DNA of 64,000 nucleotides. It comes from an uncultured Prolixibacteraceae bacterium. Lineage in GTDB: Bacteria; Bacteroidota; Bacteroidia; Bacteroidales; Prolixibacteraceae. Position numbers and translations under genes: made by a program. A model generated the notes under the pieces. It did not search any database. It was not told where the DNA came from and saw only the letters and a list, made by a program, of their open reading frames with translations. Within the stretch, counting starts at the first letter, position 1. The number at the start of each line of letters is the position of its first letter. Location: the NCBI GenBank assembly GCA_913063265.1, contig CAJXZG010000016.1, positions 1-64,000 of the forward strand. The letters run 5' to 3'. This document shows, piece after piece, positions 1 to 64,000 of this stretch.

Positions 1-1
1 T

Positions 2-373
2 ATTGATGCTCGAGGGGATATGGAAAATCACTGGACAGTAACGGTAAATGGAGGAAGAATTCCAACTGAAAAGGAACTTTTTTCCTGGGCTAAGGAAGCA
101 GAAGATCGTGGTGCAGGAGAAATTCTTTTTACTTCTATGAATCATGATGGTACAAAAAATGGTTTTGCAAATAATGAACTGGCACAAATGGCGGATATGC
201 TGAAAATACCAATTATTGCTTCCGGTGGTGCCGGTGCAAAAGAGCATTTTGTCGATGTTTTTACTAAAGGTAAAGCTGATGCCGGATTAGCAGCAAGTAT
301 TTTTCATTATAACGAAATTCCAATTCCTGTATTAAAACAATACTTAAGAGAAAAGGAAATTGTAGTACGTTAA
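2..373 (+). CDS. hisF: HisF, imidazole glycerol phosphate synthase cyclase subunit (C-terminal part)
   Basis: The reading frame is open from the left edge of the window, so only about the last 123 residues are present and the true start lies outside. With HisH, HisF closes the imidazole ring and releases AICAR in histidine synthesis. The visible part is the second half of a TIM barrel. It holds the [17 protein letters not shown] strand-loop, the phosphate-binding IIASGGAG turn and the LAASIFHY element, all typical of HisF. In the first motif Asn stands where many HisF proteins have Asp (TSMD.DG); I cannot tell whether this matters. hisIE follows 41 bases downstream, as in a his operon. Confidence 0.95.
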
Positions 374-414
374 TATATAGTTTCATTCTTTAAATTCACA
401 GCAAAATTATTACG

Positions 415-1032
415 ATGAACGAAATTAAAACCATTTCACAAATCGATTTTGAAAAACTGGGAGGTTTAGTACCTGTAGTTGTACAAGACAGTCAAACCAT
501 GAAAGTTTTAATGGTAGGTTTTATGAATGAGGAGGCGGCAATAAAAACCCAGGAAACCGGCAAGGTTACTTTCTTTAGCCGTACAAAAAATCGCTTGTGG
601 ACAAAAGGTGAAGAATCAGGAAACTTTTTGAATGTAGACTCGATATTAATCGATTGCGACAATGATACATTGCTAATTAAAGCAAAACCAGTCGGACCGG
701 TTTGCCACAAAGGAACTGATACATGTTTTGATGAAGTAAATCCAAAAGGCGATGTTCAGTTTTTAAGCTATTTGCAGGATTTTATCGATAAGAGGAAAAA
801 TGAAATGCCGGAAGGCTCATATACGACGTCATTATTTAACAGGGGAACTCGTAAAATTACACAGAAAGTAGGAGAAGAAGCAGTAGAAACTATTATTGGT
901 GCTATGGCCAACGACGATGAAAACTTTATTTACGAAGCAGGAGATTTACTGTATCACCTGATTGTTTTATTGACTCACAAAGGATATCGAATTGAAGATA
1001 TTGTCCGTGAATTACAAAAAAGACACAGCTAA
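415..1032 (+). CDS. hisI: HisIE, bifunctional phosphoribosyl-AMP cyclohydrolase / phosphoribosyl-ATP pyrophosphatase
   Basis: A 205-residue fusion catalysing steps two and three of histidine synthesis. Residues 1-108 are the HisI cyclohydrolase: SRTKNRLWTKGEESGN, the metal-binding DCDND at 80-84, and zinc cysteines C97 and C104 in GPVCHKGTDTCF. Residues 115-205 are the HisE pyrophosphohydrolase, an all-alpha MazG-like fold with KVGEEAVETIIGA and EAGDLLYHL carrying the acidic metal ligands. Length and domain order match the usual bacterial fusion. It sits directly after hisF and is probably the last gene of the operon, since the next gene has its own promoter-like box. Confidence 0.97.
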   Translation: MNEIKTISQIDFEKLGGLVPVVVQDSQTMKVLMVGFMNEEAAIKTQETGKVTFFSRTKNRLWTKGEESGNFLNVDSILIDCDNDTLLIKAKPVGPVCHKGTDTCFDEVNPKGDVQFLSYLQDFIDKRKNEMPEGSYTTSLFNRGTRKITQKVGEEAVETIIGAMANDDENFIYEAGDLLYHLIVLLTHKGYRIEDIVRELQKRHS

Positions 1033-1175
1033 TCTCTTTTTCTACTCTTTTTTCAATCTAAAAAGTATTATAAAACATGGTTATGAAACATTGTTTTTTA
1101 ACATTGTTACATAACATAACTGTATAACATTCAATTTAATACGAAGGTTTGGTTATTTTTTAAAGTTGAAGTTGG

Positions 1176-1183
1176 TAACTTTG
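1176..1183 (+). promoter_or_regulatory. Bacteroidota -7 promoter box
   Basis: TAACTTTG matches the TAnnTTTG -7 consensus and lies 32 bases before the ATG at 1216. The -33 TTTG is not convincing at the expected spacing (TTAT is there). It would start the hypothetical gene independently of the his operon. Confidence 0.45.
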
Positions 1184-1215
1184 TTAATGTAGAAAAAAAT
1201 CAAAAAAACTACCTT

Positions 1216-1896
1216 ATGGAAACTTTAACTATGTGCCCAACCAGCACGGCTACAATTCTCGCTTGTCAAAAAATTGCCAAAGCTTTTAAAGAAAATATTT
1301 ACGAGCTTTCCAGTATCAGGGAGGAGTGGGATCCTGATTATGCTACTTCTTTAAACATTTGGATTGATGATACACTTGAAAAGTATTATCTCGACAATCT
1401 GAATGCATTTGAGGAAAGCCAGTACAAACAATGGCATGAAATAATGGTTGCAGGGCTGCAAAGCTTAAAAATTTTAAGGGCTTCAATGAAAGTCGATTTT
1501 CAAAATGATAAATCGTTTTTAAAAGATTTTTTCCAGAGGACCGGTTATACTGAATATTTCAGTGATGCAAAAAATGGTGACCATATGAGCATGTGCAAGT
1601 TTCTCATGACATTCTCAGAAAATCTCGATCAGGAAACCCGTAATAAAATAGTTGCAAAAGGAACAGTAGATGCGGTATTTGAAAAAATTCTTAAAAGTGC
1701 AGAGGAGATAAAACAGTTTGAAGAATGTTTCGAAGCACTGGAAGGCGAAACAAATATTAATAATTACGGACAGAAAGAAATTTCCGGGATTTATAAAACA
1801 GTTCAGGGTATTTGCCGAATAGCAATTGCCTATTATCAATTCGACCCGATTAAACGCGACCAATTCAATTTCTACAAAACTTTGGTAAACCTTTAG
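1216..1896 (+). CDS. Hypothetical protein, predicted cytosolic and alpha-helical
   Basis: I do not recognise this 226-residue protein. It has no signal peptide or membrane segment. Composition suggests a mostly helical soluble protein. Cysteines are spread through it (in MCPTST and LACQK near the start, MCKF near 127, FEECFEAL near 168, GICRIA near 195) without a clear metal-binding CxxC pair. It has its own -7 box and converges on the PEPCK-like gene, with a bidirectional hairpin between them. Codon use and AT content resemble the neighbours, so I see no sign of recent transfer. Confidence 0.8.
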   Translation: METLTMCPTSTATILACQKIAKAFKENIYELSSIREEWDPDYATSLNIWIDDTLEKYYLDNLNAFEESQYKQWHEIMVAGLQSLKILRASMKVDFQNDKSFLKDFFQRTGYTEYFSDAKNGDHMSMCKFLMTFSENLDQETRNKIVAKGTVDAVFEKILKSAEEIKQFEECFEALEGETNINNYGQKEISGIYKTVQGICRIAIAYYQFDPIKRDQFNFYKTLVNL

Positions 1897-1914
1897 ATTA
1901 CTACTTAATAATTG

Positions 1915-1957
1915 AAAAAGCAGCCTGCAATAATTTTTATTTGACAGGCTGCTTTTG
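1915..1957. terminator. Bidirectional intrinsic terminator
   Basis: A perfect 12-bp stem, AAAAGCAGCCTG (1916-1927) with CAGGCTGCTTTT (1945-1956), and a 17-base AT-rich loop. The arms end in A and T runs, so it can terminate both convergent genes, 19 bases after the stop at 1896 and 20 bases after the stop at 1976. Confidence 0.85.
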
Positions 1958-1975
1958 TATTATATAGATAAATTA

Positions 1976-4900
1976 TTAAGCTTTAAAAAGAGGATCGGCA
2001 CCAATTGTACCTGCCAGATCATTCAGATATTGAAGTGAATTAATATAAGAAAGTTCCTTCTTCGCTTTTTGCAATCTGTCTTCAATATTCATTTCATTTA
2101 CCAGTATCTTATTGTTTGGTTGGTCGATAAATTCTTGAAGATATTCAATTTGTTTTTGCAAAAATCTTGAATCGATTTGCTGTTTTAAAAGCAAACGTTC
2201 TTTGTACCAATTAGTTTCAAGTACAAAATCTCTGTCAAATTGTTTTCTTAATTCAGGATCACTTAAATCTTTTCCTTCAAAATTACCCTGAGCCATAATA
2301 TGCAACAGTATTTTAAGTGGAGGAATTGCAGAATCGACACTTCCTTCCTCAAAATATCGTAAAGCTACTTTTTGTTGAGCTTCTACAATGTTGTTTATGC
2401 CATCAACATATTCTTCCATTCCTTGTAGCTCAGGCTTTAACATTCTTTCATTAAATACGGCAAGTGGCTCGTCAAACAACCGGTTCATACAACGAAAAGC
2501 AAAGTTTTTGTTTATTCGGTAACCTAAACGGCTCGCCAGAATCTTCTTTCCTTTGTATTCAAAATCTTCGATTTTTTCAAGACAATTGTTTTTTATCAAT
2601 TGTTTTGCATCCCTGTCTTCAGGTTCAAGTCGTGCCCAAATTTCAGGGACTAAAATACTGATGTCGTGGTCAAAACGTTTTTCTTGTCCAATGTAACCCG
2701 CTGCAGAACTAAATCCTTGATATTCAGATAAAATATACGATAATAATGCATTGTTCAAATCGGTAGTTGGAACAAGCATGTTAAACGGACCTTTTGTCAG
2801 AGCACCTTCGGAGCCGGCACCTGTTGTAGATGGTGATTTTCCTGTTAAACTACAGATAAAATCCATAAACAATTCTGGAAGCTCCTGGTAATGAACAGGA
2901 TTATAGACACTTAGAGGGCGTATGCCTGCTTTTTTATCTGCCGGATTATTTCTGCGTCCGGGCAGAACTGCATTTACCGGCATATGTGCAGGCTTGTCAT
3001 TATCAATTTTTCGAAACAGGCGCACGCCTATTTCTGCCAGATAAGTTGACTGTGTTTCGTTTTTAAATATATTTCTCTGTAAATATCTTGGGTTGTTTGT
3101 CGGAACACCTTCTACAATTCTGGTATGCGAAGGAGCAACAAAGTATCCTTCTTTGTTTCTGTCAACTACTTCCGAAATTAAATTCTGAACAGGTTTGGTA
3201 TATTTATCAAACCCAACTGCATCTTCTTTTAATTCGATAGCATCTTTTAGAGTGAGCGGTTCATAGTTGGTTAAAAAAGTGTTATTTGAAACTATATCTG
3301 CTTCTGAATCCTTATCATATCCACGGAATATAGCTTCATCAGGACGTTGAAAAAGATAACTTTCGCAATTGGTAAGCAGTTTTACACTTTTGTTTTTATA
3401 TTCAGGATTTAAATTGTTTAAACGATTTGCAGGCAGTGTTACAGAAGCGGTAATATCATCTTCCAAAGAAATTTTCTCACTCGGAACAAAGTCCGATCTA
3501 AGCTTGTGTAAATACCATTTCCCTTCCGGACTAAAACCGATTCTTACATAACTTGCAACAATATTATTGTGCTTGTATCGTAATGAATTTCCATCACGGC
3601 CATTTACAATATCAACATTTAAATGTTCTTTCCAAGAACCCTTATCCTGCTGGCTGCGGTACAAACGTTTAACGTAAAGAGCCAACGTACGGATATGGCC
3701 CGGAATATTTTCCAGGAATTTGTTGTATTCGTCGTTATATTGATCGGATGGAGTAAGTAATTTTACTGCTGAGCCTAAAGTTCTTTGAGGACTTAAAAAC
3801 GGGCGCGAAGGTGTGGCATCGGGGTAAATATTTTTCCAGCGATTTGAATAATCATAATTGATTATTTCATCAACTTTTTCGGAATCCTGTTCTAAATTTC
3901 GTATGTAGAATGAACCATATTTGATGGCATTTTGCATAGATTTTGAAATCTCAGATTTCCCACCACCCGATACTGTACTTGGTTTATGACAAAATATTCC
4001 TTCCGGTGCAGTATCGATGATTCGCCATAATTGTTGTTCCGGATGTTTTACCAGTTGAAATTTATGTCCTGTAGGATGTATATATATTTTTTGAGGAGAG
4101 AGTTTGAGTTGAAAATCTTTGCCTTTCACTTTCCATGAAACGGTATTTTTTTCGATTTCGATATTTGAATCTTCCGGTATATAAACCAGGTTTGGATATT
4201 TTTTGTCGATGGCATAATTCTCAGGGAAAACATCTATCCTGTCGCCAAGCAATTTTTTAACTTCTTTAAAAGTATATTTTGTTTTGAATTTTGAAGTAAA
4301 CGGTTTGCCAAAAACATTGTCTCCCATAATGCCTCTCGGGAAAACCAATGCACCACCGGCATGTTCTTCTTCTGCCAAACCATATAAATTTGCAGAATAG
4401 CTGATTTGAGTTTTTATCTCTTTTTTCGAATAGCCATAATAGTTGTCTGCAATTAGTGTAACAACAACACCACGCTCATCGCGGCAGGTTATTTTAAATG
4501 CACCGCCATTGTTGTACAGTTCATCTTCTTTGGTCCAGCACATTCCATCATTTCTTTGTCTTTCTGTTGCATCGTCGTAGTGCGGCAATCCTATTTCTTT
4601 CTTTTTTAGTTGGGTAAGCTGAGGAGCCAGAATTATACACCCTGTGTGGCCGGTCCAGTGTTCATAATCCAGAGCGGCATCGTTTTGAGCAAGATTGTGG
4701 TCTCCGGCATTCCCAAAAATGGTTTCCACAAAATCAAGATTACTTACCAAACTACCCGGTGCAAAAAATCTTATTTCAAGACTTTTTTGTTTGATAATTC
4801 CTTTTACTTCAGGGCACACCACTGGTCTCAGTAAGAGTGAAACCATAGTCCTTGCTTTTTTAGACTGATTTGCTGTAAATGGCAAAACATTAATTTCTTC

Positions 4901-5452
4901 GGCAGGATGCAATGCAGAATTAAGCATATGGGCAAAAGCAACTTTCGGCACCTCTATTTTATCGAAAGCTACAGGTAATCCGCCCTCAACTATATGAAAA
5001 GTACCCTTTGTGGTCCGCTTATCTTTTGCCGGATTATTAAGAATCCCTTGCTTTAAACGGTAAGAGCTTAACAGATCATTTTTAAATGTATTACCGTCGG
5101 CAGGAAGACTTACTTCCCGGGCTAAACCGGGCTGGTTTAATACAAAAGTTGCGCTTGGTAAGCGAGTAGGTTTGTCAAAATTCAGATCCTTTAGATAATC
5201 GTCTAAAAAGTTCTGAATTCTTGAGTCCGATGGTGAAAGATGGTCTGAAAGCAACCTGGACTTTTCACGGAAACTACTGATTAAACCTTCTGTTAACTTA
5301 TTAAATCTGGCATTAGATAATTTTACTGTATCGTCTTTTTCGTTCTCAAAAACAGGTTGACCTAAGGCTGCGAGTTGGAGATTTATATATTGAATCATCT
5401 CCCTCCTGTTTTTCTTCTTTACCTTAGGTAGATTTTTACCGTTGTTATTCAT
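1976..5452 (-). CDS. Probable pyrophosphate-dependent phosphoenolpyruvate carboxykinase (PPi-PEPCK)
   Basis: A 1158-residue soluble protein of about 130 kDa. Size and motifs fit the PPi-PEPCK family described from Entamoeba and Propionibacterium, which interconverts PEP + CO2 + phosphate and oxaloacetate + pyrophosphate. What I see: a glycine-rich loop, CHKPSTVSGGGKSEISKS, near residue 490, and a second conserved block, TGKSPSTTGAGSEGALTKG, near residues 850-870, which I recall as characteristic. ATP- and GTP-type PEPCKs are only 530-620 residues, so this is a separate family. The N terminus is basic with no signal peptide. It stands alone, without other gluconeogenic genes. The family call is from memory of the motifs; a BLAST alignment would settle it. 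Confidence 0.65.
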   Translation of the reverse strand: MNNNGKNLPKVKKKNRREMIQYINLQLAALGQPVFENEKDDTVKLSNARFNKLTEGLISSFREKSRLLSDHLSPSDSRIQNFLDDYLKDLNFDKPTRLPSATFVLNQPGLAREVSLPADGNTFKNDLLSSYRLKQGILNNPAKDKRTTKGTFHIVEGGLPVAFDKIEVPKVAFAHMLNSALHPAEEINVLPFTANQSKKARTMVSLLLRPVVCPEVKGIIKQKSLEIRFFAPGSLVSNLDFVETIFGNAGDHNLAQNDAALDYEHWTGHTGCIILAPQLTQLKKKEIGLPHYDDATERQRNDGMCWTKEDELYNNGGAFKITCRDERGVVVTLIADNYYGYSKKEIKTQISYSANLYGLAEEEHAGGALVFPRGIMGDNVFGKPFTSKFKTKYTFKEVKKLLGDRIDVFPENYAIDKKYPNLVYIPEDSNIEIEKNTVSWKVKGKDFQLKLSPQKIYIHPTGHKFQLVKHPEQQLWRIIDTAPEGIFCHKPSTVSGGGKSEISKSMQNAIKYGSFYIRNLEQDSEKVDEIINYDYSNRWKNIYPDATPSRPFLSPQRTLGSAVKLLTPSDQYNDEYNKFLENIPGHIRTLALYVKRLYRSQQDKGSWKEHLNVDIVNGRDGNSLRYKHNNIVASYVRIGFSPEGKWYLHKLRSDFVPSEKISLEDDITASVTLPANRLNNLNPEYKNKSVKLLTNCESYLFQRPDEAIFRGYDKDSEADIVSNNTFLTNYEPLTLKDAIELKEDAVGFDKYTKPVQNLISEVVDRNKEGYFVAPSHTRIVEGVPTNNPRYLQRNIFKNETQSTYLAEIGVRLFRKIDNDKPAHMPVNAVLPGRRNNPADKKAGIRPLSVYNPVHYQELPELFMDFICSLTGKSPSTTGAGSEGALTKGPFNMLVPTTDLNNALLSYILSEYQGFSSAAGYIGQEKRFDHDISILVPEIWARLEPEDRDAKQLIKNNCLEKIEDFEYKGKKILASRLGYRINKNFAFRCMNRLFDEPLAVFNERMLKPELQGMEEYVDGINNIVEAQQKVALRYFEEGSVDSAIPPLKILLHIMAQGNFEGKDLSDPELRKQFDRDFVLETNWYKERLLLKQQIDSRFLQKQIEYLQEFIDQPNNKILVNEMNIEDRLQKAKKELSYINSLQYLNDLAGTIGADPLFKA

Positions 5453-5737
5453 TACAATATTTAAATTAGATAATACTTGGTGAAAGTACGTAATAACAAC
5501 AGATTAGGTTTGCCTAAAGTTTTAGCCAAAGTGTAATTAACTATGATTTAGGGTAGGATTAACATCAGACGTTTAAAGTTAAATATATGTTATTAGATTG
5601 TCATGAATATTGAAAAAATGCAAAGCGCTGAAAAACAGTAAAATATGTAAATGGAGATACAGTAGTGTTTTAATTTGTATTGCCCGATGTTTTTAATCTG
5701 AAAAATTCCCCGAGGCTTTGCCACGGTGTTCCGCTTT

Positions 5738-5777
5738 TCTCCCCGGCTGAGGGGAGATGTCGGCCTTTATGGCTGAC
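5738..5777. repeat. Tandem pair of small hairpins
   Basis: Hairpin one is TCTCCCC (5738-5744) with GGGGAGA (5751-5757) and a 6-base loop. Hairpin two is GTCGGCC (5759-5765) with GGCTGAC (5771-5777), with one G-U pair. They stand side by side in GC-richer DNA than the surroundings, like repeated extragenic palindromes. Confidence 0.55.
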
Positions 5778-5787
5778 AGAGAGGTGA

Positions 5788-5903
5788 AATAAAGAAAATT
5801 CGATTTTCAGCGATTTAGCTGAAATAATCCCGATAGTTATCGGGAGGCGTAATACCCCTAGGTTCTGCCAATGGGATAGTCAACTTCAAGAATTTTCTTT
5901 ATT
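5788..5903. repeat. 116-bp fold-back element with 14-bp inverted ends
   Basis: AATAAAGAAAATTC (5788-5801) is exactly inverted at 5890-5903. Three smaller perfect palindromes are nested inside or at the edge: GAAAAT/ATTTTC (5794-5809), TCAGC/GCTGA (5807-5822) and TCCCGAT/ATCGGGA (5828-5845). It has no coding capacity. It could be a repeated extragenic element or a miniature transposon relic; copy number elsewhere in the genome is unknown to me. Confidence 0.55.
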
Positions 5904-5929
5904 AATTAAAAGGGAATATTAATGTAATT

Positions 5930-6520
5930 CTATTCTAAGGTTGAACTTTCATCCTTCATGTCATTAGAAGAATCTTCTGTATTGGATGTATCTTCTTTGT
6001 CAAAAGGATTCTCTCCATTTGTAAAAATCGGATTTTTCTTTTCTGCTTCACTGACAGGAATATAACCTTCCGGGACTATTGATTCAGCTGGCTGATAAGG
6101 AAATACATCTACTATTGTACTTACAGCCAGGGCTGAAACTACATACGGTATAACTAAAAAAGAAAGACTTTCCTCCAGGCGTACCAAAGCTTCTTTAATA
6201 TCATCTGCCATAATCAGATAATAGGTCCTCATCTTTTTTTCTTTACCTGCTTCTTCGTCGACTGTGACAATATTAATAGTGGCTTTAAACCACCATTCTC
6301 CATTTTCGTATGGGAAAACCTCTGCTATTCTTGATTTTTTAATATCAACAATTTGAAACTCTCCTCCCCGAACCAGCTCCTGCATTTGTCTGATAGTGCG
6401 TGTTTCTGCGTCTGTATAAGAAACTGCATCAAGTAAAAAACTCTCGGTTACCATTTGTTCATTCCCACTTTGAGAAACTTTATTGTATTTTACTTTACTT
6501 TCGAACCAGGTTTGCATCAT
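5930..6520 (-). CDS. DUF4494 domain-containing protein
   Basis: About 196 residues from the ATG at 6520; a second ATG follows at 6517. The open frame runs 30 codons further upstream, but that part is AT-rich, low in protein character and overlaps the promoter box. The core, from MQTWFESKVKYNKV to the VPYVVSALAVSTIVDVFPY segment, fits the DUF4494 family of Bacteroidota, whose function is unknown. The tail (about residue 160 on) is acidic and Ser/Thr/Asn-rich and probably disordered. There is no signal peptide. It has its own -7 box and sits downstream of two terminators that close the amt operon, so it is transcribed alone. Confidence 0.85.
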   Translation of the reverse strand: MMQTWFESKVKYNKVSQSGNEQMVTESFLLDAVSYTDAETRTIRQMQELVRGGEFQIVDIKKSRIAEVFPYENGEWWFKATINIVTVDEEAGKEKKMRTYYLIMADDIKEALVRLEESLSFLVIPYVVSALAVSTIVDVFPYQPAESIVPEGYIPVSEAEKKNPIFTNGENPFDKEDTSNTEDSSNDMKDESSTLE

Positions 6521-6548
6521 GATATTTTCAGTTTTTAAAATAAGAATG

Positions 6549-6556
6549 CAAAAGTA
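6549..6556 (-). promoter_or_regulatory. -7 promoter box for the DUF4494 gene
   Basis: On the minus strand this reads TACTTTTG, a full match to TAnnTTTG, 29 bases before the ATG at 6520. I see no clear -33 TTTG at 19 bases. Confidence 0.45.
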
Positions 6557-6610
6557 ATTTTTTCGTTTGATTGTAATATTTAAGATGAAGTTTTTCTTTT
6601 GCGTTAACAA

Positions 6611-6640
6611 AAAAAACCGGTCGCTAAAGCGAAACCGGTT
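6611..6640 (-). terminator. Intrinsic terminator, minus strand (second)
   Basis: Stem AACCGGT/ACCGGTT continued by CGCT/AGCG across a 2-base bulge, followed on the minus strand by eight Ts. It lies between the first amt terminator and the DUF4494 promoter box, so it acts as a backup stop for the amt operon. Confidence 0.75.
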
Positions 6641-6745
6641 TCTGATTCTCTAAACTAACAAACTAAACTAACACAACTTATTCTTTACCGTATTTATGTC
6701 TCAAGTTAAAATAAAGTAACATTTCAAAATTTGAGCTTTTCAGAA

Positions 6746-6772
6746 AAGCCCGCCTCGTTTGGCGGGCTTTTA
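6746..6772 (-). terminator. Intrinsic terminator of the porin-glnK-amt operon
   Basis: AGCCCGCC and GGCGGGCT form an 8-bp GC-rich stem around a 6-base loop, followed by T-rich sequence on both strands. It lies about 35 bases after the amt stop codon. It could work in either direction, but only amt ends here. Confidence 0.8.
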
Positions 6773-6803
6773 CAGACAGCTACAGACATAAACAAACTGA
6801 GGG

Positions 6804-8036
6804 TTAATTGTAGACTCCTTCTCCGTGTTCGTAGACATCCAGTCCTTCTTCTTCCACTCGTCTCGAAGCACGTAATATTTTAAGTTTCTTCAAAATCATA
6901 AACAAAATAGCACCTGTACCTACAGCCCATGCAAAGAATGCCAATACACCAATTGCCTGAATACCTAATAAACCTGCACCGTGGCCATAGAATAATCCTT
7001 CAGAAGTAGAGAATAAACCTACTGCCAATGTGCCAAACGCACCACTTACGCCGTGTACAGAAATAGCACCAACAGGGTCATCTACTTTTAATACTTTATC
7101 AAAGAATTCAACAGCCAGAGGTAATAACGCACCAGCTAACAGACCAATTATAGTAGCACCAGCAGGATCAACAGCATCACAACCTGCCGTAATCGCCACT
7201 AAACCTGCAAGGGCACCGTTCAATGAAAAGGACAATGCGGGACGTTTGTATCTCATCCATGAAACTATCATAGCGGCAATGGCTCCTGCAGCAGCAGCAA
7301 GGTTAGTTGTTACTGCAATATGACCAATAGCAACAGCATTTTCTGTGCCGGCGGCAGCAAGCTGAGAACCCGGGTTAAATCCAAACCATCCGAACCAAAG
7401 GATAAATACACCAAGCGCTCCTAACATTAGATTATGTCCTGGAATTGCTTTTGGTTTGCCGTCTTTGCCATACTTGCCAATACGAGGACCAATAATAGCA
7501 GCACCTGCCAAACCAACCCAAGCACCTAATGAGTGAACGATTGATGAACCTGCGAAATCGTGGAAACCAAGTTCACTTAACCAACCACCACCCCATGTCC
7601 AGTGACCTGAGATTGGATATATTAATACTGTAATAACAACACTAAATATCAAATATGATTTAAATTCGGTACGTTCAGCCATAGCTCCTGAAACAATTGT
7701 TGCTGCTGTTGCTGCAAAAACTGTTTGAAAAAATAAATCAGCATAATCAGAATAATTATCCCCATAACCATCACTCATAAAGAACAGATCCGGAATACCG
7801 ATAAATCCGGCAATCGATTCACCATACATGATTGTAAAACCAATTATCCAGTACGACAAAGAGCCAATGGAAAAGTCCATTAAGTTTTTCATTAAAATGT
7901 TTGCCGTGTTTTTAGACCGTGTAAATCCGGCCTCTACCATTGCAAACCCGGGTTGCATAAACATTACCATAAAACCGGCAATTAACAACCACATATTATC
8001 TATACCTATTTGTAGGCCTTGTAAAGTTTCTTCCAT
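6804..8036 (-). CDS. amt: Ammonium transporter, Amt family
   Basis: A 410-residue inner-membrane channel that moves ammonium or ammonia into the cell as a trimer. About eleven hydrophobic helices can be followed. The twin pore histidines are visible in DFAGSSIVHSLG and AISVHGVSGAFG. The family motif GHNLMLGALGVFILWFGWFGFNPGS and the N-terminal MFMQPGFAMVEAGFTRSKN are present. The mature protein begins directly with TM1; I see no obvious cleaved leader. It is the third gene of a minus-strand operon, 22 bases after glnK, whose product normally plugs this channel when nitrogen is plentiful. Confidence 0.97.
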   Translation of the reverse strand: MEETLQGLQIGIDNMWLLIAGFMVMFMQPGFAMVEAGFTRSKNTANILMKNLMDFSIGSLSYWIIGFTIMYGESIAGFIGIPDLFFMSDGYGDNYSDYADLFFQTVFAATAATIVSGAMAERTEFKSYLIFSVVITVLIYPISGHWTWGGGWLSELGFHDFAGSSIVHSLGAWVGLAGAAIIGPRIGKYGKDGKPKAIPGHNLMLGALGVFILWFGWFGFNPGSQLAAAGTENAVAIGHIAVTTNLAAAAGAIAAMIVSWMRYKRPALSFSLNGALAGLVAITAGCDAVDPAGATIIGLLAGALLPLAVEFFDKVLKVDDPVGAISVHGVSGAFGTLAVGLFSTSEGLFYGHGAGLLGIQAIGVLAFFAWAVGTGAILFMILKKLKILRASRRVEEEGLDVYEHGEGVYN

Positions 8037-8058
8037 GATACTTTAAATTTTATAAGTT

Positions 8059-8415
8059 TTAATCTTCTTTTCCCTTAATGTACAATGACTCGTCTCCCTT
8101 TTCTCCGGTTCGGATTCTGTATGATTCTTCGATCGGAATGATGAATATTTTTCCATCACCGATTTCACCGGTTTTGGCTGCGCCTAAAATGGCTTTAACA
8201 GACTTTTCAACATTTTTATCACGAACGATAATTGATAATTTGGTACGCTCGATTGTACTGGTGTCATAGATAATCCCACGGTAGACACGGCCTTCTCGTG
8301 CCTGTCCTACACCGCGAACATCCCAGAAGGAAAAGAATTCGATTCCCGCATCATAGAGGGCATCTTTTACCTCTTCGAATTTTGTTTTTCTTATAATAGC
8401 TTCAATCTTTTTCAT
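8059..8415 (-). CDS. glnK: PII nitrogen-regulatory protein, GlnK-like
   Basis: A 118-residue PII trimer subunit that senses 2-oxoglutarate and ATP/ADP and gates Amt. The N-terminal MKKIEAIIRKTKFEEVKDAL strand-helix, the T-loop with VYRGIIY (Y50 at the position of the modifiable tyrosine) and the C-terminal GEIGDGKIFIIPIEE signature are all clear. The T-loop region reads WDVRGVGQAREGRVYRG, which differs from proteobacterial GlnB/GlnK but falls within PII variation. It sits between the porin gene and amt with 19- and 22-base gaps, so the three are co-transcribed. Confidence 0.95.
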   Translation of the reverse strand: MKKIEAIIRKTKFEEVKDALYDAGIEFFSFWDVRGVGQAREGRVYRGIIYDTSTIERTKLSIIVRDKNVEKSVKAILGAAKTGEIGDGKIFIIPIEESYRIRTGEKGDESLYIKGKED

Positions 8416-8434
8416 GTTATATGGTTTTTATTGA

Positions 8435-9127
8435 TTAAAGAGAAATACCTGCAGTAATGAAGAATCCTCCTGTTGAAGGATTAAGGATTACAGCTCCCGA
8501 CACAGGAAGTGCAAAACTTTCAGTAATTGGAATCTCTTTTGATGTTCCTACACTTATAACGCATACTGTAAATTTGCCGTCACTTGTATATTGTCCATCT
8601 CCAGCTCCCAGTGCCACATCTACATGTTTGAACGAATAACCAGCTTCAAAATACATGTCTCCGTTTTCTCCAAATTTTGTAGCAGGAGTATCTTCTGTTG
8701 CCTCAGTTGCAGGAAGAAACATGTAATAACCTGCAATGCTAAAACCACCAATCCCAAAAGATAAACTTGGTTCTAGAAAATGATTCATTTCGTATGATGT
8801 CCAATCACCACCAAAATAGTAGTCAGTTAATCCAATACTAAAACCACCAATAGAATAACTTGCATAAAGGTCCATTTCCAATGCTTCATTTGACGATGCG
8901 CTTATAGAACCCCAGCCGCCAATTTCAAAACCACCTGTTGCAAAACTTACATAAGGTTGAAAAGCAGGTCCTGATCCAAATTTAGCACCACGCCAAATGT
9001 AGCTGCTATAAATGTCTAAACCAGTATCCCAGGAACTACCTCCTTCTTCATCCTGAGCTTTTAAAGTTGGTGCAATGACTAACATTAATAAAAACAAGCT
9101 TGTTGTAATCAATAGTGTCTTTTTCAT
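8435..9127 (-). CDS. Putative outer-membrane porin (TorF/Gcw_chp-like) of the ammonium operon
   Basis: A 230-residue protein with a classic signal peptide (MKKTLLITTSLFLLMLVIAP, cleavage near LKAQ). The mature part is built of alternating beta strands rich in Gly and aromatic residues (SSYIWRGAKFGSGPAFQP, GGFEIGGWGSISAS, GGFSIGLTDYYFGG) and ends in a strand finishing ITAGISL, like a small outer-membrane barrel. The YIWRG start resembles the TorF/Gcw_chp putative porin family. As first gene of the porin-glnK-amt operon it may let ammonium or small nitrogen compounds cross the outer membrane. That role is inferred from context only. Confidence 0.8.
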   Translation of the reverse strand: MKKTLLITTSLFLLMLVIAPTLKAQDEEGGSSWDTGLDIYSSYIWRGAKFGSGPAFQPYVSFATGGFEIGGWGSISASSNEALEMDLYASYSIGGFSIGLTDYYFGGDWTSYEMNHFLEPSLSFGIGGFSIAGYYMFLPATEATEDTPATKFGENGDMYFEAGYSFKHVDVALGAGDGQYTSDGKFTVCVISVGTSKEIPITESFALPVSGAVILNPSTGGFFITAGISL

Positions 9128-9321
9128 AATTAAATTTTTAAAAGTTAATTTTTAATTTTTATTTCTGCTCGCTAAAATATTTTATAAATCGTTTGATGTT
9201 TGAAATATTGATGCTGTGTTAAATAAAAAACGTTAAAAAATTATTTCAACCCCTTTTAAAATGATTTCGAATCAAAAATATGCATGAAAAAGAGAATTAA
9301 ACCCCATTTGTGTCAAAAAAA

Positions 9322-9337
9322 TATGTTAGTTAACATA
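9322..9337. promoter_or_regulatory. Palindromic operator candidate
   Basis: TATGTTA-GT-TAACATA, a perfect 7-bp dyad with a 2-base centre, about 195 bases upstream of the porin start. Its symmetry suits a homodimeric regulator; no factor is known. Confidence 0.3.
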
Positions 9338-9507
9338 CAATTAATGTTAAAATGCAAAAATAGTTTCAAAAAGACATGAAAAATATATTATAAGTAACAA
9401 AATAATATATATATAGCAATATAAATAGCAAAATAGCAGCGCGTATTGGCAAAGATTGTGAAATTTGCTTATTTATACTTTATAGGTTTCAGGTTAATTG
9501 AAAGTTT

Positions 9508-9527
9508 ATGAATTTTATAAAATTCAT
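9508..9527. promoter_or_regulatory. Perfect 20-bp AT-rich palindrome
   Basis: ATGAATTTTATAAAATTCAT is its own reverse complement, 200 bases upstream of the LTA-synthase-like gene. It could be an operator, or chance in AT-rich DNA, although 20 bp without a spacer is long. Confidence 0.35.
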
Positions 9528-9726
9528 TACTTCAGTGTTTTAACTTTTTTGCATAACACGGTTAAAATATACTTGTGGTATATTTTTCTAATTTTACCAT
9601 GTTTGAAAGATTTTGTGGAAGTCAATTTGTAACATGATGTGGCGATGCAGATGTGAATACAATTGTAAATAATTTATCCACATAATAATAATATATGTTT
9701 TAAATAGGTATGCTTTAAATTCCCGG

Positions 9727-11562
9727 ATGAAAAATCTGATTAATGTTTTTATAAAATACTTTATGTATTGGCTGGTGTATTTTATGCTTTCTAAAATTGT
9801 TTTTTTAGTTAGCAACCTACAACTGACAGCTGATTTGTCCTTTCCCGAAATTGCCGGAATTTTTTACTACGGAATCAAAATGGATATTTCCATGGTTAGT
9901 TATTTAATGATAATTCCTGGAATTATTCTTTGCTTTTCATTTATACTTTCATCAAAGATAATTACCTCCATTTTTCGGATTTATACCTATTTTCTTTTGT
10001 TATTTATTACAATAATCAATACAGTCGATCTTGGATTATATCCGCACTGGGGGACAAGAATAGGATTTTCGGTGGTTGATTATTTAGGTGATCTTCAGGG
10101 ATTATTTTCAAGTGTCAACTGGAAGGATGGTTTGGCGGTACTTTTGATTTTGGCATTTTACGGGATTCTTTTTGTATTTCTTTTTAATCGTTTTTTGAAA
10201 AAAAGTATTCAACTGGCAGCAAAACAGAAATGGTATTTTTCATCAGTTTTCATATTATTAACTGCATTGCTTTTTATTCCTATTCGGGGTGGACTTGGGA
10301 CTTCCCCAATTAATCTTAGCACTGTTTCTTTTAGTACAAAATTTTATGTCAATCAATCGACCTACAATTTTCTGTGGAATTTTTTTGATACTGCCCAGCG
10401 AAGGAAAAATGAAATAAATCCTTGTAGTTACACGGAAATCGAAGTGGCATACAATACTTTTAAGAGATTTGAAAACCAAAGGGCATTTATCGACACTACG
10501 TTGATTGAAATGAATGAATCTGAAAAACCAAACGTAATTTTAATAATTCTTGAAAGTTTTTCAAACAAAGTAATATCGTCATTTGGTGGAGAAAAGTCGA
10601 TATGTCCGAACCTGGATTCAATTTGTGAAGATGCTGTTATTTTCCCTTCATTTTATGCGAGCGGAAATCGTTCCGACAGAGGGATGGCCGCTATTCTTGG
10701 ATCGTACCCTTCGTTGTTGACACATTCGATTATAAACGAGCCTCAAAAATCTGTAAAATTGAAAATGATTTCGGATTATTTTAATCAAAATGATTATTGG
10801 ACCTCCTTTTATTATGGTGGCGATATAGATTTTTATAACCTGAAATCTTTTGTGCTTCAGGGAGCTTATGATGAAATAACCGGGCAGGATGATTTTCCAA
10901 AGGAAATAAGAAATATGAGTAGCTGGGGAGCTCCCGATGGTTATCTGTTTAATAAAGTTTTAAGAGAACTTGAAAAACCAAGACCGTTTTTTACTGTAGT
11001 TTATGCTTTAAGCAGCCATACTCCTTACGATGTTCCTGTTCAAATGTTTCCTGCAAAAACACACGAAGAAAAGTATTTAAATTCTGTTGCATACACTGAT
11101 AGTTGTCTTGGGGATTTTATTAATTCCTTGAAAAAAACCAAAATCTGGGAAAATACGCTGGTGATAATTACCTCAGATCACGGGCATTTATTTCCCGGTC
11201 CTACAGATATTATTGAACCTGCAACTTATCGAATTCCATTGATTTGGACTGGTGGGATTGTGAAAAATCCGGGAGTAATTAATAAAATATGCGGACAGCC
11301 AGATTTGGCGCCAACTCTTGCAAAACAACTGGGTTGGAAATCTGACTCAGCTATGTTTGGACACGATATATTTTCCAAACCATCGTATGCTTTTTATATG
11401 TGTGACAACGGGTGGGGTTATATTTCAGAAGAAGGTGAATATTTTTATGAGCAGCGGTCGGGTAAAATTAGAAACTTTAAAATACCTCAAAATGCAAAAC
11501 CTGATCTGGATTTCGCGAAAGCTTATATGCAGGTGTTGCATGATGATTTTCTGAAAAAATAA
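9727..11562 (+). CDS. LTA-synthase/MdoB-like alkaline phosphatase superfamily membrane enzyme
   Basis: 611 residues. About five hydrophobic helices fill the first 190 residues; a large periplasmic sulfatase-fold domain follows. The domain opens with PNVILIILESFSNKV (metal ligand Glu), has the nucleophile region FYASGNRSDRGMAA with Ser316 where LTA synthases carry Thr, and ends with the TSDHGHLFPG metal-binding motif. Relatives transfer glycerol-phosphate or phosphoethanolamine to envelope glycans or lipids. A Gram-negative Bacteroidota makes no lipoteichoic acid, so the acceptor here is unknown. It converges on a pair of lipid-linked-sugar glycosyltransferase genes, which fits envelope modification. 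Confidence 0.85.
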   Translation: MKNLINVFIKYFMYWLVYFMLSKIVFLVSNLQLTADLSFPEIAGIFYYGIKMDISMVSYLMIIPGIILCFSFILSSKIITSIFRIYTYFLLLFITIINTVDLGLYPHWGTRIGFSVVDYLGDLQGLFSSVNWKDGLAVLLILAFYGILFVFLFNRFLKKSIQLAAKQKWYFSSVFILLTALLFIPIRGGLGTSPINLSTVSFSTKFYVNQSTYNFLWNFFDTAQRRKNEINPCSYTEIEVAYNTFKRFENQRAFIDTTLIEMNESEKPNVILIILESFSNKVISSFGGEKSICPNLDSICEDAVIFPSFYASGNRSDRGMAAILGSYPSLLTHSIINEPQKSVKLKMISDYFNQNDYWTSFYYGGDIDFYNLKSFVLQGAYDEITGQDDFPKEIRNMSSWGAPDGYLFNKVLRELEKPRPFFTVVYALSSHTPYDVPVQMFPAKTHEEKYLNSVAYTDSCLGDFINSLKKTKIWENTLVIITSDHGHLFPGPTDIIEPATYRIPLIWTGGIVKNPGVINKICGQPDLAPTLAKQLGWKSDSAMFGHDIFSKPSYAFYMCDNGWGYISEEGEYFYEQRSGKIRNFKIPQNAKPDLDFAKAYMQVLHDDFLKK

Positions 11563-11576
11563 TTAAACAGCTGTGG

Positions 11577-13262
11577 CTATTCTTTTTTATACTCCGACAA
11601 ATTTATCGAAACCATTTGTCCCCTGTTTCTTTCAATGGTTTGGGTAAACAGTAAAATTGATTTTTGGGGATCTTCAAGTAAATCCAGGGCAATGCTATAA
11701 CGGAATGAGACTTTTGTATCTGGTTTAATCTCCTTTTTGCCCGTAATTTCTTTAAGAGGAGTCGTGCTGAATTCGTTGTGTTTTGGATGGGTATATCCGA
11801 TTAATGGTTTTGATGAATGATCCAGTTTTATGGCATGTCCCGAATTATTGGTTAAAGTTACCTGTAATTTTAAACTGTCAGCAGTTAATTCTTCATTAGA
11901 GTATTCAATGTCGAGATATTTTAAAGATTGAAACTCAGGTACTACTATGGTTTTAATCCATTTTCCGTTTTTTAACTGAATTAAATCTGTCGGATCCATC
12001 CGGTCGGGAATTACTACAAAAAGCGAATCGCCTTCACCGGCAAGTTCTTCATCCCATAAATCGTATTGACAATAACGGTATCCCGGAGCAGCCATGTGAA
12101 TTACAGGATCGCCGGTGTAAAATTCATAAGTCCCGGGAAAATCGAAATTGTTAAACGAGCCTACTTTTTTACCTGCAGCCATTTCTTTTATTTGCTCCAT
12201 TGTTGCTTTGTGGTTATAGAAAGCAAGTTTTGCATGGCCAAAATTTGGCAGAAAATCGGCTGCCATATAAAATCTAAAAATAAAAAATAAGATAACCACC
12301 GGGAGTGCTAATCTTTTAAACCATAATTTAGAAACAGGATTTTTCGAAATCACAGAATATGTGGCAATCATTAACAGCGGTGTGATTGCTGTAGTATAAT
12401 GCGCTTCAATCCGGTTTTTAAAACTCATGACAAAAAAGAAAATATAAAATCCAAGAATACTGAAAATTATTGCTCTTCTGTAAGGATCTTTGTTTATGCG
12501 GAATTTCGTTAGCGCCCAAAATACAAGGATACAACTTAACGGTCCTGCCACAAGAAGCTGGCTTGTTATATTGTTTTGAACCGTCCAGAATCTGACAGGT
12601 TTGGTTCTGTCGCTTAAATGATATTTGAAGGATGGGAAGTTATTGTCGATTTGCCATAAAACGTGGGGTAAAAGTAAAATAACTGTAAGCAAAGCGATAA
12701 ACCAGAAATATTTGCTTTTTAATATTTTCAGGTTTGAAAGTACTACAAAGCCTAATACAAGAAATGCATGGTATTTACTGTAAATCATGGCTGCCACAAT
12801 CAAAGCCAGAATTAACGAAATGCGAATATTTGGTTCAGCTACAAATTTTTTGTAGAACAGAAAAAATAACAATGTAAAAAACACCAGTGGAGTATCAGGG
12901 AGTGAGAGAAAACCACCGATATGTGTATGCACCAACGGAAATGAAATAATAAACAGGGTGAGAAAGAAAAGGTCTTTTTTCTCATTCAGTTCGCTCATTA
13001 TCAATGCCATTGTAATTGTTGTGAGAATGATAAAGAAAAGTCTCAATCCAAGTTCGTTATGCATTATGTTCTTGCCCAGAAATACAAGAAAGGCAGTCAT
13101 TGGAGGATGGTCAAAAAATCCCCATGCCATTTCTTTTGAGTACATCCAGTAATACAATTCATCCACATGCATATTTGTAAAAAATGCCTGGATAATATTT
13201 AAGATCATCCATCCTGCCAGAATGTAATAATGTTTCTTTTCAAGGTTTGAAAATAAATTCAT
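11577..13262 (-). CDS. Glycosyltransferase, GT39/GT83 (ArnT/PMT-like) family
   Basis: A 561-residue polytopic membrane protein. The first luminal loop, MHVDELYYWMYSKEMAWGFFDHPPM, has the acidic DE and the FDHPPM motif typical of GT-C enzymes that use polyprenyl-phosphate sugars. About ten further hydrophobic segments follow, then a soluble C-terminal domain of some 200 residues rich in beta strands. It probably transfers a sugar to an envelope lipid or protein on the periplasmic side. The gene starts six bases after the stop of the related upstream gene, so the two form an operon and may add successive sugars. Substrates cannot be read from sequence. Confidence 0.85.
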   Translation of the reverse strand: MNLFSNLEKKHYYILAGWMILNIIQAFFTNMHVDELYYWMYSKEMAWGFFDHPPMTAFLVFLGKNIMHNELGLRLFFIILTTITMALIMSELNEKKDLFFLTLFIISFPLVHTHIGGFLSLPDTPLVFFTLLFFLFYKKFVAEPNIRISLILALIVAAMIYSKYHAFLVLGFVVLSNLKILKSKYFWFIALLTVILLLPHVLWQIDNNFPSFKYHLSDRTKPVRFWTVQNNITSQLLVAGPLSCILVFWALTKFRINKDPYRRAIIFSILGFYIFFFVMSFKNRIEAHYTTAITPLLMIATYSVISKNPVSKLWFKRLALPVVILFFIFRFYMAADFLPNFGHAKLAFYNHKATMEQIKEMAAGKKVGSFNNFDFPGTYEFYTGDPVIHMAAPGYRYCQYDLWDEELAGEGDSLFVVIPDRMDPTDLIQLKNGKWIKTIVVPEFQSLKYLDIEYSNEELTADSLKLQVTLTNNSGHAIKLDHSSKPLIGYTHPKHNEFSTTPLKEITGKKEIKPDTKVSFRYSIALDLLEDPQKSILLFTQTIERNRGQMVSINLSEYKKE

Positions 13263-13268
13263 GCCTGA

Positions 13269-14891
13269 TTAATTAGGAAGTTTTATCAAATATAATGGTT
13301 GTAAAACTTTATCTCTTGTATTAGGATTTATAAACCGCCCGCCCCAGTTTAAATAAAGGTGCTGATACTCGATTATTGTGTCAGGTTGTATCCTTAAGGA
13401 ATCAAAAGAAAATTTACCATCGGGATTGGTAAATATCCAGCTTCCCGGTTTTTCTACCGCATTTTTTAAATCGGTGGTTGTTTTCAAAAGTGTGGCTTGT
13501 GGTTCGCTGTAGAAAAACAGTTCGTACTGACCATATCTGTAATTGTAAAGATTATTCTCTTTCGATGCTGTTTCAGTAAAATGCCGGGCTGCTTTTGGTG
13601 GCGCCTGATGACTGAAAATAAAAGGAAAAGCGTGAGTGTTTAACACCAGACTCAGACAGGCAAAAGTAATTAATGACGGTGCAACAAGTTGAGAAAATGG
13701 TTCTTTAAACTTATAAATTATATAAATGCTGGTAAGTAATCCCGTAATAACAACTACCCATGTGATTGGGCTTAACGAAGGAAACAGGTACAGATTAAGC
13801 GTAAAAATCATTAACCACAGCACAACAAAAACGAAATTTTGTGTTGGTTTGAATATTTTAAGCTTCTTTTTGCTGTCCAAAGCAATATCTACCCATTTTG
13901 CCGTTAATACTGCAATTAAAGGGACTATTCCAAAAATATAATTAGGCGCCTGGTTTTTGGAAAGACTTATGATGACAAAGAAAATCCAGATTCCGGAAAA
14001 AGTAAAATATTCGTTCGCTTTGAACCTGGTTTTAAATAAAGATTTAAACTCAAAAAAAACAGAAATAAAAAACAGCAATGCCCAGGGTAAAAAAAGATAG
14101 GCAAGGTTATGAATAAAATAAATCGGGTCGTTAAATGCCTGTACATAAGTGCCTGTTATTCTTCCAACATTATTCTCCCAAAAGAAAAACCAGATTCCTT
14201 CCCAGCCAAACTGATTCATTAGCCCGATAAAAGCCGGACTTACAATTATAAATGCCAGAATTATTCCCAAAAACCACCGGTAATCAAAAAGAAATTTAAA
14301 ATCTCTTTTTAAGAGGATATGACCAATTACGGCAAAAGCAGGAATAGCAGCTCCAATTGGCCCTTTGCTTAGCATTGCCAAACCAATCCCTGTAAAACCC
14401 AAAATCCAGTGCTTGTTTTTTTTGGTTTTTATAAATTCAAATAATTGCCATAAGGCGAAGGTTATAAATGCCTGCAGCAAAGTATCAGTATGAATATCCA
14501 TACTGTAAAGCATGTACATCACTGAAAATGCCAAAAAAGTTGCAGTTAAATAACCTACTCGTTTGTTGTAAAGGCTTTTACCCAATTGGAAAGCCCAGTA
14601 GAATCCGGCAAAAACAAGCAATAAAACCGGGAACTTAAACCAAAAGTTAGAAATTCCTCCAATTGAAAAACCTAAAGTTGCCATCCAAAATAACATGGGG
14701 GGTTTCTGGTCGTAGGCATCACCATGTACGGTCAGGTTAATGTATTCTTTATTTTGAAACATTTCTTTGGCAATGGTGGCGTATTTGCCTGCATCTCTTG
14801 TAACATCAATGGGTAAACCTGCAAAATAACTCCATAACAGAACAATGGAGGTGACAATTAAAATGGTTCGAATTTTTTTGTTTTCTATCAT
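13269..14891 (-). CDS. Glycosyltransferase, GT39/GT83 (ArnT-like) family
   Basis: About 540 residues from the ATG at 14891 (MIENKKIRTILIVTSIVLL). The frame stays open 31 codons upstream, but that stretch would put a second, cysteine-rich N terminus before the first membrane helix and looks spurious. The loop after TM1 reads LPIDVTRDAGKYATIAKEM, the ArnT-type acidic motif, followed by DAYDQKPPMLFWMATLGF, where KPP matches the conserved KPPL/KPPM element. At least ten membrane segments and a short periplasmic tail follow. Likely a dolichyl/undecaprenyl-phosphate-sugar-dependent transferase acting in the envelope. It is the first gene of the two-gene operon. Confidence 0.85.
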   Translation of the reverse strand: MIENKKIRTILIVTSIVLLWSYFAGLPIDVTRDAGKYATIAKEMFQNKEYINLTVHGDAYDQKPPMLFWMATLGFSIGGISNFWFKFPVLLLVFAGFYWAFQLGKSLYNKRVGYLTATFLAFSVMYMLYSMDIHTDTLLQAFITFALWQLFEFIKTKKNKHWILGFTGIGLAMLSKGPIGAAIPAFAVIGHILLKRDFKFLFDYRWFLGIILAFIIVSPAFIGLMNQFGWEGIWFFFWENNVGRITGTYVQAFNDPIYFIHNLAYLFLPWALLFFISVFFEFKSLFKTRFKANEYFTFSGIWIFFVIISLSKNQAPNYIFGIVPLIAVLTAKWVDIALDSKKKLKIFKPTQNFVFVVLWLMIFTLNLYLFPSLSPITWVVVITGLLTSIYIIYKFKEPFSQLVAPSLITFACLSLVLNTHAFPFIFSHQAPPKAARHFTETASKENNLYNYRYGQYELFFYSEPQATLLKTTTDLKNAVEKPGSWIFTNPDGKFSFDSLRIQPDTIIEYQHLYLNWGGRFINPNTRDKVLQPLYLIKLPN

Positions 14892-15076
14892 CAGGAAACT
14901 GCAACAGATTTCATATTGAAAAACCGAGAGCAAAAATCGTAATTTTTTTATACAATGTAAAATATTAAACAATTTCCTTATCAAACCGTAAAATTACTTT
15001 TTGCTGTGAAAATTGTAAAGATTGTTATTTTTTGAGCTCAACAGGACTAAAAAGATACGTTTTTGTTTGATTTCAA

Positions 15077-15084
15077 TATATTTG
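15077..15084 (+). promoter_or_regulatory. -7 promoter box for argH
   Basis: TATATTTG matches TAnnTTTG exactly, 110 bases before the argH ATG. No good -33 box lies 19 bases upstream. It sits in the roughly 300-base gap between the divergent glycosyltransferase operon and argH, which otherwise shows nothing. Confidence 0.4.
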
Positions 15085-15193
15085 TTTAGACTTTACAATT
15101 TGCGATAAAACTGTTGTATATTAATAAATTTAATACAGTCTTTTAAATTCATTTCGTCGCATTGTTACATTGGAAACAGCTAAAAAACAAACT

Positions 15194-16525
15194 ATGAAAC
15201 TCTGGGAAAAAGGAATATCTGTAAATAAAGCTATTGAAGATTTTACTGTTGGGAAAGATCGTGAATTGGATCTTTACCTGGCATCATTTGATATTTTGGG
15301 TTCGATGGCTCATGTAAAAATGCTTGAATTTGTCGGACTAATTGAAGAAAATGAATTGCCAAAATTACAGGAAGAGCTGAAAAAATTGTATCAATTATCC
15401 GTTGACGAACAGTTTAAAATTGACGATGGAGTTGAAGATGTACATTCTCAGGTTGAATTTCTACTTACCGACAAATTAGGCGATTTAGGTAAAAAAATTC
15501 ACAGCGGACGTTCCCGTAATGATCAGGTGTTGTTAGATTTAAAACTTTATACGCGAGATGCAATCAAGGAAATTGTTAAAAGTACTTCATCATTAATCGA
15601 TATTTTATTAAAACGTGCCGAGGAGACCAAATCGATTTTAATGCCGGGTTATACACATCTTCAGGTAGCCATGCCATCGTCTTTTGGCCTTTGGTTTAGT
15701 GCTTATGCCGAAAGTTTAACCGATGATTTACAATTGCTTTTATCCGCTTATAAAATAAATAATCAGAATCCTTTGGGGTCGGCAGCAGGTTATGGCTCAT
15801 CCTTTCCGTTAAACCGACAAATGACAACTGATTTACTTGGTTTTGAGAAAATGAATTACAATGTGGTTTATGCCCAAATGGGCCGCGGGAAGGTGGAAAA
15901 AATAGTCACTTTTGCACTTGCAAATATTGCCGGTACTTTGTCAAAATTGGCTTATGATGTTTGTTTGTTTATGAGTCAGAATTTCAATTTTGTGAGTTTA
16001 CCTGACGAATTTACAACAGGATCTAGTATTATGCCTCATAAAAAGAATCCCGATGTTTTTGAATTAATACGGGCACGCTGCAATAAACTTCAGGGAATTC
16101 CCAATCAGATTTCACTTATCATTAATAATCTTCCCAGTGGGTACTTCCGTGACTTGCAAATGGTTAAAGAATTGTTTATTCCTTCATTTACAGAATTAAC
16201 CGACTGTCTTGATATCGCAACGCTGGCACTCGGTAAAACTAAGGTGAATAAAGATATTCTAAATGATTCGAAATACGATTATCTTTTTAGTGTTGAAGAG
16301 GTTAACAAGCTGGTTTTAAGGGGGATTCCGTTTAGGGAAGCTTATGTGCAGATAGGGAAAAAAATTGAATCCGGTGAATTTGAGCCTAAAAAAACCGTAA
16401 GCCACGTGCATGAAGGAAGTATAGGGAATTTGGGGCTGGAAAATATCACGGCATACAAAAGTAGTATAGTAAAGAAATTTCAGTTTGAAAAAGTTGAGCA
16501 AGCTATTGAAAATCTGATTAAATAG
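15194..16525 (+). CDS. argH: Argininosuccinate lyase
   Basis: About 443 residues. The enzyme splits argininosuccinate into arginine and fumarate, the last step of arginine synthesis, as a cytosolic tetramer. The fumarase/aspartase superfamily signature TGSSIMPHKKNPDVFEL, with the catalytic serine loop, is complete, as are DDGVEDVHSQVE and HSGRSRNDQV. I chose the ATG at 15194 (MKLWEKGISVNKA) because the longer version would need a TTG at 15170 and adds eight residues with no homologous feel. No other arg gene is adjacent; it is followed by gltBD. Confidence 0.96.
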   Translation: MKLWEKGISVNKAIEDFTVGKDRELDLYLASFDILGSMAHVKMLEFVGLIEENELPKLQEELKKLYQLSVDEQFKIDDGVEDVHSQVEFLLTDKLGDLGKKIHSGRSRNDQVLLDLKLYTRDAIKEIVKSTSSLIDILLKRAEETKSILMPGYTHLQVAMPSSFGLWFSAYAESLTDDLQLLLSAYKINNQNPLGSAAGYGSSFPLNRQMTTDLLGFEKMNYNVVYAQMGRGKVEKIVTFALANIAGTLSKLAYDVCLFMSQNFNFVSLPDEFTTGSSIMPHKKNPDVFELIRARCNKLQGIPNQISLIINNLPSGYFRDLQMVKELFIPSFTELTDCLDIATLALGKTKVNKDILNDSKYDYLFSVEEVNKLVLRGIPFREAYVQIGKKIESGEFEPKKTVSHVHEGSIGNLGLENITAYKSSIVKKFQFEKVEQAIENLIK

Positions 16526-16798
16526 CTGTCTAAGTATCTGATAATGTGATTGTAATCACTTGTTTTTTGTTCATTGGATTTTAACCTGATGTAATGCTGT
16601 GAAATTCAAGGTTAAGACTATGTTATTTAACACATTTTTGAGATAAACAATTATGAGATTATAATCAGATTGGCTATTTTTGGTTTCACTTCAGAACATA
16701 AACAGATTTTTTGCTTACGATTTTACAGCAACCAGTTAGCCTTTTAACATGTGTTGGCTGTATTTTTTTGCAGAATAGTTAAAAAATAAGATGAAAAT
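16526..16798. other. Intergenic region upstream of gltB
   Basis: 273 bases. It holds a small perfect dyad, GTGATT-GT-AATCAC at 16546-16559, followed by a T-rich stretch: either a weak argH terminator or an operator. It also holds the gltB promoter listed next. Nothing else is recognised. Confidence 0.5.
16652..16682 (+). promoter_or_regulatory. Bacteroidota-type promoter of gltBD
   Basis: TATG (16652-16655), exactly 19 bases, then TATTTTTG (16675-16682). This follows the TTTG-N19-TAnnTTTG consensus with one mismatch in the -33. It predicts a start of transcription near 16690, about 110 bases before the ATG. Confidence 0.5.
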
Positions 16799-19700
16799 AT
16801 GATGCAGACGAGATTACCTAAAGCTCAGGGGTTGTATAGTCCTGATAATGAACATGACAATTGTGGGATTGGATTTGTTGCAAATATAAAAGGTAAACCA
16901 TCTAACGATATAGTAATGAGAGGACTTGAGGTCCTGAGAAATATGGATCACAGGGGAGCTACCGGAGCAGATAATTCAACCGGAGATGGAGCGGGATTAT
17001 TGATGCAGATTCCTCATGAATTCATTGTTGATGTGTTAAAGTTAAATGTTGGGCCAAAAGGAAAATACGGAACGGGTTTGGTATTTCTCCCGAAAGATGA
17101 ACTTGAAGCCAATGTTTGTATTGAGGCATTGACAAGAAATATTGAAACTGAAGGACTTACACTTTTAGGATATCGCGACGTACCTGTGGATAAATCAGCA
17201 CCCGGAGAAATTGCTAAAACTACTGAACCAATTATCAAACAGGTTTTTGTAAAAGCAAACCTCGAACTGGATGCCCTTGAAAGGAAACTTTTTATAGTTC
17301 GAAAATTAGCGGAAAAGGAAATCAGGGAATCAAATCTGAAGTATAAGGATGGTTTTTATCAGCCTAGTTTTTCTGCAAAGACTATTATTTATAAGGGAAT
17401 GTTAACGCCCGATCAATTACGTGACTATTATCTCGATTTTAAAAACGAAAAATTTAAAAGTGCTATCGCCCTTGTGCATTCTCGTTTTAGTACGAACACT
17501 TTTCCTACCTGGGATTTGGCACAACCCTTCCGTATTGTTGCTCACAATGGAGAAATCAATACTGTAAAAGGTAACCGATTATGGATGCAGGCTCGGGAGG
17601 GATTAATGAAATCCGAGGTATTTGGTGAAGACCTGAAAAAAATTCTTCCTGTAATTCAACCCGGGAAATCAGACTCGGCATCTTTTGATAATGTGCTTGA
17701 ATTTCTTCACATGACCGGGAGATCGCTTCCACATTCATTGTGTATGATGATTCCGGAATCTTTTAATCAAAAGAATCCAATTCCTGAGAGTTTAAAAGCT
17801 TTTTACGAATATCATTCTACAATTATGGAACCCTGGGACGGTCCGGCTTCTATGGTATTTTCTGATGGAAGATACATAGGTGGAACACTGGACAGGAATG
17901 GATTGCGTCCATCTCGTTATGTGATTACCAAAAACGACTTGATTGTTATGGGCTCAGAAGTTGGAGTTCAGACCTTCAAAGCTGAAGAGATCAAAGAAAA
18001 AGGGCGTTTACGTCCGGGAAAAATATTGTTGGTTGATACACAGTTAGGAATAATAATTCCTGATGAAGAAGTAAAAGACCAGCTTAGCAGAAGGAATCCT
18101 TATCAGATGTGGTTAAAAGAAAACCGCATGATGATGAAAGATATCAAAGTTAAGAAACGTCGGCCTTCTTCAATCGAGAATTTTGAAATGTATTCAAAGG
18201 TGTTTGGATTTTCGAAAGAAGACATGTACGAGATTATTCAACCAATGAGCCAAAACGGTGTTGAACCCACCGGTTCGATGGGTAACGATGCACCGCCTGC
18301 AGTTTTCTCAGATAAGCCAAAACGCTTCTTCGATTACTTTAAACAAATGTTTGCCCAGGTAACCAATCCGCCAATCGATCCTATTCGTGAAGGTCTGGTT
18401 ATGGCATTGACAAATTATATAGGTTCTTTACATTCCAATATACTGGATGAAAATCCACAACATTGTAAACTTATAAAATTTACAGAGCCTCTTTTAACAA
18501 ATACAGACATCGGTAAAATAAAAGATCTCAAAGACGAAATGTTTTCGCACAAAAAAGTGCAGATGATGTTTCCTGTAAAAGAGGGCCTTAAAGGTTTTGA
18601 AAAGGCAATAGAACGTATGCTTTCAGAAGCCGAATCTGCAGTTGACGAAAAGAAAAACTATATTCTGCTAACAGATAAAATTGTTTCAGAAGAATTAGCA
18701 CCGATACCTTCACTGCTGGCTGTTGCTGCGGTTCATCATCATCTGATTAAAAAACAAAAGCGAATGCAGGTGGGAATTATCGTTGAAACCGGAGAAGCAA
18801 GAGAAGTAAACCATTTTGCATTATTGCTTGGTTTTGGTGCCAGTGTAATTAATCCATATATGGCTTATGCGGCAATCGACCATATTGTCAAAGAAGGTAA
18901 ACTTGATATCGAATATAAAGAAGCACGTAAAAATTACATGAAAGCGGTTAATAAAGGTTTATTAAAAGTTTTCTCTAAAATGGGTATTTCTACACTTCGA
19001 AGTTATCATGGTGCACAAATTTTTGAGGCAATTGGAGTCAGTCAGGAAATAATTGACAAATATTTTACCGGCACCACAACAAAAATAGGTGGAGTAGGTA
19101 TACAAGAAATTTGTCAGGAGGCTACCATGTTCCATCAGGAAGGTTTTAAAGAAGATAATGCTCCTGAGCCTTTCAGATTTGAAAGCAACGGGAATTATGC
19201 ATGGAGAAAAAACGGTGAACACCATGCCTGGAATCCTGAAACCATTGGATTATTGCAATGGGCAACACGTACAAACGATTATGAAAAATATAAGGAATTT
19301 AGCCGTTTGGTTGACGAACAAAACAAAAAGCCATCATTTATCAGAAGCTGTTTCAACTTTAAGAAGAATCCAATTCCAATTGAGGAAGTAGAACCAATTG
19401 AGGAAATTATGAAACGCTTTGTGACGGGTGCGATGTCTTATGGGTCAATTAGTAAAGAGGCACATGAAGCATTGGCAGTCACAATGAATACCATCGGCGG
19501 AAGAAGTAATACAGGTGAAGGAGGGGAGGATCCTGCACGATTTGGTACATTAAAAAACAGTAAGATCAAACAGGTTGCATCCGGGCGTTTTGGCGTAACC
19601 AATAACTATCTTACAAATGCAGAAGAACTTCAGATCAAAATTGCACAGGGTGCAAAACCGGGAGAAGGTGGACAGTTGCCAGGATTTAAGGTAAACAAGA

Positions 19701-21322
19701 TTATCGCAAAAACACGTAATTCAACTCCCGGTATTACCTTAATTTCTCCGCCACCACATCACGATATATATTCAATTGAGGACCTTGCCCAGTTAATCTA
19801 CGATCTTAAAATTACCAATCCACGGGCAAAAGTGTCAGTGAAACTGGTATCTGAAGATGGTGTTGGTACAATTGCAGCAGGTGTTTCAAAAGCTTTTTCT
19901 GATGTAATTATCATTGCCGGTGCTGATGGAGGAACAGGGGCAAGCCCCGCCAGCTCAATAAAGCATGCCGGATTACCGGTAGAATTGGGAATCGCGGAGA
20001 CTCAGCAAACACTCGTTCTCAATAATCTTCGGGGGCGTGTTAAACTCCAGGTTGACGGACAGTTGAAAAATGGCCGCGATGTAATAGCGTTGGCTTGTCT
20101 GGGAGGCGAGGAATTTGGATTCTCAACTTCGGCACTCATTGTACTCGGATGTATTATGATGAGAAAATGCCATATGAATACTTGTCCGGCAGGTATTGCA
20201 ACCCAGGATAAGTCATTAAGAAAACGTTTTATCGGAAAATCTGATTTTACAGTAAACTATTTCAAATTCATCGCCCAGGAAATTCGTGAATATCTGGCTG
20301 AAATGGGATTCCGTAAATTTGATGAAATTGTTGGACGTACCGACCTGCTTGAAGTAAACAAGGAAGTTACCAACTGGAAGATGAAAACAGTGGATTTCTC
20401 AAAATTGCTGTATTTGCCAAAAGAAGCACAAGATGTAGATATTCATAATACACATCCTAATACCCAGGATACAAAAGACCATTTGGATTACGAACTGATT
20501 CGTGATGCTAAAAAAGCATTAAACGGAGCCGAGAAAGTATGGATCTCTAAAAGCATTGTAAATGTTGACCGCACAGTGGGTGCTATGCTTTCAGGTGAAG
20601 TCTCAAAACGATATGGTGAAGCAGGATTACCGGAAGATACAATTAATACTACTTTCCATGGTACGGCAGGTCAAAGTTTTGGCGCTTTCCTGGTAAAAGG
20701 AGTTACATTCCGCTTGGAGGGCGATACCAACGATTATATTGGGAAAGGACTTTCAGGAGGTAAAATTGTTGTTGTTCCTCCGGTTGGTTCAACTTTTAAA
20801 CCTGAAAAGAATATCATTATCGGGAATACATCCTTTTATGGAGCTACAAACGGAGAAGCCTATATCAGGGGTGTAGCAGGCGAACGTTTCTGTGTACGAA
20901 ATTCCGGAGCAAAAGCAGTTATTGAAGGTACGGGAGACCATTGTTGTGAATATATGACAGGTGGAAGGGTTGTAGTACTTGGAAAAACAGGAAGAAACTT
21001 TGCTGCAGGTATGAGCGGCGGTATAGCTTATGTTTTGGATGAAAATGGTGACTTTGATTATTACTGTAATAAAGGGCTGGTCGACTTAACTCCGGTTGAA
21101 GATAAAGCAGACATAAAAGAACTGCAGACTATGATTAACAATCACTTGTTAAATACACAAAGTACACTGGCCTCGAAGATTCTTACAAGATGGGAAGAGT
21201 ATCTCCCACAATTTGTAAAAGTGATTCCGTTCGAATACAAGAAGGTTCTTGAAGAACAAAAACTGAAGGAATTGAAACGGAAATTACAATTAACTGAAGA
21301 CGATCCTTCACGTCACGAATAA
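16799..21322 (+). CDS. gltB: Glutamate synthase, large subunit
   Basis: 1507 residues, the normal size. It makes glutamate from glutamine and 2-oxoglutarate. After a short propeptide, Cys22 in NEHDNCGIGFVA is the expected N-terminal nucleophile of the class II amidotransferase domain (about 22-430). A central linker domain follows, then the FMN/2-oxoglutarate synthase barrel (about 860-1230) with GEGGEDPAR, IIAGADGGTGASP and the 3Fe-4S cysteines in MMRKCHMNTCPAGIATQ. The C-terminal beta-helix (about 1280-1490) has repeated G-rich turns (GGKIVV, GGRVVVLG, SGGIAYV). gltD follows 38 bases later in the same operon. Confidence 0.98.
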   Translation: MMQTRLPKAQGLYSPDNEHDNCGIGFVANIKGKPSNDIVMRGLEVLRNMDHRGATGADNSTGDGAGLLMQIPHEFIVDVLKLNVGPKGKYGTGLVFLPKDELEANVCIEALTRNIETEGLTLLGYRDVPVDKSAPGEIAKTTEPIIKQVFVKANLELDALERKLFIVRKLAEKEIRESNLKYKDGFYQPSFSAKTIIYKGMLTPDQLRDYYLDFKNEKFKSAIALVHSRFSTNTFPTWDLAQPFRIVAHNGEINTVKGNRLWMQAREGLMKSEVFGEDLKKILPVIQPGKSDSASFDNVLEFLHMTGRSLPHSLCMMIPESFNQKNPIPESLKAFYEYHSTIMEPWDGPASMVFSDGRYIGGTLDRNGLRPSRYVITKNDLIVMGSEVGVQTFKAEEIKEKGRLRPGKILLVDTQLGIIIPDEEVKDQLSRRNPYQMWLKENRMMMKDIKVKKRRPSSIENFEMYSKVFGFSKEDMYEIIQPMSQNGVEPTGSMGNDAPPAVFSDKPKRFFDYFKQMFAQVTNPPIDPIREGLVMALTNYIGSLHSNILDENPQHCKLIKFTEPLLTNTDIGKIKDLKDEMFSHKKVQMMFPVKEGLKGFEKAIERMLSEAESAVDEKKNYILLTDKIVSEELAPIPSLLAVAAVHHHLIKKQKRMQVGIIVETGEAREVNHFALLLGFGASVINPYMAYAAIDHIVKEGKLDIEYKEARKNYMKAVNKGLLKVFSKMGISTLRSYHGAQIFEAIGVSQEIIDKYFTGTTTKIGGVGIQEICQEATMFHQEGFKEDNAPEPFRFESNGNYAWRKNGEHHAWNPETIGLLQWATRTNDYEKYKEFSRLVDEQNKKPSFIRSCFNFKKNPIPIEEVEPIEEIMKRFVTGAMSYGSISKEAHEALAVTMNTIGGRSNTGEGGEDPARFGTLKNSKIKQVASGRFGVTNNYLTNAEELQIKIAQGAKPGEGGQLPGFKVNKIIAKTRNSTPGITLISPPPHHDIYSIEDLAQLIYDLKITNPRAKVSVKLVSEDGVGTIAAGVSKAFSDVIIIAGADGGTGASPASSIKHAGLPVELGIAETQQTLVLNNLRGRVKLQVDGQLKNGRDVIALACLGGEEFGFSTSALIVLGCIMMRKCHMNTCPAGIATQDKSLRKRFIGKSDFTVNYFKFIAQEIREYLAEMGFRKFDEIVGRTDLLEVNKEVTNWKMKTVDFSKLLYLPKEAQDVDIHNTHPNTQDTKDHLDYELIRDAKKALNGAEKVWISKSIVNVDRTVGAMLSGEVSKRYGEAGLPEDTINTTFHGTAGQSFGAFLVKGVTFRLEGDTNDYIGKGLSGGKIVVVPPVGSTFKPEKNIIIGNTSFYGATNGEAYIRGVAGERFCVRNSGAKAVIEGTGDHCCEYMTGGRVVVLGKTGRNFAAGMSGGIAYVLDENGDFDYYCNKGLVDLTPVEDKADIKELQTMINNHLLNTQSTLASKILTRWEEYLPQFVKVIPFEYKKVLEEQKLKELKRKLQLTEDDPSRHE

Positions 21323-21360
21323 AATCTTCGAATTATTAACTGAAAAAAAGAAAACAAGAT

Positions 21361-22785
21361 ATGGGAGATCCAAAAGGATTTATGACAGTACCTCGCATTG
21401 AAGCCGGTTACCGACCGGTAAACGAGAGGGTTTATGACTATGGTGAGGTAGAACAGACCTTAAACGAAAATGATAGAAAATTACAGGCATCGCGATGTAT
21501 GGATTGCGGTATTCCATTCTGTCACTGGGGTTGCCCGGTGGGAAGTAAAATTCCTGAATGGCAGGATGCGGTTTATCGCGGTGAAAAAGCAGAAGCTTAC
21601 TACATTTTACACTCTACAAACAGTTTCCCTGAAATTACAGGCCGGGTTTGTCCGGCACCTTGCGAGAAATCGTGTGTTTTGGCCATTCATGAAGAGGCTG
21701 TAACAATTCGTGAAAACGAATGTGCCACAGTTGAACAGGCATTTGAAGCCGGTATTGTAGTTGCCAATCCACCTAAAACAAGAACAGGAAAAAAAGTGGC
21801 CGTGATTGGTTCAGGTCCTGCCGGACTGTCTGCTGCTGATTTATTAAACAGAGCAGGACATTTGGTTACAGTATTTGAAAAAAATGATGCCATTGGCGGT
21901 TTACTTCGCTACGGTATTCCTGATTTTAAACTGAATAAGAGAGTTATTGATCGCCGTTTGGAATTGTTTGTTGAAGAAGGTATTATTTTTAAACCTAATG
22001 TAAATGTTGGAGTTGATATTTCGAAAGAGGATTTATTAAAAAAATTCGATGCAGTTTTGTTGGCAATTGGAGCTGAAAAACCACGTGACCTGCCTGTCGA
22101 AGGACGTGATCTGGATGGTGTTCATTTTGCAATGGATTTTCTGATGCAACAAAATAAAGTAGTAGCCGGGCAAACAATAAAGAGAGGAACAAAAATTACT
22201 GCCAAAAATAAAAATGTATTGGTAATTGGTGGTGGCGATACAGGTTCTGATTGTGTCGGAACATCTATCCGACAAAGTGCCAAATCAGTTACTCAAATTG
22301 AGATTTTACCAAAACCTCCAAAGAAAAGAGTAAACAATAATCCTTGGCCATACTGGCCCGATACTTTACGTACATCCAGTTCGCACAAGGAAGGTTGTGA
22401 ACGTCGCTGGAGCCTTTCAACTAAACGTTTTATAGGGCAGGATGGAAAATTGAAGCAGGTTGAACTGGTAAAAGTTGAATGGAATAAGGATGAAAATGGT
22501 CGATGGAATATGACTGAAGTTCCCGGAACAACTGAAATAATTGATGTGGATTTGGTGCTTCTTTCAATGGGCTTCACTCAGCCCGTTCACGAAGGATTGT
22601 TGAGCGATATTGGTGTTGAATACGACCAGCGAGGAAATGTAAAAGTTGACAATAAAAAACAATCATCGGTTGCAAAAGTATTTGCTGCCGGCGATGCAGA
22701 AAAAGGTGCAAGTTTAGTTGTACACGCTATCGAAGCGGGTAAAGTTGCAGCTAAAAATATGGATGCCTTTTTACGTGAAGAGTAA
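21361..22785 (+). CDS. gltD: Glutamate synthase, small subunit (NADPH-dependent)
   Basis: 474 residues. It feeds electrons from NADPH through FAD and two 4Fe-4S clusters to GltB. The N-terminal cysteine-rich domain reads CMDCGIPFCHWGCPVGSKIPEW and GRVCPAPCEKSC. The FAD Rossmann motif VIGSGPAGLSAADLL follows near residue 147, and the NAD(P)H Rossmann motif VIGGGDTGSDCVG near residue 287. A C-terminal FAD contact, VFAAGDAEKGASLVVHAI, closes it. Completely standard, and second gene of the operon. Confidence 0.98.
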   Translation: MGDPKGFMTVPRIEAGYRPVNERVYDYGEVEQTLNENDRKLQASRCMDCGIPFCHWGCPVGSKIPEWQDAVYRGEKAEAYYILHSTNSFPEITGRVCPAPCEKSCVLAIHEEAVTIRENECATVEQAFEAGIVVANPPKTRTGKKVAVIGSGPAGLSAADLLNRAGHLVTVFEKNDAIGGLLRYGIPDFKLNKRVIDRRLELFVEEGIIFKPNVNVGVDISKEDLLKKFDAVLLAIGAEKPRDLPVEGRDLDGVHFAMDFLMQQNKVVAGQTIKRGTKITAKNKNVLVIGGGDTGSDCVGTSIRQSAKSVTQIEILPKPPKKRVNNNPWPYWPDTLRTSSSHKEGCERRWSLSTKRFIGQDGKLKQVELVKVEWNKDENGRWNMTEVPGTTEIIDVDLVLLSMGFTQPVHEGLLSDIGVEYDQRGNVKVDNKKQSSVAKVFAAGDAEKGASLVVHAIEAGKVAAKNMDAFLREE

Positions 22786-22827
22786 ATAATAGCAATAGAT
22801 ATTGCATTTATTAGACAGCGCAGTTTT

Positions 22828-22919
22828 AAAGAGGTTGTCGGCAAAAAACAAGATTTAATTAAATCAAACTATCACTTTCCCTTGACCAGAATGTGACTTG
22901 GCCGACTCCTCTTTTTTTA
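22828..22919 (+). terminator. Terminator-like long inverted repeat after gltD
   Basis: AAAGAGG..GTCGGC (22828-22842) pairs with GCCGAC.CCTCTTT (22901-22914), with one or two unpaired bases in the middle and a 58-base loop. A run of seven Ts follows on the plus strand. The long loop is unusual for a terminator, so a small decayed element with inverted ends is the alternative. Confidence 0.5.
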
Positions 22920-22941
22920 TGTTGCCAGTCGATTGACAAAT

Positions 22942-22951
22942 TTATCTTTAA
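22942..22951 (+). repeat. Left copy of 10-bp direct repeat (putative target-site duplication)
   Basis: TTATCTTTAA, identical to 23214-23223. The two copies immediately flank the inverted-repeat element, as expected for a target duplication made on insertion. Confidence 0.6.
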
Positions 22952-23213
22952 CGTGAATTCGGGATAAGCTATCAATCACAGAATGTCATAAGTGCGTCAG
23001 ATTTGAGTTATAAAATTTGAAGGAATAACGGGTTATTTTTAGGATTTTATGGCTCAAAGATGACGTGCTTTGAACTTTCCTTTTCAAGGCTTTGAAAATT
23101 TTAACATATACTGCTCCAAATTTTATTGAATTATCCCGATAGTCCTTCTAAAATTTGGCTTGTCTTTGTAAAAATTTTCTAAAGCTGTGACGATATCTTA
23201 TCCCGAGCTCACG
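22952..23213. mobile_element. MITE-like non-autonomous element, 262 bp
   Basis: The ends are inverted repeats of about 30 bp: left CGTGAATTCGGGATAAGC.. and right, read inverted, CGTGAGCTCGGGATAAGA.., both running on to a TCACAG block. About 25 of 30 positions agree, with one 1-base gap. A 10-bp direct repeat flanks it on both sides. The interior has no open reading frame of note and carries a smaller inverted repeat, CCAAATTTTA/TAAAATTTGG. Size, inverted ends and target duplication fit a miniature inverted-repeat transposable element. A 10-bp duplication would suit mobilisation by an IS4-type transposase, but that is inference; no transposase gene is in the window. Confidence 0.65.
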
Positions 23214-23223
23214 TTATCTTTAA
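23214..23223 (+). repeat. Right copy of 10-bp direct repeat (putative target-site duplication)
   Basis: TTATCTTTAA, matching 22942-22951 without mismatch, directly abutting the right inverted end. Confidence 0.6.
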
Positions 23224-23527
23224 GCAATTATTCCAATTGTTTAGTATAAATCAATTGTAAAAAAAGAGACCCCCAAAAGAGAGCCTCATTTTGCTTTATG
23301 AACATCGTATGGGAGAGTTGTTTAACAGCTTTATGCTACTGAATGTATTTTTTAGATTTCTGTTGTACCAATCGATGTAAAAATAATCCGAAATACAGTT
23401 AACACAGATTAATAGGATTGAAAATATGTTAAATAAAATTGACCGATGTTAAAATCGTTAATTTGTGTAAACAAAAAGGCGGAAGTCAGAAGTCAGAATT
23501 TGGAAGAGGAAGTTTAAAAAGTAATGA

Positions 23528-24109
23528 TTAATTACAAATTACCAATTGAAAAGCTCCCTTTCCAAAATATTCCGAATGTAAAATTTTGAATCCGTGTTGA
23601 GGAAGAATCTGGTTTAAACCGCCCATTTGATAATATGATTTAAAATTTCTGTTGTGTTCTTTTCCGGCTAAAAACTCAGCGACCCGGCTTCCTGTTCCGG
23701 CGTAGTTTTTGGGAAGTGGAATTGCGTAGTCAACAATTAGCAGTTTATCCGAAATTCTTTTAATTTCTTTTAAGATCGAAGAAAATAATTCAGAAGAAAA
23801 CTGATGTAATGCAAGGCTCATTATTGCCACATCAAATTTTTCAGAGTTAAAAATCGAAAGGTCGCTGGCATCACAAACTAAAAATTTTGAATTAGGAATA
23901 TTTCTTTTTGATGCGTACTCAATCATTGATTCAGACAAATCAATCCCGGTTACCGAAGAAGCAAATTCTGAAATCTCAGCCAGCTGTGCACCTGTACCAC
24001 AGGCTATGTCAATAACCTTTTCTCCTGCGTTTATACGGGATGCAACATGTTGTCGCATAGGTTTTAATATCGGATCGATTAAAGTGCTGTAAATTATCCC
24101 TGATTCCAT
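23528..24109 (-). CDS. Class I SAM-dependent methyltransferase
   Basis: About 193 residues from the ATG at 24109 (MESGIIYSTLIDPILKPMRQHV). The frame continues 49 codons upstream, but that part overlaps the divergent ChaN-like gene and is probably not translated. Motif I, VIDIACGTGAQLAEI, binds SAM; the acidic GIDLSESMIEYA and the VCDASDL loop follow, then IMSLALHQF. This matches the Methyltransf_11/25 (UbiE-like) fold. The substrate cannot be told. The gene is divergent from the ChaN-like lipoprotein, with starts 82 bases apart. Confidence 0.85.
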   Translation of the reverse strand: MESGIIYSTLIDPILKPMRQHVASRINAGEKVIDIACGTGAQLAEISEFASSVTGIDLSESMIEYASKRNIPNSKFLVCDASDLSIFNSEKFDVAIMSLALHQFSSELFSSILKEIKRISDKLLIVDYAIPLPKNYAGTGSRVAEFLAGKEHNRNFKSYYQMGGLNQILPQHGFKILHSEYFGKGAFQLVICN

Positions 24110-24191
24110 CGTTAAAGTATTCCTGTAAATTAATTCAAAACTATTAAACTGATTTGTTTTTTTATTGTTGTACAATAAAAAATTAAAATCA

Positions 24192-25061
24192 ATGAGAAAA
24201 TTAACGTATGCCATTCTGGCAATTTCTTTTATTCTTTTTTCGGCATTTAAAACCAATAAGCCAGCTTATTCCCTTTATAATGAGAAAGGAAAAGATATTA
24301 AATATGACAAACTGTTAAAACAAGCTCTGGAAGCTGATATTGTTCTTTTTGGTGAGTTGCACGATAACGCCATTGCACATTGGCTGCAGTTGGAATTAAC
24401 AAAAGATTTGTATGAAGTAAAAAAAGAAAATCTGATACTTGGCGCAGAAATGTTTGAAAGTGATAACCAGGTAATTTTAGATGAATATTTAAATGGATTG
24501 ATTTCTCAAAGTAGTTTTGAAAAAGAAGTAAGGTTATGGCCAAACTACAAAACGGATTATAAACCTTTGGTGGAGTTTGCGAAGAAAAACAATTTAATTT
24601 TTGTAGCAACGAATATTCCTCGTAGGTATGCAGCATTGGTTAATAAGAAAGGATTTGAAGGATTAGAAGATTTATCGGACAATGCAAGAGAGTTTATCCC
24701 ACCCTTACCTATTCAATATGATTCAACTTTAAACAGTTACAAAAGTATGATGGAAATGACGGGTATGGGGAGCCATGTAACTCCAAATTTTCCAAAGGCA
24801 CAGGCTGTAAAAGATGCCACTATGGCTTATCATATTATGGAATACTGGGAAAATGGAAAATCACTGATTCATTATCATGGCGCTTATCATTCTCAGGATT
24901 ACGAAAGTATTTACTGGTATTTAAAACAAGCCAATCCAGAGCTTAAAATTGTAACCATTCATACAGTTTCTCAGGAAGATATCTCCACGTTGGAGGAGAG
25001 TAATACCGGCAAAGCAGATTTTACCATTTGTGTGGATAAGGATATGACAAAAACAAGATAA
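24192..25061 (+). CDS. ChaN-family (DUF399) haem-binding-like lipoprotein or exported protein
   Basis: About 289 residues from the ATG at 24192; an upstream TTG would only extend into the promoter. The N terminus, MRKLTYAILAISFILFSAF, is a signal or anchor sequence without an obvious lipobox Cys. The core has the ChaN/Tiki signature GELHDNAIAHWLQLEL near residue 55, LILGAEMFESDNQ, and the late histidine motif IHYHGAYHSQDYESI. ChaN of Campylobacter binds haem as a dimer and is linked to iron uptake; others in the superfamily are metalloproteases, and the paired E/H residues are kept here. It ends four bases before the convergent DUF4136 gene. Confidence 0.85.
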   Translation: MRKLTYAILAISFILFSAFKTNKPAYSLYNEKGKDIKYDKLLKQALEADIVLFGELHDNAIAHWLQLELTKDLYEVKKENLILGAEMFESDNQVILDEYLNGLISQSSFEKEVRLWPNYKTDYKPLVEFAKKNNLIFVATNIPRRYAALVNKKGFEGLEDLSDNAREFIPPLPIQYDSTLNSYKSMMEMTGMGSHVTPNFPKAQAVKDATMAYHIMEYWENGKSLIHYHGAYHSQDYESIYWYLKQANPELKIVTIHTVSQEDISTLEESNTGKADFTICVDKDMTKTR

Positions 25062-25065
25062 TTGT

Positions 25066-25665
25066 TTATTTTATCGGGTAGGTTTTCATGATTTTTTTTA
25101 CTGCTCTTTTTATATCATCATCCATAGTTTGAGAGTTTAAATTTGTAGTTTTCATTGCCACGGTTTCCCAAATTAATTCCTCTTTTTTTGCATCGTAAGC
25201 CGAGACAATTAAAGTACCTTCATTAAAAACTCTTTCTCCCTGTGTTGTGCCGGTAATTGCAAATCCGGGTCCCCAACCGTATCCCGGTCCAAAACCATAG
25301 TACATTCCATAGCCATATCCGTATCCGTACATCCCAAACCGGGTATTTCCGCCAATGTAGGTAGATTGAGTTTGAGTAAATGTTTCTTTCCGTTTCTCGG
25401 TAACCATAAATAAACTGATGATGATATCACCTTCGCCTTCTTTAACCACTTCAAGCCCTCTTTTCTTAAACTCATTTTGAAAAGCTGACTCAATTCTTTT
25501 TTTGCTGAACATGTTCCCAAATATGTCACCGTCAGTCCAGCCATAAAATTCTACGGTTTTGTATTGTGAAAAATCGATACTTTTGTTGTATTCATTTAAC
25601 ACAGTTAAGGGATTGCAGGAAATAATAACAAGTCCGGTAAAAATTATCAGGAGAATTTTTTTCAT
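25066..25665 (-). CDS. DUF4136 lipoprotein
   Basis: 199 residues with a lipoprotein signal, MKKILLIIFTGLVIISC, Cys17 being the lipidated residue. The opening of the mature domain (IDFSQYKTVEFYGW) and the Gly/Tyr-rich loop YGYGYGMYYGFGPGYGWGPG are usual in DUF4136 envelope proteins of unknown role. The domain ends with TLIVSAYDAKKEELIWE and the KRAVKKIMKTYP tail helix. No functional partner is obvious nearby. Confidence 0.88.
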   Translation of the reverse strand: MKKILLIIFTGLVIISCNPLTVLNEYNKSIDFSQYKTVEFYGWTDGDIFGNMFSKKRIESAFQNEFKKRGLEVVKEGEGDIIISLFMVTEKRKETFTQTQSTYIGGNTRFGMYGYGYGYGMYYGFGPGYGWGPGFAITGTTQGERVFNEGTLIVSAYDAKKEELIWETVAMKTTNLNSQTMDDDIKRAVKKIMKTYPIK

Positions 25666-25791
25666 CTAGACGCGTGTTTTGAATGTTTCGCTAAAGTAAT
25701 GTATTAATTACAACATTATACTTAATTTGAAATCAAAAAAAAGACTGAATTCAATCGAAAACAGCCATTATATTAACTTTTAAGAATTGTT

Positions 25792-26271
25792 TTAATGTTT
25801 GTGACTTTCAAAGTACGTATGTTCAAACGCATGTAGTTTTTCTCTCATGTATTCCACATTTGCTACATCTGTGGTTTGTTTGCTTTTCATTGCAAATACC
25901 AGAATGTTGTGTAACAACTCCAGTTGTTTTGTATATTTTCTGTACGCTTCCTCATCACTTGCTGAAGTTGGTTTAATACGTTGGTGTAAAAAATACTGAC
26001 TAACAATATCCTGTACTTCCAGTGCATGTTGTTCTTTGTTGTTTACCCAACGAACCAACTGGTTATAATCCGGATTTTCCTGAGATGACAATTCTTTAAT
26101 TTGGTTCATCGATTTTTCGATAGTAGTAAAATGTTCGTACAATAAAGCCACACGAACCGAATCTCCGTAAATCCCACAAGGAATTTCACAATGTGCCTGC
26201 GATTCCAGACTTGATAAGCTTAATATTCCAACTAAAAAAACTGCTGTAAAAAGTTGAGTTAATTTTTTCAT
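25792..26271 (-). CDS. sodN: Exported nickel superoxide dismutase (Ni-SOD)
   Basis: 159 residues. Residues 1-26 are a Sec signal peptide ending SQA. Cleavage there would expose HCEIPCGIY, the Ni-hook of NiSOD (HCxxPCGxY). His27, Cys28 and Cys32 of the precursor would be His1, Cys2 and Cys6 of the mature enzyme, which bind Ni through the free N-terminal amine. The rest is the four-helix bundle of the family, with IEKSMNQIKEL and NQLVRWVNNKEQHALEVQDIVSQYFL. In actinomycetes the leader is removed by the SodX protease; here signal peptidase I would do it and place the enzyme in the periplasm. No sodX-like gene is adjacent. Confidence 0.9.
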   Translation of the reverse strand: MKKLTQLFTAVFLVGILSLSSLESQAHCEIPCGIYGDSVRVALLYEHFTTIEKSMNQIKELSSQENPDYNQLVRWVNNKEQHALEVQDIVSQYFLHQRIKPTSASDEEAYRKYTKQLELLHNILVFAMKSKQTTDVANVEYMREKLHAFEHTYFESHKH

Positions 26272-26592
26272 TTTCTAATTTGTTTTAAAATTCATTTTTA
26301 ACATATAACAGAAAAGTATCGGATTGGTTTTGTTGGAATCTTTATTAATGACAATTTTAAATGTACTTTCAGGCTGTTTTAAAAGTGTAACAGCATTGAA
26401 CTCTCAAATCAAAAAAAAGGCAGAAACAGGATTTCTGCCTAACATTTATCTATAATGTGCTTGAATACTAATATTTAAGAAGAGGTAAATTTCTTGTCAT
26501 TCAATTTGAGTTGCAAGATATGGTAGTTTTAACTATTATAAAATACCTAATTTTAAGTATATTCGTTCTCGGCAATTTTTTAGAATACTGAC
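26272..26592. other. Divergent intergenic region, sodN / PAS-LuxR regulator
   Basis: 321 bases, AT-rich. It must hold the promoters of both divergent genes. A minus-strand box TACTTTTC (26313-26320 by my count) resembles the -7 of sodN with one mismatch. The only strong structure is the minus-strand terminator listed next. Confidence 0.6.
26411..26440 (-). terminator. Orphan intrinsic terminator, minus strand
   Basis: AGGCAGAAA (26418-26426) pairs with TTTCTGCCT (26432-26440) around a 5-base loop. On the minus strand it is followed by eight Ts. It lies about 140 bases upstream of sodN and no minus-strand gene ends just before it. It may end an unannotated small RNA, stop read-through from the gene at 27381-29420, or act as an attenuator in a long sodN leader. 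Confidence 0.7.
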
Positions 26593-27372
26593 ATGCTAAA
26601 TCAACAGGGAATTTCGAAGGTAATAAGTGTCTGGGAATCTGGTAATAAGATTCAGAATCCGGTAAAAAAGGAACTTTTTCTGGATATTATAGAACAAATG
26701 GCAAATCTGTTTTCAGCCGGTTCATACTATTATTATATTATGGATTTTGAGAATCTGGAACTCAATATTGTTAGTGAAAGTGTTAAATCAATACTGGGGA
26801 TTGAACCGGGTATTTACGCCGTAAGTAAGCTGTTGGAGATTATGCATCCCGATGATATTGCGAAAATGCATGAAAAGGAAACTGTAGCAGGTGAATTTCT
26901 TTTTAAAAAAATTTCTAAAGAACAAATTCCACATTATAAAGTAGTGTATTTAATGCGAATGAGACACTCTGATGGTAGCTACAAAACGATTTTGCATCAG
27001 GCTAAAACCCTTGTACTTTCTAATGACGGTAAAATTCAAAAAACTCTTGGAATACATACTGATGTCACATATTTAAATATGCCGGTTGACCATAAAATTT
27101 CTTTTTTAAGTACAAAGTATCCATCGTATCATTCTATACAAGTTGGTGAGCGTCTTGAGCTAAATGAAAAAACCAGTCTGGACTCTATGACAAAACGTGA
27201 AAAAGAGATTGTTATGTTACTTTCGCAAGGGAAAAATTTTAACGAAATGGCCCAAATTCTGAATGTTTCACCACATACTGTTAATACGCATAAAAGGAAT
27301 ATTTTAAAAAAATCGAATTGCCACAATACCACTGAACTGGTTGCACGTTGTATTAGAGAAGGTGCGATTTAA
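26593..27372 (+). CDS. PAS-domain LuxR-family transcriptional regulator
   Basis: 259 residues. Residues about 45-180 form a PAS fold (SYYYYIMDFENLELNIVSESVKSILGIEPG ... MHPDDIAKMHEKE ... GIHTDVTYL), a likely ligand or redox sensor. Residues about 195-259 are a LuxR-type helix-turn-helix: LDSMTKREKEIVMLLSQGKNFNEMAQ, then the recognition helix VSPHTVNTHKRNI. There is no receiver domain, so it is not a classical response regulator. It is divergent from sodN and convergent with the DUF5916 gene, so it could control sodN; that is positional inference only. Confidence 0.9.
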   Translation: MLNQQGISKVISVWESGNKIQNPVKKELFLDIIEQMANLFSAGSYYYYIMDFENLELNIVSESVKSILGIEPGIYAVSKLLEIMHPDDIAKMHEKETVAGEFLFKKISKEQIPHYKVVYLMRMRHSDGSYKTILHQAKTLVLSNDGKIQKTLGIHTDVTYLNMPVDHKISFLSTKYPSYHSIQVGERLELNEKTSLDSMTKREKEIVMLLSQGKNFNEMAQILNVSPHTVNTHKRNILKKSNCHNTTELVARCIREGAI

Positions 27373-27380
27373 CCTTATTC

Positions 27381-29420
27381 TTATTTTAGAATTGTGATCG
27401 GATAGGTAAGTTTTACAAAAAAGTTGTGAGTATCGGGTATTTCAGTTTCATTGCCAAAATTATCATGAGAATAGATTAAATACAAAGCCCCAAATGGTGG
27501 TTTAAACCGCCAACCCAGTAACCCGTATAAATAAATATTTTCGTTTTTGGTATTGTTTTGTGCAAACAGTTTTAACCACAAATCTTTTGTGAAATTGTAA
27601 TTGGCCTCAAAAACATTAATAAAGGTAGTTTCGTTTTCTGGATCAGGATTAAATTCCAGATAATTGCCGGAATAACTCAAAGACAAATTCTGAAACAATT
27701 TTACACGTCCGCCTGCTGTAAATAAATTAAATTCCCTGTCAAAATTCCTTCCTGTTGAATAAGCAATCGCCGCATGACTCCACTCTTCAGTGTTATAACC
27801 CAAACCAAAAATATGCCTGTAATTGTAAAATCTCTTTTCAAATAGCTTGTATTCGTTGTTATAAGCATATTCAAAATTAATTTTGTTTTTAAAATAGAAA
27901 TTTGCCGAATTCGTAAAATACCAGCTTCTAAGATGTCCATTTGCCAAACTCCAGAATACATTGTTTCTGCTTTCTGCCTCAATGTATTCAAAAGTATTGT
28001 TTTTAATCCACCATCTGTAAGATAAATCACTGTCTATTTCCCGACGGTCATCGTCGGTAATAAATCCTGTTTGATTTACATTTTCTCTAAAATTTTCTCC
28101 AATTTCTGTATACCTGAAATGAATATGATATTTATTATTTTCTTTTGCAAAACGCATAAACCAGGCACTGTGACTCAAAAAGTCTCCCGGTGCACTGCCC
28201 ACAAACTGCCCGGTCAATTTCCATGTTTTTCCAAGATTTAAAAGATAATCTAAACTAAACGAACGGCTAAAACCATCATTCCAGCTTTTGTCAACAAAAG
28301 TAAATCCTAACGAAGATGATTTCAGGAAATCAAATTTTGCCCTTGCTGCAGTGTACCAGGTGGTAGGCTCTTCATCCGATAAATGAGGTGTTTTAACATT
28401 AAGTATATTAAACTGAGTTGGCCCGATTTTTCCGTTAATCCTCCCTCCAAAATCGATATCCTGGATTCTGCGTGAATAAAATGTTCGTATCCTTGTATTA
28501 TACATTTCATTTCCCTCCTGAAAAAAAAGTCGTTTTTCAGGGTAACTCAATTCGTATCTTGTTAAATTTATTCGTTGTTGATCGGCTTCTACTGTGGCAA
28601 AATCGGGATTTATTGTGCCGTTAAATGATATGTTCGGACTGATTTGCCAACGAATATCTCCTCCACCATCAACACTCCAGTTTTCAGCACTTGTTTTAAA
28701 CAATGACAGGTAAGGGAAAAGTGAAAGTTTCATTTTTGATTTTGGTGTGCTCATACCATTTGCAGTGCCTCCCTGAGAAATCCTGAAATCATCTGACAAT
28801 TCTCCCGACCACCATGAGGTTTCCATGTTTGACTTGATCACCCTGCCAAAATTTAAACCCCAGCTCTCTATGCCTCTTTTATATTTTATACTTCTAAAAG
28901 GAATTTCAAATTCTGCACACCAGCCCCATTCATATATTTTAGCACTGCATTTCCATTCTGTATCCCAGTTGGTGTCCGTATTTCTTCCGTCATCGTTAAT
29001 TTTCAAATCGTATTGAGTTCCCAGGGGATTCGTAATAAAGGCATACCCGCTTCGGTTGTCATTATAGGTATCAAGAATTATGGCAATCAAATCATCATCT
29101 TTGTTTAAGGCATCGCGACTTTGATTTTTAGCTACGATTGGTGCAGATTGATAACACATGAAAACAAAATAGATTTTATCGTTTTTTAATCCCATATACA
29201 CCACTGTTTTTTCGCTTGCCAAATTACCGGTTTGTGGCTCCATTTGGGTAAAATTAGAACTGCTGTCAGCAGCTATCCATTTTTCAGCTTCAAATTTGCC
29301 GTCGATAACTACGGATTCTTCCAGCTGAAAAACCTGCATCATTTTCTGAGCCTCTGTTTTTTTGCATAAGAATAAGGCAAGCAGAACGAAGGCAAGCCGC
29401 AAATGAATAGAATGATACAA
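27381..29420 (-). CDS. DUF5916 outer-membrane protein with N-terminal CBM9-like domain
   Basis: About 679 residues. A signal peptide (LRLAFVLLALFLCKKTEAQ) is followed by a CBM9-like domain (VVIDGKFEAEKWIAADSSSNFTQMEP ... GTQYDLKINDDGRN) and then a long barrel-like region rich in aromatic strands, ending in KLTYPITILK. This architecture is DUF5916, common in Bacteroidota and of unknown substrate. No in-frame ATG precedes the signal peptide: the candidate starts are TTG at 29420 or TTG at 29402, and the second gives the tighter signal peptide. It ends eight bases from the convergent regulator gene. Confidence 0.85.
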   Translation of the reverse strand: MYHSIHLRLAFVLLALFLCKKTEAQKMMQVFQLEESVVIDGKFEAEKWIAADSSSNFTQMEPQTGNLASEKTVVYMGLKNDKIYFVFMCYQSAPIVAKNQSRDALNKDDDLIAIILDTYNDNRSGYAFITNPLGTQYDLKINDDGRNTDTNWDTEWKCSAKIYEWGWCAEFEIPFRSIKYKRGIESWGLNFGRVIKSNMETSWWSGELSDDFRISQGGTANGMSTPKSKMKLSLFPYLSLFKTSAENWSVDGGGDIRWQISPNISFNGTINPDFATVEADQQRINLTRYELSYPEKRLFFQEGNEMYNTRIRTFYSRRIQDIDFGGRINGKIGPTQFNILNVKTPHLSDEEPTTWYTAARAKFDFLKSSSLGFTFVDKSWNDGFSRSFSLDYLLNLGKTWKLTGQFVGSAPGDFLSHSAWFMRFAKENNKYHIHFRYTEIGENFRENVNQTGFITDDDRREIDSDLSYRWWIKNNTFEYIEAESRNNVFWSLANGHLRSWYFTNSANFYFKNKINFEYAYNNEYKLFEKRFYNYRHIFGLGYNTEEWSHAAIAYSTGRNFDREFNLFTAGGRVKLFQNLSLSYSGNYLEFNPDPENETTFINVFEANYNFTKDLWLKLFAQNNTKNENIYLYGLLGWRFKPPFGALYLIYSHDNFGNETEIPDTHNFFVKLTYPITILK

Positions 29421-29462
29421 TATTTTGTTAGTCAGGTTAAAGATTGTTGAAGTTTTGTTTTT

Positions 29463-30086
29463 TTATTTATAAAAATTCATGTCATCCATATACCGCCAGG
29501 ATTTTTCAGGCATAAAATGTCGAATGTCTTTTTCTTCTTTAATAGCATTTCGGATAAAAGACGAAGAAATTTCCATTAAAGGTGTGTTTTCAATTAGCTC
29601 GACATTATTATAAAGTTTTAAATCTTTTTTGTCAAAACCGGGACGAGGATAAACTATTACTCCATAATTTTTAATAATCATTTGAAAATTTTTCCACTTT
29701 GGAAATATTTTCAAATTGTCGGAACCCATGATTATTTTAAAGAGATAATTTGGGTAACGTTCCTGGATGTATGTTAAAGTGTCAATGGTATAACTTGGTT
29801 TGGGCAAATTAAATTCAATATTAGATACCTCGAATCTTTCGTCACCCTGAATGGCTTTTTCAACCATGGCCAGCCTATGATAGTCGGCAAGTAAGTTGGC
29901 TTTTTTCTTTAAAGGATTCTGAGGTGAAACTACAAACCAAAGCTGATCTATTTCTGTATATTCCACCATATAATTAGCTATGGCCATATGTCCAATGTGG
30001 ATGGGATTGAAAGAGCCAAAATACAAACCGATTTTTCTTTTTTGGTAAGATTTAGACGTAAGAATATCTGTAATTAGATCGCTCAT
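29463..30086 (-). CDS. nadD: Nicotinate-nucleotide adenylyltransferase
   Basis: 207 residues. It adenylates nicotinate mononucleotide in NAD synthesis. The nucleotidyltransferase motif GSFNPIHIGH is at 24-33, and the C-terminal SSSFIRNAI matches the family's SSTxIR loop. The 15-residue N-terminal extension is slightly longer than usual. It is the last gene of a minus-strand run mnmA, yicC, gmk, nadD; the yicC-gmk-nadD order is common in Bacteroidota. A 200-base repeat-like spacer separates it from gmk. Confidence 0.95.
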   Translation of the reverse strand: MSDLITDILTSKSYQKRKIGLYFGSFNPIHIGHMAIANYMVEYTEIDQLWFVVSPQNPLKKKANLLADYHRLAMVEKAIQGDERFEVSNIEFNLPKPSYTIDTLTYIQERYPNYLFKIIMGSDNLKIFPKWKNFQMIIKNYGVIVYPRPGFDKKDLKLYNNVELIENTPLMEISSSFIRNAIKEEKDIRHFMPEKSWRYMDDMNFYK

Positions 30087-30288
30087 TTAAGTAATTCAAA
30101 ATAGGAAATACCAAAATACAAAACCCAATTTACAAATCATGACGAATATGCTAAAATTCCAAAATACAAAATACAAATTTCAATTAATTCCCAAACGAAT
30201 AAAGACTCAATAATGAAAACTATGGTTTGAAATTTGGAAATTGAGATTTGTTTGATTTTTGATAATTGATGTTTGAAAATTTTATGTT
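30087..30288. repeat. Low-complexity fold-back spacer between gmk and nadD
   Basis: The left part is built from CCAAAATACAAAATACAAAT-like units; the right part carries the inverted counterpart (TTTGAAATTTGGAAATTGAG and TTTGATTTTTGATAATTGAT). CAAATTTCAA and TTGAAATTTG form its best pairing. It has no coding capacity. It may fold back in RNA or DNA, or be debris of short tandem repeats. Confidence 0.4.
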
Positions 30289-30855
30289 TCAGGATTTTAG
30301 AAAGTCAGCTATTATTTTCTCAGCTTCTGCAAAAGCTTTTTCAAGGTTATCGTTGGTAATAACTACATCAAATTTTGATGCAAAACTTAATTCATGTTCT
30401 GCTTTTGCAACCCTCATAGCAATTTTTTCTTCTGAATCAGTAGACCTGTTTGTGAGCCTGTTTCTTAATTCTTCAACTGAAGGAGGTTGAACAAAAATAG
30501 CCAAAGCTGAATCTCCATAAAATTTTTTAATGTTTAATCCTCCAACCACATCAACATCGAAGATTACATTTTTCCCGGCGTCCCTTATTCTTTCCACTTC
30601 GCTTTTTAAGGTTCCGTAACAAGTGCCTTTATACACTTCTTCCCATTCCAAAAATTCATCATTTTCAATTTTTCTCTGAAACTCCTTCTGTGTGAGAAAA
30701 TGATAGTCTTTTGCATGTGCTTCATTTTTTCTGGGCTCGCGGCTCGTTGCTGAAATAGAAAATTCGAGGTTGAAATTTTGAGTCAATAAATGCTTTACTA
30801 TGGTTGTTTTGCCTGCCCCGGATGGTGCTGAGAATATAATGAGTTTGCCTTTCAT
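30289..30855 (-). CDS. gmk: Guanylate kinase
   Basis: 188 residues; phosphorylates GMP to GDP. P-loop at 10-17 (APSGAGKT), then the GMP-binding SATSREPRKNEAHAKDYHFLT and the VIFDVDVVGGLNIK Walker-B-like strand. LRNRLTNRSTDSEEKIAMRV forms the lid region. Normal length and an unambiguous ATG. It follows yicC with a 55-base gap. Confidence 0.97.
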   Translation of the reverse strand: MKGKLIIFSAPSGAGKTTIVKHLLTQNFNLEFSISATSREPRKNEAHAKDYHFLTQKEFQRKIENDEFLEWEEVYKGTCYGTLKSEVERIRDAGKNVIFDVDVVGGLNIKKFYGDSALAIFVQPPSVEELRNRLTNRSTDSEEKIAMRVAKAEHELSFASKFDVVITNDNLEKAFAEAEKIIADFLKS

Positions 30856-30910
30856 TTCAAGTAAAAAGTATATAGTAAAAAGTCAAAAACAAAAAAATGG
30901 TTTATTTGAT

Positions 30911-31786
30911 TTATAATACATTTAAAAGTTGTTCTTTAATTCTTTCCAGACGGTCCTTCATTTGTACAACAATTTTCTGAATGTCCGTATGATTGGCTTT
31001 TGATCCAATTGTGTTGATTTCACGACCAATTTCCTGAGAAATAAATGCCAGTTTTTTCCCGGTTGGCACCTTTTCTTCAATAGTTTCAAGGAAATATTTA
31101 CAATGATTGGCCAATCTTACTTTTTCTTCGTTGATGTCAAGTTTTTCAAGGTAAAAAATCAATTCCTGTTCAAAACGATTTTTATCAACGTCTCCATTGA
31201 TTTGTAATTTGTCGAGGTTTTCTTTTAAACGGATTTTCAAGGACTCTATACGTTTTGCTTCGAACGGTTCAATTTCAGTTAATAATTTTTGAATCGATTT
31301 AATATTCGATGAAATATCCACATGCAAAGCTTTTCCTTCCTGTTCCCTGAAAATATTAATATCGTCAAGTGCTTTAATTATATTTTCCAGAATTACTTTC
31401 CATTCATCTTCATCCAAAGTTTGGTATTCGGTTTTAACAACATCAGGAAGTCTCAGTGCGGCCTGCAATGTTGTATGGTCGGTGATAAGATTTAAATCGT
31501 CGCTTATTTTTTTAAGATTCTCAAAATAACTTTTAAGTATGGATTCGTTAATTTTTGAATTTGATTCATCTCCCAGATTTTCAGCATAAATGTTAAAATC
31601 AATTTTCCCTCTGGTCAATTTTTCCGAAAGTACCTTTCTTATTTCAATATCTTTTTCCCTGTATATCGCAGGAACTCTTGTATTGATATCAATTTGTTTA
31701 CTGTTTAAAGATTTTATTTCGATAGTAAACTTTTTGTTGAAGGCTTCGAATTCGGCTTTTCCAAAGCCAGTCATTGATTTTATCAT
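30911..31786 (-). CDS. YicC/YloC family endoribonuclease-like protein
   Basis: 291 residues. It starts MIKSMTGFGKAEFE, the invariant N terminus of the YicC family, and ends with EINTIGSKANHTDIQKIVVQMKDRLERIKEQ, the DUF1732 C-terminal signature. Members act as endoribonucleases (in E. coli linked to RyhB decay). It lies between mnmA and gmk on the same strand. Neighbouring short repeats (31818-31847) separate it from mnmA. Confidence 0.93.
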   Translation of the reverse strand: MIKSMTGFGKAEFEAFNKKFTIEIKSLNSKQIDINTRVPAIYREKDIEIRKVLSEKLTRGKIDFNIYAENLGDESNSKINESILKSYFENLKKISDDLNLITDHTTLQAALRLPDVVKTEYQTLDEDEWKVILENIIKALDDINIFREQEGKALHVDISSNIKSIQKLLTEIEPFEAKRIESLKIRLKENLDKLQINGDVDKNRFEQELIFYLEKLDINEEKVRLANHCKYFLETIEEKVPTGKKLAFISQEIGREINTIGSKANHTDIQKIVVQMKDRLERIKEQLLNVL

Positions 31787-31817
31787 ACTGTGAATTTTTG
31801 TACAAAAGTAGTATAAA

Positions 31818-31847
31818 GTCGGAAGTCGGAAGTCAGAAGTCGGAAGT
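31818..31847 (+). repeat. Heptanucleotide tandem repeat (GGAAGTC-type)
   Basis: About four copies of a 7-base unit, AGTCGGA with one A/G change, between mnmA and yicC. A related pair, GGAAGTCAGAAGTCAGAA, lies at 23480-23497. Confidence 0.75.
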
Positions 31848-31850
31848 TTT

Positions 31851-33029
31851 TTAAGTAATTACTCCTGAACCTATTAGTTCATCCCCAATATACCAGGCTG
31901 CAAATTGGCCTGATGTAATTCCTCTTTGTTCGTTTTTAAAAATAAACCATACACCGTCTTCTTTATAATGAATGGTTCCTTTTTCCAGTGGCTGCCTGTA
32001 TCGGATCCGAATATCAAATTCCCGTTTTTCCCCTACTAGCATTTTTAAATCCTGACGTATCCAGTGCATCTCTTCTTCTGCAACAAATAATCCTTTTCGA
32101 TAAAGTCCCGGATGATCCTGTCCTTCACCTACATAAATGATATTACGTTTTACATCGGTTCCAATTACAAAAAGAGGTTCTTTTCTACCACCTATATTTA
32201 ACCCTTTTCTTTGACCCACCGTGTAAAAATGAGCTCCCTGATGTTCTCCTATCACTTCGCCATTCCAGGGTTTGTAAGGAAAAGCAAAACAGAGTTTTTT
32301 ATAGTTTTCCTCTGATAATTCAACCTGTTTTTTCTTCTCCATAAATTTTGCCGGAATTTCAATCACATTCCCTGTTTTTGGTTCCAGTTGTTGTTGAAGA
32401 AAAGTGGGTAAATCTACTTTTCCTACAAAACAGATTCCCTGCGAGTCTTTTCTTTCGGCTGTGGGCAGATTTTGTTCACGGGCTATTTCGCGTACTTCGG
32501 GTTTTAACAATTCTCCAACGGGGAACATGGCCTTCGAAAGTTGTTCCTGATTAAGCTGACATAAAAAATAACTTTGATCTTTATTCTTATCTTTTCCTGC
32601 TAAAAGTTGGTGAATGGTGTTTCCTTCAACAACGATTTCGCTCTTCCGGCAGTAATGGCCGGTTGCAACAAAATCAGCATCGAACTTCATGGCTTCTTCC
32701 AGGAAAGTATCGAATTTGATTTCGCGGTTACACAGAACATCCGGATTTGGTGTTCGGCCTGCCTGATATTCTGCAAACATATAATCAACCACACGTTTTT
32801 TATAGTCTTTGCTTAAGTCTACAATATGAAAAGGAATATCAAGTTTTTTGGCTACCATTTTTGCAATCAATGCATCTTCTTCCCAGGTACATTCACTGGT
32901 GATGGCACCTACACGTTCATGCCAGTTTACCATAAAAAGGGCAATTAGATCGTGCCCCTGTTCTTTTAGAAGGTATGCTGCCACGCTAGAATCTACGCCA
33001 CCCGAAAGTCCTACAACTACTTTACTCAT
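31851..33029 (-). CDS. mnmA: tRNA 2-thiouridine(34) synthase
   Basis: 392 residues. It thiolates the wobble uridine of Lys, Glu and Gln tRNAs. The PP-loop is GLSGGVDSS at residues 7-15. Both catalytic cysteines are visible, in TPNPDVLCNREIKF and in KDSQGICFVGK. The C-terminal domain has HFYTVGQRKGLNIGGRKEPLFVI. First gene of the mnmA-yicC-gmk-nadD run. Confidence 0.97.
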   Translation of the reverse strand: MSKVVVGLSGGVDSSVAAYLLKEQGHDLIALFMVNWHERVGAITSECTWEEDALIAKMVAKKLDIPFHIVDLSKDYKKRVVDYMFAEYQAGRTPNPDVLCNREIKFDTFLEEAMKFDADFVATGHYCRKSEIVVEGNTIHQLLAGKDKNKDQSYFLCQLNQEQLSKAMFPVGELLKPEVREIAREQNLPTAERKDSQGICFVGKVDLPTFLQQQLEPKTGNVIEIPAKFMEKKKQVELSEENYKKLCFAFPYKPWNGEVIGEHQGAHFYTVGQRKGLNIGGRKEPLFVIGTDVKRNIIYVGEGQDHPGLYRKGLFVAEEEMHWIRQDLKMLVGEKREFDIRIRYRQPLEKGTIHYKEDGVWFIFKNEQRGITSGQFAAWYIGDELIGSGVIT

Positions 33030-33080
33030 GGGCGCAAAAGTAAAAAGTAAAAGCTAATTAGACAAAATAAGAGCTTCAGG

Positions 33081-33608
33081 TTAATTTTTCTTCAATAAGT
33101 TTCTTCCAAAACAAGCCATTTCTTTACCAGGGAAACCAACATCGAAAAGTGTTTCAATTTCTGAATTTGAATGAATTTGAATGGTAAATCGTGCTTTTCC
33201 TCCGGGGACAAAGTTTTCAATTATTTCCGATTCAAAAACAAAAGATTTTTCTGAAGAAAGAGTGTCGTTTAAAATATATTGATTTACAAATCCTTCGATA
33301 TGAAATTGTCTGAAAACTATCTTTTTCCTGGCTTTGTCGAAACTAATAATTCCCCAGTCTTTGTGAACTTCGCTTTCAGGTTTTGCCTCCGTTGGGTCAA
33401 ATTCAGAATGATTTTTAACTTCTATAAACTGTTTGTTCATTATCCAGTTAAATTCAGACTGAATTTTTGATTTATTAGAACTAAAACCTTCTCCGTTTCC
33501 TTCCCAGTGGCCGATTAATAAATCGAATTTTTCCAAAGGATTTTCCTGTGTTAATCCATGAACTGAAATCAGACAGAAAAAAACGATAATAAGCAGTTGT
33601 TTCTTCAT
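33081..33608 (-). CDS. Exported lipocalin/DUF1579-like protein
   Basis: 175 residues with a cleavable signal peptide (MKKQLLIIVFFCLISVHGLTQ). The mature protein begins with FDLLIGHWEGNGEGFS, a pattern shared by DUF1579 and nitrobindin-like small beta barrels, and continues as alternating strands (KIVFRQFHIEGFVNQYIL, RFTIQIHS). A haem ligand cannot be assigned. It is unlinked to mnmA in function, lying 51 bases upstream of it, and follows the beta-barrel gene by two bases, so those two may be co-transcribed. Confidence 0.75.
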   Translation of the reverse strand: MKKQLLIIVFFCLISVHGLTQENPLEKFDLLIGHWEGNGEGFSSNKSKIQSEFNWIMNKQFIEVKNHSEFDPTEAKPESEVHKDWGIISFDKARKKIVFRQFHIEGFVNQYILNDTLSSEKSFVFESEIIENFVPGGKARFTIQIHSNSEIETLFDVGFPGKEMACFGRNLLKKN

Positions 33609-33610
33609 TC

Positions 33611-34621
33611 TTAATTATTTCCTGTATTTCCAAATGGAATGGTAAATCCGAGCCATGGCAATGCTATTTCTATCCCTTCTCCATAAAATGGAACTACCAG
33701 TCCATAATCAAGAGCAGCCTTTTTAATAATCGATCGCCCTCCAAGAGTAATTAAAACTACTGTTTCACTTCCATCGCTAATGATGTAATTTTCAGTAATA
33801 AAATATCCTCTTCGACTTACCCTGAACATTCCATTGAAGTTTACGATTGGTGATTGTGCCCATTCGCCGGCAGCAAATCCGTATCCTAATCCAAGGGTTA
33901 CATTTGCATCCGGTGTGCCGTAGGTTCCCAGTCCATAAAGAATTCCGAAACCCGCATTATCTTCGCCTATCACATATCCGGCAATTGCACCGCCTCCAAT
34001 ATTAAATTTGTTATGGACAACGGGTAATGAAAACTTGAGTGTGCCAAAGACCGGTGTTGGAGCACCAAACAAGAAAGTGGGTATAATTCCTCCTCCAATA
34101 GAAACATTATTGGTTATACCATAGCTAAACTGGTTCCATAAAACCCAGATATTCTGATAATAACCTTCACCATCTTTAAGTCCGTATCCGTTGGGAGACC
34201 AAAAATATCTGGTAGACTGGGGATTTGGAAACCAGAATTTTCCATCTTTCATTTGTTGAATTTCAACTTTTTCTATTTTTTTGATATCAGCCCGGGAAAT
34301 GGTGATTTCTCCTAATTTTTGGGTTTTTAGTACTATGATTTTATCGTCTTCACGTACAATTTCTCCCAGGTATTCGTTTCCGTCTTCTGTTTCAATCGAT
34401 ACTGCATTTTCAATCAATATCTGCGATTTTGCTATGGTAAGGATACCAAAATCATTTGTTTTTAATTTAATCGAATCCGAAGTTTCAGAAATTACTATGC
34501 CTGAAAGTTTACCTCCTTCAATGGTTTTTATTGTAATTGTACTGTCGGGGTTTGTTTGAGCCAGTAATAATGTTGTCACAAATACCAACAACAGGGAACA
34601 AAGAATTTTGAGCTTTTTCAT
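33611..34621 (-). CDS. Hypothetical envelope beta-barrel protein
   Basis: About 336 residues from the ATG at 34621, which begins a clear signal peptide (MKKLKILCSLLLVFVTTLLLAQ). The frame stays open 81 codons further up, but that part overlaps the helicase gene and is spurious. The mature N terminus (about 25-125) has SH3-like strands about using or modifying DNA-free ligands: IKTIEGGKLSGIVISETSDSIKLKT and EDGNEYLGEIVREDD. Glycine-rich strands follow (FGAPTPVFGTLKFSLP, GFGILYGLGTYGTPDANVTLGLGYGFAAGEW) that look like an outer-membrane barrel. I do not recognise a named family. It may share a transcript with the lipocalin-like gene two bases downstream. Confidence 0.75.
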   Translation of the reverse strand: MKKLKILCSLLLVFVTTLLLAQTNPDSTITIKTIEGGKLSGIVISETSDSIKLKTNDFGILTIAKSQILIENAVSIETEDGNEYLGEIVREDDKIIVLKTQKLGEITISRADIKKIEKVEIQQMKDGKFWFPNPQSTRYFWSPNGYGLKDGEGYYQNIWVLWNQFSYGITNNVSIGGGIIPTFLFGAPTPVFGTLKFSLPVVHNKFNIGGGAIAGYVIGEDNAGFGILYGLGTYGTPDANVTLGLGYGFAAGEWAQSPIVNFNGMFRVSRRGYFITENYIISDGSETVVLITLGGRSIIKKAALDYGLVVPFYGEGIEIALPWLGFTIPFGNTGNN

Positions 34622-34655
34622 AGATGAGGGATGTTTAAGTTTTAGGCAATCGAAT

Positions 34656-35906
34656 TTATTTTTTTGATTTTCTCTTATAGTTTTTACCCGAATTACTTCC
34701 CCTCTTTTTGCCTTTTTTATATCCTCCTTTACGAGATTTTCCGCGAAATGTTTTTTTAACTTTCCATTCCGGACCAGTACCCAAGTGATCAGGCATTGGC
34801 AATTTAAATACTTCGCGTTCGATAAGTTGTTCAATCCGGTGAAAATTGAACATTTCATCTTCATTAACCAATGTCAATGCAACCCCGGTTGAATCAGCAC
34901 GCGCAGTTCTGCCTACCCGATGTACATAATCTTCGGCATCCTGTGGTACATCGTAGTTAATAACAAGGTTAATATCTTTTATATCAATTCCACGACTCAT
35001 TACATCCGTGGCAACTAAAATTCTTGTTCGTTTTGAACGAAAACCAAGCAGCACTTCTTCGCGTTTGGTTTGCTCCAAATCAGATGAAATCGATTCAACA
35101 GAAAAATTCTTTCTTTTTAATTCACGGGTAAGCTCGTTTACCGTTTTTTTAGTTGAGCAGAAAATTATAATACTATTGTATTCAGGATTATCGGAAATTA
35201 AATGACTTATCAATCCGTTTTTTTGCTGATTGTAAATCAGATACGCAGCTTGTAAAACTCCTTCTGCAGGTTTCGATAAAGCGATATTTATTTGTTCAGG
35301 ATTTTTTAAAACCTGGCTGGCTAAATTCCTTATTTTAGGTGCCATGGTAGCACTAAACATCAGGGTTTGCCTTTCTTTTGGCAAATATGAAATAATCTTA
35401 ATTATATCATCATAAAATCCTATGTCCAGCATTCGGTCTGCCTCGTCAAGAATGAGGAATTTAATGGTGTCGAACTTTACATAGCCCAAATTTAAATGTG
35501 AAATTAGTTTTCCGGGGGTTGCAATTACAATATCAGCTCCTTTTGTAAGCGCTGTTTTTTGCTGTCCCCAGTCATCACCATCGCCTCCGCCATAAATCGC
35601 AATTGAGTTGATACCCATAGTATATCCAACTCCCTGCACCTGCTGATCAATTTGCATAGCAAGTTCTCGGGTGGGTACAATAATTAATGTTGATGTTTCG
35701 CCACCAGGCAAATCAGCGATTAAATCGAGTATAGGAAGCAAAAATGCTGCAGTTTTCCCTGTGCCGGTTTGAGCGCAGGCTATTAAATCGCTGCCATCCA
35801 ATATAACGGGTATGGCTTGTTCCTGTATAGGTGTTGCTTCCTTAAATCCCATGTACGAGATTGCATCAAGCAAATCATCATGTATTCCTAATTCGGTAAA
35901 CTTCAT
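34656..35906 (-). CDS. DEAD-box RNA helicase, RhlE-like
   Basis: 416 residues. All helicase motifs are present: the Q motif GFKEATPIQEQAIP, Walker A AQTGTGKTA, PTRELA, DEAD in ILDEADRML, SAT, and HRVGRTAR. The last 45 residues are very basic (KSRKGGYKKGKKRGSNSGKNYKRKSKK region), a typical RNA-binding tail. Such enzymes unwind structured RNA in ribosome assembly or mRNA decay, often at low temperature. It is monocistronic as far as I can see, ending 35 bases before the next gene. Confidence 0.95.
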   Translation of the reverse strand: MKFTELGIHDDLLDAISYMGFKEATPIQEQAIPVILDGSDLIACAQTGTGKTAAFLLPILDLIADLPGGETSTLIIVPTRELAMQIDQQVQGVGYTMGINSIAIYGGGDGDDWGQQKTALTKGADIVIATPGKLISHLNLGYVKFDTIKFLILDEADRMLDIGFYDDIIKIISYLPKERQTLMFSATMAPKIRNLASQVLKNPEQINIALSKPAEGVLQAAYLIYNQQKNGLISHLISDNPEYNSIIIFCSTKKTVNELTRELKRKNFSVESISSDLEQTKREEVLLGFRSKRTRILVATDVMSRGIDIKDINLVINYDVPQDAEDYVHRVGRTARADSTGVALTLVNEDEMFNFHRIEQLIEREVFKLPMPDHLGTGPEWKVKKTFRGKSRKGGYKKGKKRGSNSGKNYKRKSKK

Positions 35907-35960
35907 TCAACAGATAAGTTTTGTGGTGGTAAAAGTACATGAAATAATTGGATTTGGAGC

Positions 35961-36920
35961 TTATTCGAAATAGCTAAGTATTTTCTCAATAATTTCAAGT
36001 CCGGCATGAACACCATGGTCAGAATAAACCAGTTTACCCGACTTTTCTTTTAGCTCAATCTCAATAGTAGAATCCACGCTTTCTTTTATTGTTCTGTTCA
36101 TTTCTCCGATAACTGGTGCTTTTAGAACTCCGGATTGTTGTTGTACTGCTTTTACATTTAAACGGTGCGTTTTGTTGGAAACTTCAATTTCCAATACCGG
36201 TGCATCAAAATGAAGCTTTGTAATTTTCGATCCATTGTAAGTGGCAAACAGGTAAAATTTCTTGTTAAAATAAAGGAAACAAATGTGCCCGATAAAAAAA
36301 CTTCCCAACCATGGAATTTTAGCCACGGAAAAGGTAAAACTATTTTCTGATTGATTGAAGGTGTTACAGTGCAACCAAATCCACGATTCAGGAAATGATG
36401 TTCCCCAGTCTTTTTCAATGTAACCTGTTCCATTGATAAAATCTATTTCATTTGAATTAAATTTAATTGAGCCTTTTAATTTGTGATGGACCGACCCGAT
36501 TCCATGTTTACATTCCATAAATGGTACAAACGAATACCAACCCATAATTCCTGGGGAAAACAAGGACCCTGGATATTCAACCAAATCTGAAAAATCGATT
36601 TTACCAATTATTTTAAGATATTCACTTTCAATATTTAAATCGATGGAGTGCAATGAAAAGAATGATTTTCCAATCCATATTTCAAATCTCTTTTTTGTAA
36701 AACTGAATTCATAAATTGGATAATTGATGTTCCAGGTTTTTCCTGAAATTCCATCGATGATTTGGATAAACGCATGTTTATCGTTTTGGGTTAAAGCAAT
36801 TCCGGGAATAAAAGATAACACATTGGATTTATTTCCAGAAACATTTTTAAAATACCATCCTTCGAAATATCTTTTTTTATCAAGATTTCCTTGAAATAAG
36901 ATAGGATTAAAGACTTTCAT
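35961..36920 (-). CDS. Tocopherol cyclase-like protein
   Basis: 319 residues without signal peptide. The N-terminal NPILFQGNLDKKRYFEGWYFKNV and the central INGTGYIEKDWGTSFPESWIWLHCN are the hallmark blocks of the tocopherol-cyclase-like family (PF14249). Plant and cyanobacterial members close the chromanol ring of vitamin E, but this organism would not be expected to make tocopherol. The bacterial homologs have no known reaction and may act on another lipid. It follows the AmmeMemoRadiSam gene with a 38-base gap, perhaps on one transcript. Confidence 0.85.
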   Translation of the reverse strand: MKVFNPILFQGNLDKKRYFEGWYFKNVSGNKSNVLSFIPGIALTQNDKHAFIQIIDGISGKTWNINYPIYEFSFTKKRFEIWIGKSFFSLHSIDLNIESEYLKIIGKIDFSDLVEYPGSLFSPGIMGWYSFVPFMECKHGIGSVHHKLKGSIKFNSNEIDFINGTGYIEKDWGTSFPESWIWLHCNTFNQSENSFTFSVAKIPWLGSFFIGHICFLYFNKKFYLFATYNGSKITKLHFDAPVLEIEVSNKTHRLNVKAVQQQSGVLKAPVIGEMNRTIKESVDSTIEIELKEKSGKLVYSDHGVHAGLEIIEKILSYFE

Positions 36921-36958
36921 TATTTTCCGGTAAAAACGCTATAAATGATTTTGTCCTG

Positions 36959-37966
36959 TTAATTTACAATATAAATTTGAGATCCACAGAATTTGCATTT
37001 ATTGTGTTTAGTTATACCTGTCGAAGAAGTAAAGTACCGGGTTCTTTGGATTAATGATTTCTTACATTCCGGGCAGTAGGTTGAAGAATGGAACTTATCA
37101 TTTACATTTCCAAGAAATACGTGATTTAAATATTTTTTTGCCAGAACGTAAAGATGTTTCAGTTTTTCAACGGGGGTAGGTGTCAGGTTCATCTTGTACT
37201 GGGGAAAATACCTTGAAAGATGCAATGGAATGTCATTTCCCAGTTCTACTTTAATCCATTTTACCATTTTCTCAAATTGCCTTTCATCGTCGTTTAATCC
37301 CGGAATAACCAGATTTGTAATTTCGAGATGCGAATTGCTTGTTGCAATAATTTTTAATGCATTCAAAACGGGCTCAATTTTTCCCTTTGTTTCTTTTTTA
37401 TAGAATTTGTTGCTAAATGATTTGAGGTCAATGTTAAAAGCATCGATAAACGGGAGAATTTTTTTTAATGGTTCTGTATTTATATATCCATTGGAAACCA
37501 CAACATTTTTTAAGCCTTTATAATGCGCCAGTTTTGCCGTATCGAGCATGAATTCGTAAAATGTAAAAGGTTCATTATAGGTGTAAGCAATTCCGATATT
37601 GTTGTTTGTTTCAAGCGCCTTCAAAACAATTTGTTCTGATGTAATAATCTGAAAGCCCGGATAATCAATTGCCTTGCATTGTGAAATGTTGTGATTCTGA
37701 CAAAAACTGCAGTGAAGGTTACAACCCACTTCTCCGATTGACAAAATGTTTTTACCCGGATAAAAATGATACAATGGCTTTTTTTCAATCGGGTCGATAC
37801 CAAAGGCAGCGATTTTGTTATAAACCAGGGTCAACAATTTCCCCTGTTTGTTAACTCTTACTTTACAATTTCCGGTTTGACCGTCCTTTAAAACACAAAA
37901 CACCGGACAAAGCTGACATTCAACTCTTAAATCATTAAGCTTTTTATAAAATTGTGCCTCGTGCAT
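36959..37966 (-). CDS. amrS: AmmeMemoRadiSam system radical SAM enzyme
   Basis: 335 residues. The radical SAM cluster ligands are C82, C86 and C89 in CNLHCSFCQN. The N terminus has CQLCPVFCVLKDGQTGNCKVR, and the C terminus a zinc-ribbon pair (CPEC ... CKFC). This fits the AmrS family (TIGR04337). The usual partner genes (Memo-like and AMMECR1) are not adjacent here. The modification catalysed is unknown. Downstream lies a tocopherol-cyclase-like gene; upstream a GNAT and an S24 repressor on the same strand. Confidence 0.92.
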   Translation of the reverse strand: MHEAQFYKKLNDLRVECQLCPVFCVLKDGQTGNCKVRVNKQGKLLTLVYNKIAAFGIDPIEKKPLYHFYPGKNILSIGEVGCNLHCSFCQNHNISQCKAIDYPGFQIITSEQIVLKALETNNNIGIAYTYNEPFTFYEFMLDTAKLAHYKGLKNVVVSNGYINTEPLKKILPFIDAFNIDLKSFSNKFYKKETKGKIEPVLNALKIIATSNSHLEITNLVIPGLNDDERQFEKMVKWIKVELGNDIPLHLSRYFPQYKMNLTPTPVEKLKHLYVLAKKYLNHVFLGNVNDKFHSSTYCPECKKSLIQRTRYFTSSTGITKHNKCKFCGSQIYIVN

Positions 37967-37993
37967 TTTTAATCTATGGAACTACGAACTAAG

Positions 37994-38431
37994 TTACGCA
38001 ATAATTTTTTCCATGTATAAAATATCGTTAAGCTGTTTGTATTCGTTCCATCCATGTTTTTTATAAAACGAATAAGCTCGTAATTTTTTATCAGCATCGG
38101 TTGTGAGCCAAAATCTTTTTAACTTGTTTTCGGTTAACCAGGTTTCAGCCAATTGCAAAAGTCGCGAACCGATTTTCTGATTTATGTACTCAGGAAGAAC
38201 AGCAATTACCCAAATCTCTCCTGTCACCTTTTCTGCCATTACAAATCCGGTTACTTTTTCTTTGGTTTCGCTTAACCAACCTTTATAAGTTGATTTTAGT
38301 TTTTCTATAACCGATTGTTTTGTTATTCCATGTCTTAATAATTCTTCTATTGTAAAATTATTTTCATCGGTCGAAATCCGAACATGAAAAATTGCATCGA
38401 TATCATCGAGGGTGATTTCTCTGAAAGTCAT
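37994..38431 (-). CDS. GNAT family N-acetyltransferase
   Basis: About 145 residues from the ATG at 38431. A longer start would need a TTG inside the preceding gene. The GNAT core is clear: IWVIAVLPEYINQKIGSRLLQLAETWL contains the acetyl-CoA-binding R/Q-x-x-G-x-G/S-like turn, and FYKKHGWNEY matches the C-terminal strand-helix. The acceptor is unknown. The start lies one base after the stop of the S24 repressor gene, so the two are translationally linked. Confidence 0.88.
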   Translation of the reverse strand: MTFREITLDDIDAIFHVRISTDENNFTIEELLRHGITKQSVIEKLKSTYKGWLSETKEKVTGFVMAEKVTGEIWVIAVLPEYINQKIGSRLLQLAETWLTENKLKRFWLTTDADKKLRAYSFYKKHGWNEYKQLNDILYMEKIIA

Positions 38432-38432
38432 A

Positions 38433-39227
38433 TTACAAGGTTCCAAGTTTGTTGATTTTGTTCTCCAAAGTACTGACTTTTTGAAGTACCTTTTGAATAT
38501 CAGTTTCCGGTTCAGGAATTTCAGTGTTTAAGTAGCAAACAAATTTCCATGCTTCCTTTACTTCAGAAATGGCAAGTTTGTATGGTTGAAATGATGCATT
38601 TAATGATGATAATAATAATGATCTGGATTGAGAAATGTAGTTTTCAACAATCTTAAAAACGATACCTTCGTCACGGGTAACAATAATATAACCCGCACCA
38701 TTTTTTATGTCGAAGAAATTCTGAATATATTCACCAATAACTACTGAGCCACTAGGAATAGGCAACATCGAATCTCCGGAAATTATAAAAGCACGGTATT
38801 TCTTTTCTTTTGACAAAAAAGGCAACTGAAAAACGGGTAAATTCCCGATATATTCCGGGTCGGAAAAACTGGTTACATAACCGGCTTTTGCCCGTTCGCT
38901 TACAAATTCAATATTGTCATTGTTGTTTTTATCCACAGTGGTAGCAATAACCCTTAATTTGCTGCCCCGAATAAAAACGTCAAAACCATTCTTTAATTCT
39001 GTAAACTGACTTTCGGAAAGCTGGTTTAGATCAATATTGATTAATGTGTCGATTGCAATTCCAAAATATTTTGAAAATGATTGCAAATGCAAAACAGTAG
39101 GTTGACTGATTGAATTCTCCAAAGCATTTACTGTAGTGCGTTTAATTTCCAGTTCCGTTGCAACTTCGTTTTGGGTACGTTTTTTACGGTTTCTTAGCAG
39201 TTTTATATTACTTCCAAAGTAGTTCAT
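38433..39227 (-). CDS. XRE-family HTH and S24 (LexA/CI-like) self-cleaving repressor
   Basis: 264 residues. Residues 6-62 are a Cro/CI HTH (IKLLRNRKKRTQNEVATELEIKRTTVNALE). Residues about 110-225 are an S24 peptidase domain: a candidate cleavage bond Ala115-Gly116 (ERAKAGYVTS), catalytic Ser153 in SGDSMLP and Lys192 in GIVFKIVE. These are the LexA/CI elements for RecA-stimulated self-cleavage. The C-terminal 30 residues look like a coiled coil. It is divergent from a radical SAM DNA-repair pair across a palindrome-rich gap, and its stop is one base from a GNAT gene. Repressing the repair pair is a reasonable inference. Confidence 0.9.
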   Translation of the reverse strand: MNYFGSNIKLLRNRKKRTQNEVATELEIKRTTVNALENSISQPTVLHLQSFSKYFGIAIDTLINIDLNQLSESQFTELKNGFDVFIRGSKLRVIATTVDKNNNDNIEFVSERAKAGYVTSFSDPEYIGNLPVFQLPFLSKEKKYRAFIISGDSMLPIPSGSVVIGEYIQNFFDIKNGAGYIIVTRDEGIVFKIVENYISQSRSLLLSSLNASFQPYKLAISEVKEAWKFVCYLNTEIPEPETDIQKVLQKVSTLENKINKLGTL

Positions 39228-39273
39228 TTTGCAATTTTTTTGTTTGGATTAAAGTCCGGGATCGAAAGTTGAC

Positions 39274-39307
39274 TCAATAACCCCGGGCTTTAGCCCGGGG
39301 TTATTGA
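39274..39307. repeat. Perfect 34-bp palindrome (16-bp arms)
   Basis: TCAATAACCCCGGGCT, two bases, then the exact reverse complement AGCCCGGGGTTATTGA. GC-rich core in AT-rich DNA. It could be an operator for the adjacent repressor, a REP-type repeat, or a transcript hairpin. GGCTTTAGCC from its centre recurs at 39323-39332. Confidence 0.75.
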
Positions 39308-39465
39308 ATTTGTATTGTATTGGGCTTTAGCCATTAACAATTTTTACATTAAAAATTATCATCAAAATTACAAAAATATATTGCCGAATAAAACAAAATG
39401 ATTAAATTATTATCGAAATAAATGATAATAATATTATCAGAAAACAGAAAGAATTTCTATTCCCA

Positions 39466-39487
39466 GGGACAAAAGTCCCAGTTTTTT
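39466..39487 (+). terminator. Terminator-like hairpin in the leader of the radical SAM gene
   Basis: GGGAC/GTCCC stem with an AAAA loop, then A-G and seven Ts. On the plus strand no gene ends here, so it would act on leader transcripts, as an attenuator, or be a REP-like relic. Confidence 0.45.
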
Positions 39488-39497
39488 TGAGGTTTAT

Positions 39498-39522
39498 AAT
39501 CCCCGGCACATCACCGGGGATT
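39498..39522 (+). promoter_or_regulatory. Hairpin 22 bases before the radical SAM start codon
   Basis: AATCCCCGG (39498-39506) and CCGGGGATT (39514-39522) form a perfect 9-bp stem with a 7-base loop. Placed between the terminator-like hairpin and the ATG, it could control translation or be an operator. Confidence 0.45.
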
Positions 39523-39544
39523 TTAAGGAGAATTAAGTCAGAAA

Positions 39545-40837
39545 ATGAGTAATGAAAATGTACATAAAAAGTTGAATATTTTAGCTGACGCAGCCAAATA
39601 CGATGTGTCGTGTGCATCGAGCGGAAGCAACAGAAAAAATACAAGCAAAGGAATTGGTAGTGGAGTGGCATGTGGAATTTGCCATAGTTTTACGGAGGAC
39701 GGACGATGTGTAAGTCTTTTTAAAATTCTGATGACCAACAATTGTATTTACGATTGTGCTTACTGTGTTAACCGAAGAAGTAATGATAAACCAAGAGCAA
39801 CTTTTACAGTAAAAGAAATCGTTGATTTAACTATCGGGTTTTATCGAAGAAACTATATCGAGGGATTGTTTTTGAGTTCAGGGGTAATTAAAAGTCCGGA
39901 TTTTACAATGGAGCGAATGGTACTTGTAGCAAAAAAACTTCGATTAGAGGAAAACTACAACGGCTATATTCATTTAAAAGCTATTCCGGGTGCCAGCCCG
40001 CAACTGGTTCAGGAGGCAGGATTATGGGCAGATCGTTTAAGTGTTAATCTTGAAATTCCGACAAACACCAATTTGAAGTTACTTGCGCCTGAAAAAAATC
40101 ATCCTGAGATTTTATCTCCAATGACTCAAATCAGGAATGGGATTTTAGCCAATAAAGAAGAAAGAAAAAAGTTTAGACGAGCACCAAAATTTGCACCGGC
40201 CGGACAAAGTACACAAATGATTATCGGGGCAACTCCGGAAACCGACAGACAAATTATTTTGCTTTCATCAGGATTGTACAGAACTCAAAATCTTAAAAGA
40301 GTATATTTCTCAGGATACCTGCCGGTAAATCAGAATGATAAAAGATTGCCTGCAATTACCCGTCCTCCTTTGGTTCGCGAAAACCGACTGTATCAAAGCG
40401 ATTGGCTGATGAGATTCTACAAATTTAAGGCAGAGGAAATCCTTACTGAAGATCAGCCGTTTCTGGATTTAGAGGTGGACCCCAAACTGGGATTTGCTTT
40501 GCGAAATATGGACCAGTTTCCGGTAGATATTAACCGGGCAGATTATGAAATGATTTTGCGAATTCCGGGAATTGGTGTTCAATCAGCACAAAAAATTATA
40601 ATGGCCCGACGACACCGAAAATTAAACTCTATGCATTTAAAGAAAATAGGGATTGTAATGAAACGGGCAAAGTATTTTATCACATGCAACGAATTGCCGG
40701 TTTCGACCACCGACTGGGCCCCGGAAAGATTAAAGAGGAAAATTATTTCTGAATCACTTACTAAAAACAGAAAACTTTTGGACACACAATTGAGTTTGTT
40801 TAACGATTTTAAACCTGCTTTACCACCACTACACTGA
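39545..40837 (+). CDS. Putative DNA modification/repair radical SAM protein (TIGR03916)
   Basis: 430 residues. The cluster-binding cysteines are C67, C71 and C74 (NNCIYDCAYCVNRRS). A second cysteine group, ACGICHSF and GRC, lies just before (43-56). The barrel follows with LFLSSGVIKSPD and the GYIHLKAIPGA strand. Near residue 340 a helix-hairpin-helix DNA-binding motif appears (DINRADYEMILRIPGIGVQSAQKI). This matches the TIGR03916 family, distantly related to spore photoproduct lyase. The TIGR03915 partner follows in the same direction, the usual pairing. Upstream is the divergent S24 repressor. Confidence 0.9.
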   Translation: MSNENVHKKLNILADAAKYDVSCASSGSNRKNTSKGIGSGVACGICHSFTEDGRCVSLFKILMTNNCIYDCAYCVNRRSNDKPRATFTVKEIVDLTIGFYRRNYIEGLFLSSGVIKSPDFTMERMVLVAKKLRLEENYNGYIHLKAIPGASPQLVQEAGLWADRLSVNLEIPTNTNLKLLAPEKNHPEILSPMTQIRNGILANKEERKKFRRAPKFAPAGQSTQMIIGATPETDRQIILLSSGLYRTQNLKRVYFSGYLPVNQNDKRLPAITRPPLVRENRLYQSDWLMRFYKFKAEEILTEDQPFLDLEVDPKLGFALRNMDQFPVDINRADYEMILRIPGIGVQSAQKIIMARRHRKLNSMHLKKIGIVMKRAKYFITCNELPVSTTDWAPERLKRKIISESLTKNRKLLDTQLSLFNDFKPALPPLH

Positions 40838-40860
40838 GATTGAAGTTGAAAGTTTTAAGA

Positions 40861-40916
40861 TATCAAGTATCAAGTATCAAGTATCAAGTAACAAGCAACA
40901 AGCAACCAGTAACAAG
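40861..40916 (+). repeat. Heptanucleotide tandem repeat between the repair genes
   Basis: Eight 7-base units in a row: TATCAAG four times, then TAACAAG, CAACAAG, CAACCAG, TAACAAG. It fills the gap between the radical SAM gene and its partner, ending four bases before the partner's ATG. The period could change by slippage. Confidence 0.9.
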
Positions 40917-40920
40917 AATC

Positions 40921-41694
40921 ATGATTATTTACACATACGACGGCACATTTGAAGGATTATTAACCAGTATTTTTGAAACGTATAACCGAAAAAATTTTCC
41001 TGTAGATATTTGCTCAAGACAGGGTGAGCAAAAACATTTATTTGCTCAAAAACTAGATATTCATACCAATGAAATAAAAGCAGAAAGGGTTTGGAAGGGT
41101 ATTCAAAATAAACTTATGGGTAAGAATAACCAACTTTTGTTTTACGCTTTTTTATCGGAGGAAAAAGGAATTGAAATGAAAATTTATCGATTTTTACGCC
41201 GATTATTTAGCGAGCATTTTAATATCGAAACCGATTTTGGAGATTCAGATGTTTTGTATCTCACTCAAACCTCACAAAAAGTTAAAAAGGAGGCAATGCG
41301 AATGATGCAGTTTGTAAGGTTTCAACATGCAAAAGATGGAATGTATTTTTGCGGAATCGAACCTCGGTATGATGTGATTCCGCTTGTTATCAATCATTTC
41401 AAAAATCGTTTTGCCGACCAAAAATGGTTACTTTATGATTTGAAAAGAAACTATGGCATATTGTATGAAAATGAGAAAATCGAAGAAGTAATTATTTCAA
41501 ATAAAGAGTTTAATACAATTACCGGGCAGGTAAATGAAAATATTTTACAGGAAGGTGAGGAGTTTTACCAAAAACTATGGAAATCGTATTTTAAACATAT
41601 CAATATAAAGGAACGAAAAAACCTGAAATTACAGCGACTGCATATGCCACGTCGGTTCTGGAAGTATTTACCGGAAAAGCAGGGGATAAACTAA
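40921..41694 (+). CDS. TIGR03915-family DNA metabolism protein, partner of the radical SAM enzyme
   Basis: About 257 residues from the ATG at 40921. The frame is open through the tandem repeat, so a TTG start at 40840 would be possible but would encode the repeat. Starts MIIYTYDGTFEGLLTSIFETY, characteristic of TIGR03915, and ends YLPEKQGIN after a basic stretch (NIKERKNLKLQRLHMPRRFWK). There is no signal peptide. In other genomes the family is found next to, or fused with, uracil-DNA-glycosylase-like proteins, so a DNA-lesion role fits; the chemistry is unknown. Confidence 0.88.
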   Translation: MIIYTYDGTFEGLLTSIFETYNRKNFPVDICSRQGEQKHLFAQKLDIHTNEIKAERVWKGIQNKLMGKNNQLLFYAFLSEEKGIEMKIYRFLRRLFSEHFNIETDFGDSDVLYLTQTSQKVKKEAMRMMQFVRFQHAKDGMYFCGIEPRYDVIPLVINHFKNRFADQKWLLYDLKRNYGILYENEKIEEVIISNKEFNTITGQVNENILQEGEEFYQKLWKSYFKHINIKERKNLKLQRLHMPRRFWKYLPEKQGIN

Positions 41695-41773
41695 TATTAC
41701 AAAAGGTATGTCATCTTTTTTTTCTCAAACGATAAAAATGACTTTACTGAAAGTCAAAATGTGAATTATAATA

Positions 41774-41824
41774 AGTAAAGAACCGGTCTGTGTTTAATTA
41801 AAATTTACAGACCGGTTCTTTACT
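41774..41824. terminator. Bidirectional terminator between convergent genes
   Basis: An 18-bp perfect stem, AGTAAAGAACCGGTCTGT (41774-41791) with its reverse complement (41807-41824), and a 15-base AT-rich loop. It lies between the repair gene and the uracil permease, which end on either side. Confidence 0.9.
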
Positions 41825-41841
41825 GTCAACTGAGACTGCGC

Positions 41842-43047
41842 CTATTCTTCCTCTTTTTTAGTTCGAGGTAAAATCAAATTTAAAATAATTCCAACTGTAG
41901 CTGCCAGCCCTATTCCTGCCAACGAGAAAGTTCCATAAGAAATTACTGCACCGCCAATTCCAACGGTAAGAACAATAGATACGATTACCTGGTTACGCGT
42001 TTCGTTCATATTGGTTTTTGAATCAACCAGTGTTTTAATACCAATTGAAGCAATCATTCCAAATAACAATAACATAATTCCTCCTAAAACAGATTGAGGA
42101 ATGGTTTTAAGAAAACCACTGATTTTCCCTACAAAAGCAAAAACCAAGGCTGTAATTGCAGAAATACGCAAAACAAAAGGATTCGTAATCTTAGTTAAAG
42201 TAATCGCTCCGGTAACTTCTGAATATGTTGTGTTGGGTACACCTCCAAAAAAACCTGCCAAACCGCTTGCAATACCATCACCCAGCAAAGTACGGTGTAA
42301 TCCTGGTTTTTCGATAAAATTCTTTTCGCAAACACCGCCAATGGCATACATATCGCCTACGTGTTCGATAATTGGAGCAATAGCTACGGGAACCATATAT
42401 AAAATAGCCTGCCAGCTAAACTGAGGCGCCGTGAATTCAGGAAGAGAAATCCATGCTGCTTCTTTTACCGGTGTTAAGTCAACTTTCCCCATTATCATCG
42501 ATAAAATATAACCTACAATAATGGCTATAAAAATAGGAATAAGTTTGAGCATCTTTTTCCCAAAAACTACAACAGCCACAGCTGTTAATAGTGAAACAAC
42601 TGCAACAACCCAATCTGTTTTTGCCATATCAACAGCAACGGAAGCTAATGATAAACCAATCAACAAGATAATCGGGCCAACCACCACTGAAGGGAATAAG
42701 CGTTCAACAAATGTAATTCCACGAGCTTTTACCAGCGCAGAAACCACGCCATAAACCAAACCTACGGCAATTATTCCTGAAAGAGTTCCGGGCAAGCCAT
42801 AAAGTTTGGTAGCTTCAATAATTGGTGCGATAAAAGCAAAACTACTTCCTAAAAATACGGGCACCTGGCCTTTGGTGATTAAATGAAAAAGTAAAGTTCC
42901 GATTCCTGCAGTAAATAATGCAACGGCCGGATCTATGCCAACCAAAAGCGGGACAAGTACTGTTGCTCCAAATGCAACAAACAGGAATTGAACACCAAGA
43001 ACTGTGTTTTTAAAGCTTAGTTGATCTCGAAATGATGTTTGACTCAT
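41842..43047 (-). CDS. uraA: Uracil/xanthine permease, NCS2 family
   Basis: 401 residues with about 14 hydrophobic segments. It is a proton-coupled nucleobase importer of the inner membrane. The NCS2 fold elements are visible: QFLFVAFGATVLVPLLVGIDPA, the TM3 region KGQVPVFLGSSFAFIAPI, and the substrate-site helix VPVAIAPIIEHVGDM with the conserved Glu. The later GGVPNTTYSEVTGAI loop matches the TM10 region. Length fits UraA rather than the longer xanthine permeases, but substrate is not certain. Promoter listed separately. Confidence 0.93.
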   Translation of the reverse strand: MSQTSFRDQLSFKNTVLGVQFLFVAFGATVLVPLLVGIDPAVALFTAGIGTLLFHLITKGQVPVFLGSSFAFIAPIIEATKLYGLPGTLSGIIAVGLVYGVVSALVKARGITFVERLFPSVVVGPIILLIGLSLASVAVDMAKTDWVVAVVSLLTAVAVVVFGKKMLKLIPIFIAIIVGYILSMIMGKVDLTPVKEAAWISLPEFTAPQFSWQAILYMVPVAIAPIIEHVGDMYAIGGVCEKNFIEKPGLHRTLLGDGIASGLAGFFGGVPNTTYSEVTGAITLTKITNPFVLRISAITALVFAFVGKISGFLKTIPQSVLGGIMLLLFGMIASIGIKTLVDSKTNMNETRNQVIVSIVLTVGIGGAVISYGTFSLAGIGLAATVGIILNLILPRTKKEEE

Positions 43048-43097
43048 TTTGTTAGATTTAAATTTTATGCAAGAATAGCAGTTTTGGTTTGGGTTTT

Positions 43098-43128
43098 CAA
43101 AAATAGTTATTAACGGATTCTTAATAAA
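43098..43128 (-). promoter_or_regulatory. Promoter of the uracil permease gene
   Basis: On the minus strand: TTTA, exactly 19 bases, TATTTTTG. One mismatch to TTTG-N19-TAnnTTTG. The -7 box is 50 bases before the ATG. Confidence 0.5.
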
Positions 43129-43130
43129 TA

Positions 43131-43157
43131 AAAAACCCGCTTCATTCGAAACGGGTG
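43131..43157 (-). terminator. Terminator of the DUF1080 gene
   Basis: ACCCG/CGGGT stem with a short loop, followed on the minus strand by GTTTTTTATTT. It sits 18 bases after the stop at 43175 and partly overlaps the permease promoter region. Confidence 0.65.
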
Positions 43158-43174
43158 TATCATGTATTCATTAA

Positions 43175-43975
43175 TTACTGTAACAACTCTGCCGGAATTT
43201 CTTTAATTGGCCTAAGTTTTATATTTTTCATAAACACTTCACCGCCTTCTGATTGTATCTGAATTTTTCCTTTCGAAAGCGCCTCAGTTTTTCCTTCGCC
43301 AAGATATTTCGCCGAATTATAGTTAACCATATATACTTGCCCGTTAACCACATGAACGGAAGTAGTCCCATAACAGTAAAGTTCAACGGTATTCCATTCT
43401 CCAATTGGTTTTTCAGAGTCGGTTTCGTTAATGGCGTATTGAGTACCTTCTTTCGGAATTGATGGAACAAGTTCGGCGCCCTTGGTATAAACATATCTAT
43501 CGTCGTTGTTTTTTGTCATTGGAATTTCGCAATACGATTCTCCCATACGATATGATGCACCCATGTTTCCTGTCATCAGTTGCAGTTCGTGAGAACTCAT
43601 CCAAACACCGAGTCCAACCCCAAAGTTGCCAAAACTATGGTAAAGTAAACCGGAGTTTCTACTGGTGAAAACTTCATCTCCCCATTTCAGATCCATCGTA
43701 AGATGGTAGTTTTCAAATTCTTCCGTTGTTGCTATTGAAGCATTCTTTTCGCCCGAAATACGGATTACTTTTTCTCCATCGAGTTCAACAACAGTAAATA
43801 GTTTTAAAGGATCTTTATTCAATCCAATTGCTTCTCCATCTTCTTCAATTGGTCCAACCCAGGTATCCCAGCCATCAAGATTTTCTCCGTTAAAGAGAGG
43901 CTGCCAGGGTTCTTCGCACGATGAGATGAACAAAACAATACTCAGTGTAAAAAACAAATGCGTGAATCTTTTCAT
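43175..43975 (-). CDS. DUF1080 (3-keto-disaccharide hydrolase-like) lipoprotein
   Basis: 266 residues with a lipoprotein signal; Cys20 in LFISSC is lipidated. The mature part begins WQPLFNGENLDGWDTWVG, the standard opening of the DUF1080/PF06439 jelly-roll, and ends GGEVFMKNIKLRPI. Family members bind or hydrolyse sugars, some as 3-keto-disaccharide hydrolases, and are abundant in glycan-degrading bacteria. The catalytic residues cannot be read here. It is monocistronic with its own terminator. Confidence 0.9.
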   Translation of the reverse strand: MKRFTHLFFTLSIVLFISSCEEPWQPLFNGENLDGWDTWVGPIEEDGEAIGLNKDPLKLFTVVELDGEKVIRISGEKNASIATTEEFENYHLTMDLKWGDEVFTSRNSGLLYHSFGNFGVGLGVWMSSHELQLMTGNMGASYRMGESYCEIPMTKNNDDRYVYTKGAELVPSIPKEGTQYAINETDSEKPIGEWNTVELYCYGTTSVHVVNGQVYMVNYNSAKYLGEGKTEALSKGKIQIQSEGGEVFMKNIKLRPIKEIPAELLQ

Positions 43976-44000
43976 TTTAATTTTGGTTTAGATGAATAAT

Positions 44001-44033
44001 AAAAAAACTGCCCTATAAATATAAGACAGTTTA
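44001..44033 (-). terminator. Terminator of the small HTH gene
   Basis: AAACTG/CAGTTT stem extended by G-U and C-G pairs, with seven Ts after it on the minus strand. Located about 40 bases after the stop at 44070. Confidence 0.6.
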
Positions 44034-44069
44034 AAATTTTATAATTAAAAATAGTATTCTTTATTACGA

Positions 44070-44315
44070 TTAGGCTTCAATCAATTCCTTTGCTCTGTCA
44101 AGAATTGTCGTATCGTCAATCAGAACTATACCACCGTTTGGACCCGGCTCCATATGGATTCCTACCGATTTCCCGTAGGTGTAATTGGCACCCCCAAAAT
44201 AATTCCTGACGGTTTCTTCGGTCACCTCAAATTCGCTGGCCAATTTTCTTATAGAACCGTCAGGTAAACTGTCTTTGATCTTACGCAATTCATTAAATGT
44301 TATCTTGCCTGTCAT
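44070..44315 (-). CDS. Small DNA-binding-like protein (HTH)
   Basis: 81 residues. A helix-turn-helix is likely at residues 21-42, LASEFEVTEETVRNYFGG, after a short helical N terminus. The tail, GIHMEPGPNGGIVLIDDTTILDRAKELIEA, is a short strand and helix. There is no signal peptide. It resembles small conserved Bacteroidota proteins of unknown role. It has its own terminator and a 240-base AT-rich upstream region, in which I see nothing else. Confidence 0.8.
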   Translation of the reverse strand: MTGKITFNELRKIKDSLPDGSIRKLASEFEVTEETVRNYFGGANYTYGKSVGIHMEPGPNGGIVLIDDTTILDRAKELIEA

Positions 44316-44554
44316 ACTGTTATTATTTTATATTATTACTAAACAATTAAAGTCTCACATGTAAAAATAGAATTAATAATTTAATAACGAAAGGTTAAAG
44401 ATCAGTTATTTTTTTAAGTCTTAAAAAAACATATAACAATTCTAAATAAGACAATTTTACCTTATTTGTAAATGATTGTTTGATAGCAAATAATGTGCAG
44501 ACCTAATTGTGTTTAACAATATGTTCGATGACAAAAATTAACAATTTTTAAGAA

Positions 44555-47503
44555 TCAATTTTCGCTTGTTTTTAAACTGTCATAAATTTTCTGATGTATT
44601 GCTGTTCTGATATTTAGATCGTACAACTTCCCATTTTCCCGGGTTGGATAAACCCGGTTTGAAAGAAAGATGTACAGGAGTCCGTTATCGGGGTCAGCCC
44701 ATACAAAAGTTCCTGTAAACCCGGAATGCCCAAAACTGTTTTTGCTTGCATCAATTGCCGGATAGGCATCCTTCAGACTATTTTCTTCATTGTCAATATA
44801 CGGTTTGTCAAATCCAAGTCCACGTCGGTTATCGTTATCCGGAAACTGAATTTTTGTAAATTCTTCTATTGTAGTATCAGAAATAAACCGGTTTCCGCCA
44901 TAATACCCTTTTTGCAGATACATCTGGAATATTTTTGCCAAGTCGTTGGCTGTGCCAAACAATCCTGCATTTCCCGAAACACCGCCCATCATTGCAGCTC
45001 CTTCGTCGTGAACAAATCCACGCATAATTTCATGTCTGAAAAATTCATCAACTTCGGTTGGAATAATCCTCTCTGGCGGAAAGTTTTTGTATGCGTTAAA
45101 GCATACAGAATTTGCTCCAAGCGGTTTTAAAAAATTTCTATTTAAATAGAACTCATAATCCTCTCCTGTTTGTTCTGAAATAAGGCCGGGGAAAAGATGA
45201 AAACCTAAATCAGAATACATATACTTCTTTCTTTTATTCAGAGGTGATTTTATTATCGTATCGAAAATTGCCGTTGTATAATCTTCATTCATATACAAAT
45301 GCTCCGATACTCTGATATTAAATTTTTCAAAAGGATTGTCTGAAAAAATAGATTTGTCCAGTTCCTGGTTTTCATCCAGCGTAAATTGCCAAAAAGGTAT
45401 CCAGCTTTTTAACCTGGCTTGATGAGCAAGAATTTCCCGCATTGAAAGTTGTTCTTTATTAGAACCGCTTAGATCATGTCTGTATAAACTGATGGGTGAA
45501 TCAATGTCAATTTTTTTTTCATCAACGAGTTTCATAATTGCCGGAAGTGCCCCCGTAACTTTTGATATTGAAGCCCAATCGTAAATGTCGTTTTTCTTAA
45601 CATCCACTGAATCTTCATATGTATGAGTTCCAAATGTTTTATGAAAAAAGACTTTTCCGTTTTTGGCGATTAACACTTGACAACCCGGGTATGCTTTTTT
45701 GTTTATTCCTAAGTTGGCCAGTGAATCGATTTCATAATTCAATAATTCTGAATTAATTCCAATTTCTTCTGGAATTGTGTATGACAATGAAAAATTTTGT
45801 GAGATATCAATTCCGTCATTTACTTTAAACCAATTGTCAATAGTAACCGGTAATTTACCTTTTGCATCGAAAGCACCAAATATCAGTTGAGCGGCAAGTT
45901 CCTGGCTCAAATTTGTATTTTGATAGGCAAGAATTAATCCGTTGGCTCTGTTAATATCTTTAAAATATTTTAGCGCATACGCATTGCCAAAAAACACAAA
46001 AACCGAGTTTTTATTTCGAATGATTTCATCTACTGCTTTTCTCTGTATTTCTGTTGTTCCATATTTTGATGAAGGATAAAGATTAATTCCCTGAATTCCT
46101 GAGATAATAAGATTATAGTTCTTTAATTGAGATTGGATATTGTTCCAAACTTCCTGATCAGCTCCTTTTGAAAGCACAAAATGATCTACATCAGCATATT
46201 TTTCCAACATTCTTTGAAAAGGAGAGATGTTGTTTCCTCCTATCATAATTGATGCAATTTTTAAGGTGTCCAGACCCTGAACAGGCAGGATACCTGTATT
46301 TTTCAGTGCAGTCAATGAACCCTTTATAATCCGTCTGTTACTAACTTCAATGTTTGGATTATTAAGTCTTTTTGTTAATGCGGTAAGGTCTGTTGGTACA
46401 TATTCGTGAAGCTTAACCCAACGTTTCAGGGCTAAAATTGTAGTACACTTTTTATCAATTTCATCAATCGTAATTTTTCCCTGTTCCACTGCAGTTTTTA
46501 CGGATTCAATTGCTTTGGGTAAATCGGGTACAAATTCCAGCATGTCGTTTCCTGCAATCAATGCTTCGACTTCTGCATTTCCTTTTTCTGTTCTTACACC
46601 TGCCATGTTTATAGCATCTGTAACCACAAAACCTTTAAAACCTATTTCATTTCGTAAATAATTATTTACTATATTTTTCGAAAGTGAAGAAGGAACTCCG
46701 GAACTGTCGATTGAAGGAACATTTAAATGTGCCGTCATGATACCTGAGATTCCTCTTTCTGCTGCATAGCGAAAAGGGTACGATTCAAGTGTGTCCATTC
46801 TTATTTTCGAATGTTTTAAAAAAGGTAGGGTTTTGTGCGAATCTGTATCTGTGTCTCCATGACCCGGGAAATGTTTGGCAACAGGTATAATTCCGTTATC
46901 CTGCATTCCTTTGGATATCCACCATACTTTTTTTGCAACATTATTTTTGTTTTCACCAAAGGATCTAAAGTTAATCACCGGATTTTGTGGATTTGTATTT
47001 ATATCGGCAACCGGAGCAAAATTTATATGAATCCCCATCATTTTTAGCTGGCTGGCCATTTTTTGTCCCAGATCATAAACAAGTGCAGAATCCTGAACTG
47101 CACCAATAGCCTGGGCATAAGGCAATTTCATTACACTATCGATACGCATGGAAATTCCCCATTCCCCATCAATTGCAACTAACAACGGTATTTTTGTAGA
47201 GTCCTGGAATTCATTTACCCATTTTGCAGTTTTTACAGGTGTTCCCTGCATAACCAAAATTCCACCCGGTTTATACTTTTTAATGAGGTCAAGAACCTTT
47301 TGCTTGCTTGCTTCATTTTGTTTGGGGTAAACAGTTATGGTCATCAACTGACCAATTTTTTCCTCCAATGTCATTTTACTTACCTGCTCAATGACCCATG
47401 AATCGGTTTTAAATTTCAAAAAAGGTGGTTCTCCTGTCTCCGAAGCTGTTATTTTTATTGTAAATAAAACTATTATCAATAGTAATTTTCCCCTAATCCT
47501 CAT
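44555..47503 (-). CDS. GH3 beta-N-acetylglucosaminidase (NagZ-like) fused to a serine hydrolase (AmiE-like)
   Basis: 982 residues. Residues 1-20 are a signal peptide (cleavage near ITAS). Residues about 30-370 are a GH3 domain with KHFPGHGDTDTDSHKTLP, the NagZ-type His/Asp loop, and nucleophile Asp296 in VVTDAINMAGV. A GH3 C-terminal alpha/beta sandwich follows to about 580. Residues about 590-975 are a class C beta-lactamase fold: Ser645-x-x-Lys648 (SISK), YSD in place of the usual YxN, and HSGFTGT as the KTG-like triad. In Bacillus, NagZ and the lactamase-fold amidase AmiE are separate neighbours that, with NamZ, dismantle peptidoglycan. NamZ is divergent next door. Confidence 0.88.
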   Translation of the reverse strand: MRIRGKLLLIIVLFTIKITASETGEPPFLKFKTDSWVIEQVSKMTLEEKIGQLMTITVYPKQNEASKQKVLDLIKKYKPGGILVMQGTPVKTAKWVNEFQDSTKIPLLVAIDGEWGISMRIDSVMKLPYAQAIGAVQDSALVYDLGQKMASQLKMMGIHINFAPVADINTNPQNPVINFRSFGENKNNVAKKVWWISKGMQDNGIIPVAKHFPGHGDTDTDSHKTLPFLKHSKIRMDTLESYPFRYAAERGISGIMTAHLNVPSIDSSGVPSSLSKNIVNNYLRNEIGFKGFVVTDAINMAGVRTEKGNAEVEALIAGNDMLEFVPDLPKAIESVKTAVEQGKITIDEIDKKCTTILALKRWVKLHEYVPTDLTALTKRLNNPNIEVSNRRIIKGSLTALKNTGILPVQGLDTLKIASIMIGGNNISPFQRMLEKYADVDHFVLSKGADQEVWNNIQSQLKNYNLIISGIQGINLYPSSKYGTTEIQRKAVDEIIRNKNSVFVFFGNAYALKYFKDINRANGLILAYQNTNLSQELAAQLIFGAFDAKGKLPVTIDNWFKVNDGIDISQNFSLSYTIPEEIGINSELLNYEIDSLANLGINKKAYPGCQVLIAKNGKVFFHKTFGTHTYEDSVDVKKNDIYDWASISKVTGALPAIMKLVDEKKIDIDSPISLYRHDLSGSNKEQLSMREILAHQARLKSWIPFWQFTLDENQELDKSIFSDNPFEKFNIRVSEHLYMNEDYTTAIFDTIIKSPLNKRKKYMYSDLGFHLFPGLISEQTGEDYEFYLNRNFLKPLGANSVCFNAYKNFPPERIIPTEVDEFFRHEIMRGFVHDEGAAMMGGVSGNAGLFGTANDLAKIFQMYLQKGYYGGNRFISDTTIEEFTKIQFPDNDNRRGLGFDKPYIDNEENSLKDAYPAIDASKNSFGHSGFTGTFVWADPDNGLLYIFLSNRVYPTRENGKLYDLNIRTAIHQKIYDSLKTSEN

Positions 47504-47581
47504 TCTCCCTAATTATTTATAAATTCAGAAATAGTTTTCTGCCTAATTATTCTTTTAACCAAAATTCAAATGGTATTTTCG

Positions 47582-47589
47582 CAAATATA
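47582..47589 (-). promoter_or_regulatory. -7 promoter box for the NagZ-AmiE-like gene
   Basis: TATATTTG on the minus strand, 79 bases before the ATG at 47503 and almost touching the divergent NamZ start at 47593. No -33 TTTG is evident. Confidence 0.4.
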
Positions 47590-47592
47590 AAT

Positions 47593-48777
47593 ATGTTTAC
47601 ATTAAAGATGTTGAAATTTTTCAGAATCATTTTATTATTGGTTTTTTTAATGCAGATGCAAATTGTTTCGGCATTAAATCTAAAAACCGGGGCAGAACAG
47701 CCTGAGAAATATTTACGGCTGGTTCGGAACAAGAATATAGGACTGGTAGTAAATCATACTTCAATAGTAAAAGAAGAACATTTGGTTGATTTTCTTTTAA
47801 AAAATGAAATTAAGGTGCGCACCATTTTTGCGCCTGAACATGGTTTTCGTGGAAATGCTTCTGCAGGAAAAGAGATTAAGGACGGAATTGACCCGAGTAC
47901 AGGGCTTCCGGTAATTTCGTTGTATGGAAAAACAAAAAAGCCTACTACTGAGCATTTAAAAAATATTGACATGTTAATTTTTGATATTCAGGATGTTGGA
48001 TGCCGCTTTTACACTTATATCTCAACCTTACATTTAGTAATAGAAGCTTGTGCTGAAAATGAAATTGATTTGCTGGTTTTAGACCGCCCTAATCCAAATG
48101 GTGACTATGTAGCCGGGCCAATATTAAAACCGGGTTTTGAGTCTTTTGTGGGCATGGATCCAATTCCAGTAGTTCATGGATGTACGGTTGGCGAATTGGC
48201 AAAAATGATAAACGGTGAAAAGTGGCATAAAGCAGAGAATAATTGTGTTATACATGTAATTCCTGTAGCAAATTATACTCATTCTATGAAATATGAATTA
48301 CCCGTTTTGCCATCACCTAATCTTCCGAATTATTTATCTGTGAGATTATATCCATCGTTGTGTTTTTTCGAAGCAACAAGCGTTTCTGTTGGTCGAGGAA
48401 CAGATTTCCCATTTCAGGTTCTGGGAGGACCGAACAGAAATTTGGGTGACTTTAAATTTATCCCGAGAAGTATAAAGGGAGCTGCAATAAATCCATTAAA
48501 CGAAGGTCAGGAATGTTATGGTATTGACTTGAGAAAACTTGAAGAAGTACCCCGTTTTACCCTAAAGTATTTTCTCGATTTCTATAAAAAATATGAGAAT
48601 GAAGAAGAATTTCTAACCCGTGAAAATTGGTTTAATCTATTGGCCGGAACGGATAAATTGATTGCTTTGATTCGGGAAGGTAAAAAGGAGGCAGATATGT
48701 TGGATTATTTTGAAAAAGAATTAGAGGAGTTTAAAGACTTGCGAAAAAAGTATTTGTTATATCCTGACTTTGAATAA
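47593..48777 (+). CDS. namZ: Exo-beta-N-acetylmuramidase NamZ (DUF1343, GH171)
   Basis: 394 residues with a signal peptide (MLKFFRIILLLVFLMQMQIVSA). The DUF1343 core is unmistakable: NKNIGLVVNHTSIV, RTIFAPEHGFRG, DIQDVGCRFYTYISTLHLVIEA, LDRPNPNGDYVAGPIL, and SVGRGTDFPFQVLGGP. NamZ releases MurNAc from the non-reducing ends of peptidoglycan glycans and acts with NagZ and AmiE. The likely start is ATG 47593, or 47608 for a shorter leader. The NagZ-AmiE-like fusion is divergent 89 bases away and a sodium symporter follows one base after the stop, so the locus reads as muropeptide recycling. Confidence 0.93.
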   Translation: MFTLKMLKFFRIILLLVFLMQMQIVSALNLKTGAEQPEKYLRLVRNKNIGLVVNHTSIVKEEHLVDFLLKNEIKVRTIFAPEHGFRGNASAGKEIKDGIDPSTGLPVISLYGKTKKPTTEHLKNIDMLIFDIQDVGCRFYTYISTLHLVIEACAENEIDLLVLDRPNPNGDYVAGPILKPGFESFVGMDPIPVVHGCTVGELAKMINGEKWHKAENNCVIHVIPVANYTHSMKYELPVLPSPNLPNYLSVRLYPSLCFFEATSVSVGRGTDFPFQVLGGPNRNLGDFKFIPRSIKGAAINPLNEGQECYGIDLRKLEEVPRFTLKYFLDFYKKYENEEEFLTRENWFNLLAGTDKLIALIREGKKEADMLDYFEKELEEFKDLRKKYLLYPDFE

Positions 48778-48778
48778 T

Positions 48779-50227
48779 ATGAATCCCTTTCTGGTACTTG
48801 TAATAGTAATTGGTTATTTTCTGGTTTTAATCAGTATTTCATGGCTCACTTCAAGAAAGGCAGATTCACAAACTTTTTTTACGGGTAACAGAAAATCGCC
48901 GTGGTATTTGGTGGCATTTGGAATGGTTGGAGCCACACTTTCCGGTGTAACCTTTATTTCAGTTCCGGGAGAAGTCGGTAATTCGGCATTTTCCTACCTT
49001 CAGTTTGTATTTGGTAATGTGATTGGATTTTGGGTAGTTGCTGCAATTCTGTTACCCCTTTATTACAAAATGAAGCTTGTTTCAATTTATTCATTTTTAG
49101 ATAAACGATTCGGATTTTATTCACATAAAACAGGCTCTTTCTTTTTCCTGGTTTCAAAACTGGTGGGTGCGGCTTTTAGATTGTTTTTAGTAGCAGGAGT
49201 TTTACAACTGGCATTTTTCGACGCTTTTGGAATTCCTTTTGAATTGACTGTAAGTGTAACAATTGGCCTGATTTGGGTTTATACTTTCAGGGGAGGAATT
49301 AAAACAATTGTATGGACAGATACTCTACAAACCTTGTTTCTTGTAAGTGCGGTTGTTTTGACAATATTTGCTGTATCAAAAAATTTAAACTGGGATTTTG
49401 CTCAATTTGTATCAGAAATCAGGAACGATACAAATTCTCAAATCTTCTTTTGGGACTGGCGTTCAGGCAATAACTTCTTCAAGCAGTTTATTTCAGGAAT
49501 GTTTATAACAATAGTGGTTGTTGGAATGGATCAGGATATGATGCAAAAAAATCTCACATGTAAAAACCTGAAGGATGCCCAAAAAAATATGGTGGTTTTT
49601 AGCTTTTCATTTTTAATAACAGTTTTCCTGTTTTTGTGTCTTGGTGCTATGCTTTATATTTATTCTGAAAAAGCCGGAATTTCAATACCAGTGAAAACAG
49701 ATGATTTATATCCAATGTTGGCTCTAAATTATTTTGGTTTACCGGTAGGAATTGCTTTTTTGTTGGGTATTGTAGCAGCAGCCTATTCAAGTGCCGATTC
49801 AGCATTAACCGCACTTACCACATCATTTAGCGTAGATTTTTTAAATATTGAAAAGTATAAAGAAGAAAAAAGGCAAAAGATAAAAAGATGGTCGCATTTG
49901 TTTTTTTCTGTTTTATTGATTTTGGTTATTGTAGTGTTTGAAGCAATAAATAATGAAAGTATTGTAATGGCGGTTTTTCGTGTTGCAGGCTATACTTACG
50001 GCCCCATCCTTGGATTGTTTGTATTCGGAATTTATTCTAAAAGAATTATTCGCGATAAATGGGTACCATTGATTGCTTTAATCTCGCCCGTTATTTGTTA
50101 TTTTATTTCTTCTAATTCTGCCCGACTTTTTAACGGATATCAGTTTGGTTTTGAACTATTGATATTAAATGGATTATTAACAATATTAGGATTATTTATT
50201 GTTTCGAGAAAAAATGTAATTCATTGA
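48779..50227 (+). CDS. Sodium:solute symporter (SSF family), candidate MurNAc/amino-sugar importer
   Basis: About 482 residues from the ATG at 48779, one base after the namZ stop, so translation is coupled. About 13 hydrophobic segments. SSF features: FFTGNRKSPWYLVAFGMVGATLSGVTFISVPG at the TM1-TM2 region, YTFRGGIKTIVWTDTLQTLFL, and GMDQDMMQKNLTCKN. LGIVAAAYSSADSALTALTTSF holds the Na2-site Ser/Thr residues. Co-transcription with namZ suggests it imports MurNAc or a related product, but the substrate is inferred from position. Confidence 0.88.
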   Translation: MNPFLVLVIVIGYFLVLISISWLTSRKADSQTFFTGNRKSPWYLVAFGMVGATLSGVTFISVPGEVGNSAFSYLQFVFGNVIGFWVVAAILLPLYYKMKLVSIYSFLDKRFGFYSHKTGSFFFLVSKLVGAAFRLFLVAGVLQLAFFDAFGIPFELTVSVTIGLIWVYTFRGGIKTIVWTDTLQTLFLVSAVVLTIFAVSKNLNWDFAQFVSEIRNDTNSQIFFWDWRSGNNFFKQFISGMFITIVVVGMDQDMMQKNLTCKNLKDAQKNMVVFSFSFLITVFLFLCLGAMLYIYSEKAGISIPVKTDDLYPMLALNYFGLPVGIAFLLGIVAAAYSSADSALTALTTSFSVDFLNIEKYKEEKRQKIKRWSHLFFSVLLILVIVVFEAINNESIVMAVFRVAGYTYGPILGLFVFGIYSKRIIRDKWVPLIALISPVICYFISSNSARLFNGYQFGFELLILNGLLTILGLFIVSRKNVIH

Positions 50228-50272
50228 AAACTAATTATTGTAAATAAATGTTAAAAATTGTAAATTGATTTT

Positions 50273-50280
50273 TATATTTG
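50273..50280 (+). promoter_or_regulatory. -7 box before the beta-helix lipoprotein gene
   Basis: TATATTTG, a perfect TAnnTTTG, 52 bases before the TTG start at 50332. No clear -33. Confidence 0.45.
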
Positions 50281-50331
50281 CGATAATAACTCGTGTGAAT
50301 TGTCGTTATAATTTAATTAAAATTAGGGAAA

Positions 50332-51783
50332 TTGATTAAAAATCTACTTCAGTTGTTGGCGGTAGTCGCTATTGTAGTCTCGTTGTTTTCTTGCGAGGAT
50401 GAGGGTTATATCAATTCTCCCGATGCTCAGCTGCAATTTTCCGTTGACACTATAACTTTCGATACCATTTTTACCACAATTGGTTCAACAACTCAAAGGT
50501 TTACTGTTCATAATCCATATGATGAAAGTATTTTAATTTCCAGGATCAGATTATCTGATGGGGATTTGTCGAATTTTAGATTAAATATAAACGGTGAAGT
50601 TGGTAACGAAGTTTACGAAACCGAAGTTCCGGCACGGGACAGCATTTTTATTTTTGTTGAGGTAACCATTGATCCTACAGGAGAAAATCTTCCAATGGTA
50701 GTACAGGATTCAATTGAGTTTACTACAAATTCAAATATTCAAAATGTTCAACTCATTGCCTATGGCCAGGATTTTAAACTTATAAAAGGGGAAACACTGG
50801 AAACCACTACCTGGACTTCTGAAAAGCCATACCTGGTTTATGATTATGCATATGTCGACAGTACTTCTGAATTAACAATTGAACCCGGAACCAGGGTGTA
50901 TTTCCATAAAGGAGCAGGATTGTATATAAAGGGTAAAATTATTGCAGATGGGACCCTTCAGCAACCTATTCATTTTTTACCAGACAGGTTGGAGCCATCG
51001 TATAAAAATATACCTGATCAATGGAATGGAATTGTTTTGTTTTCAGGTAGTCATGATAATATTTTTAATTTTTGTACCATAAAAAATGCCAATATTGGTT
51101 TACAGGTAGGAACAATTGAAGATGATGGATTTGCGTCAGTTCGGTTAACAAACAGCAAAATTGAAAACATGGCATATGCCGGTCTTTTTGCTTTGAAATC
51201 GAAAATTTATGGTTATAACGATTTAATTGCAAATTGTGGTTTTTATGCTGTAGCCCTTTTGGTTGGAGGCGAATACGAATTTTATCATACTACTGTAGCA
51301 AACTACTGGGGAAATTATTCGACAAAAGCACGTTCTACAGCTTCCCTGGTTATCTCCAACGTATTAATTATTGAAGGTGAAAACGGTGAAGTAACAAGCC
51401 ACAATGGTGATTTGGTAAAAGCAGATTTCGGGAATAGTATTGTTTACGGTAACAATATTCAGGAGATTGAGTTAGGAAACAACAAAGAAAATGACTTCAA
51501 TTTCTATTTTGAAAATTGTATTGTTCAGGTAGCAGATACTTTTGATACATCAAATGGAGATCATTTTAAAAGTATCTGGAAAGGAACGGAATATGATCCG
51601 TTATTTATAGATCCTTACGAAGAATATAATTATCAGTTAGATACGTTATCCCCGGCAAAAGATATCGGCACATTAAAATTCGGCGAGCTGTTTCCTCTGG
51701 ATATTTTAGGAAAAGACAGGACCGAAGATGACGGACCCGATTTGGGAGCTTACGAGCGTATCGAAAAAAAAGATGAAGAATAA
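50332..51783 (+). CDS. Beta-helix-containing lipoprotein
   Basis: 483 residues. The start is TTG; there is no ATG between the upstream in-frame stop (50314) and the signal sequence MIKNLLQLLAVVAIVVSLFSC, whose Cys21 is lipidated. Residues about 30-150 look like an immunoglobulin-like adhesion or Choice-of-anchor module (VDTITFDTIFTTIGSTTQRFTVHNPYDESI). Residues about 190-430 form a right-handed parallel beta helix with successive NFCTIKNANIGLQVG, IENMAYAGLFAL and IYGYNDLIANCGFYAVAL turns. Likely surface- or periplasm-facing. Function unknown. It overlaps the next gene by 11 bases. Confidence 0.85.
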   Translation: MIKNLLQLLAVVAIVVSLFSCEDEGYINSPDAQLQFSVDTITFDTIFTTIGSTTQRFTVHNPYDESILISRIRLSDGDLSNFRLNINGEVGNEVYETEVPARDSIFIFVEVTIDPTGENLPMVVQDSIEFTTNSNIQNVQLIAYGQDFKLIKGETLETTTWTSEKPYLVYDYAYVDSTSELTIEPGTRVYFHKGAGLYIKGKIIADGTLQQPIHFLPDRLEPSYKNIPDQWNGIVLFSGSHDNIFNFCTIKNANIGLQVGTIEDDGFASVRLTNSKIENMAYAGLFALKSKIYGYNDLIANCGFYAVALLVGGEYEFYHTTVANYWGNYSTKARSTASLVISNVLIIEGENGEVTSHNGDLVKADFGNSIVYGNNIQEIELGNNKENDFNFYFENCIVQVADTFDTSNGDHFKSIWKGTEYDPLFIDPYEEYNYQLDTLSPAKDIGTLKFGELFPLDILGKDRTEDDGPDLGAYERIEKKDEE

Positions 51784-52804
51784 TCCTCTTCTCATTATTA
51801 TTACTCTTCTGTTTTTTGTTAGCCATCTGTCTGCTCAGCAAAATAATGGTAATTTTTCTGTTTTGTTTTACAATGTTGAAAATCTCTTCGATCCGGGGAA
51901 TGATATTTTAACAGAGGACGATTATTTTACACCTGATGGGGAATTACACTGGACCTATAAAAGATTCAACAAAAAGTTACTTAATATTTCAAAAGTAGTA
52001 TTAAGTGCATCAGGATGGAATACACCGGATATTGTTTTATTTGCCGAAATTGAAAACAGAAATGTTCTGGGGAAACTTTTATTCGATACTCCTTTAATAA
52101 ATATACCATACAAAATTATCCACAAAGAATCATACGATGACAGAGGAATCGATCTTGGATTAATTTATAATTCAGAAACATTTAATCCTTTGGAATATGA
52201 GTATTTCCCATTAGTAATAGCTAAGGATACACTGAAAACAAGGGAAATATTGTATGTTTCCGGAGTCATAAACGGTTCTGACACATTACATATTTTTGGC
52301 AATCACTGGCCTTCAAGGTATTCAGGATTGTTGGAAACCAAACCTCAAAGAGTTGCAGCAGCACGACTTTTAAAAAGTAAAATTGAGGAATTAAAAGTAA
52401 AATATCCCTTGCCAAAAATCGTAATAGTAGGAGATTTTAATGATAATCCGGAAGACCAGTCTTTATCGGAGGTATTAATGGCAATATCTGCAGAAAAACC
52501 TTATATCGATGATAAACTTTACAATCTGTTTTATAATATTGACAGAACCGATAGAGGAAGTTTAAAATATCAATCGCAATGGTATCTTTTCGACCAGGTT
52601 ATTGTATCAGGAACTTTGTTAAATTCAACTTCGGGATTTTTTACATCTCCTGAAAAAGCGAAAATTCTTTCATTACCCTTTCTGTTGGAGGAGGATAAAA
52701 AATATGGAGGATTAAAACCTTTTCGAACCTATTACGGTTATTCGTACAATGGTGGTTTTAGCGATCATTTACCTGTTATTCTTGAACTAAAGCAGCGTTA
52801 TTAG
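51773..52804 (+). CDS. Exported endonuclease/exonuclease/phosphatase-family protein
   Basis: About 343 residues from ATG 51773, overlapping the previous gene by 11 bases. A signal peptide ([22 protein letters not shown]) leads to an EEP fold: [18 protein letters not shown]-like metal-ligand strand ([13 protein letters not shown]), [18 protein letters not shown] and [10 protein letters not shown], the full metal- and phosphate-binding set. It may cleave extracellular DNA, phospholipid or phosphoinositide. It is co-transcribed with the beta-helix lipoprotein and overlaps the convergent CCA gene by four bases at its end. Confidence 0.9.
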
Positions 52805-54210
52805 GTTACTTTTTTCAGCCCAAGTTCTTCTCCCTTTTGTAACATAAACCGGAAAGCTTCATCAAAATCGTTATGAATTTCACCATCCAGAATTGCATCT
52901 TTAATGGCATCTTTTATTATGCCCACTTCTTTGCACGGTTTTAGTGCAAATGTTTCCATAATTAATTCACCTTTTACCGGTGGTTCAAAATTTCGGATTG
53001 CATCTTTTTCCTCAATTTCTTTTAGTTTTTCCCTGACCACTATAAAGTTACGCATGTAACGTTTTACCTTTTCGGCATTTTTAGAAGTTATATCCGCCTC
53101 ACATAATGTCATTAAATCATCAATATCGTCTCCGGCTTCAAAAAGTAATCTGCGTACAGCTGAATCGGTAACTACATCTTCAGAGAGAACAATTGGACGC
53201 ATATGAAGTAATACCATTTTCTGAACATATTTCATTTTCTCATTTAAAGGAAGTTTCATGCGTTTAAAAATCCCGGGAATCATTTTTACACCGATATAAT
53301 TGTGTGCGTGAAATGTCCATCCCTGGCCCTCTATAAACTTTTTTGTCGCTGGTTTTGCTATATCGTGCAACAAAGCAGACCATCGCAGCCATAAATTGTT
53401 AGTGTTTGGTGCTATTCGGTCAAGTACTTCCAGTGTATGATAGAAATTATCTTTATGCCCAATCCCTTTTATTTTTTCAACACCTTTCAGTTTTAATAAT
53501 TCGGGGAAAATTATTTTCAGCAAACCTGTTTCTTCCATCTGTTTAAATCCAACCGAAGGTTTTTCAGATAACATTATTTTATTTATTTCATCAATAACTC
53601 TTTCGGCCGAAATTATTTTAATTCTATCTCTGTTTTGCGCAATGGCCCGGAAAGTATCGGCATGAATTTCGAAATTAAGCTGTGTGGAAAACCTGATGGC
53701 TCTCATCATTCGCAACGGATCATCAGAAAAGGTAATATTCGGATCCAACGGTGTTCTGATAATTTTGTTTTTTAAATCTTCCATTCCGTTAAAAGGATCA
53801 ACCAACCTTCCAAAATTAGAATTGTTTAATCCCAGTGCCAGAGCGTTAATGGTAAAATCACGCCTGTTTTGGTCGTCTTCAAGGGTACCATTCTCCACTA
53901 TCGGTTTTCTCGAATTACGTTGATAGGACTCTTTTCTGGCGCCTACAAATTCAATTTCAAGGTTTTTGTGTTTGAACATGGCAGTACCAAAATTCTTGAA
54001 ATAATTTACTTTAGGTTTGTTTTTCAGTTTAGCTGCAACATTTTTTGCCAGTTCAATGCCGTTTCCAATGGTAACAATATCGATGTCTTTTGATCTGCGT
54101 TTTAAAAATATGTCCCTGACGTAACCTCCAATAACATATGTTTCCATGTTCATTTGGTCTGCAACTTCAGATATTTCTTTGAATATATTATGCTTAAGCT
54201 TTTTAATCAT
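52801..54210 (-). CDS. cca: CCA-adding tRNA nucleotidyltransferase with HD domain
   Basis: 469 residues. It adds or repairs the 3' CCA of tRNAs. The class II nucleotidyltransferase head has GGYVRD (28-33) and DID at 42-44. [11 protein letters not shown] and the poly(A)-polymerase neck follow. The HD phosphohydrolase domain (about 240-360) has [11 protein letters not shown] with the His-Asp pair, and [15 protein letters not shown]. It is divergent from trxA and its stop overlaps the EEP gene. CCA-adding versus poly(A) polymerase cannot be decided fully by eye, but the size and HD domain favour CCA-adding. Confidence 0.92.
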
Positions 54211-54229
54211 TCTTTGTTAAAATTCAATT

Positions 54230-54251
54230 TGTCAGTAGATTAATACTGACA
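54230..54251. promoter_or_regulatory. Palindromic operator candidate between cca and trxA
   Basis: TGTCAGTA-GATTAA-TACTGACA, perfect 8-bp arms with a 6-base centre, 20 bases upstream of the cca start and about 80 bases upstream of the trxA -7 box. It suits a dimeric regulator. No factor is known. Confidence 0.4.
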
Positions 54252-54329
54252 TTTATGGAAAAATTGTGACAAAATTACAATTATTTCGATGAATATGGCC
54301 TGAAAATTCTTAAATTGAAAAAGAGGCAT

Positions 54330-54337
54330 TATATTTG
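54330..54337 (+). promoter_or_regulatory. -7 promoter box for trxA
   Basis: TATATTTG, a perfect match, 57 bases before the trxA ATG. No convincing -33 at 19 bases. Confidence 0.45.
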
Positions 54338-54393
54338 ATATGTAAATATCGACATAAATAGATATGTATAAATATTAACATAAAATAATTATC

Positions 54394-54765
54394 ATGTTAG
54401 AACATTTAACAAAAGAAACTTTTAAGGAAAAAGTTTTCAATTTTGAAGTAAACAAAGAGTGGAAATACGAAGGAAGCAAACCTTGTTTAATTGATTTTTA
54501 TGCTGACTGGTGCGGACCATGTAAAATGGTGGCTCCGATTTTGGAAGAGTTGCAAAAAGAATATGGCGATAACATCGTTATTTATAAAGTAAACACAGAA
54601 GACCAGCAAGAACTTGCAGGAATGTTTGGAGTTCAAAGTATTCCTTCACTTCTGTTTGTTCCTCAGGAAGGTCAACCACAAATGGCGATGGGAGCTTTAC
54701 CTAAACAATCTTTCGAGAAGGCTATCGCGGATGTTTTAAAAGTTGAAAAACCTCTGGTACACTAA
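54394..54765 (+). CDS. trxA: Thioredoxin
   Basis: 123 residues with no signal peptide, so cytosolic. The active site is W39-C40-G41-P42-C43-K (DWCGPCK). The cis-proline loop is present in VQSIPSLLFV. A few extra residues at both ends compared with E. coli TrxA. Convergent with murF, whose stop overlaps its own. Confidence 0.95.
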   Translation: MLEHLTKETFKEKVFNFEVNKEWKYEGSKPCLIDFYADWCGPCKMVAPILEELQKEYGDNIVIYKVNTEDQQELAGMFGVQSIPSLLFVPQEGQPQMAMGALPKQSFEKAIADVLKVEKPLVH

Positions 54766-56054
54766 AAAAGGTCTAATAACTTTTCGAGTTGAATTCCACG
54801 TGAACCTTTAATCAATATTTTTCCTTTTTCAATAGGATTTGATTGAAGATAATCATAAAGCTCGTTTACATTCTGAAACGATTTACAATTAAAACCGGCA
54901 GATATTTTATTAAATATTTTTCCTACTGTAAATACATTCACAAATGTATTTTTACGCAGAATTTCCAAAATAGCGGTATGTTCGGCATTGGAATATTTAC
55001 CCAGTTCCAACATGTCGCCAAGGATTAAGTAACTGTTTTCAGAAGCATTGGATATAAAACTATTTATGGATGCTTGCATGCTTGTTGGATTAGCATTGTA
55101 AGCATCCATAATTATTTTCAGATGGTCTTTTTTTATCAGTTGCGATCTGTTGTTTTTTGGAAAATAATTTTTGATTGCACTTTGAATTGCAATAGGATCA
55201 ACCTGAAAATAATTTCCTATACAAGCAGCGGCCAGTATATTTTCGAAATTATAATCGCCGGTAAGATTTGTATTTAAATATAAAACTCCTTTCGGGAAGT
55301 TCACTTTTAAATGCACAAATGGAGGAGAATTAAGTAATTCTCCCCTTAAATCGGCATTTAAAGTTCCATAACTAATTTTATTCTTAGTGTCTTTCAACAA
55401 ATCAGATAAAATCGGATTATCGGCATTGTAGAAAATATGCCCATTGGATTTTTTTAAATGTCTGTACATCTCCGATTTGGTTTGAATCACACCCTCAAAT
55501 GAACCAAAACCTTCAAGATGCGCTTTCCCCACATTGGTTATCAAACCAAAATCAGGTTCGGCAATCTTGCACAATTCAGCAATTTCGCCCGGATGATTTG
55601 CTCCCATTTCAACAACGCCAAACTCTGTACTGGTATTCATTTTTAAAAGAGTAAGCGGAACCCCGATATGGTTATTTAAATTACCCTCTGTAAAACTTAC
55701 ATTGAACTTTTGAGATAGAACGGCTGAAGTTAACTCTTTTGTAGTAGTCTTTCCATTGGTCCCGGTAATTGCCAAAACAGGAGTGGCAAGCTGCTTACGA
55801 TGATGGTTGGCAAGTTCCTGTAATGATTTTAAAACGTTGTCAACAAGAATCATTTTATCTGATACCTGGTATTCTTTTTCATCAATAATGGCATATGATG
55901 CCCCCTGCTTTATTGCTGATTCCGCAAATTTATTTCCATTAAAAGTTTCTCCTTTTAACGCAAAGAATATACATCCTTTTTCGATTTTGCGGCTGTCGGT
56001 TGAAATGGAGGGATGTTTTTTAAAAACTTTATAGATATGTTTTGTTGTGGTCAT
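54762..56054 (-). CDS. murF: UDP-N-acetylmuramoyl-tripeptide--D-alanyl-D-alanine ligase
   Basis: 430 residues. It adds D-Ala-D-Ala to the cytosolic peptidoglycan precursor. The ATP-binding P-loop GTNGKTTT is at 98-105, and the central domain has VVEMGANHPGEIAEL and GLITNVGKAHLEGFG. The C-terminal domain keeps MDAYNANPTSMQASI and LILGDMLELG. Neighbour of gldJ on the same strand but separated by a terminator. Confidence 0.96.
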   Translation of the reverse strand: MTTTKHIYKVFKKHPSISTDSRKIEKGCIFFALKGETFNGNKFAESAIKQGASYAIIDEKEYQVSDKMILVDNVLKSLQELANHHRKQLATPVLAITGTNGKTTTKELTSAVLSQKFNVSFTEGNLNNHIGVPLTLLKMNTSTEFGVVEMGANHPGEIAELCKIAEPDFGLITNVGKAHLEGFGSFEGVIQTKSEMYRHLKKSNGHIFYNADNPILSDLLKDTKNKISYGTLNADLRGELLNSPPFVHLKVNFPKGVLYLNTNLTGDYNFENILAAACIGNYFQVDPIAIQSAIKNYFPKNNRSQLIKKDHLKIIMDAYNANPTSMQASINSFISNASENSYLILGDMLELGKYSNAEHTAILEILRKNTFVNVFTVGKIFNKISAGFNCKSFQNVNELYDYLQSNPIEKGKILIKGSRGIQLEKLLDLF

Positions 56055-56089
56055 GTTCCAAAATTAAAATCATTTCTAAAAATCGGGCA

Positions 56090-56120
56090 TAAAAAAAGCC
56101 CCATTTCCAATGAGGCTTTT
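56090..56120 (-). terminator. Terminator of gldJ
   Basis: On the minus strand AGCCTCATT pairs with AATGGGGCT (one G-U) around a 3-base loop, then TTTTTTTATG. It lies 18 bases past the gldJ stop and before murF, so gldJ is transcribed on its own. Confidence 0.8.
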
Positions 56121-56136
56121 CTAAAAATAATATTTT

Positions 56137-57594
56137 TTAGAGTCCGCTGGGACTTCCCAATCTATTCATAGCACAACGGAATCCGATGTCACTGGAAGAT
56201 TTTTCCTGCTCCAAATATCTTCTAGTCCCCGGTACTAACCAATAAGCTCGGTCTCTCCATGAACCTCCTTTATAAACACGAACCTTGTCGTTAATCAACG
56301 ATGAGAAACCACCTTCAGGGCGTTCATCCTGAATGTACATATCATCTGTACTAATACCTTGAGCACCATTCCAGTTTCCTGATTCAACAATTTGAGAATT
56401 TCTATCTCCATCGTTAAAGTTTCTTATATCACCACCTGCGATGGTATCTTTAATTAAATGACCATAATCATCGCGTACAAAATCTCCGTTATTGTCTCTT
56501 CTGTATTCTGTAATTACATTACCCCTGTACGGATTGAACTCTTCAACATCCTGAAATGAAGCAGGTCTGTATACATCAGATACCCATTCATTAACATTAC
56601 CTGCCATATTATACAATCCATAATCGTTTGGATCGTAAGAGAAAACAGGAGCTGTAATATCGGCATTATCATTAAGTGCGCTGGCAACCCCCATCATATC
56701 CCCTCGGCCTCTGACAAAGTTGGCTTTAATCAAACCTTTTCCTTTTTTAGAGTCTTCACGAAGATAAGCACCGTTCCATGGGTATAATTTTTTGTCAGTT
56801 AAAAGTTCGCCATCCATATTTTCGATAAGTCCGTACGCGGCATATTCCCATTCTGCTTCTGTTGGTAAACGGTAATTTGGAAGCATTATACCATCTTCCC
56901 ACGCTACATGTTTTACAGACCCATCTGGTCTTTCAAGAGGTTTGTCTCCGGCAGTTCCTTCATAAATCCCGTTCAGATATGCCTTCGAATTAAAAGTATT
57001 TTGATTACTCTGTGAATTATCATGAACAATTATACCTCTTTCAACCAATATTTGTTCGTTTACACGGTCGGTACGCCATTTGCAATACTCTGTTGCCTGT
57101 TCCCAGGAAACACCTACTACAGGATAATCCGCATAAGCGGGGTGTCTGAAATAGTTTTCCACGTATGGTTCATTAAATGCCAGTTCTCTTCTCCAAACAG
57201 TAGTATCGGGCAGAGCCGAATTTAATTTTTCTACATCCCCGGCATAAACACGACCCAGCCAGTGGGTGTATTCACGATAATCCTGGTTTGAAACTTCAGT
57301 TTCATCCATATAGAACGAAGGCACTGTAACTCTTCTTGGTTTGTTATCCCAGGTATACATCACATCCTGTTCAACGCGGCCCATTGTAAATGTACCACCT
57401 TCAACAAAAACTAAACCTGGTCCGGTTTCCTGATTGTAACCGCTAATGTTTGGTATAAAACCTGTTTCTTCTTCATTGTAACTCCAACCGGTTGTTCTCG
57501 AAGAACCTCCACTTTTATTACCAAATAAACCGCATCCAGACACGAAAGCGGCCAATATTACTATGAACAAAGTTTTTAACTTCATCATCTTCAT
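56137..57594 (-). CDS. gldJ: GldJ-like type IX secretion / gliding lipoprotein (SUMF1 fold)
   Basis: About 485 residues from ATG 57594 (MKMMKLKTL); later ATGs at 57588 and 57585 are possible. Cys21 in AAFVSGC is lipidated. Residues about 55-470 are a formylglycine-generating-enzyme-like fold, as in GldJ and GldK: FVEGGTFTMG, TEVSNQDYREYTHWL, VVGVSWEQATEYCKWR, RLPTEAEWEYAAY, MAGNVNEWVSDVYR, and RVYKGGSWRDRAYW. I call it GldJ, not GldK, because it is divergent from porU-porV with murF nearby, the arrangement I know for gldJ. An enzymatic formylglycine role is unlikely. Confidence 0.85.
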   Translation of the reverse strand: MKMMKLKTLFIVILAAFVSGCGLFGNKSGGSSRTTGWSYNEEETGFIPNISGYNQETGPGLVFVEGGTFTMGRVEQDVMYTWDNKPRRVTVPSFYMDETEVSNQDYREYTHWLGRVYAGDVEKLNSALPDTTVWRRELAFNEPYVENYFRHPAYADYPVVGVSWEQATEYCKWRTDRVNEQILVERGIIVHDNSQSNQNTFNSKAYLNGIYEGTAGDKPLERPDGSVKHVAWEDGIMLPNYRLPTEAEWEYAAYGLIENMDGELLTDKKLYPWNGAYLREDSKKGKGLIKANFVRGRGDMMGVASALNDNADITAPVFSYDPNDYGLYNMAGNVNEWVSDVYRPASFQDVEEFNPYRGNVITEYRRDNNGDFVRDDYGHLIKDTIAGGDIRNFNDGDRNSQIVESGNWNGAQGISTDDMYIQDERPEGGFSSLINDKVRVYKGGSWRDRAYWLVPGTRRYLEQEKSSSDIGFRCAMNRLGSPSGL

Positions 57595-57620
57595 TTTAAA
57601 TATTTCTTTAGAGATCGTCA

Positions 57621-57628
57621 CAAATATA
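57621..57628 (-). promoter_or_regulatory. -7 promoter box for gldJ
   Basis: TATATTTG on the minus strand, 27 bases before ATG 57594. It also supports the shorter start over the open-frame extension. Confidence 0.45.
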
Positions 57629-57696
57629 ACTAATTTGTTCAATTCTTATTGTTCAATCATTTTAAAAAATTTTAAGTTTTATTAGGGCTTAGTTGA

Positions 57697-57704
57697 TATA
57701 TTTG
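57697..57704 (+). promoter_or_regulatory. -7 promoter box for porU
   Basis: TATATTTG, 104 bases before the porU ATG, almost mirroring the gldJ box. The leader it predicts contains an inverted repeat, CTGCAAT (57749-57755) with ATTGCAG (57765-57771), with flanking TAACG/CGTTA. Possible 5' hairpin. Confidence 0.45.
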
Positions 57705-57807
57705 CCCGCGATTGGCTCAATTGTTGTTAACGAAGATGATTCAATCGCCTGCAATATTTGTAAGATTGCAGCGTTAGAGGTATAATTATGTAGGGCTTAA
57801 AATTAGT

Positions 57808-60800
57808 ATGAAAAGATATATATTTCTGTTGTTCATTATTTTAGTTGGTTTTACTGTAGACGACGTTCAAAAGGAACTCATAAGTTTAAACTGGATGGAT
57901 AGCAGTACAACAAAAGATGAAATTTTACTTTGTAATGAATTGATCTTTGACAACGCAGAATTTCCTGATGCAGCAACGCAAATTCCTGTGTTTCACAGAA
58001 CATACAATCTTTCTGACAAAAGTAGGGATTTTGCTTTTACAGTTGAAAATCCGGATTTTGAAGAAATAAAGTTATCAGAAGAGTTTCCCGGATTTGGCAA
58101 TATCAAAGAAAATATTGAAATAGAAACAAGCAAGTCACAGTCTGCAGGAAAGTTTATACTTCATTTGCAAATTTCAACAATTAAAAAGGAAGGGGACAAA
58201 TTTTTTCGGCTAAAACAATTTGAATTAAAAAAGATTCCGATAGATAAAAACGCAAAAAACAAAAACGCTCAGAAGGTAAACGAATCGCATATCTGGAAAA
58301 ATAATTCGGTATTGGCACAGGGACGATGGTATAAAATCGGAGTAGCCGGGTCTGGTGTGTATAAAATACCTTATTCACAACTGTCTTCACTTGGATTTTC
58401 TGATCCTTCAAAAGTGAGTGTTTATGGTAGCGGTGGAACAATTTTATCTGAAAATCCGGGGGAAATCGATTATGACGATTTGGAGCAATGTGCAGTTTGG
58501 CACGATAAAAATAATGGTGCCGACTGTTTGTTTTTTTACTCACCCGGAACCACCGAATGGAACCTTGATATTTCGGAAGGATTATATAAGCACAGAATAA
58601 ATGATTATACAACTAAAGGGTATTTCTTTTTGACGGAGAATACTGGGGATACGAAAATCGCAGAAAAATTGCCTGCTGTAACAGAGCCGTTTACAAATGA
58701 AGTATCCTCTGCAGACGCGTATATTTTGCATGAACAGGATTTGGAAAATGTTCTTCATCTTGGCTCAGGTAAACATTGGTTTGGAGAAAGATTTAAGCAT
58801 AACTCGGTAAAAAACTTTGATTTCGAACTTAAAGATTTTGATTCTTCAGAAGAAATAAAAGTAATCATTAACGGGATTGCCCGTTCGTACACAAATACAG
58901 AATTAAGTGTTGAATCAAACCAGCAGAATCAAGGTACTTTAAACTTTAATCTGGTAAATACCGGCAGCCAAACTTCCAGTTATGCCAATAAACAGGAAGG
59001 AGTTTTTTCATTCCCTGCTCAGAACGAGAATGTACAAATTGCTTTAAAATATTTAGCAAACAAAGGAGTTGGGACTGATGACAATGCAATTTTCTGGCTC
59101 GATTTTATAGAAATTAATTATCGCAGAAAACTTAAATTTGGAAATGAGGCTTTTATATTTAGTGATAAAAACTCTTTAGGTGCAGGAAATGTAATTTCTT
59201 ATAAAATTGACAACGCAAATAGTAATTCACGGGTTTTTGATGTTTCAGACATAAATAATGTAAAAGAAATTCCACTGGAAATTAATGGAGGAATAGCCAG
59301 TATGAAGCGTTCGGGTAATGAACTGTACAAATATGTAGCTTTTAATCCAGATGCTGCTTACAACGAACCTGAGTATATTGGCGAAGTCGAAAACCAGAAT
59401 TTACATGCATTAAGTACACCTGAATTTATAATTGTAACACATTCCAATTTCTTGCCTCAGGCAAAAAGGCTGGCTGATTTTCATCGAATAACTGATGGAA
59501 TGGCTGTTGAAGTTGTAACAGCAGAACAGGTTTATAATGAGTTTAGTTCGGGGTCTAAAAGCGCAACAGGAATAAGGAACTTTATAAAAATGCTGTACGA
59601 TCGCGGAGGACAGCTAAAATATGTATTGTTGTTTGGAGATGGCAGTTACGACAACAGAGGTCTCCTATCCAATACAAAAAGTTTTATCCCGACATTTCAA
59701 TCAGAAAACTCATTAATTCCGGTAGCTTCGTTTGTTTCTGACGATTTTTTTGTCATTCTGGATGATGGTGAAAGTGTTTATAACGGTGCAGTAGATTTAG
59801 GTATTGGCCGCATTCCTGCATCATCAACTTTCGAAGCAGATATAGTGGTCAATAAAATTGAAAATTATTACAATCCCGAAGCCCTTGGAAACTGGAGAAA
59901 TGTGGTCTGTATGATAGGTGATGATGAAGATGGGAATTTACACATGTCACAATCGGAGAAACTGGCCAATCAAATAAATGAAAGTCACGGAGAGTTTATT
60001 ACCGATAAAATCTATTTCGATGCATATCTTCAGGAAGTTTCTGCAGGTGAAGAAAAATATCCTGGTGTTACCGCAGCAATTAATGAACGTGTTAAAGATG
60101 GTGTTCTGATTTTAAATTATGTCGGACATGCCAATGAAAGGTATATGGCCGACGAAAATGTACTGGATATCAGCAATGTAAATGCATGGTCAAACAGTAA
60201 TAATCTTCCGATTTTTGTCACAGCCACCTGTGAGTTTAGCAGGTATGATGCCGATGACATGTCGATTGGTGAATATGTTTTGTTCAATCCAAACGGTGGA
60301 GGTATTGGTTTATTTTCGACAACCAGGTTGGTTTATGCCAGCGAAAATTTTAAGCTGAGTACACAGTTTTATAATTATGTTTTTGAGGCAGATAGTTTGG
60401 GAAACCGACACAGAATGGGGGACATCATGCGTTTGGCAAAAATTAATACACTGAGTACCACAAACAAACGAAATTTTAGTTTGTTGGCCGATCCTGCACT
60501 ACGCTTGTCGTATCCAAAACATAAAGTTGTTACGACATCTGTTAACGGTCGCGATGCAGAGAATTTAACCGATACCATAAATGCGCTTCAGAAAGTTGAA
60601 ATTGAAGGATATATTTCTGACAATTCAGGTAAAATGATATCGGATTTTTCTGGAGAAATGACTGTAACTGTATATGATAAAGAAACTACTGTAAGCACAA
60701 TGGGGAACAACGGTGAAAGGCCGTTTAGCTATAAGGTGCGGGAAAATATTATTTATCAGGGAAAAGCGTCGGTTGAAAACGGAGAATTTATTTTCAGTTT

Positions 60801-61587
60801 TGTGGTTCCAAAAGATATTTCATATGCCGTAGGCAATGGCAAAATTATGTATTATGCCAAAAACGATGTTGTTGATGCACACGGTTCTTTCGACGATTTT
60901 ATTATCGGTGGTTTATCAAACGACATTGTAGATGATAATTTAGGGCCTGAAATAGATTTGTTTATGGATAGTGAAAATTTTGTATCGGGAGATAGAACCA
61001 CTAAAAATCCAACAATGCTGGCTTATTTGTCTGATGAAAACGGAATTAATACAGCCGGGACTGGAATTGGACATGATATTACAGCTGTTTTGGATGATGA
61101 TTATTCCAATGTTTTGGTGTTAAATAACTATTATCAGGCTGATATAAATAATTACAAAAACGGGGTAGTTAAATTTCCGTTTAAAAATCTGACTCCCGGG
61201 AAGCACAAACTCAGGTTAAAAGCCTGGGATGTTGCCAACAACTCATCGGAGCGGGAAATTGAATTTGAGGTAACCGGTGATTTTTATATCAGCAAAGTTT
61301 TAAATACTCCAAATCCGGCAAATGAATATACATTTTTTACTTTCGAACACAATCAGTCTGATGCAAATTTGAAAGTAATGGTAGAGATATATGATCAAAT
61401 GGGAAGACGTGTTGAACATTTGATTACCGATGTTGGATCCGGCGGAAATCAAAGTAATCCAATATACTGGAATTTTAATGAGTCGAAAACACTGCTGCTA
61501 AATGGTATTTATATTTACCGGATTACTGCCAGAAATCAGGATGGGATTGTCTATTCAAAATCGGGAAAAATGATGATTACACGTTAA
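57808..61587 (+). CDS. porU: Type IX secretion system sortase PorU
   Basis: 1259 residues with an N-terminal signal sequence. PorU is the surface transpeptidase that removes the C-terminal domain of T9SS cargo and links it to the surface lipopolysaccharide. The gingipain-like C25 domain (about 545-920) has catalytic His774 in NYVGHANE and Cys808 in VTATCEFSRYDADD. The last about 90 residues (ISKVLNTPNPANEYTFFTF ... GKMMITR) are themselves a T9SS C-terminal signal domain. porV follows 118 bases later with its own promoter. Normal length and complete. Confidence 0.95.
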   Translation: MKRYIFLLFIILVGFTVDDVQKELISLNWMDSSTTKDEILLCNELIFDNAEFPDAATQIPVFHRTYNLSDKSRDFAFTVENPDFEEIKLSEEFPGFGNIKENIEIETSKSQSAGKFILHLQISTIKKEGDKFFRLKQFELKKIPIDKNAKNKNAQKVNESHIWKNNSVLAQGRWYKIGVAGSGVYKIPYSQLSSLGFSDPSKVSVYGSGGTILSENPGEIDYDDLEQCAVWHDKNNGADCLFFYSPGTTEWNLDISEGLYKHRINDYTTKGYFFLTENTGDTKIAEKLPAVTEPFTNEVSSADAYILHEQDLENVLHLGSGKHWFGERFKHNSVKNFDFELKDFDSSEEIKVIINGIARSYTNTELSVESNQQNQGTLNFNLVNTGSQTSSYANKQEGVFSFPAQNENVQIALKYLANKGVGTDDNAIFWLDFIEINYRRKLKFGNEAFIFSDKNSLGAGNVISYKIDNANSNSRVFDVSDINNVKEIPLEINGGIASMKRSGNELYKYVAFNPDAAYNEPEYIGEVENQNLHALSTPEFIIVTHSNFLPQAKRLADFHRITDGMAVEVVTAEQVYNEFSSGSKSATGIRNFIKMLYDRGGQLKYVLLFGDGSYDNRGLLSNTKSFIPTFQSENSLIPVASFVSDDFFVILDDGESVYNGAVDLGIGRIPASSTFEADIVVNKIENYYNPEALGNWRNVVCMIGDDEDGNLHMSQSEKLANQINESHGEFITDKIYFDAYLQEVSAGEEKYPGVTAAINERVKDGVLILNYVGHANERYMADENVLDISNVNAWSNSNNLPIFVTATCEFSRYDADDMSIGEYVLFNPNGGGIGLFSTTRLVYASENFKLSTQFYNYVFEADSLGNRHRMGDIMRLAKINTLSTTNKRNFSLLADPALRLSYPKHKVVTTSVNGRDAENLTDTINALQKVEIEGYISDNSGKMISDFSGEMTVTVYDKETTVSTMGNNGERPFSYKVRENIIYQGKASVENGEFIFSFVVPKDISYAVGNGKIMYYAKNDVVDAHGSFDDFIIGGLSNDIVDDNLGPEIDLFMDSENFVSGDRTTKNPTMLAYLSDENGINTAGTGIGHDITAVLDDDYSNVLVLNNYYQADINNYKNGVVKFPFKNLTPGKHKLRLKAWDVANNSSEREIEFEVTGDFYISKVLNTPNPANEYTFFTFEHNQSDANLKVMVEIYDQMGRRVEHLITDVGSGGNQSNPIYWNFNESKTLLLNGIYIYRITARNQDGIVYSKSGKMMITR

Positions 61588-61652
61588 ATTTTTTGACTCA
61601 TAAAATTTTTCAGAATTTGTTTCGTTTTCAATGGTATTATAAAAGTTTTAAA

Positions 61653-61683
61653 TATGGCTGGTATAACATTTATTATATCTTTG
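61653..61683 (+). promoter_or_regulatory. Promoter of porV
   Basis: TATG (61653-61656), exactly 19 bases, TATCTTTG (61676-61683). One mismatch to TTTG-N19-TAnnTTTG. It lies 22 bases before the ATG, so the leader is very short. Confidence 0.5.
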
Positions 61684-61705
61684 CAGCCACAATTTTATTA
61701 GAATT

Positions 61706-62884
61706 ATGAATCAATTTTTTCGAATAGTATTACTTCTTACAATGACTGTTGGCCTCTCGGAAGGTCTTTGGGCACAGGCCACAACCTCGGGAGCCAATAC
61801 AATAACAACAGCTGTTCCGTTTTTATCAATTACTCCGGATTCGAGAGCGGGAGGTATGGGTGATGCCGGTGTTGGTTTAACCCCGGATGTAAGTTCTCAA
61901 CACTGGAACCTGGCAAAATATGTTTTTATGGAAAGCGATATGGGAGTAGGTTTGTCATATTCGCCCTGGTTAAGAAACCTTGTTGATGACATAAACTTAG
62001 CATATCTGTCAGGCTACAAAAAGCTGGACGATGTTCAATCTGTAAGTGCTTCGTTACGTTATTTCTCTTTAGGAGATATTATTTTCACCAGCGAATGGGG
62101 AGAAATTCAGGGACAGCAAAGTCCGAATGAATTTGCGGTTGACCTTGGATATTCAAGAAAACTTTCTGAAGCGTTTTCCGGTGGTGTGGCCATGCGTTAC
62201 ATACGTTCTGACCTTACCGGTGGACAAATGATTAATGGAGTGGAAACGAAAGCGGGTAATTCATTTGCTGTGGACGTGGCTTTCTATTGGTTTAAAGAAT
62301 TTAGAAAAAACAGAAAAGATAATATTTTTAGTGCGGGTATAAATATTCAGAATATCGGTTCGAAAATCTCATATACTGATGGCGCTACCAAAGATTTTAT
62401 CCCAACTAATTTAATGCTTGGAGCCGCTTACACAACTTATTTAGACAATTACAATTCTTTTGCATTCTCTTTTGAAGCAAATAAACTTTTGGTGCCAACT
62501 CCTCCTAAAGATTCTACAATTTACGATCCGGACAAACCTATTTTACCTGGAGGAATCAATTCGGATATAGGGCCAATCGAAGGAATGATTAAATCTTTCT
62601 ACGATGCTCCCGGAGGATTTAAAGAAGAATTACAAGAAATTAACTTTGGATTAGGTGTGGAATATTGGTATAATCAACAATTTGCGCTTCGACTGGGATA
62701 TTTTTATGAGCACGAGAATAAGGGAAACCGAAAATATTTTACAGCAGGTGCAGGATTAAAACTCAATGTTTTTGCATTGGATTTTTCATACCTGCTTCCA
62801 ACACAACGTAACCACCCACTGGAAAATACTCTTAGATTTACGCTTGCATTCGATATTGATGCATTTGGAAACCAACGCCGATGA
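61706..62884 (+). CDS. porV: PorV outer-membrane shuttle protein of the type IX secretion system
   Basis: 392 residues with a signal peptide (cleavage near LWAQ). PorV/LptO is a FadL-like 14-strand barrel that carries cargo from the SprA translocon to PorU. The opening AVPFLSITPDSRAGGMGDAGVGLTPDVSSQHWNLAKY is the PorV/PorQ signature. It continues as strands to a terminal TLRFTLAFDIDAFGNQRR. It overlaps ispF by four bases (ATGA), although ispF is unrelated in function. Confidence 0.95.
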   Translation: MNQFFRIVLLLTMTVGLSEGLWAQATTSGANTITTAVPFLSITPDSRAGGMGDAGVGLTPDVSSQHWNLAKYVFMESDMGVGLSYSPWLRNLVDDINLAYLSGYKKLDDVQSVSASLRYFSLGDIIFTSEWGEIQGQQSPNEFAVDLGYSRKLSEAFSGGVAMRYIRSDLTGGQMINGVETKAGNSFAVDVAFYWFKEFRKNRKDNIFSAGINIQNIGSKISYTDGATKDFIPTNLMLGAAYTTYLDNYNSFAFSFEANKLLVPTPPKDSTIYDPDKPILPGGINSDIGPIEGMIKSFYDAPGGFKEELQEINFGLGVEYWYNQQFALRLGYFYEHENKGNRKYFTAGAGLKLNVFALDFSYLLPTQRNHPLENTLRFTLAFDIDAFGNQRR

Positions 62885-63360
62885 ATTTCCGGATAGGACA
62901 AGGATATGATGTACACCGCCTGGCTGAAGGAGAAACACTTTGGTTAGGCGGTGTTTTAATTCCACACCATAAAGGAACTGTGGCACATTCAGATGGAGAT
63001 GTGGTAATTCATGCTATTTGCGATGCTATACTGGGGGCCGCAAAACTCAGAGATATTGGCACACATTTTCCTGATAATTCTGATGATTTTAAAAATATAG
63101 ACAGTAAAATATTGTTGAAGAAATCACAGACTCTTCTTCATGATAAGGGATACAGGATTGTAAATATAGATTGTACAATTAATGCCCAACAACCAAAACT
63201 GAAACCGTATATACCCTCCATGGAACAGACAATGGCTGATGTTTTAAACATCGGTTGTGATCAGGTTTCGGTAAAAGCTACAACAACTGAAAAGCTCGGT
63301 TTTGAAGGGAGTGAAGAAGGTATTTCTGTGAATGCAATTGTATTAATAAAAAAAGGATAA
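62881..63360 (+). CDS. ispF: 2-C-methyl-D-erythritol 2,4-cyclodiphosphate synthase
   Basis: 159 residues. MEP pathway of isoprenoid synthesis. The zinc site is visible in GYDVHRL (Asp, His) and the second histidine in HSDGDVVIHAICDAILGAA. The TEKLGFEGSEEGI loop near the C terminus completes the family signature. ATG overlaps the porV stop in an ATGA, and the CoA-binding gene follows one base after its stop. Confidence 0.97.
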   Translation: MNFRIGQGYDVHRLAEGETLWLGGVLIPHHKGTVAHSDGDVVIHAICDAILGAAKLRDIGTHFPDNSDDFKNIDSKILLKKSQTLLHDKGYRIVNIDCTINAQQPKLKPYIPSMEQTMADVLNIGCDQVSVKATTTEKLGFEGSEEGISVNAIVLIKKG

Positions 63361-63361
63361 A

Positions 63362-63724
63362 ATGGGAAAAAAGACCCTGGTAATAGGAGCCAGTACAAAC
63401 CCGGAAAGGTATTCAAATAAAGCTATTCATTCTTTAAGAAAACACGGTCACAGCGTAGTTGCGCTTGCAAAACGAGCCGGTAAAGTGGCAGATGTCGAAA
63501 TTCAAACAGAATTTCCTGCAAACGAGGAAATTCATACAGTTACAATGTATGTTGGAGCAAAACATCAGCCTGAATATTATAAATCGTTGTTGGAATTAAA
63601 TCCCGACAGGGTAATTTTTAATCCCGGAGCAGAAAATTTTGAATTATCAGATATGCGCGAAATGAATGGTGTAGAAACCATAGAAGGGTGTACGCTGGTA
63701 ATGCTTCATACAGACCAATATTAG
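63362..63724 (+). CDS. CoA-binding domain protein (YccU-like)
   Basis: 120 residues. A Rossmann-fold CoA-binding domain: TLVIGASTNPERYSNKAIHSLRKHGHSVVA near the start and VIFNPGAENFELSDMREMNGVETIEGCTLVML at the end. Members bind CoA; their cellular role is unclear. Starts one base after the ispF stop. Confidence 0.9.
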   Translation: MGKKTLVIGASTNPERYSNKAIHSLRKHGHSVVALAKRAGKVADVEIQTEFPANEEIHTVTMYVGAKHQPEYYKSLLELNPDRVIFNPGAENFELSDMREMNGVETIEGCTLVMLHTDQY

Positions 63725-63741
63725 AAATTTAATTTATCGAT

Positions 63742-64000
63742 ATGTTTGTAGAAGTTAGTTCATATGATGAATTTGTAAAGCTAAAAGAAAAAGAGTCCGG
63801 ATTACTGGCATATTTTTCTACTGATGTCTGTAATGTCTGTAAAGTTTTGAAACCAAAGGTTGAAGAATTAATTCAAACCGAATTTCCCAAAATAAAACTT
63901 ACTTATATTAAATCTGATAAATTGCCTGAGCTTGCAGCACAAAACAGTGTTTTTGCTGCTCCAACCATTGTCGTCTATTTTGATGGAAGAGAGTACATTC
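63742..64000 (+). CDS. Thioredoxin-like protein, truncated by the window edge
   Basis: The first 86 residues of a thioredoxin fold; the stop lies outside the window. The active site is CNVC in FSTDVCNVCKVLKPK, different from the WCGPC of trxA and without the preceding Trp, as in thioredoxin-like proteins of other function. The cis-Pro is in AAPTIVVYF. No signal peptide. Third in the ispF cluster, 17 bases after the CoA-binding gene. Confidence 0.88.
   Translation, partial: MFVEVSSYDEFVKLKEKESGLLAYFSTDVCNVCKVLKPKVEELIQTEFPKIKLTYIKSDKLPELAAQNSVFAAPTIVVYFDGREYI

Follow-up and report, generated by a model that had tools for sequence, protein, structure and literature searches.

The best-described nickel superoxide dismutases (Ni-SODs) are the classical SodN enzymes of Streptomyces and cyanobacteria. 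They belong to family PF09055, fold as a four-helix bundle and carry a nickel hook, HCxxPCG[VI]Y, whose first residue, His1, is preceded by A-x-A-like residues at the end of a short (median 19 aa), weakly hydrophobic leader. The gene is usually adjoined by a sodX-like ORF; SodX is a signal-peptidase-like protease. A different arrangement is found in the Planctomycete Roseiconus lacunae, whose Ni-SOD (WP_230780104.1) has a signal peptide ending directly before the His. This signal peptide served as search bait in signal strapping (PMC12537917, published in 2025), which retrieved many Ni-SODs, as well as secreted N-terminal-His metal binders of other families. An exported Ni-SOD is thus not wholly unreported, although the accessible part of that paper describes no clade, absence of sodX, residue 3 or His tail for the R. 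lacunae protein. We found no description of an exported Ni-SOD clade in the literature searched, mostly papers available without subscription.

Here we analyse a Ni-SOD gene found in 64,000 nucleotides of contig CAJXZG010000016.1 of an uncultured Prolixibacteraceae bacterium (this whole stretch is referred to as the window). Its product shares with classical SodN the family, the hook, the four-helix bundle and the A-x-A-like residues before His1. Unlike classical SodN, it has a Sec-type leader, Glu rather than Asp as mature residue 3 (Glu or Gln in its relatives), a His tail and no adjoining sodX-like ORF, and its identity to 19 aligned classical proteins is only 16-29%. Much closer is the Ni-SOD encoded by plasmid pILYOP01 of Ilyobacter polytropus (Fusobacteriota), which is 54% identical and likewise has a hydrophobic leader followed by HCEVPCGIY, with no sodX match in a search covering the plasmid; it differs in phylum, in gene neighbourhood and in having fewer than two His in its tail. 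As a SOD outside the cytoplasm, the window protein would also resemble the periplasmic Cu/Zn-SOD (SodC), which belongs to an unrelated family.

Table 1. Features of the Ni-SOD locus (positions in the window).
Feature	Position	Strand	Remarks
Ni-SOD precursor gene	25792..26271	-	159 aa + stop, ATG start; PF09055, 105 bits
Predicted Sec-type signal peptide, residues 1-26, ending S-Q-A	26194..26271	-	sequence; hydrophobicity 2.77
Nickel hook HCEIPCGIY (residues 1-9 of the mature protein), opening with the codon of the His required to be free	26167..26193	-	sequence
Predicted mature four-helix protein, 133 aa	25795..26193	-	AlphaFold2 model and Foldseek
C-terminal His tail ESHKH	25795..25809	-	His count past the Tyr127 column
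Divergent PAS + LuxR-type (GerE) gene	26593..27372	+	PF08447 (PAS_3), PF00196
ChaN-like gene	24192-25061		neighbour of Ni-SOD
DUF4136 gene	25066-25665		neighbour of Ni-SOD
DUF5916 gene			neighbour of Ni-SOD

The Ni-SOD of the window and its leader

The initial annotation of the window had called the ORF a Ni-SOD; its position, minus strand and length from the ATG were all confirmed (Table 1). Of the two family models named there, PF09055 (Sod_Ni) matched residues 24-156 well above its cut-off (E 5.2e-30; 105 bits against 25), whereas TIGR02753, the sodN equivalog model, also matched (E 8.6e-13) but at 48.7 bits stayed below the curated cut-off of 90, a result that in part goes against the initial annotation. 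Judged from its sequence, the protein is a member of the Ni-SOD family that lies beyond the range of the TIGR02753 equivalog model. It is the sole PF09055 match at E <= 0.001 in the host genome. The AlphaFold2 model of the mature protein has a mean pLDDT of 92.4 and four helices (residues 6-36, 43-72, 81-106 and 110-131), forming the four-helix bundle of a Ni-SOD subunit; rows 1-9 of the Foldseek result were NiSOD crystal structures. A single-sequence search of the PDB retrieved no Ni-SOD. Searched by profile, the PDB returned Ni-SOD with a mixed profile (A1) and, weakly (E 0.0042), with a profile of exported-type sequences (A2). The nearest of 13 named exported-type relatives that we aligned is from Draconibacterium sp. 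(L137), with 71% identity of the mature proteins, which by itself would place the host probably in or near Prolixibacteraceae.

PF09055 was found in 3 of 395 genomes drawn from the host phylum and, over cut-off, in 16 of 295 genomes of the host order (own genome included in both), in 19 of 297 genomes of the Desulfoluna phylum and in 46 of 294 of the Mariniblastus phylum. Three loci (L019-L021) fell under the cut-off; the weak match of L019 was rejected, as it has no hook and by eye resembles a methyltransferase.

The leader, MKKLTQLFTAVFLVGILSLSSLESQA, starts with a basic MKK, continues with a hydrophobic core (best 10-residue Kyte-Doolittle mean of 2.77) and ends in S-x-A before His27, where HCEIPCGIY begins. 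It thus has the n-, h- and c-regions of a Sec and signal peptidase I substrate, with small residues at -3 and -1. The Sec leader ending S-Q-A directly before the hook, which the initial annotation had pointed out, is indeed seen in the sequence, and the pattern is conserved in relatives. We place the predicted cut between Ala26 and His27 because of the (-3,-1) pattern and this conservation. A Tat-like motif, [ST]RR-x-[FL], was found in none of 81 exported-type leaders (see below), six of which contain RR. The host genome has one type I signal peptidase gene, with an ORF of 446 aa from its ATG.

Leader, residue 3 and sodX across Ni-SODs

We collected 205 hook-bearing ORFs, leaving out two loci that repeat a genome. 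A hook DNA pattern that demanded Asp or Glu at position 3 matched at least 119 stretches of named genomes, whose taxonomic spread is that of a sample; HMM searches without this demand added the Gln3 sequences, and the hook patterns would miss an altered hook. Mature residue 3 was Asp in 124, Glu in 66 and Gln in 15 of the ORFs, and it went together with the kind of leader. The best 10-residue hydrophobicity was 1.90-3.83 in the Glu3 and 2.18-3.18 in the Gln3 ORFs, and with a threshold of 1.9, drawn after the values had been seen, a hydrophobic leader was present in 81/81 Glu/Gln3 ORFs, as opposed to 1 of 122 scorable Asp3 ORFs (L128, 2.12; two Asp3 leaders were too short to score). The same holds within Planctomycetota (35/35 against 0/14), where three genomes (G1112, G1203 and G1181) carry one gene of each type. 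A-x-A-like residues precede the His in both classes, and Ala is at -1 in 122 of the 124 Asp3 proteins; such an ending alone is therefore no sign of export, and the hydrophobic core is.

The two classes are also separated in phylogeny. A tree of 135 mature proteins sets all 32 Glu3 sequences apart by a single branch, which is 2.42 changes per column long and has a support of 100/100. In a quick tree of 200 proteins, calculated with hook and tail omitted, one branch again divides the 79 Glu/Gln3 from the 121 Asp3 proteins (SH-aLRT 100, without bootstrap), and Gln3 is scattered inside the exported side by at least five changes. Because the classes are two sides of a single branch, the association of leader and residue 3 goes back for the most part to one old event, and the 205 ORFs are not independent cases of it; the tree is unrooted and does not itself give the order of age of the two forms.

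As a measure of neighbouring sodX, we built an HMM from seven sodX matches and scored the ORFs within 1.5 kb around each Ni-SOD gene. A sodX-like ORF was found near 107 of 124 Asp3 genes and none of 81 Glu/Gln3 genes, and the difference persisted where at least 1.2 kb of flank was present on both sides (76/81 and 0/50, respectively). Genome-wide searches with the sodX model TIGR02754 gave a similar picture. All 18 short-leader genomes were matched at 29 bits or more, 7 of them over cut-off. None of 32 exported-type genomes or records (G522 included) came up to the cut-off; their best match was 25 bits, and the matches lay mostly as partial ones inside long ORFs. In 16 further exported-type genomes the best match reached 27 bits, while one short-leader genome of this further set had a 54-bit match directly adjoining its Ni-SOD. 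Of 45 Planctomycetota genomes nine were over cut-off, each time with the match adjoining an Asp3 gene. Counting all adjoining matches, 13 of the 14 Planctomycetota Asp3 genomes had one, and the remaining gene (G1114) lies at a contig end; G1047, with a Ni-SOD fragment at a contig end, was left unclassified. The separation by score is not a clean one: in the 30 Planctomycetota genomes that have only the exported type, some matches away from the Ni-SOD scored as high as 34 bits, above the lowest scores of adjoining matches in other genomes. Across the three genome sets, the TIGR02754 cut-off was not reached by any genome whose Ni-SOD is solely of the exported type.

The initial annotation had proposed an exported enzyme whose hook is made by signal peptidase, with no sodX adjacent. 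This prediction from sequence is supported by the relatives, since hydrophobic leader, Glu/Gln3 and lack of a neighbouring sodX-like ORF occur together in 81/81 cases, 50 of them with flanks of at least 1.2 kb. The host genome (94% complete) likewise has no TIGR02754 match at E <= 0.001, and so does not present the SodN/SodX maturation pair. The window enzyme apparently belongs to a well-separated, exported branch of Ni-SODs without SodX.

Several single records stand apart. In one Bacteroidota MAG (G522) an exported-type gene is accompanied by a short-leader Asp3 fragment at a contig end (L022, G522:C52:6-194), which is either a second copy or contamination. The hook-pattern search returned short-leader Asp3 Ni-SODs from two contigs classed as viral, L143 (IMGVR_UViG_3300038520_001840) and L144 (IMGVR_UViG_3300030106_007765), with no sodX-like ORF nearby and no TIGR02754 match on either fragment; they are virus-borne Ni-SODs or misclassified host DNA. 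A search of phages for Ni-SOD gave no match. One Planctomycetota exported-type ORF (L236, G1018:C111) measures 452 aa counted from the His and so includes a long C-terminal extension of unassigned kind.

The surroundings of the hook and the C-terminal tail

The window hook has His1, Cys2, Pro5, Cys6 and Tyr9 of the Ni-SOD hook. H1, C2, P5, C6, G7 and Y9 do not vary among 33 aligned sequences drawn from both types, nor do E3 and I8 among the 14 exported-type sequences of alignment A2, the collection by hook pattern having partly fixed these residues; in a few Planctomycetota position 9 is Phe. Outside the hook, two alignments agree on three sites. Classical Asp61, invariant in the Asp3 set, corresponds to Gln66 of the window protein; the counterpart of classical Tyr62 is Tyr67; and classical Arg47 aligns with an invariant His56. 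Arg47 belongs to the His1-Glu17-Arg47 hydrogen-bond network described for Ni-SOD in the accessible part of PMC5722923; the Asp3-type sequences themselves vary here (Glu17 in 51%, Arg47 in 50%). Classical Glu17 pairs with Leu18 or Ala16, depending on the alignment used. Lysine changes near the hook were considered and rejected: Lys52 falls opposite Gln61 and Lys64 opposite Leu or Met69 in one alignment, but the profile alignment has Lys52 at a gap and Lys64 against Lys74. As the alignments conflict on Lys52, Lys64 and Glu17, we make no claim at these sites.

The exported type often ends in a His-containing tail. Of 79 exported-type proteins, 44 have at least two His past the conserved Tyr127 column (the tail is thus absent from 35), compared with 0 of 121 Asp3-type proteins; 5 of 205 rows (L013, L022, L033, L085 and L236) were left out of this count because they were cut, short or fused. 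In the exported type 141 of 671 tail residues are His, in the Asp3 type 2 of 1291. This count replaced an earlier one, at least two His in the last 10 residues (46/80 against 0/121), which had counted helix His in L017 and L018; by that other measure the background in neighbouring ORFs is 4/262. Among exported-type proteins the tail was found in 17/20 from Bacteroidota, 23/34 from Planctomycetota, 0/1 from Fusobacteriota and 4/24 labelled Desulfobacterota or Myxococcota; none of 14 Planctomycetota Asp3 proteins had it. For the exported branch, the tree implies at least 16 changes of this trait, or 9 if only well-supported branches are counted (a rough figure), and the tail therefore comes and goes. 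It is possible that it helps in nickel capture.

Possible function and genomic context

We consider it quite probable that the window gene encodes an exported Ni-SOD that owes its hook to signal peptidase I, not SodX, and removes superoxide in the periplasm or beyond. The precursor would cross the inner membrane via Sec, and the general type I signal peptidase would cut between Ala26 and His27, freeing the His1 amino group of HCEIPCGIY without a dedicated SodX protease. The subunit would fold as the Ni-SOD four-helix bundle, presumably within an oligomer, and take up Ni(II) outside the cytoplasm, where the short His tail may aid its capture.

The same export and cut at His27 could serve a different function: on the Ni-SOD fold, the protein might be a periplasmic binder of nickel (or copper) that does not act as a SOD in the cell. 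This is in line with the near-hook replacement of classical Asp3 by Glu/Gln and of Asp61 by Gln66, with the His tail, and with the N-terminal-His binders of other families reported in the accessible part of the signal-strapping paper. It seems unlikely, however, as the 14 aligned exported-type sequences all retain both hook Cys, Pro5, Gly7, Tyr9 and Tyr67, and the tyrosines, notwithstanding Phe9 in a few Planctomycetota, are not obviously needed by a pure binder.

The other alternatives concern the processing of the leader. If it were kept as an inner-membrane anchor it would block His1, and residues fitting a simple signal peptidase I rule stand exactly before the His in 75 of 81 exported-type proteins; trimming of a cytosolic protein by an unspecified protease is at odds with the same residues, and a sodX match over cut-off is absent from genomes that carry only the exported type. 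We regard either version as very improbable. According to the accessible part of PMC5837995, signal peptidase cuts in Bacteroidetes follow a Q-rule, to which His at +1 would be an exception. Gln25 lies two residues before the hook, and four other predicted exported proteins of the window, 8438-9127(-), 33084-33608(-), 61706-62881(+) and 27384-29420(-), fit the rule with Gln at or near the likely cut. A cut between Ser24 and Gln25 would leave Gln-Ala-His-Cys, which would call for a further peptidase or leave the site blocked by pyroglutamate. However, -3 would then be Leu22, a poorer site than Ser24, Gln is at -2 in only 3 of 32 Glu3 sequences while 74 of 81 exported-type ORFs have Ala or Ser immediately before the His, and 44558-47503(-) of the window has no Gln at its likely cut. 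We give such a cut hardly any credence.

The six misfits to the signal peptidase I rule are all from Planctomycetota (L053, L213, L228, L229, L232 and L233). Four of them (L053, L228, L232 and L233) have an apparent pro-segment between signal peptide and His, ending in Pro, Arg, Leu and Arg, respectively, so that a second protease would be needed; unlike these, the window protein has no such segment.

If the signal peptidase route to an exported Ni-SOD is true, having the general secretion protease make the metal site would be a simple way to obtain an extracytoplasmic nickel enzyme without a dedicated maturation protease, and sodX would not be expected for the exported branch. Residue 3 (Asp or Glu/Gln), which splits the classes in the present sample, would serve as a one-letter annotation rule; according to the accessible description of 3g50, this position has already been mutated in the classical enzyme and the D3A mutant crystallised. 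A wider proposal, which we put forward tentatively and consider doubtful, is that the exported type is one old, self-sufficient form of Ni-SOD. Signal peptidase would build its active site, the repeatedly gained His tail would be a built-in nickel loader outside the inner membrane, and Asp3 to Glu/Gln with the other near-hook changes would suit the periplasm; SodX would be the equivalent of signal peptidase I in the cytosol, gained with a move of the enzyme into that compartment or lost with a move out of it.

We compared the gene neighbourhoods by blastp clusters of 28 loci and the window (3 of the 28 lacked a SOD ORF under the overlap filter). No cluster but SOD spanned more than four loci and the PAS-LuxR ORF was found in none, and the idea of a conserved operon or regulator was rejected. 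The PAS-LuxR gene had been noted as a divergent regulator; the gene is present as described, but it is missing beside a same-genus copy of the Ni-SOD (L154, one genome), whose neighbourhood is otherwise partly shared with the window, and a role as regulator is therefore unsupported.

We also considered the exported Ni-SOD as a replacement of SodC, and found no support: SodC occurred in 1 of 36 exported-type and 3 of 40 Ni-SOD-free genomes, being rare either way in the groups compared (76 genomes). SodC had no match in the host genome, and its two Fe/Mn-SODs, of 199 and 196 aa, lack a hydrophobic leader; among the families searched, the Ni-SOD is thus the only SOD of the host with an export signal. 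The two Fe/Mn-SOD genes lie about 2.4 kb apart (G000:C18:60136-62863).
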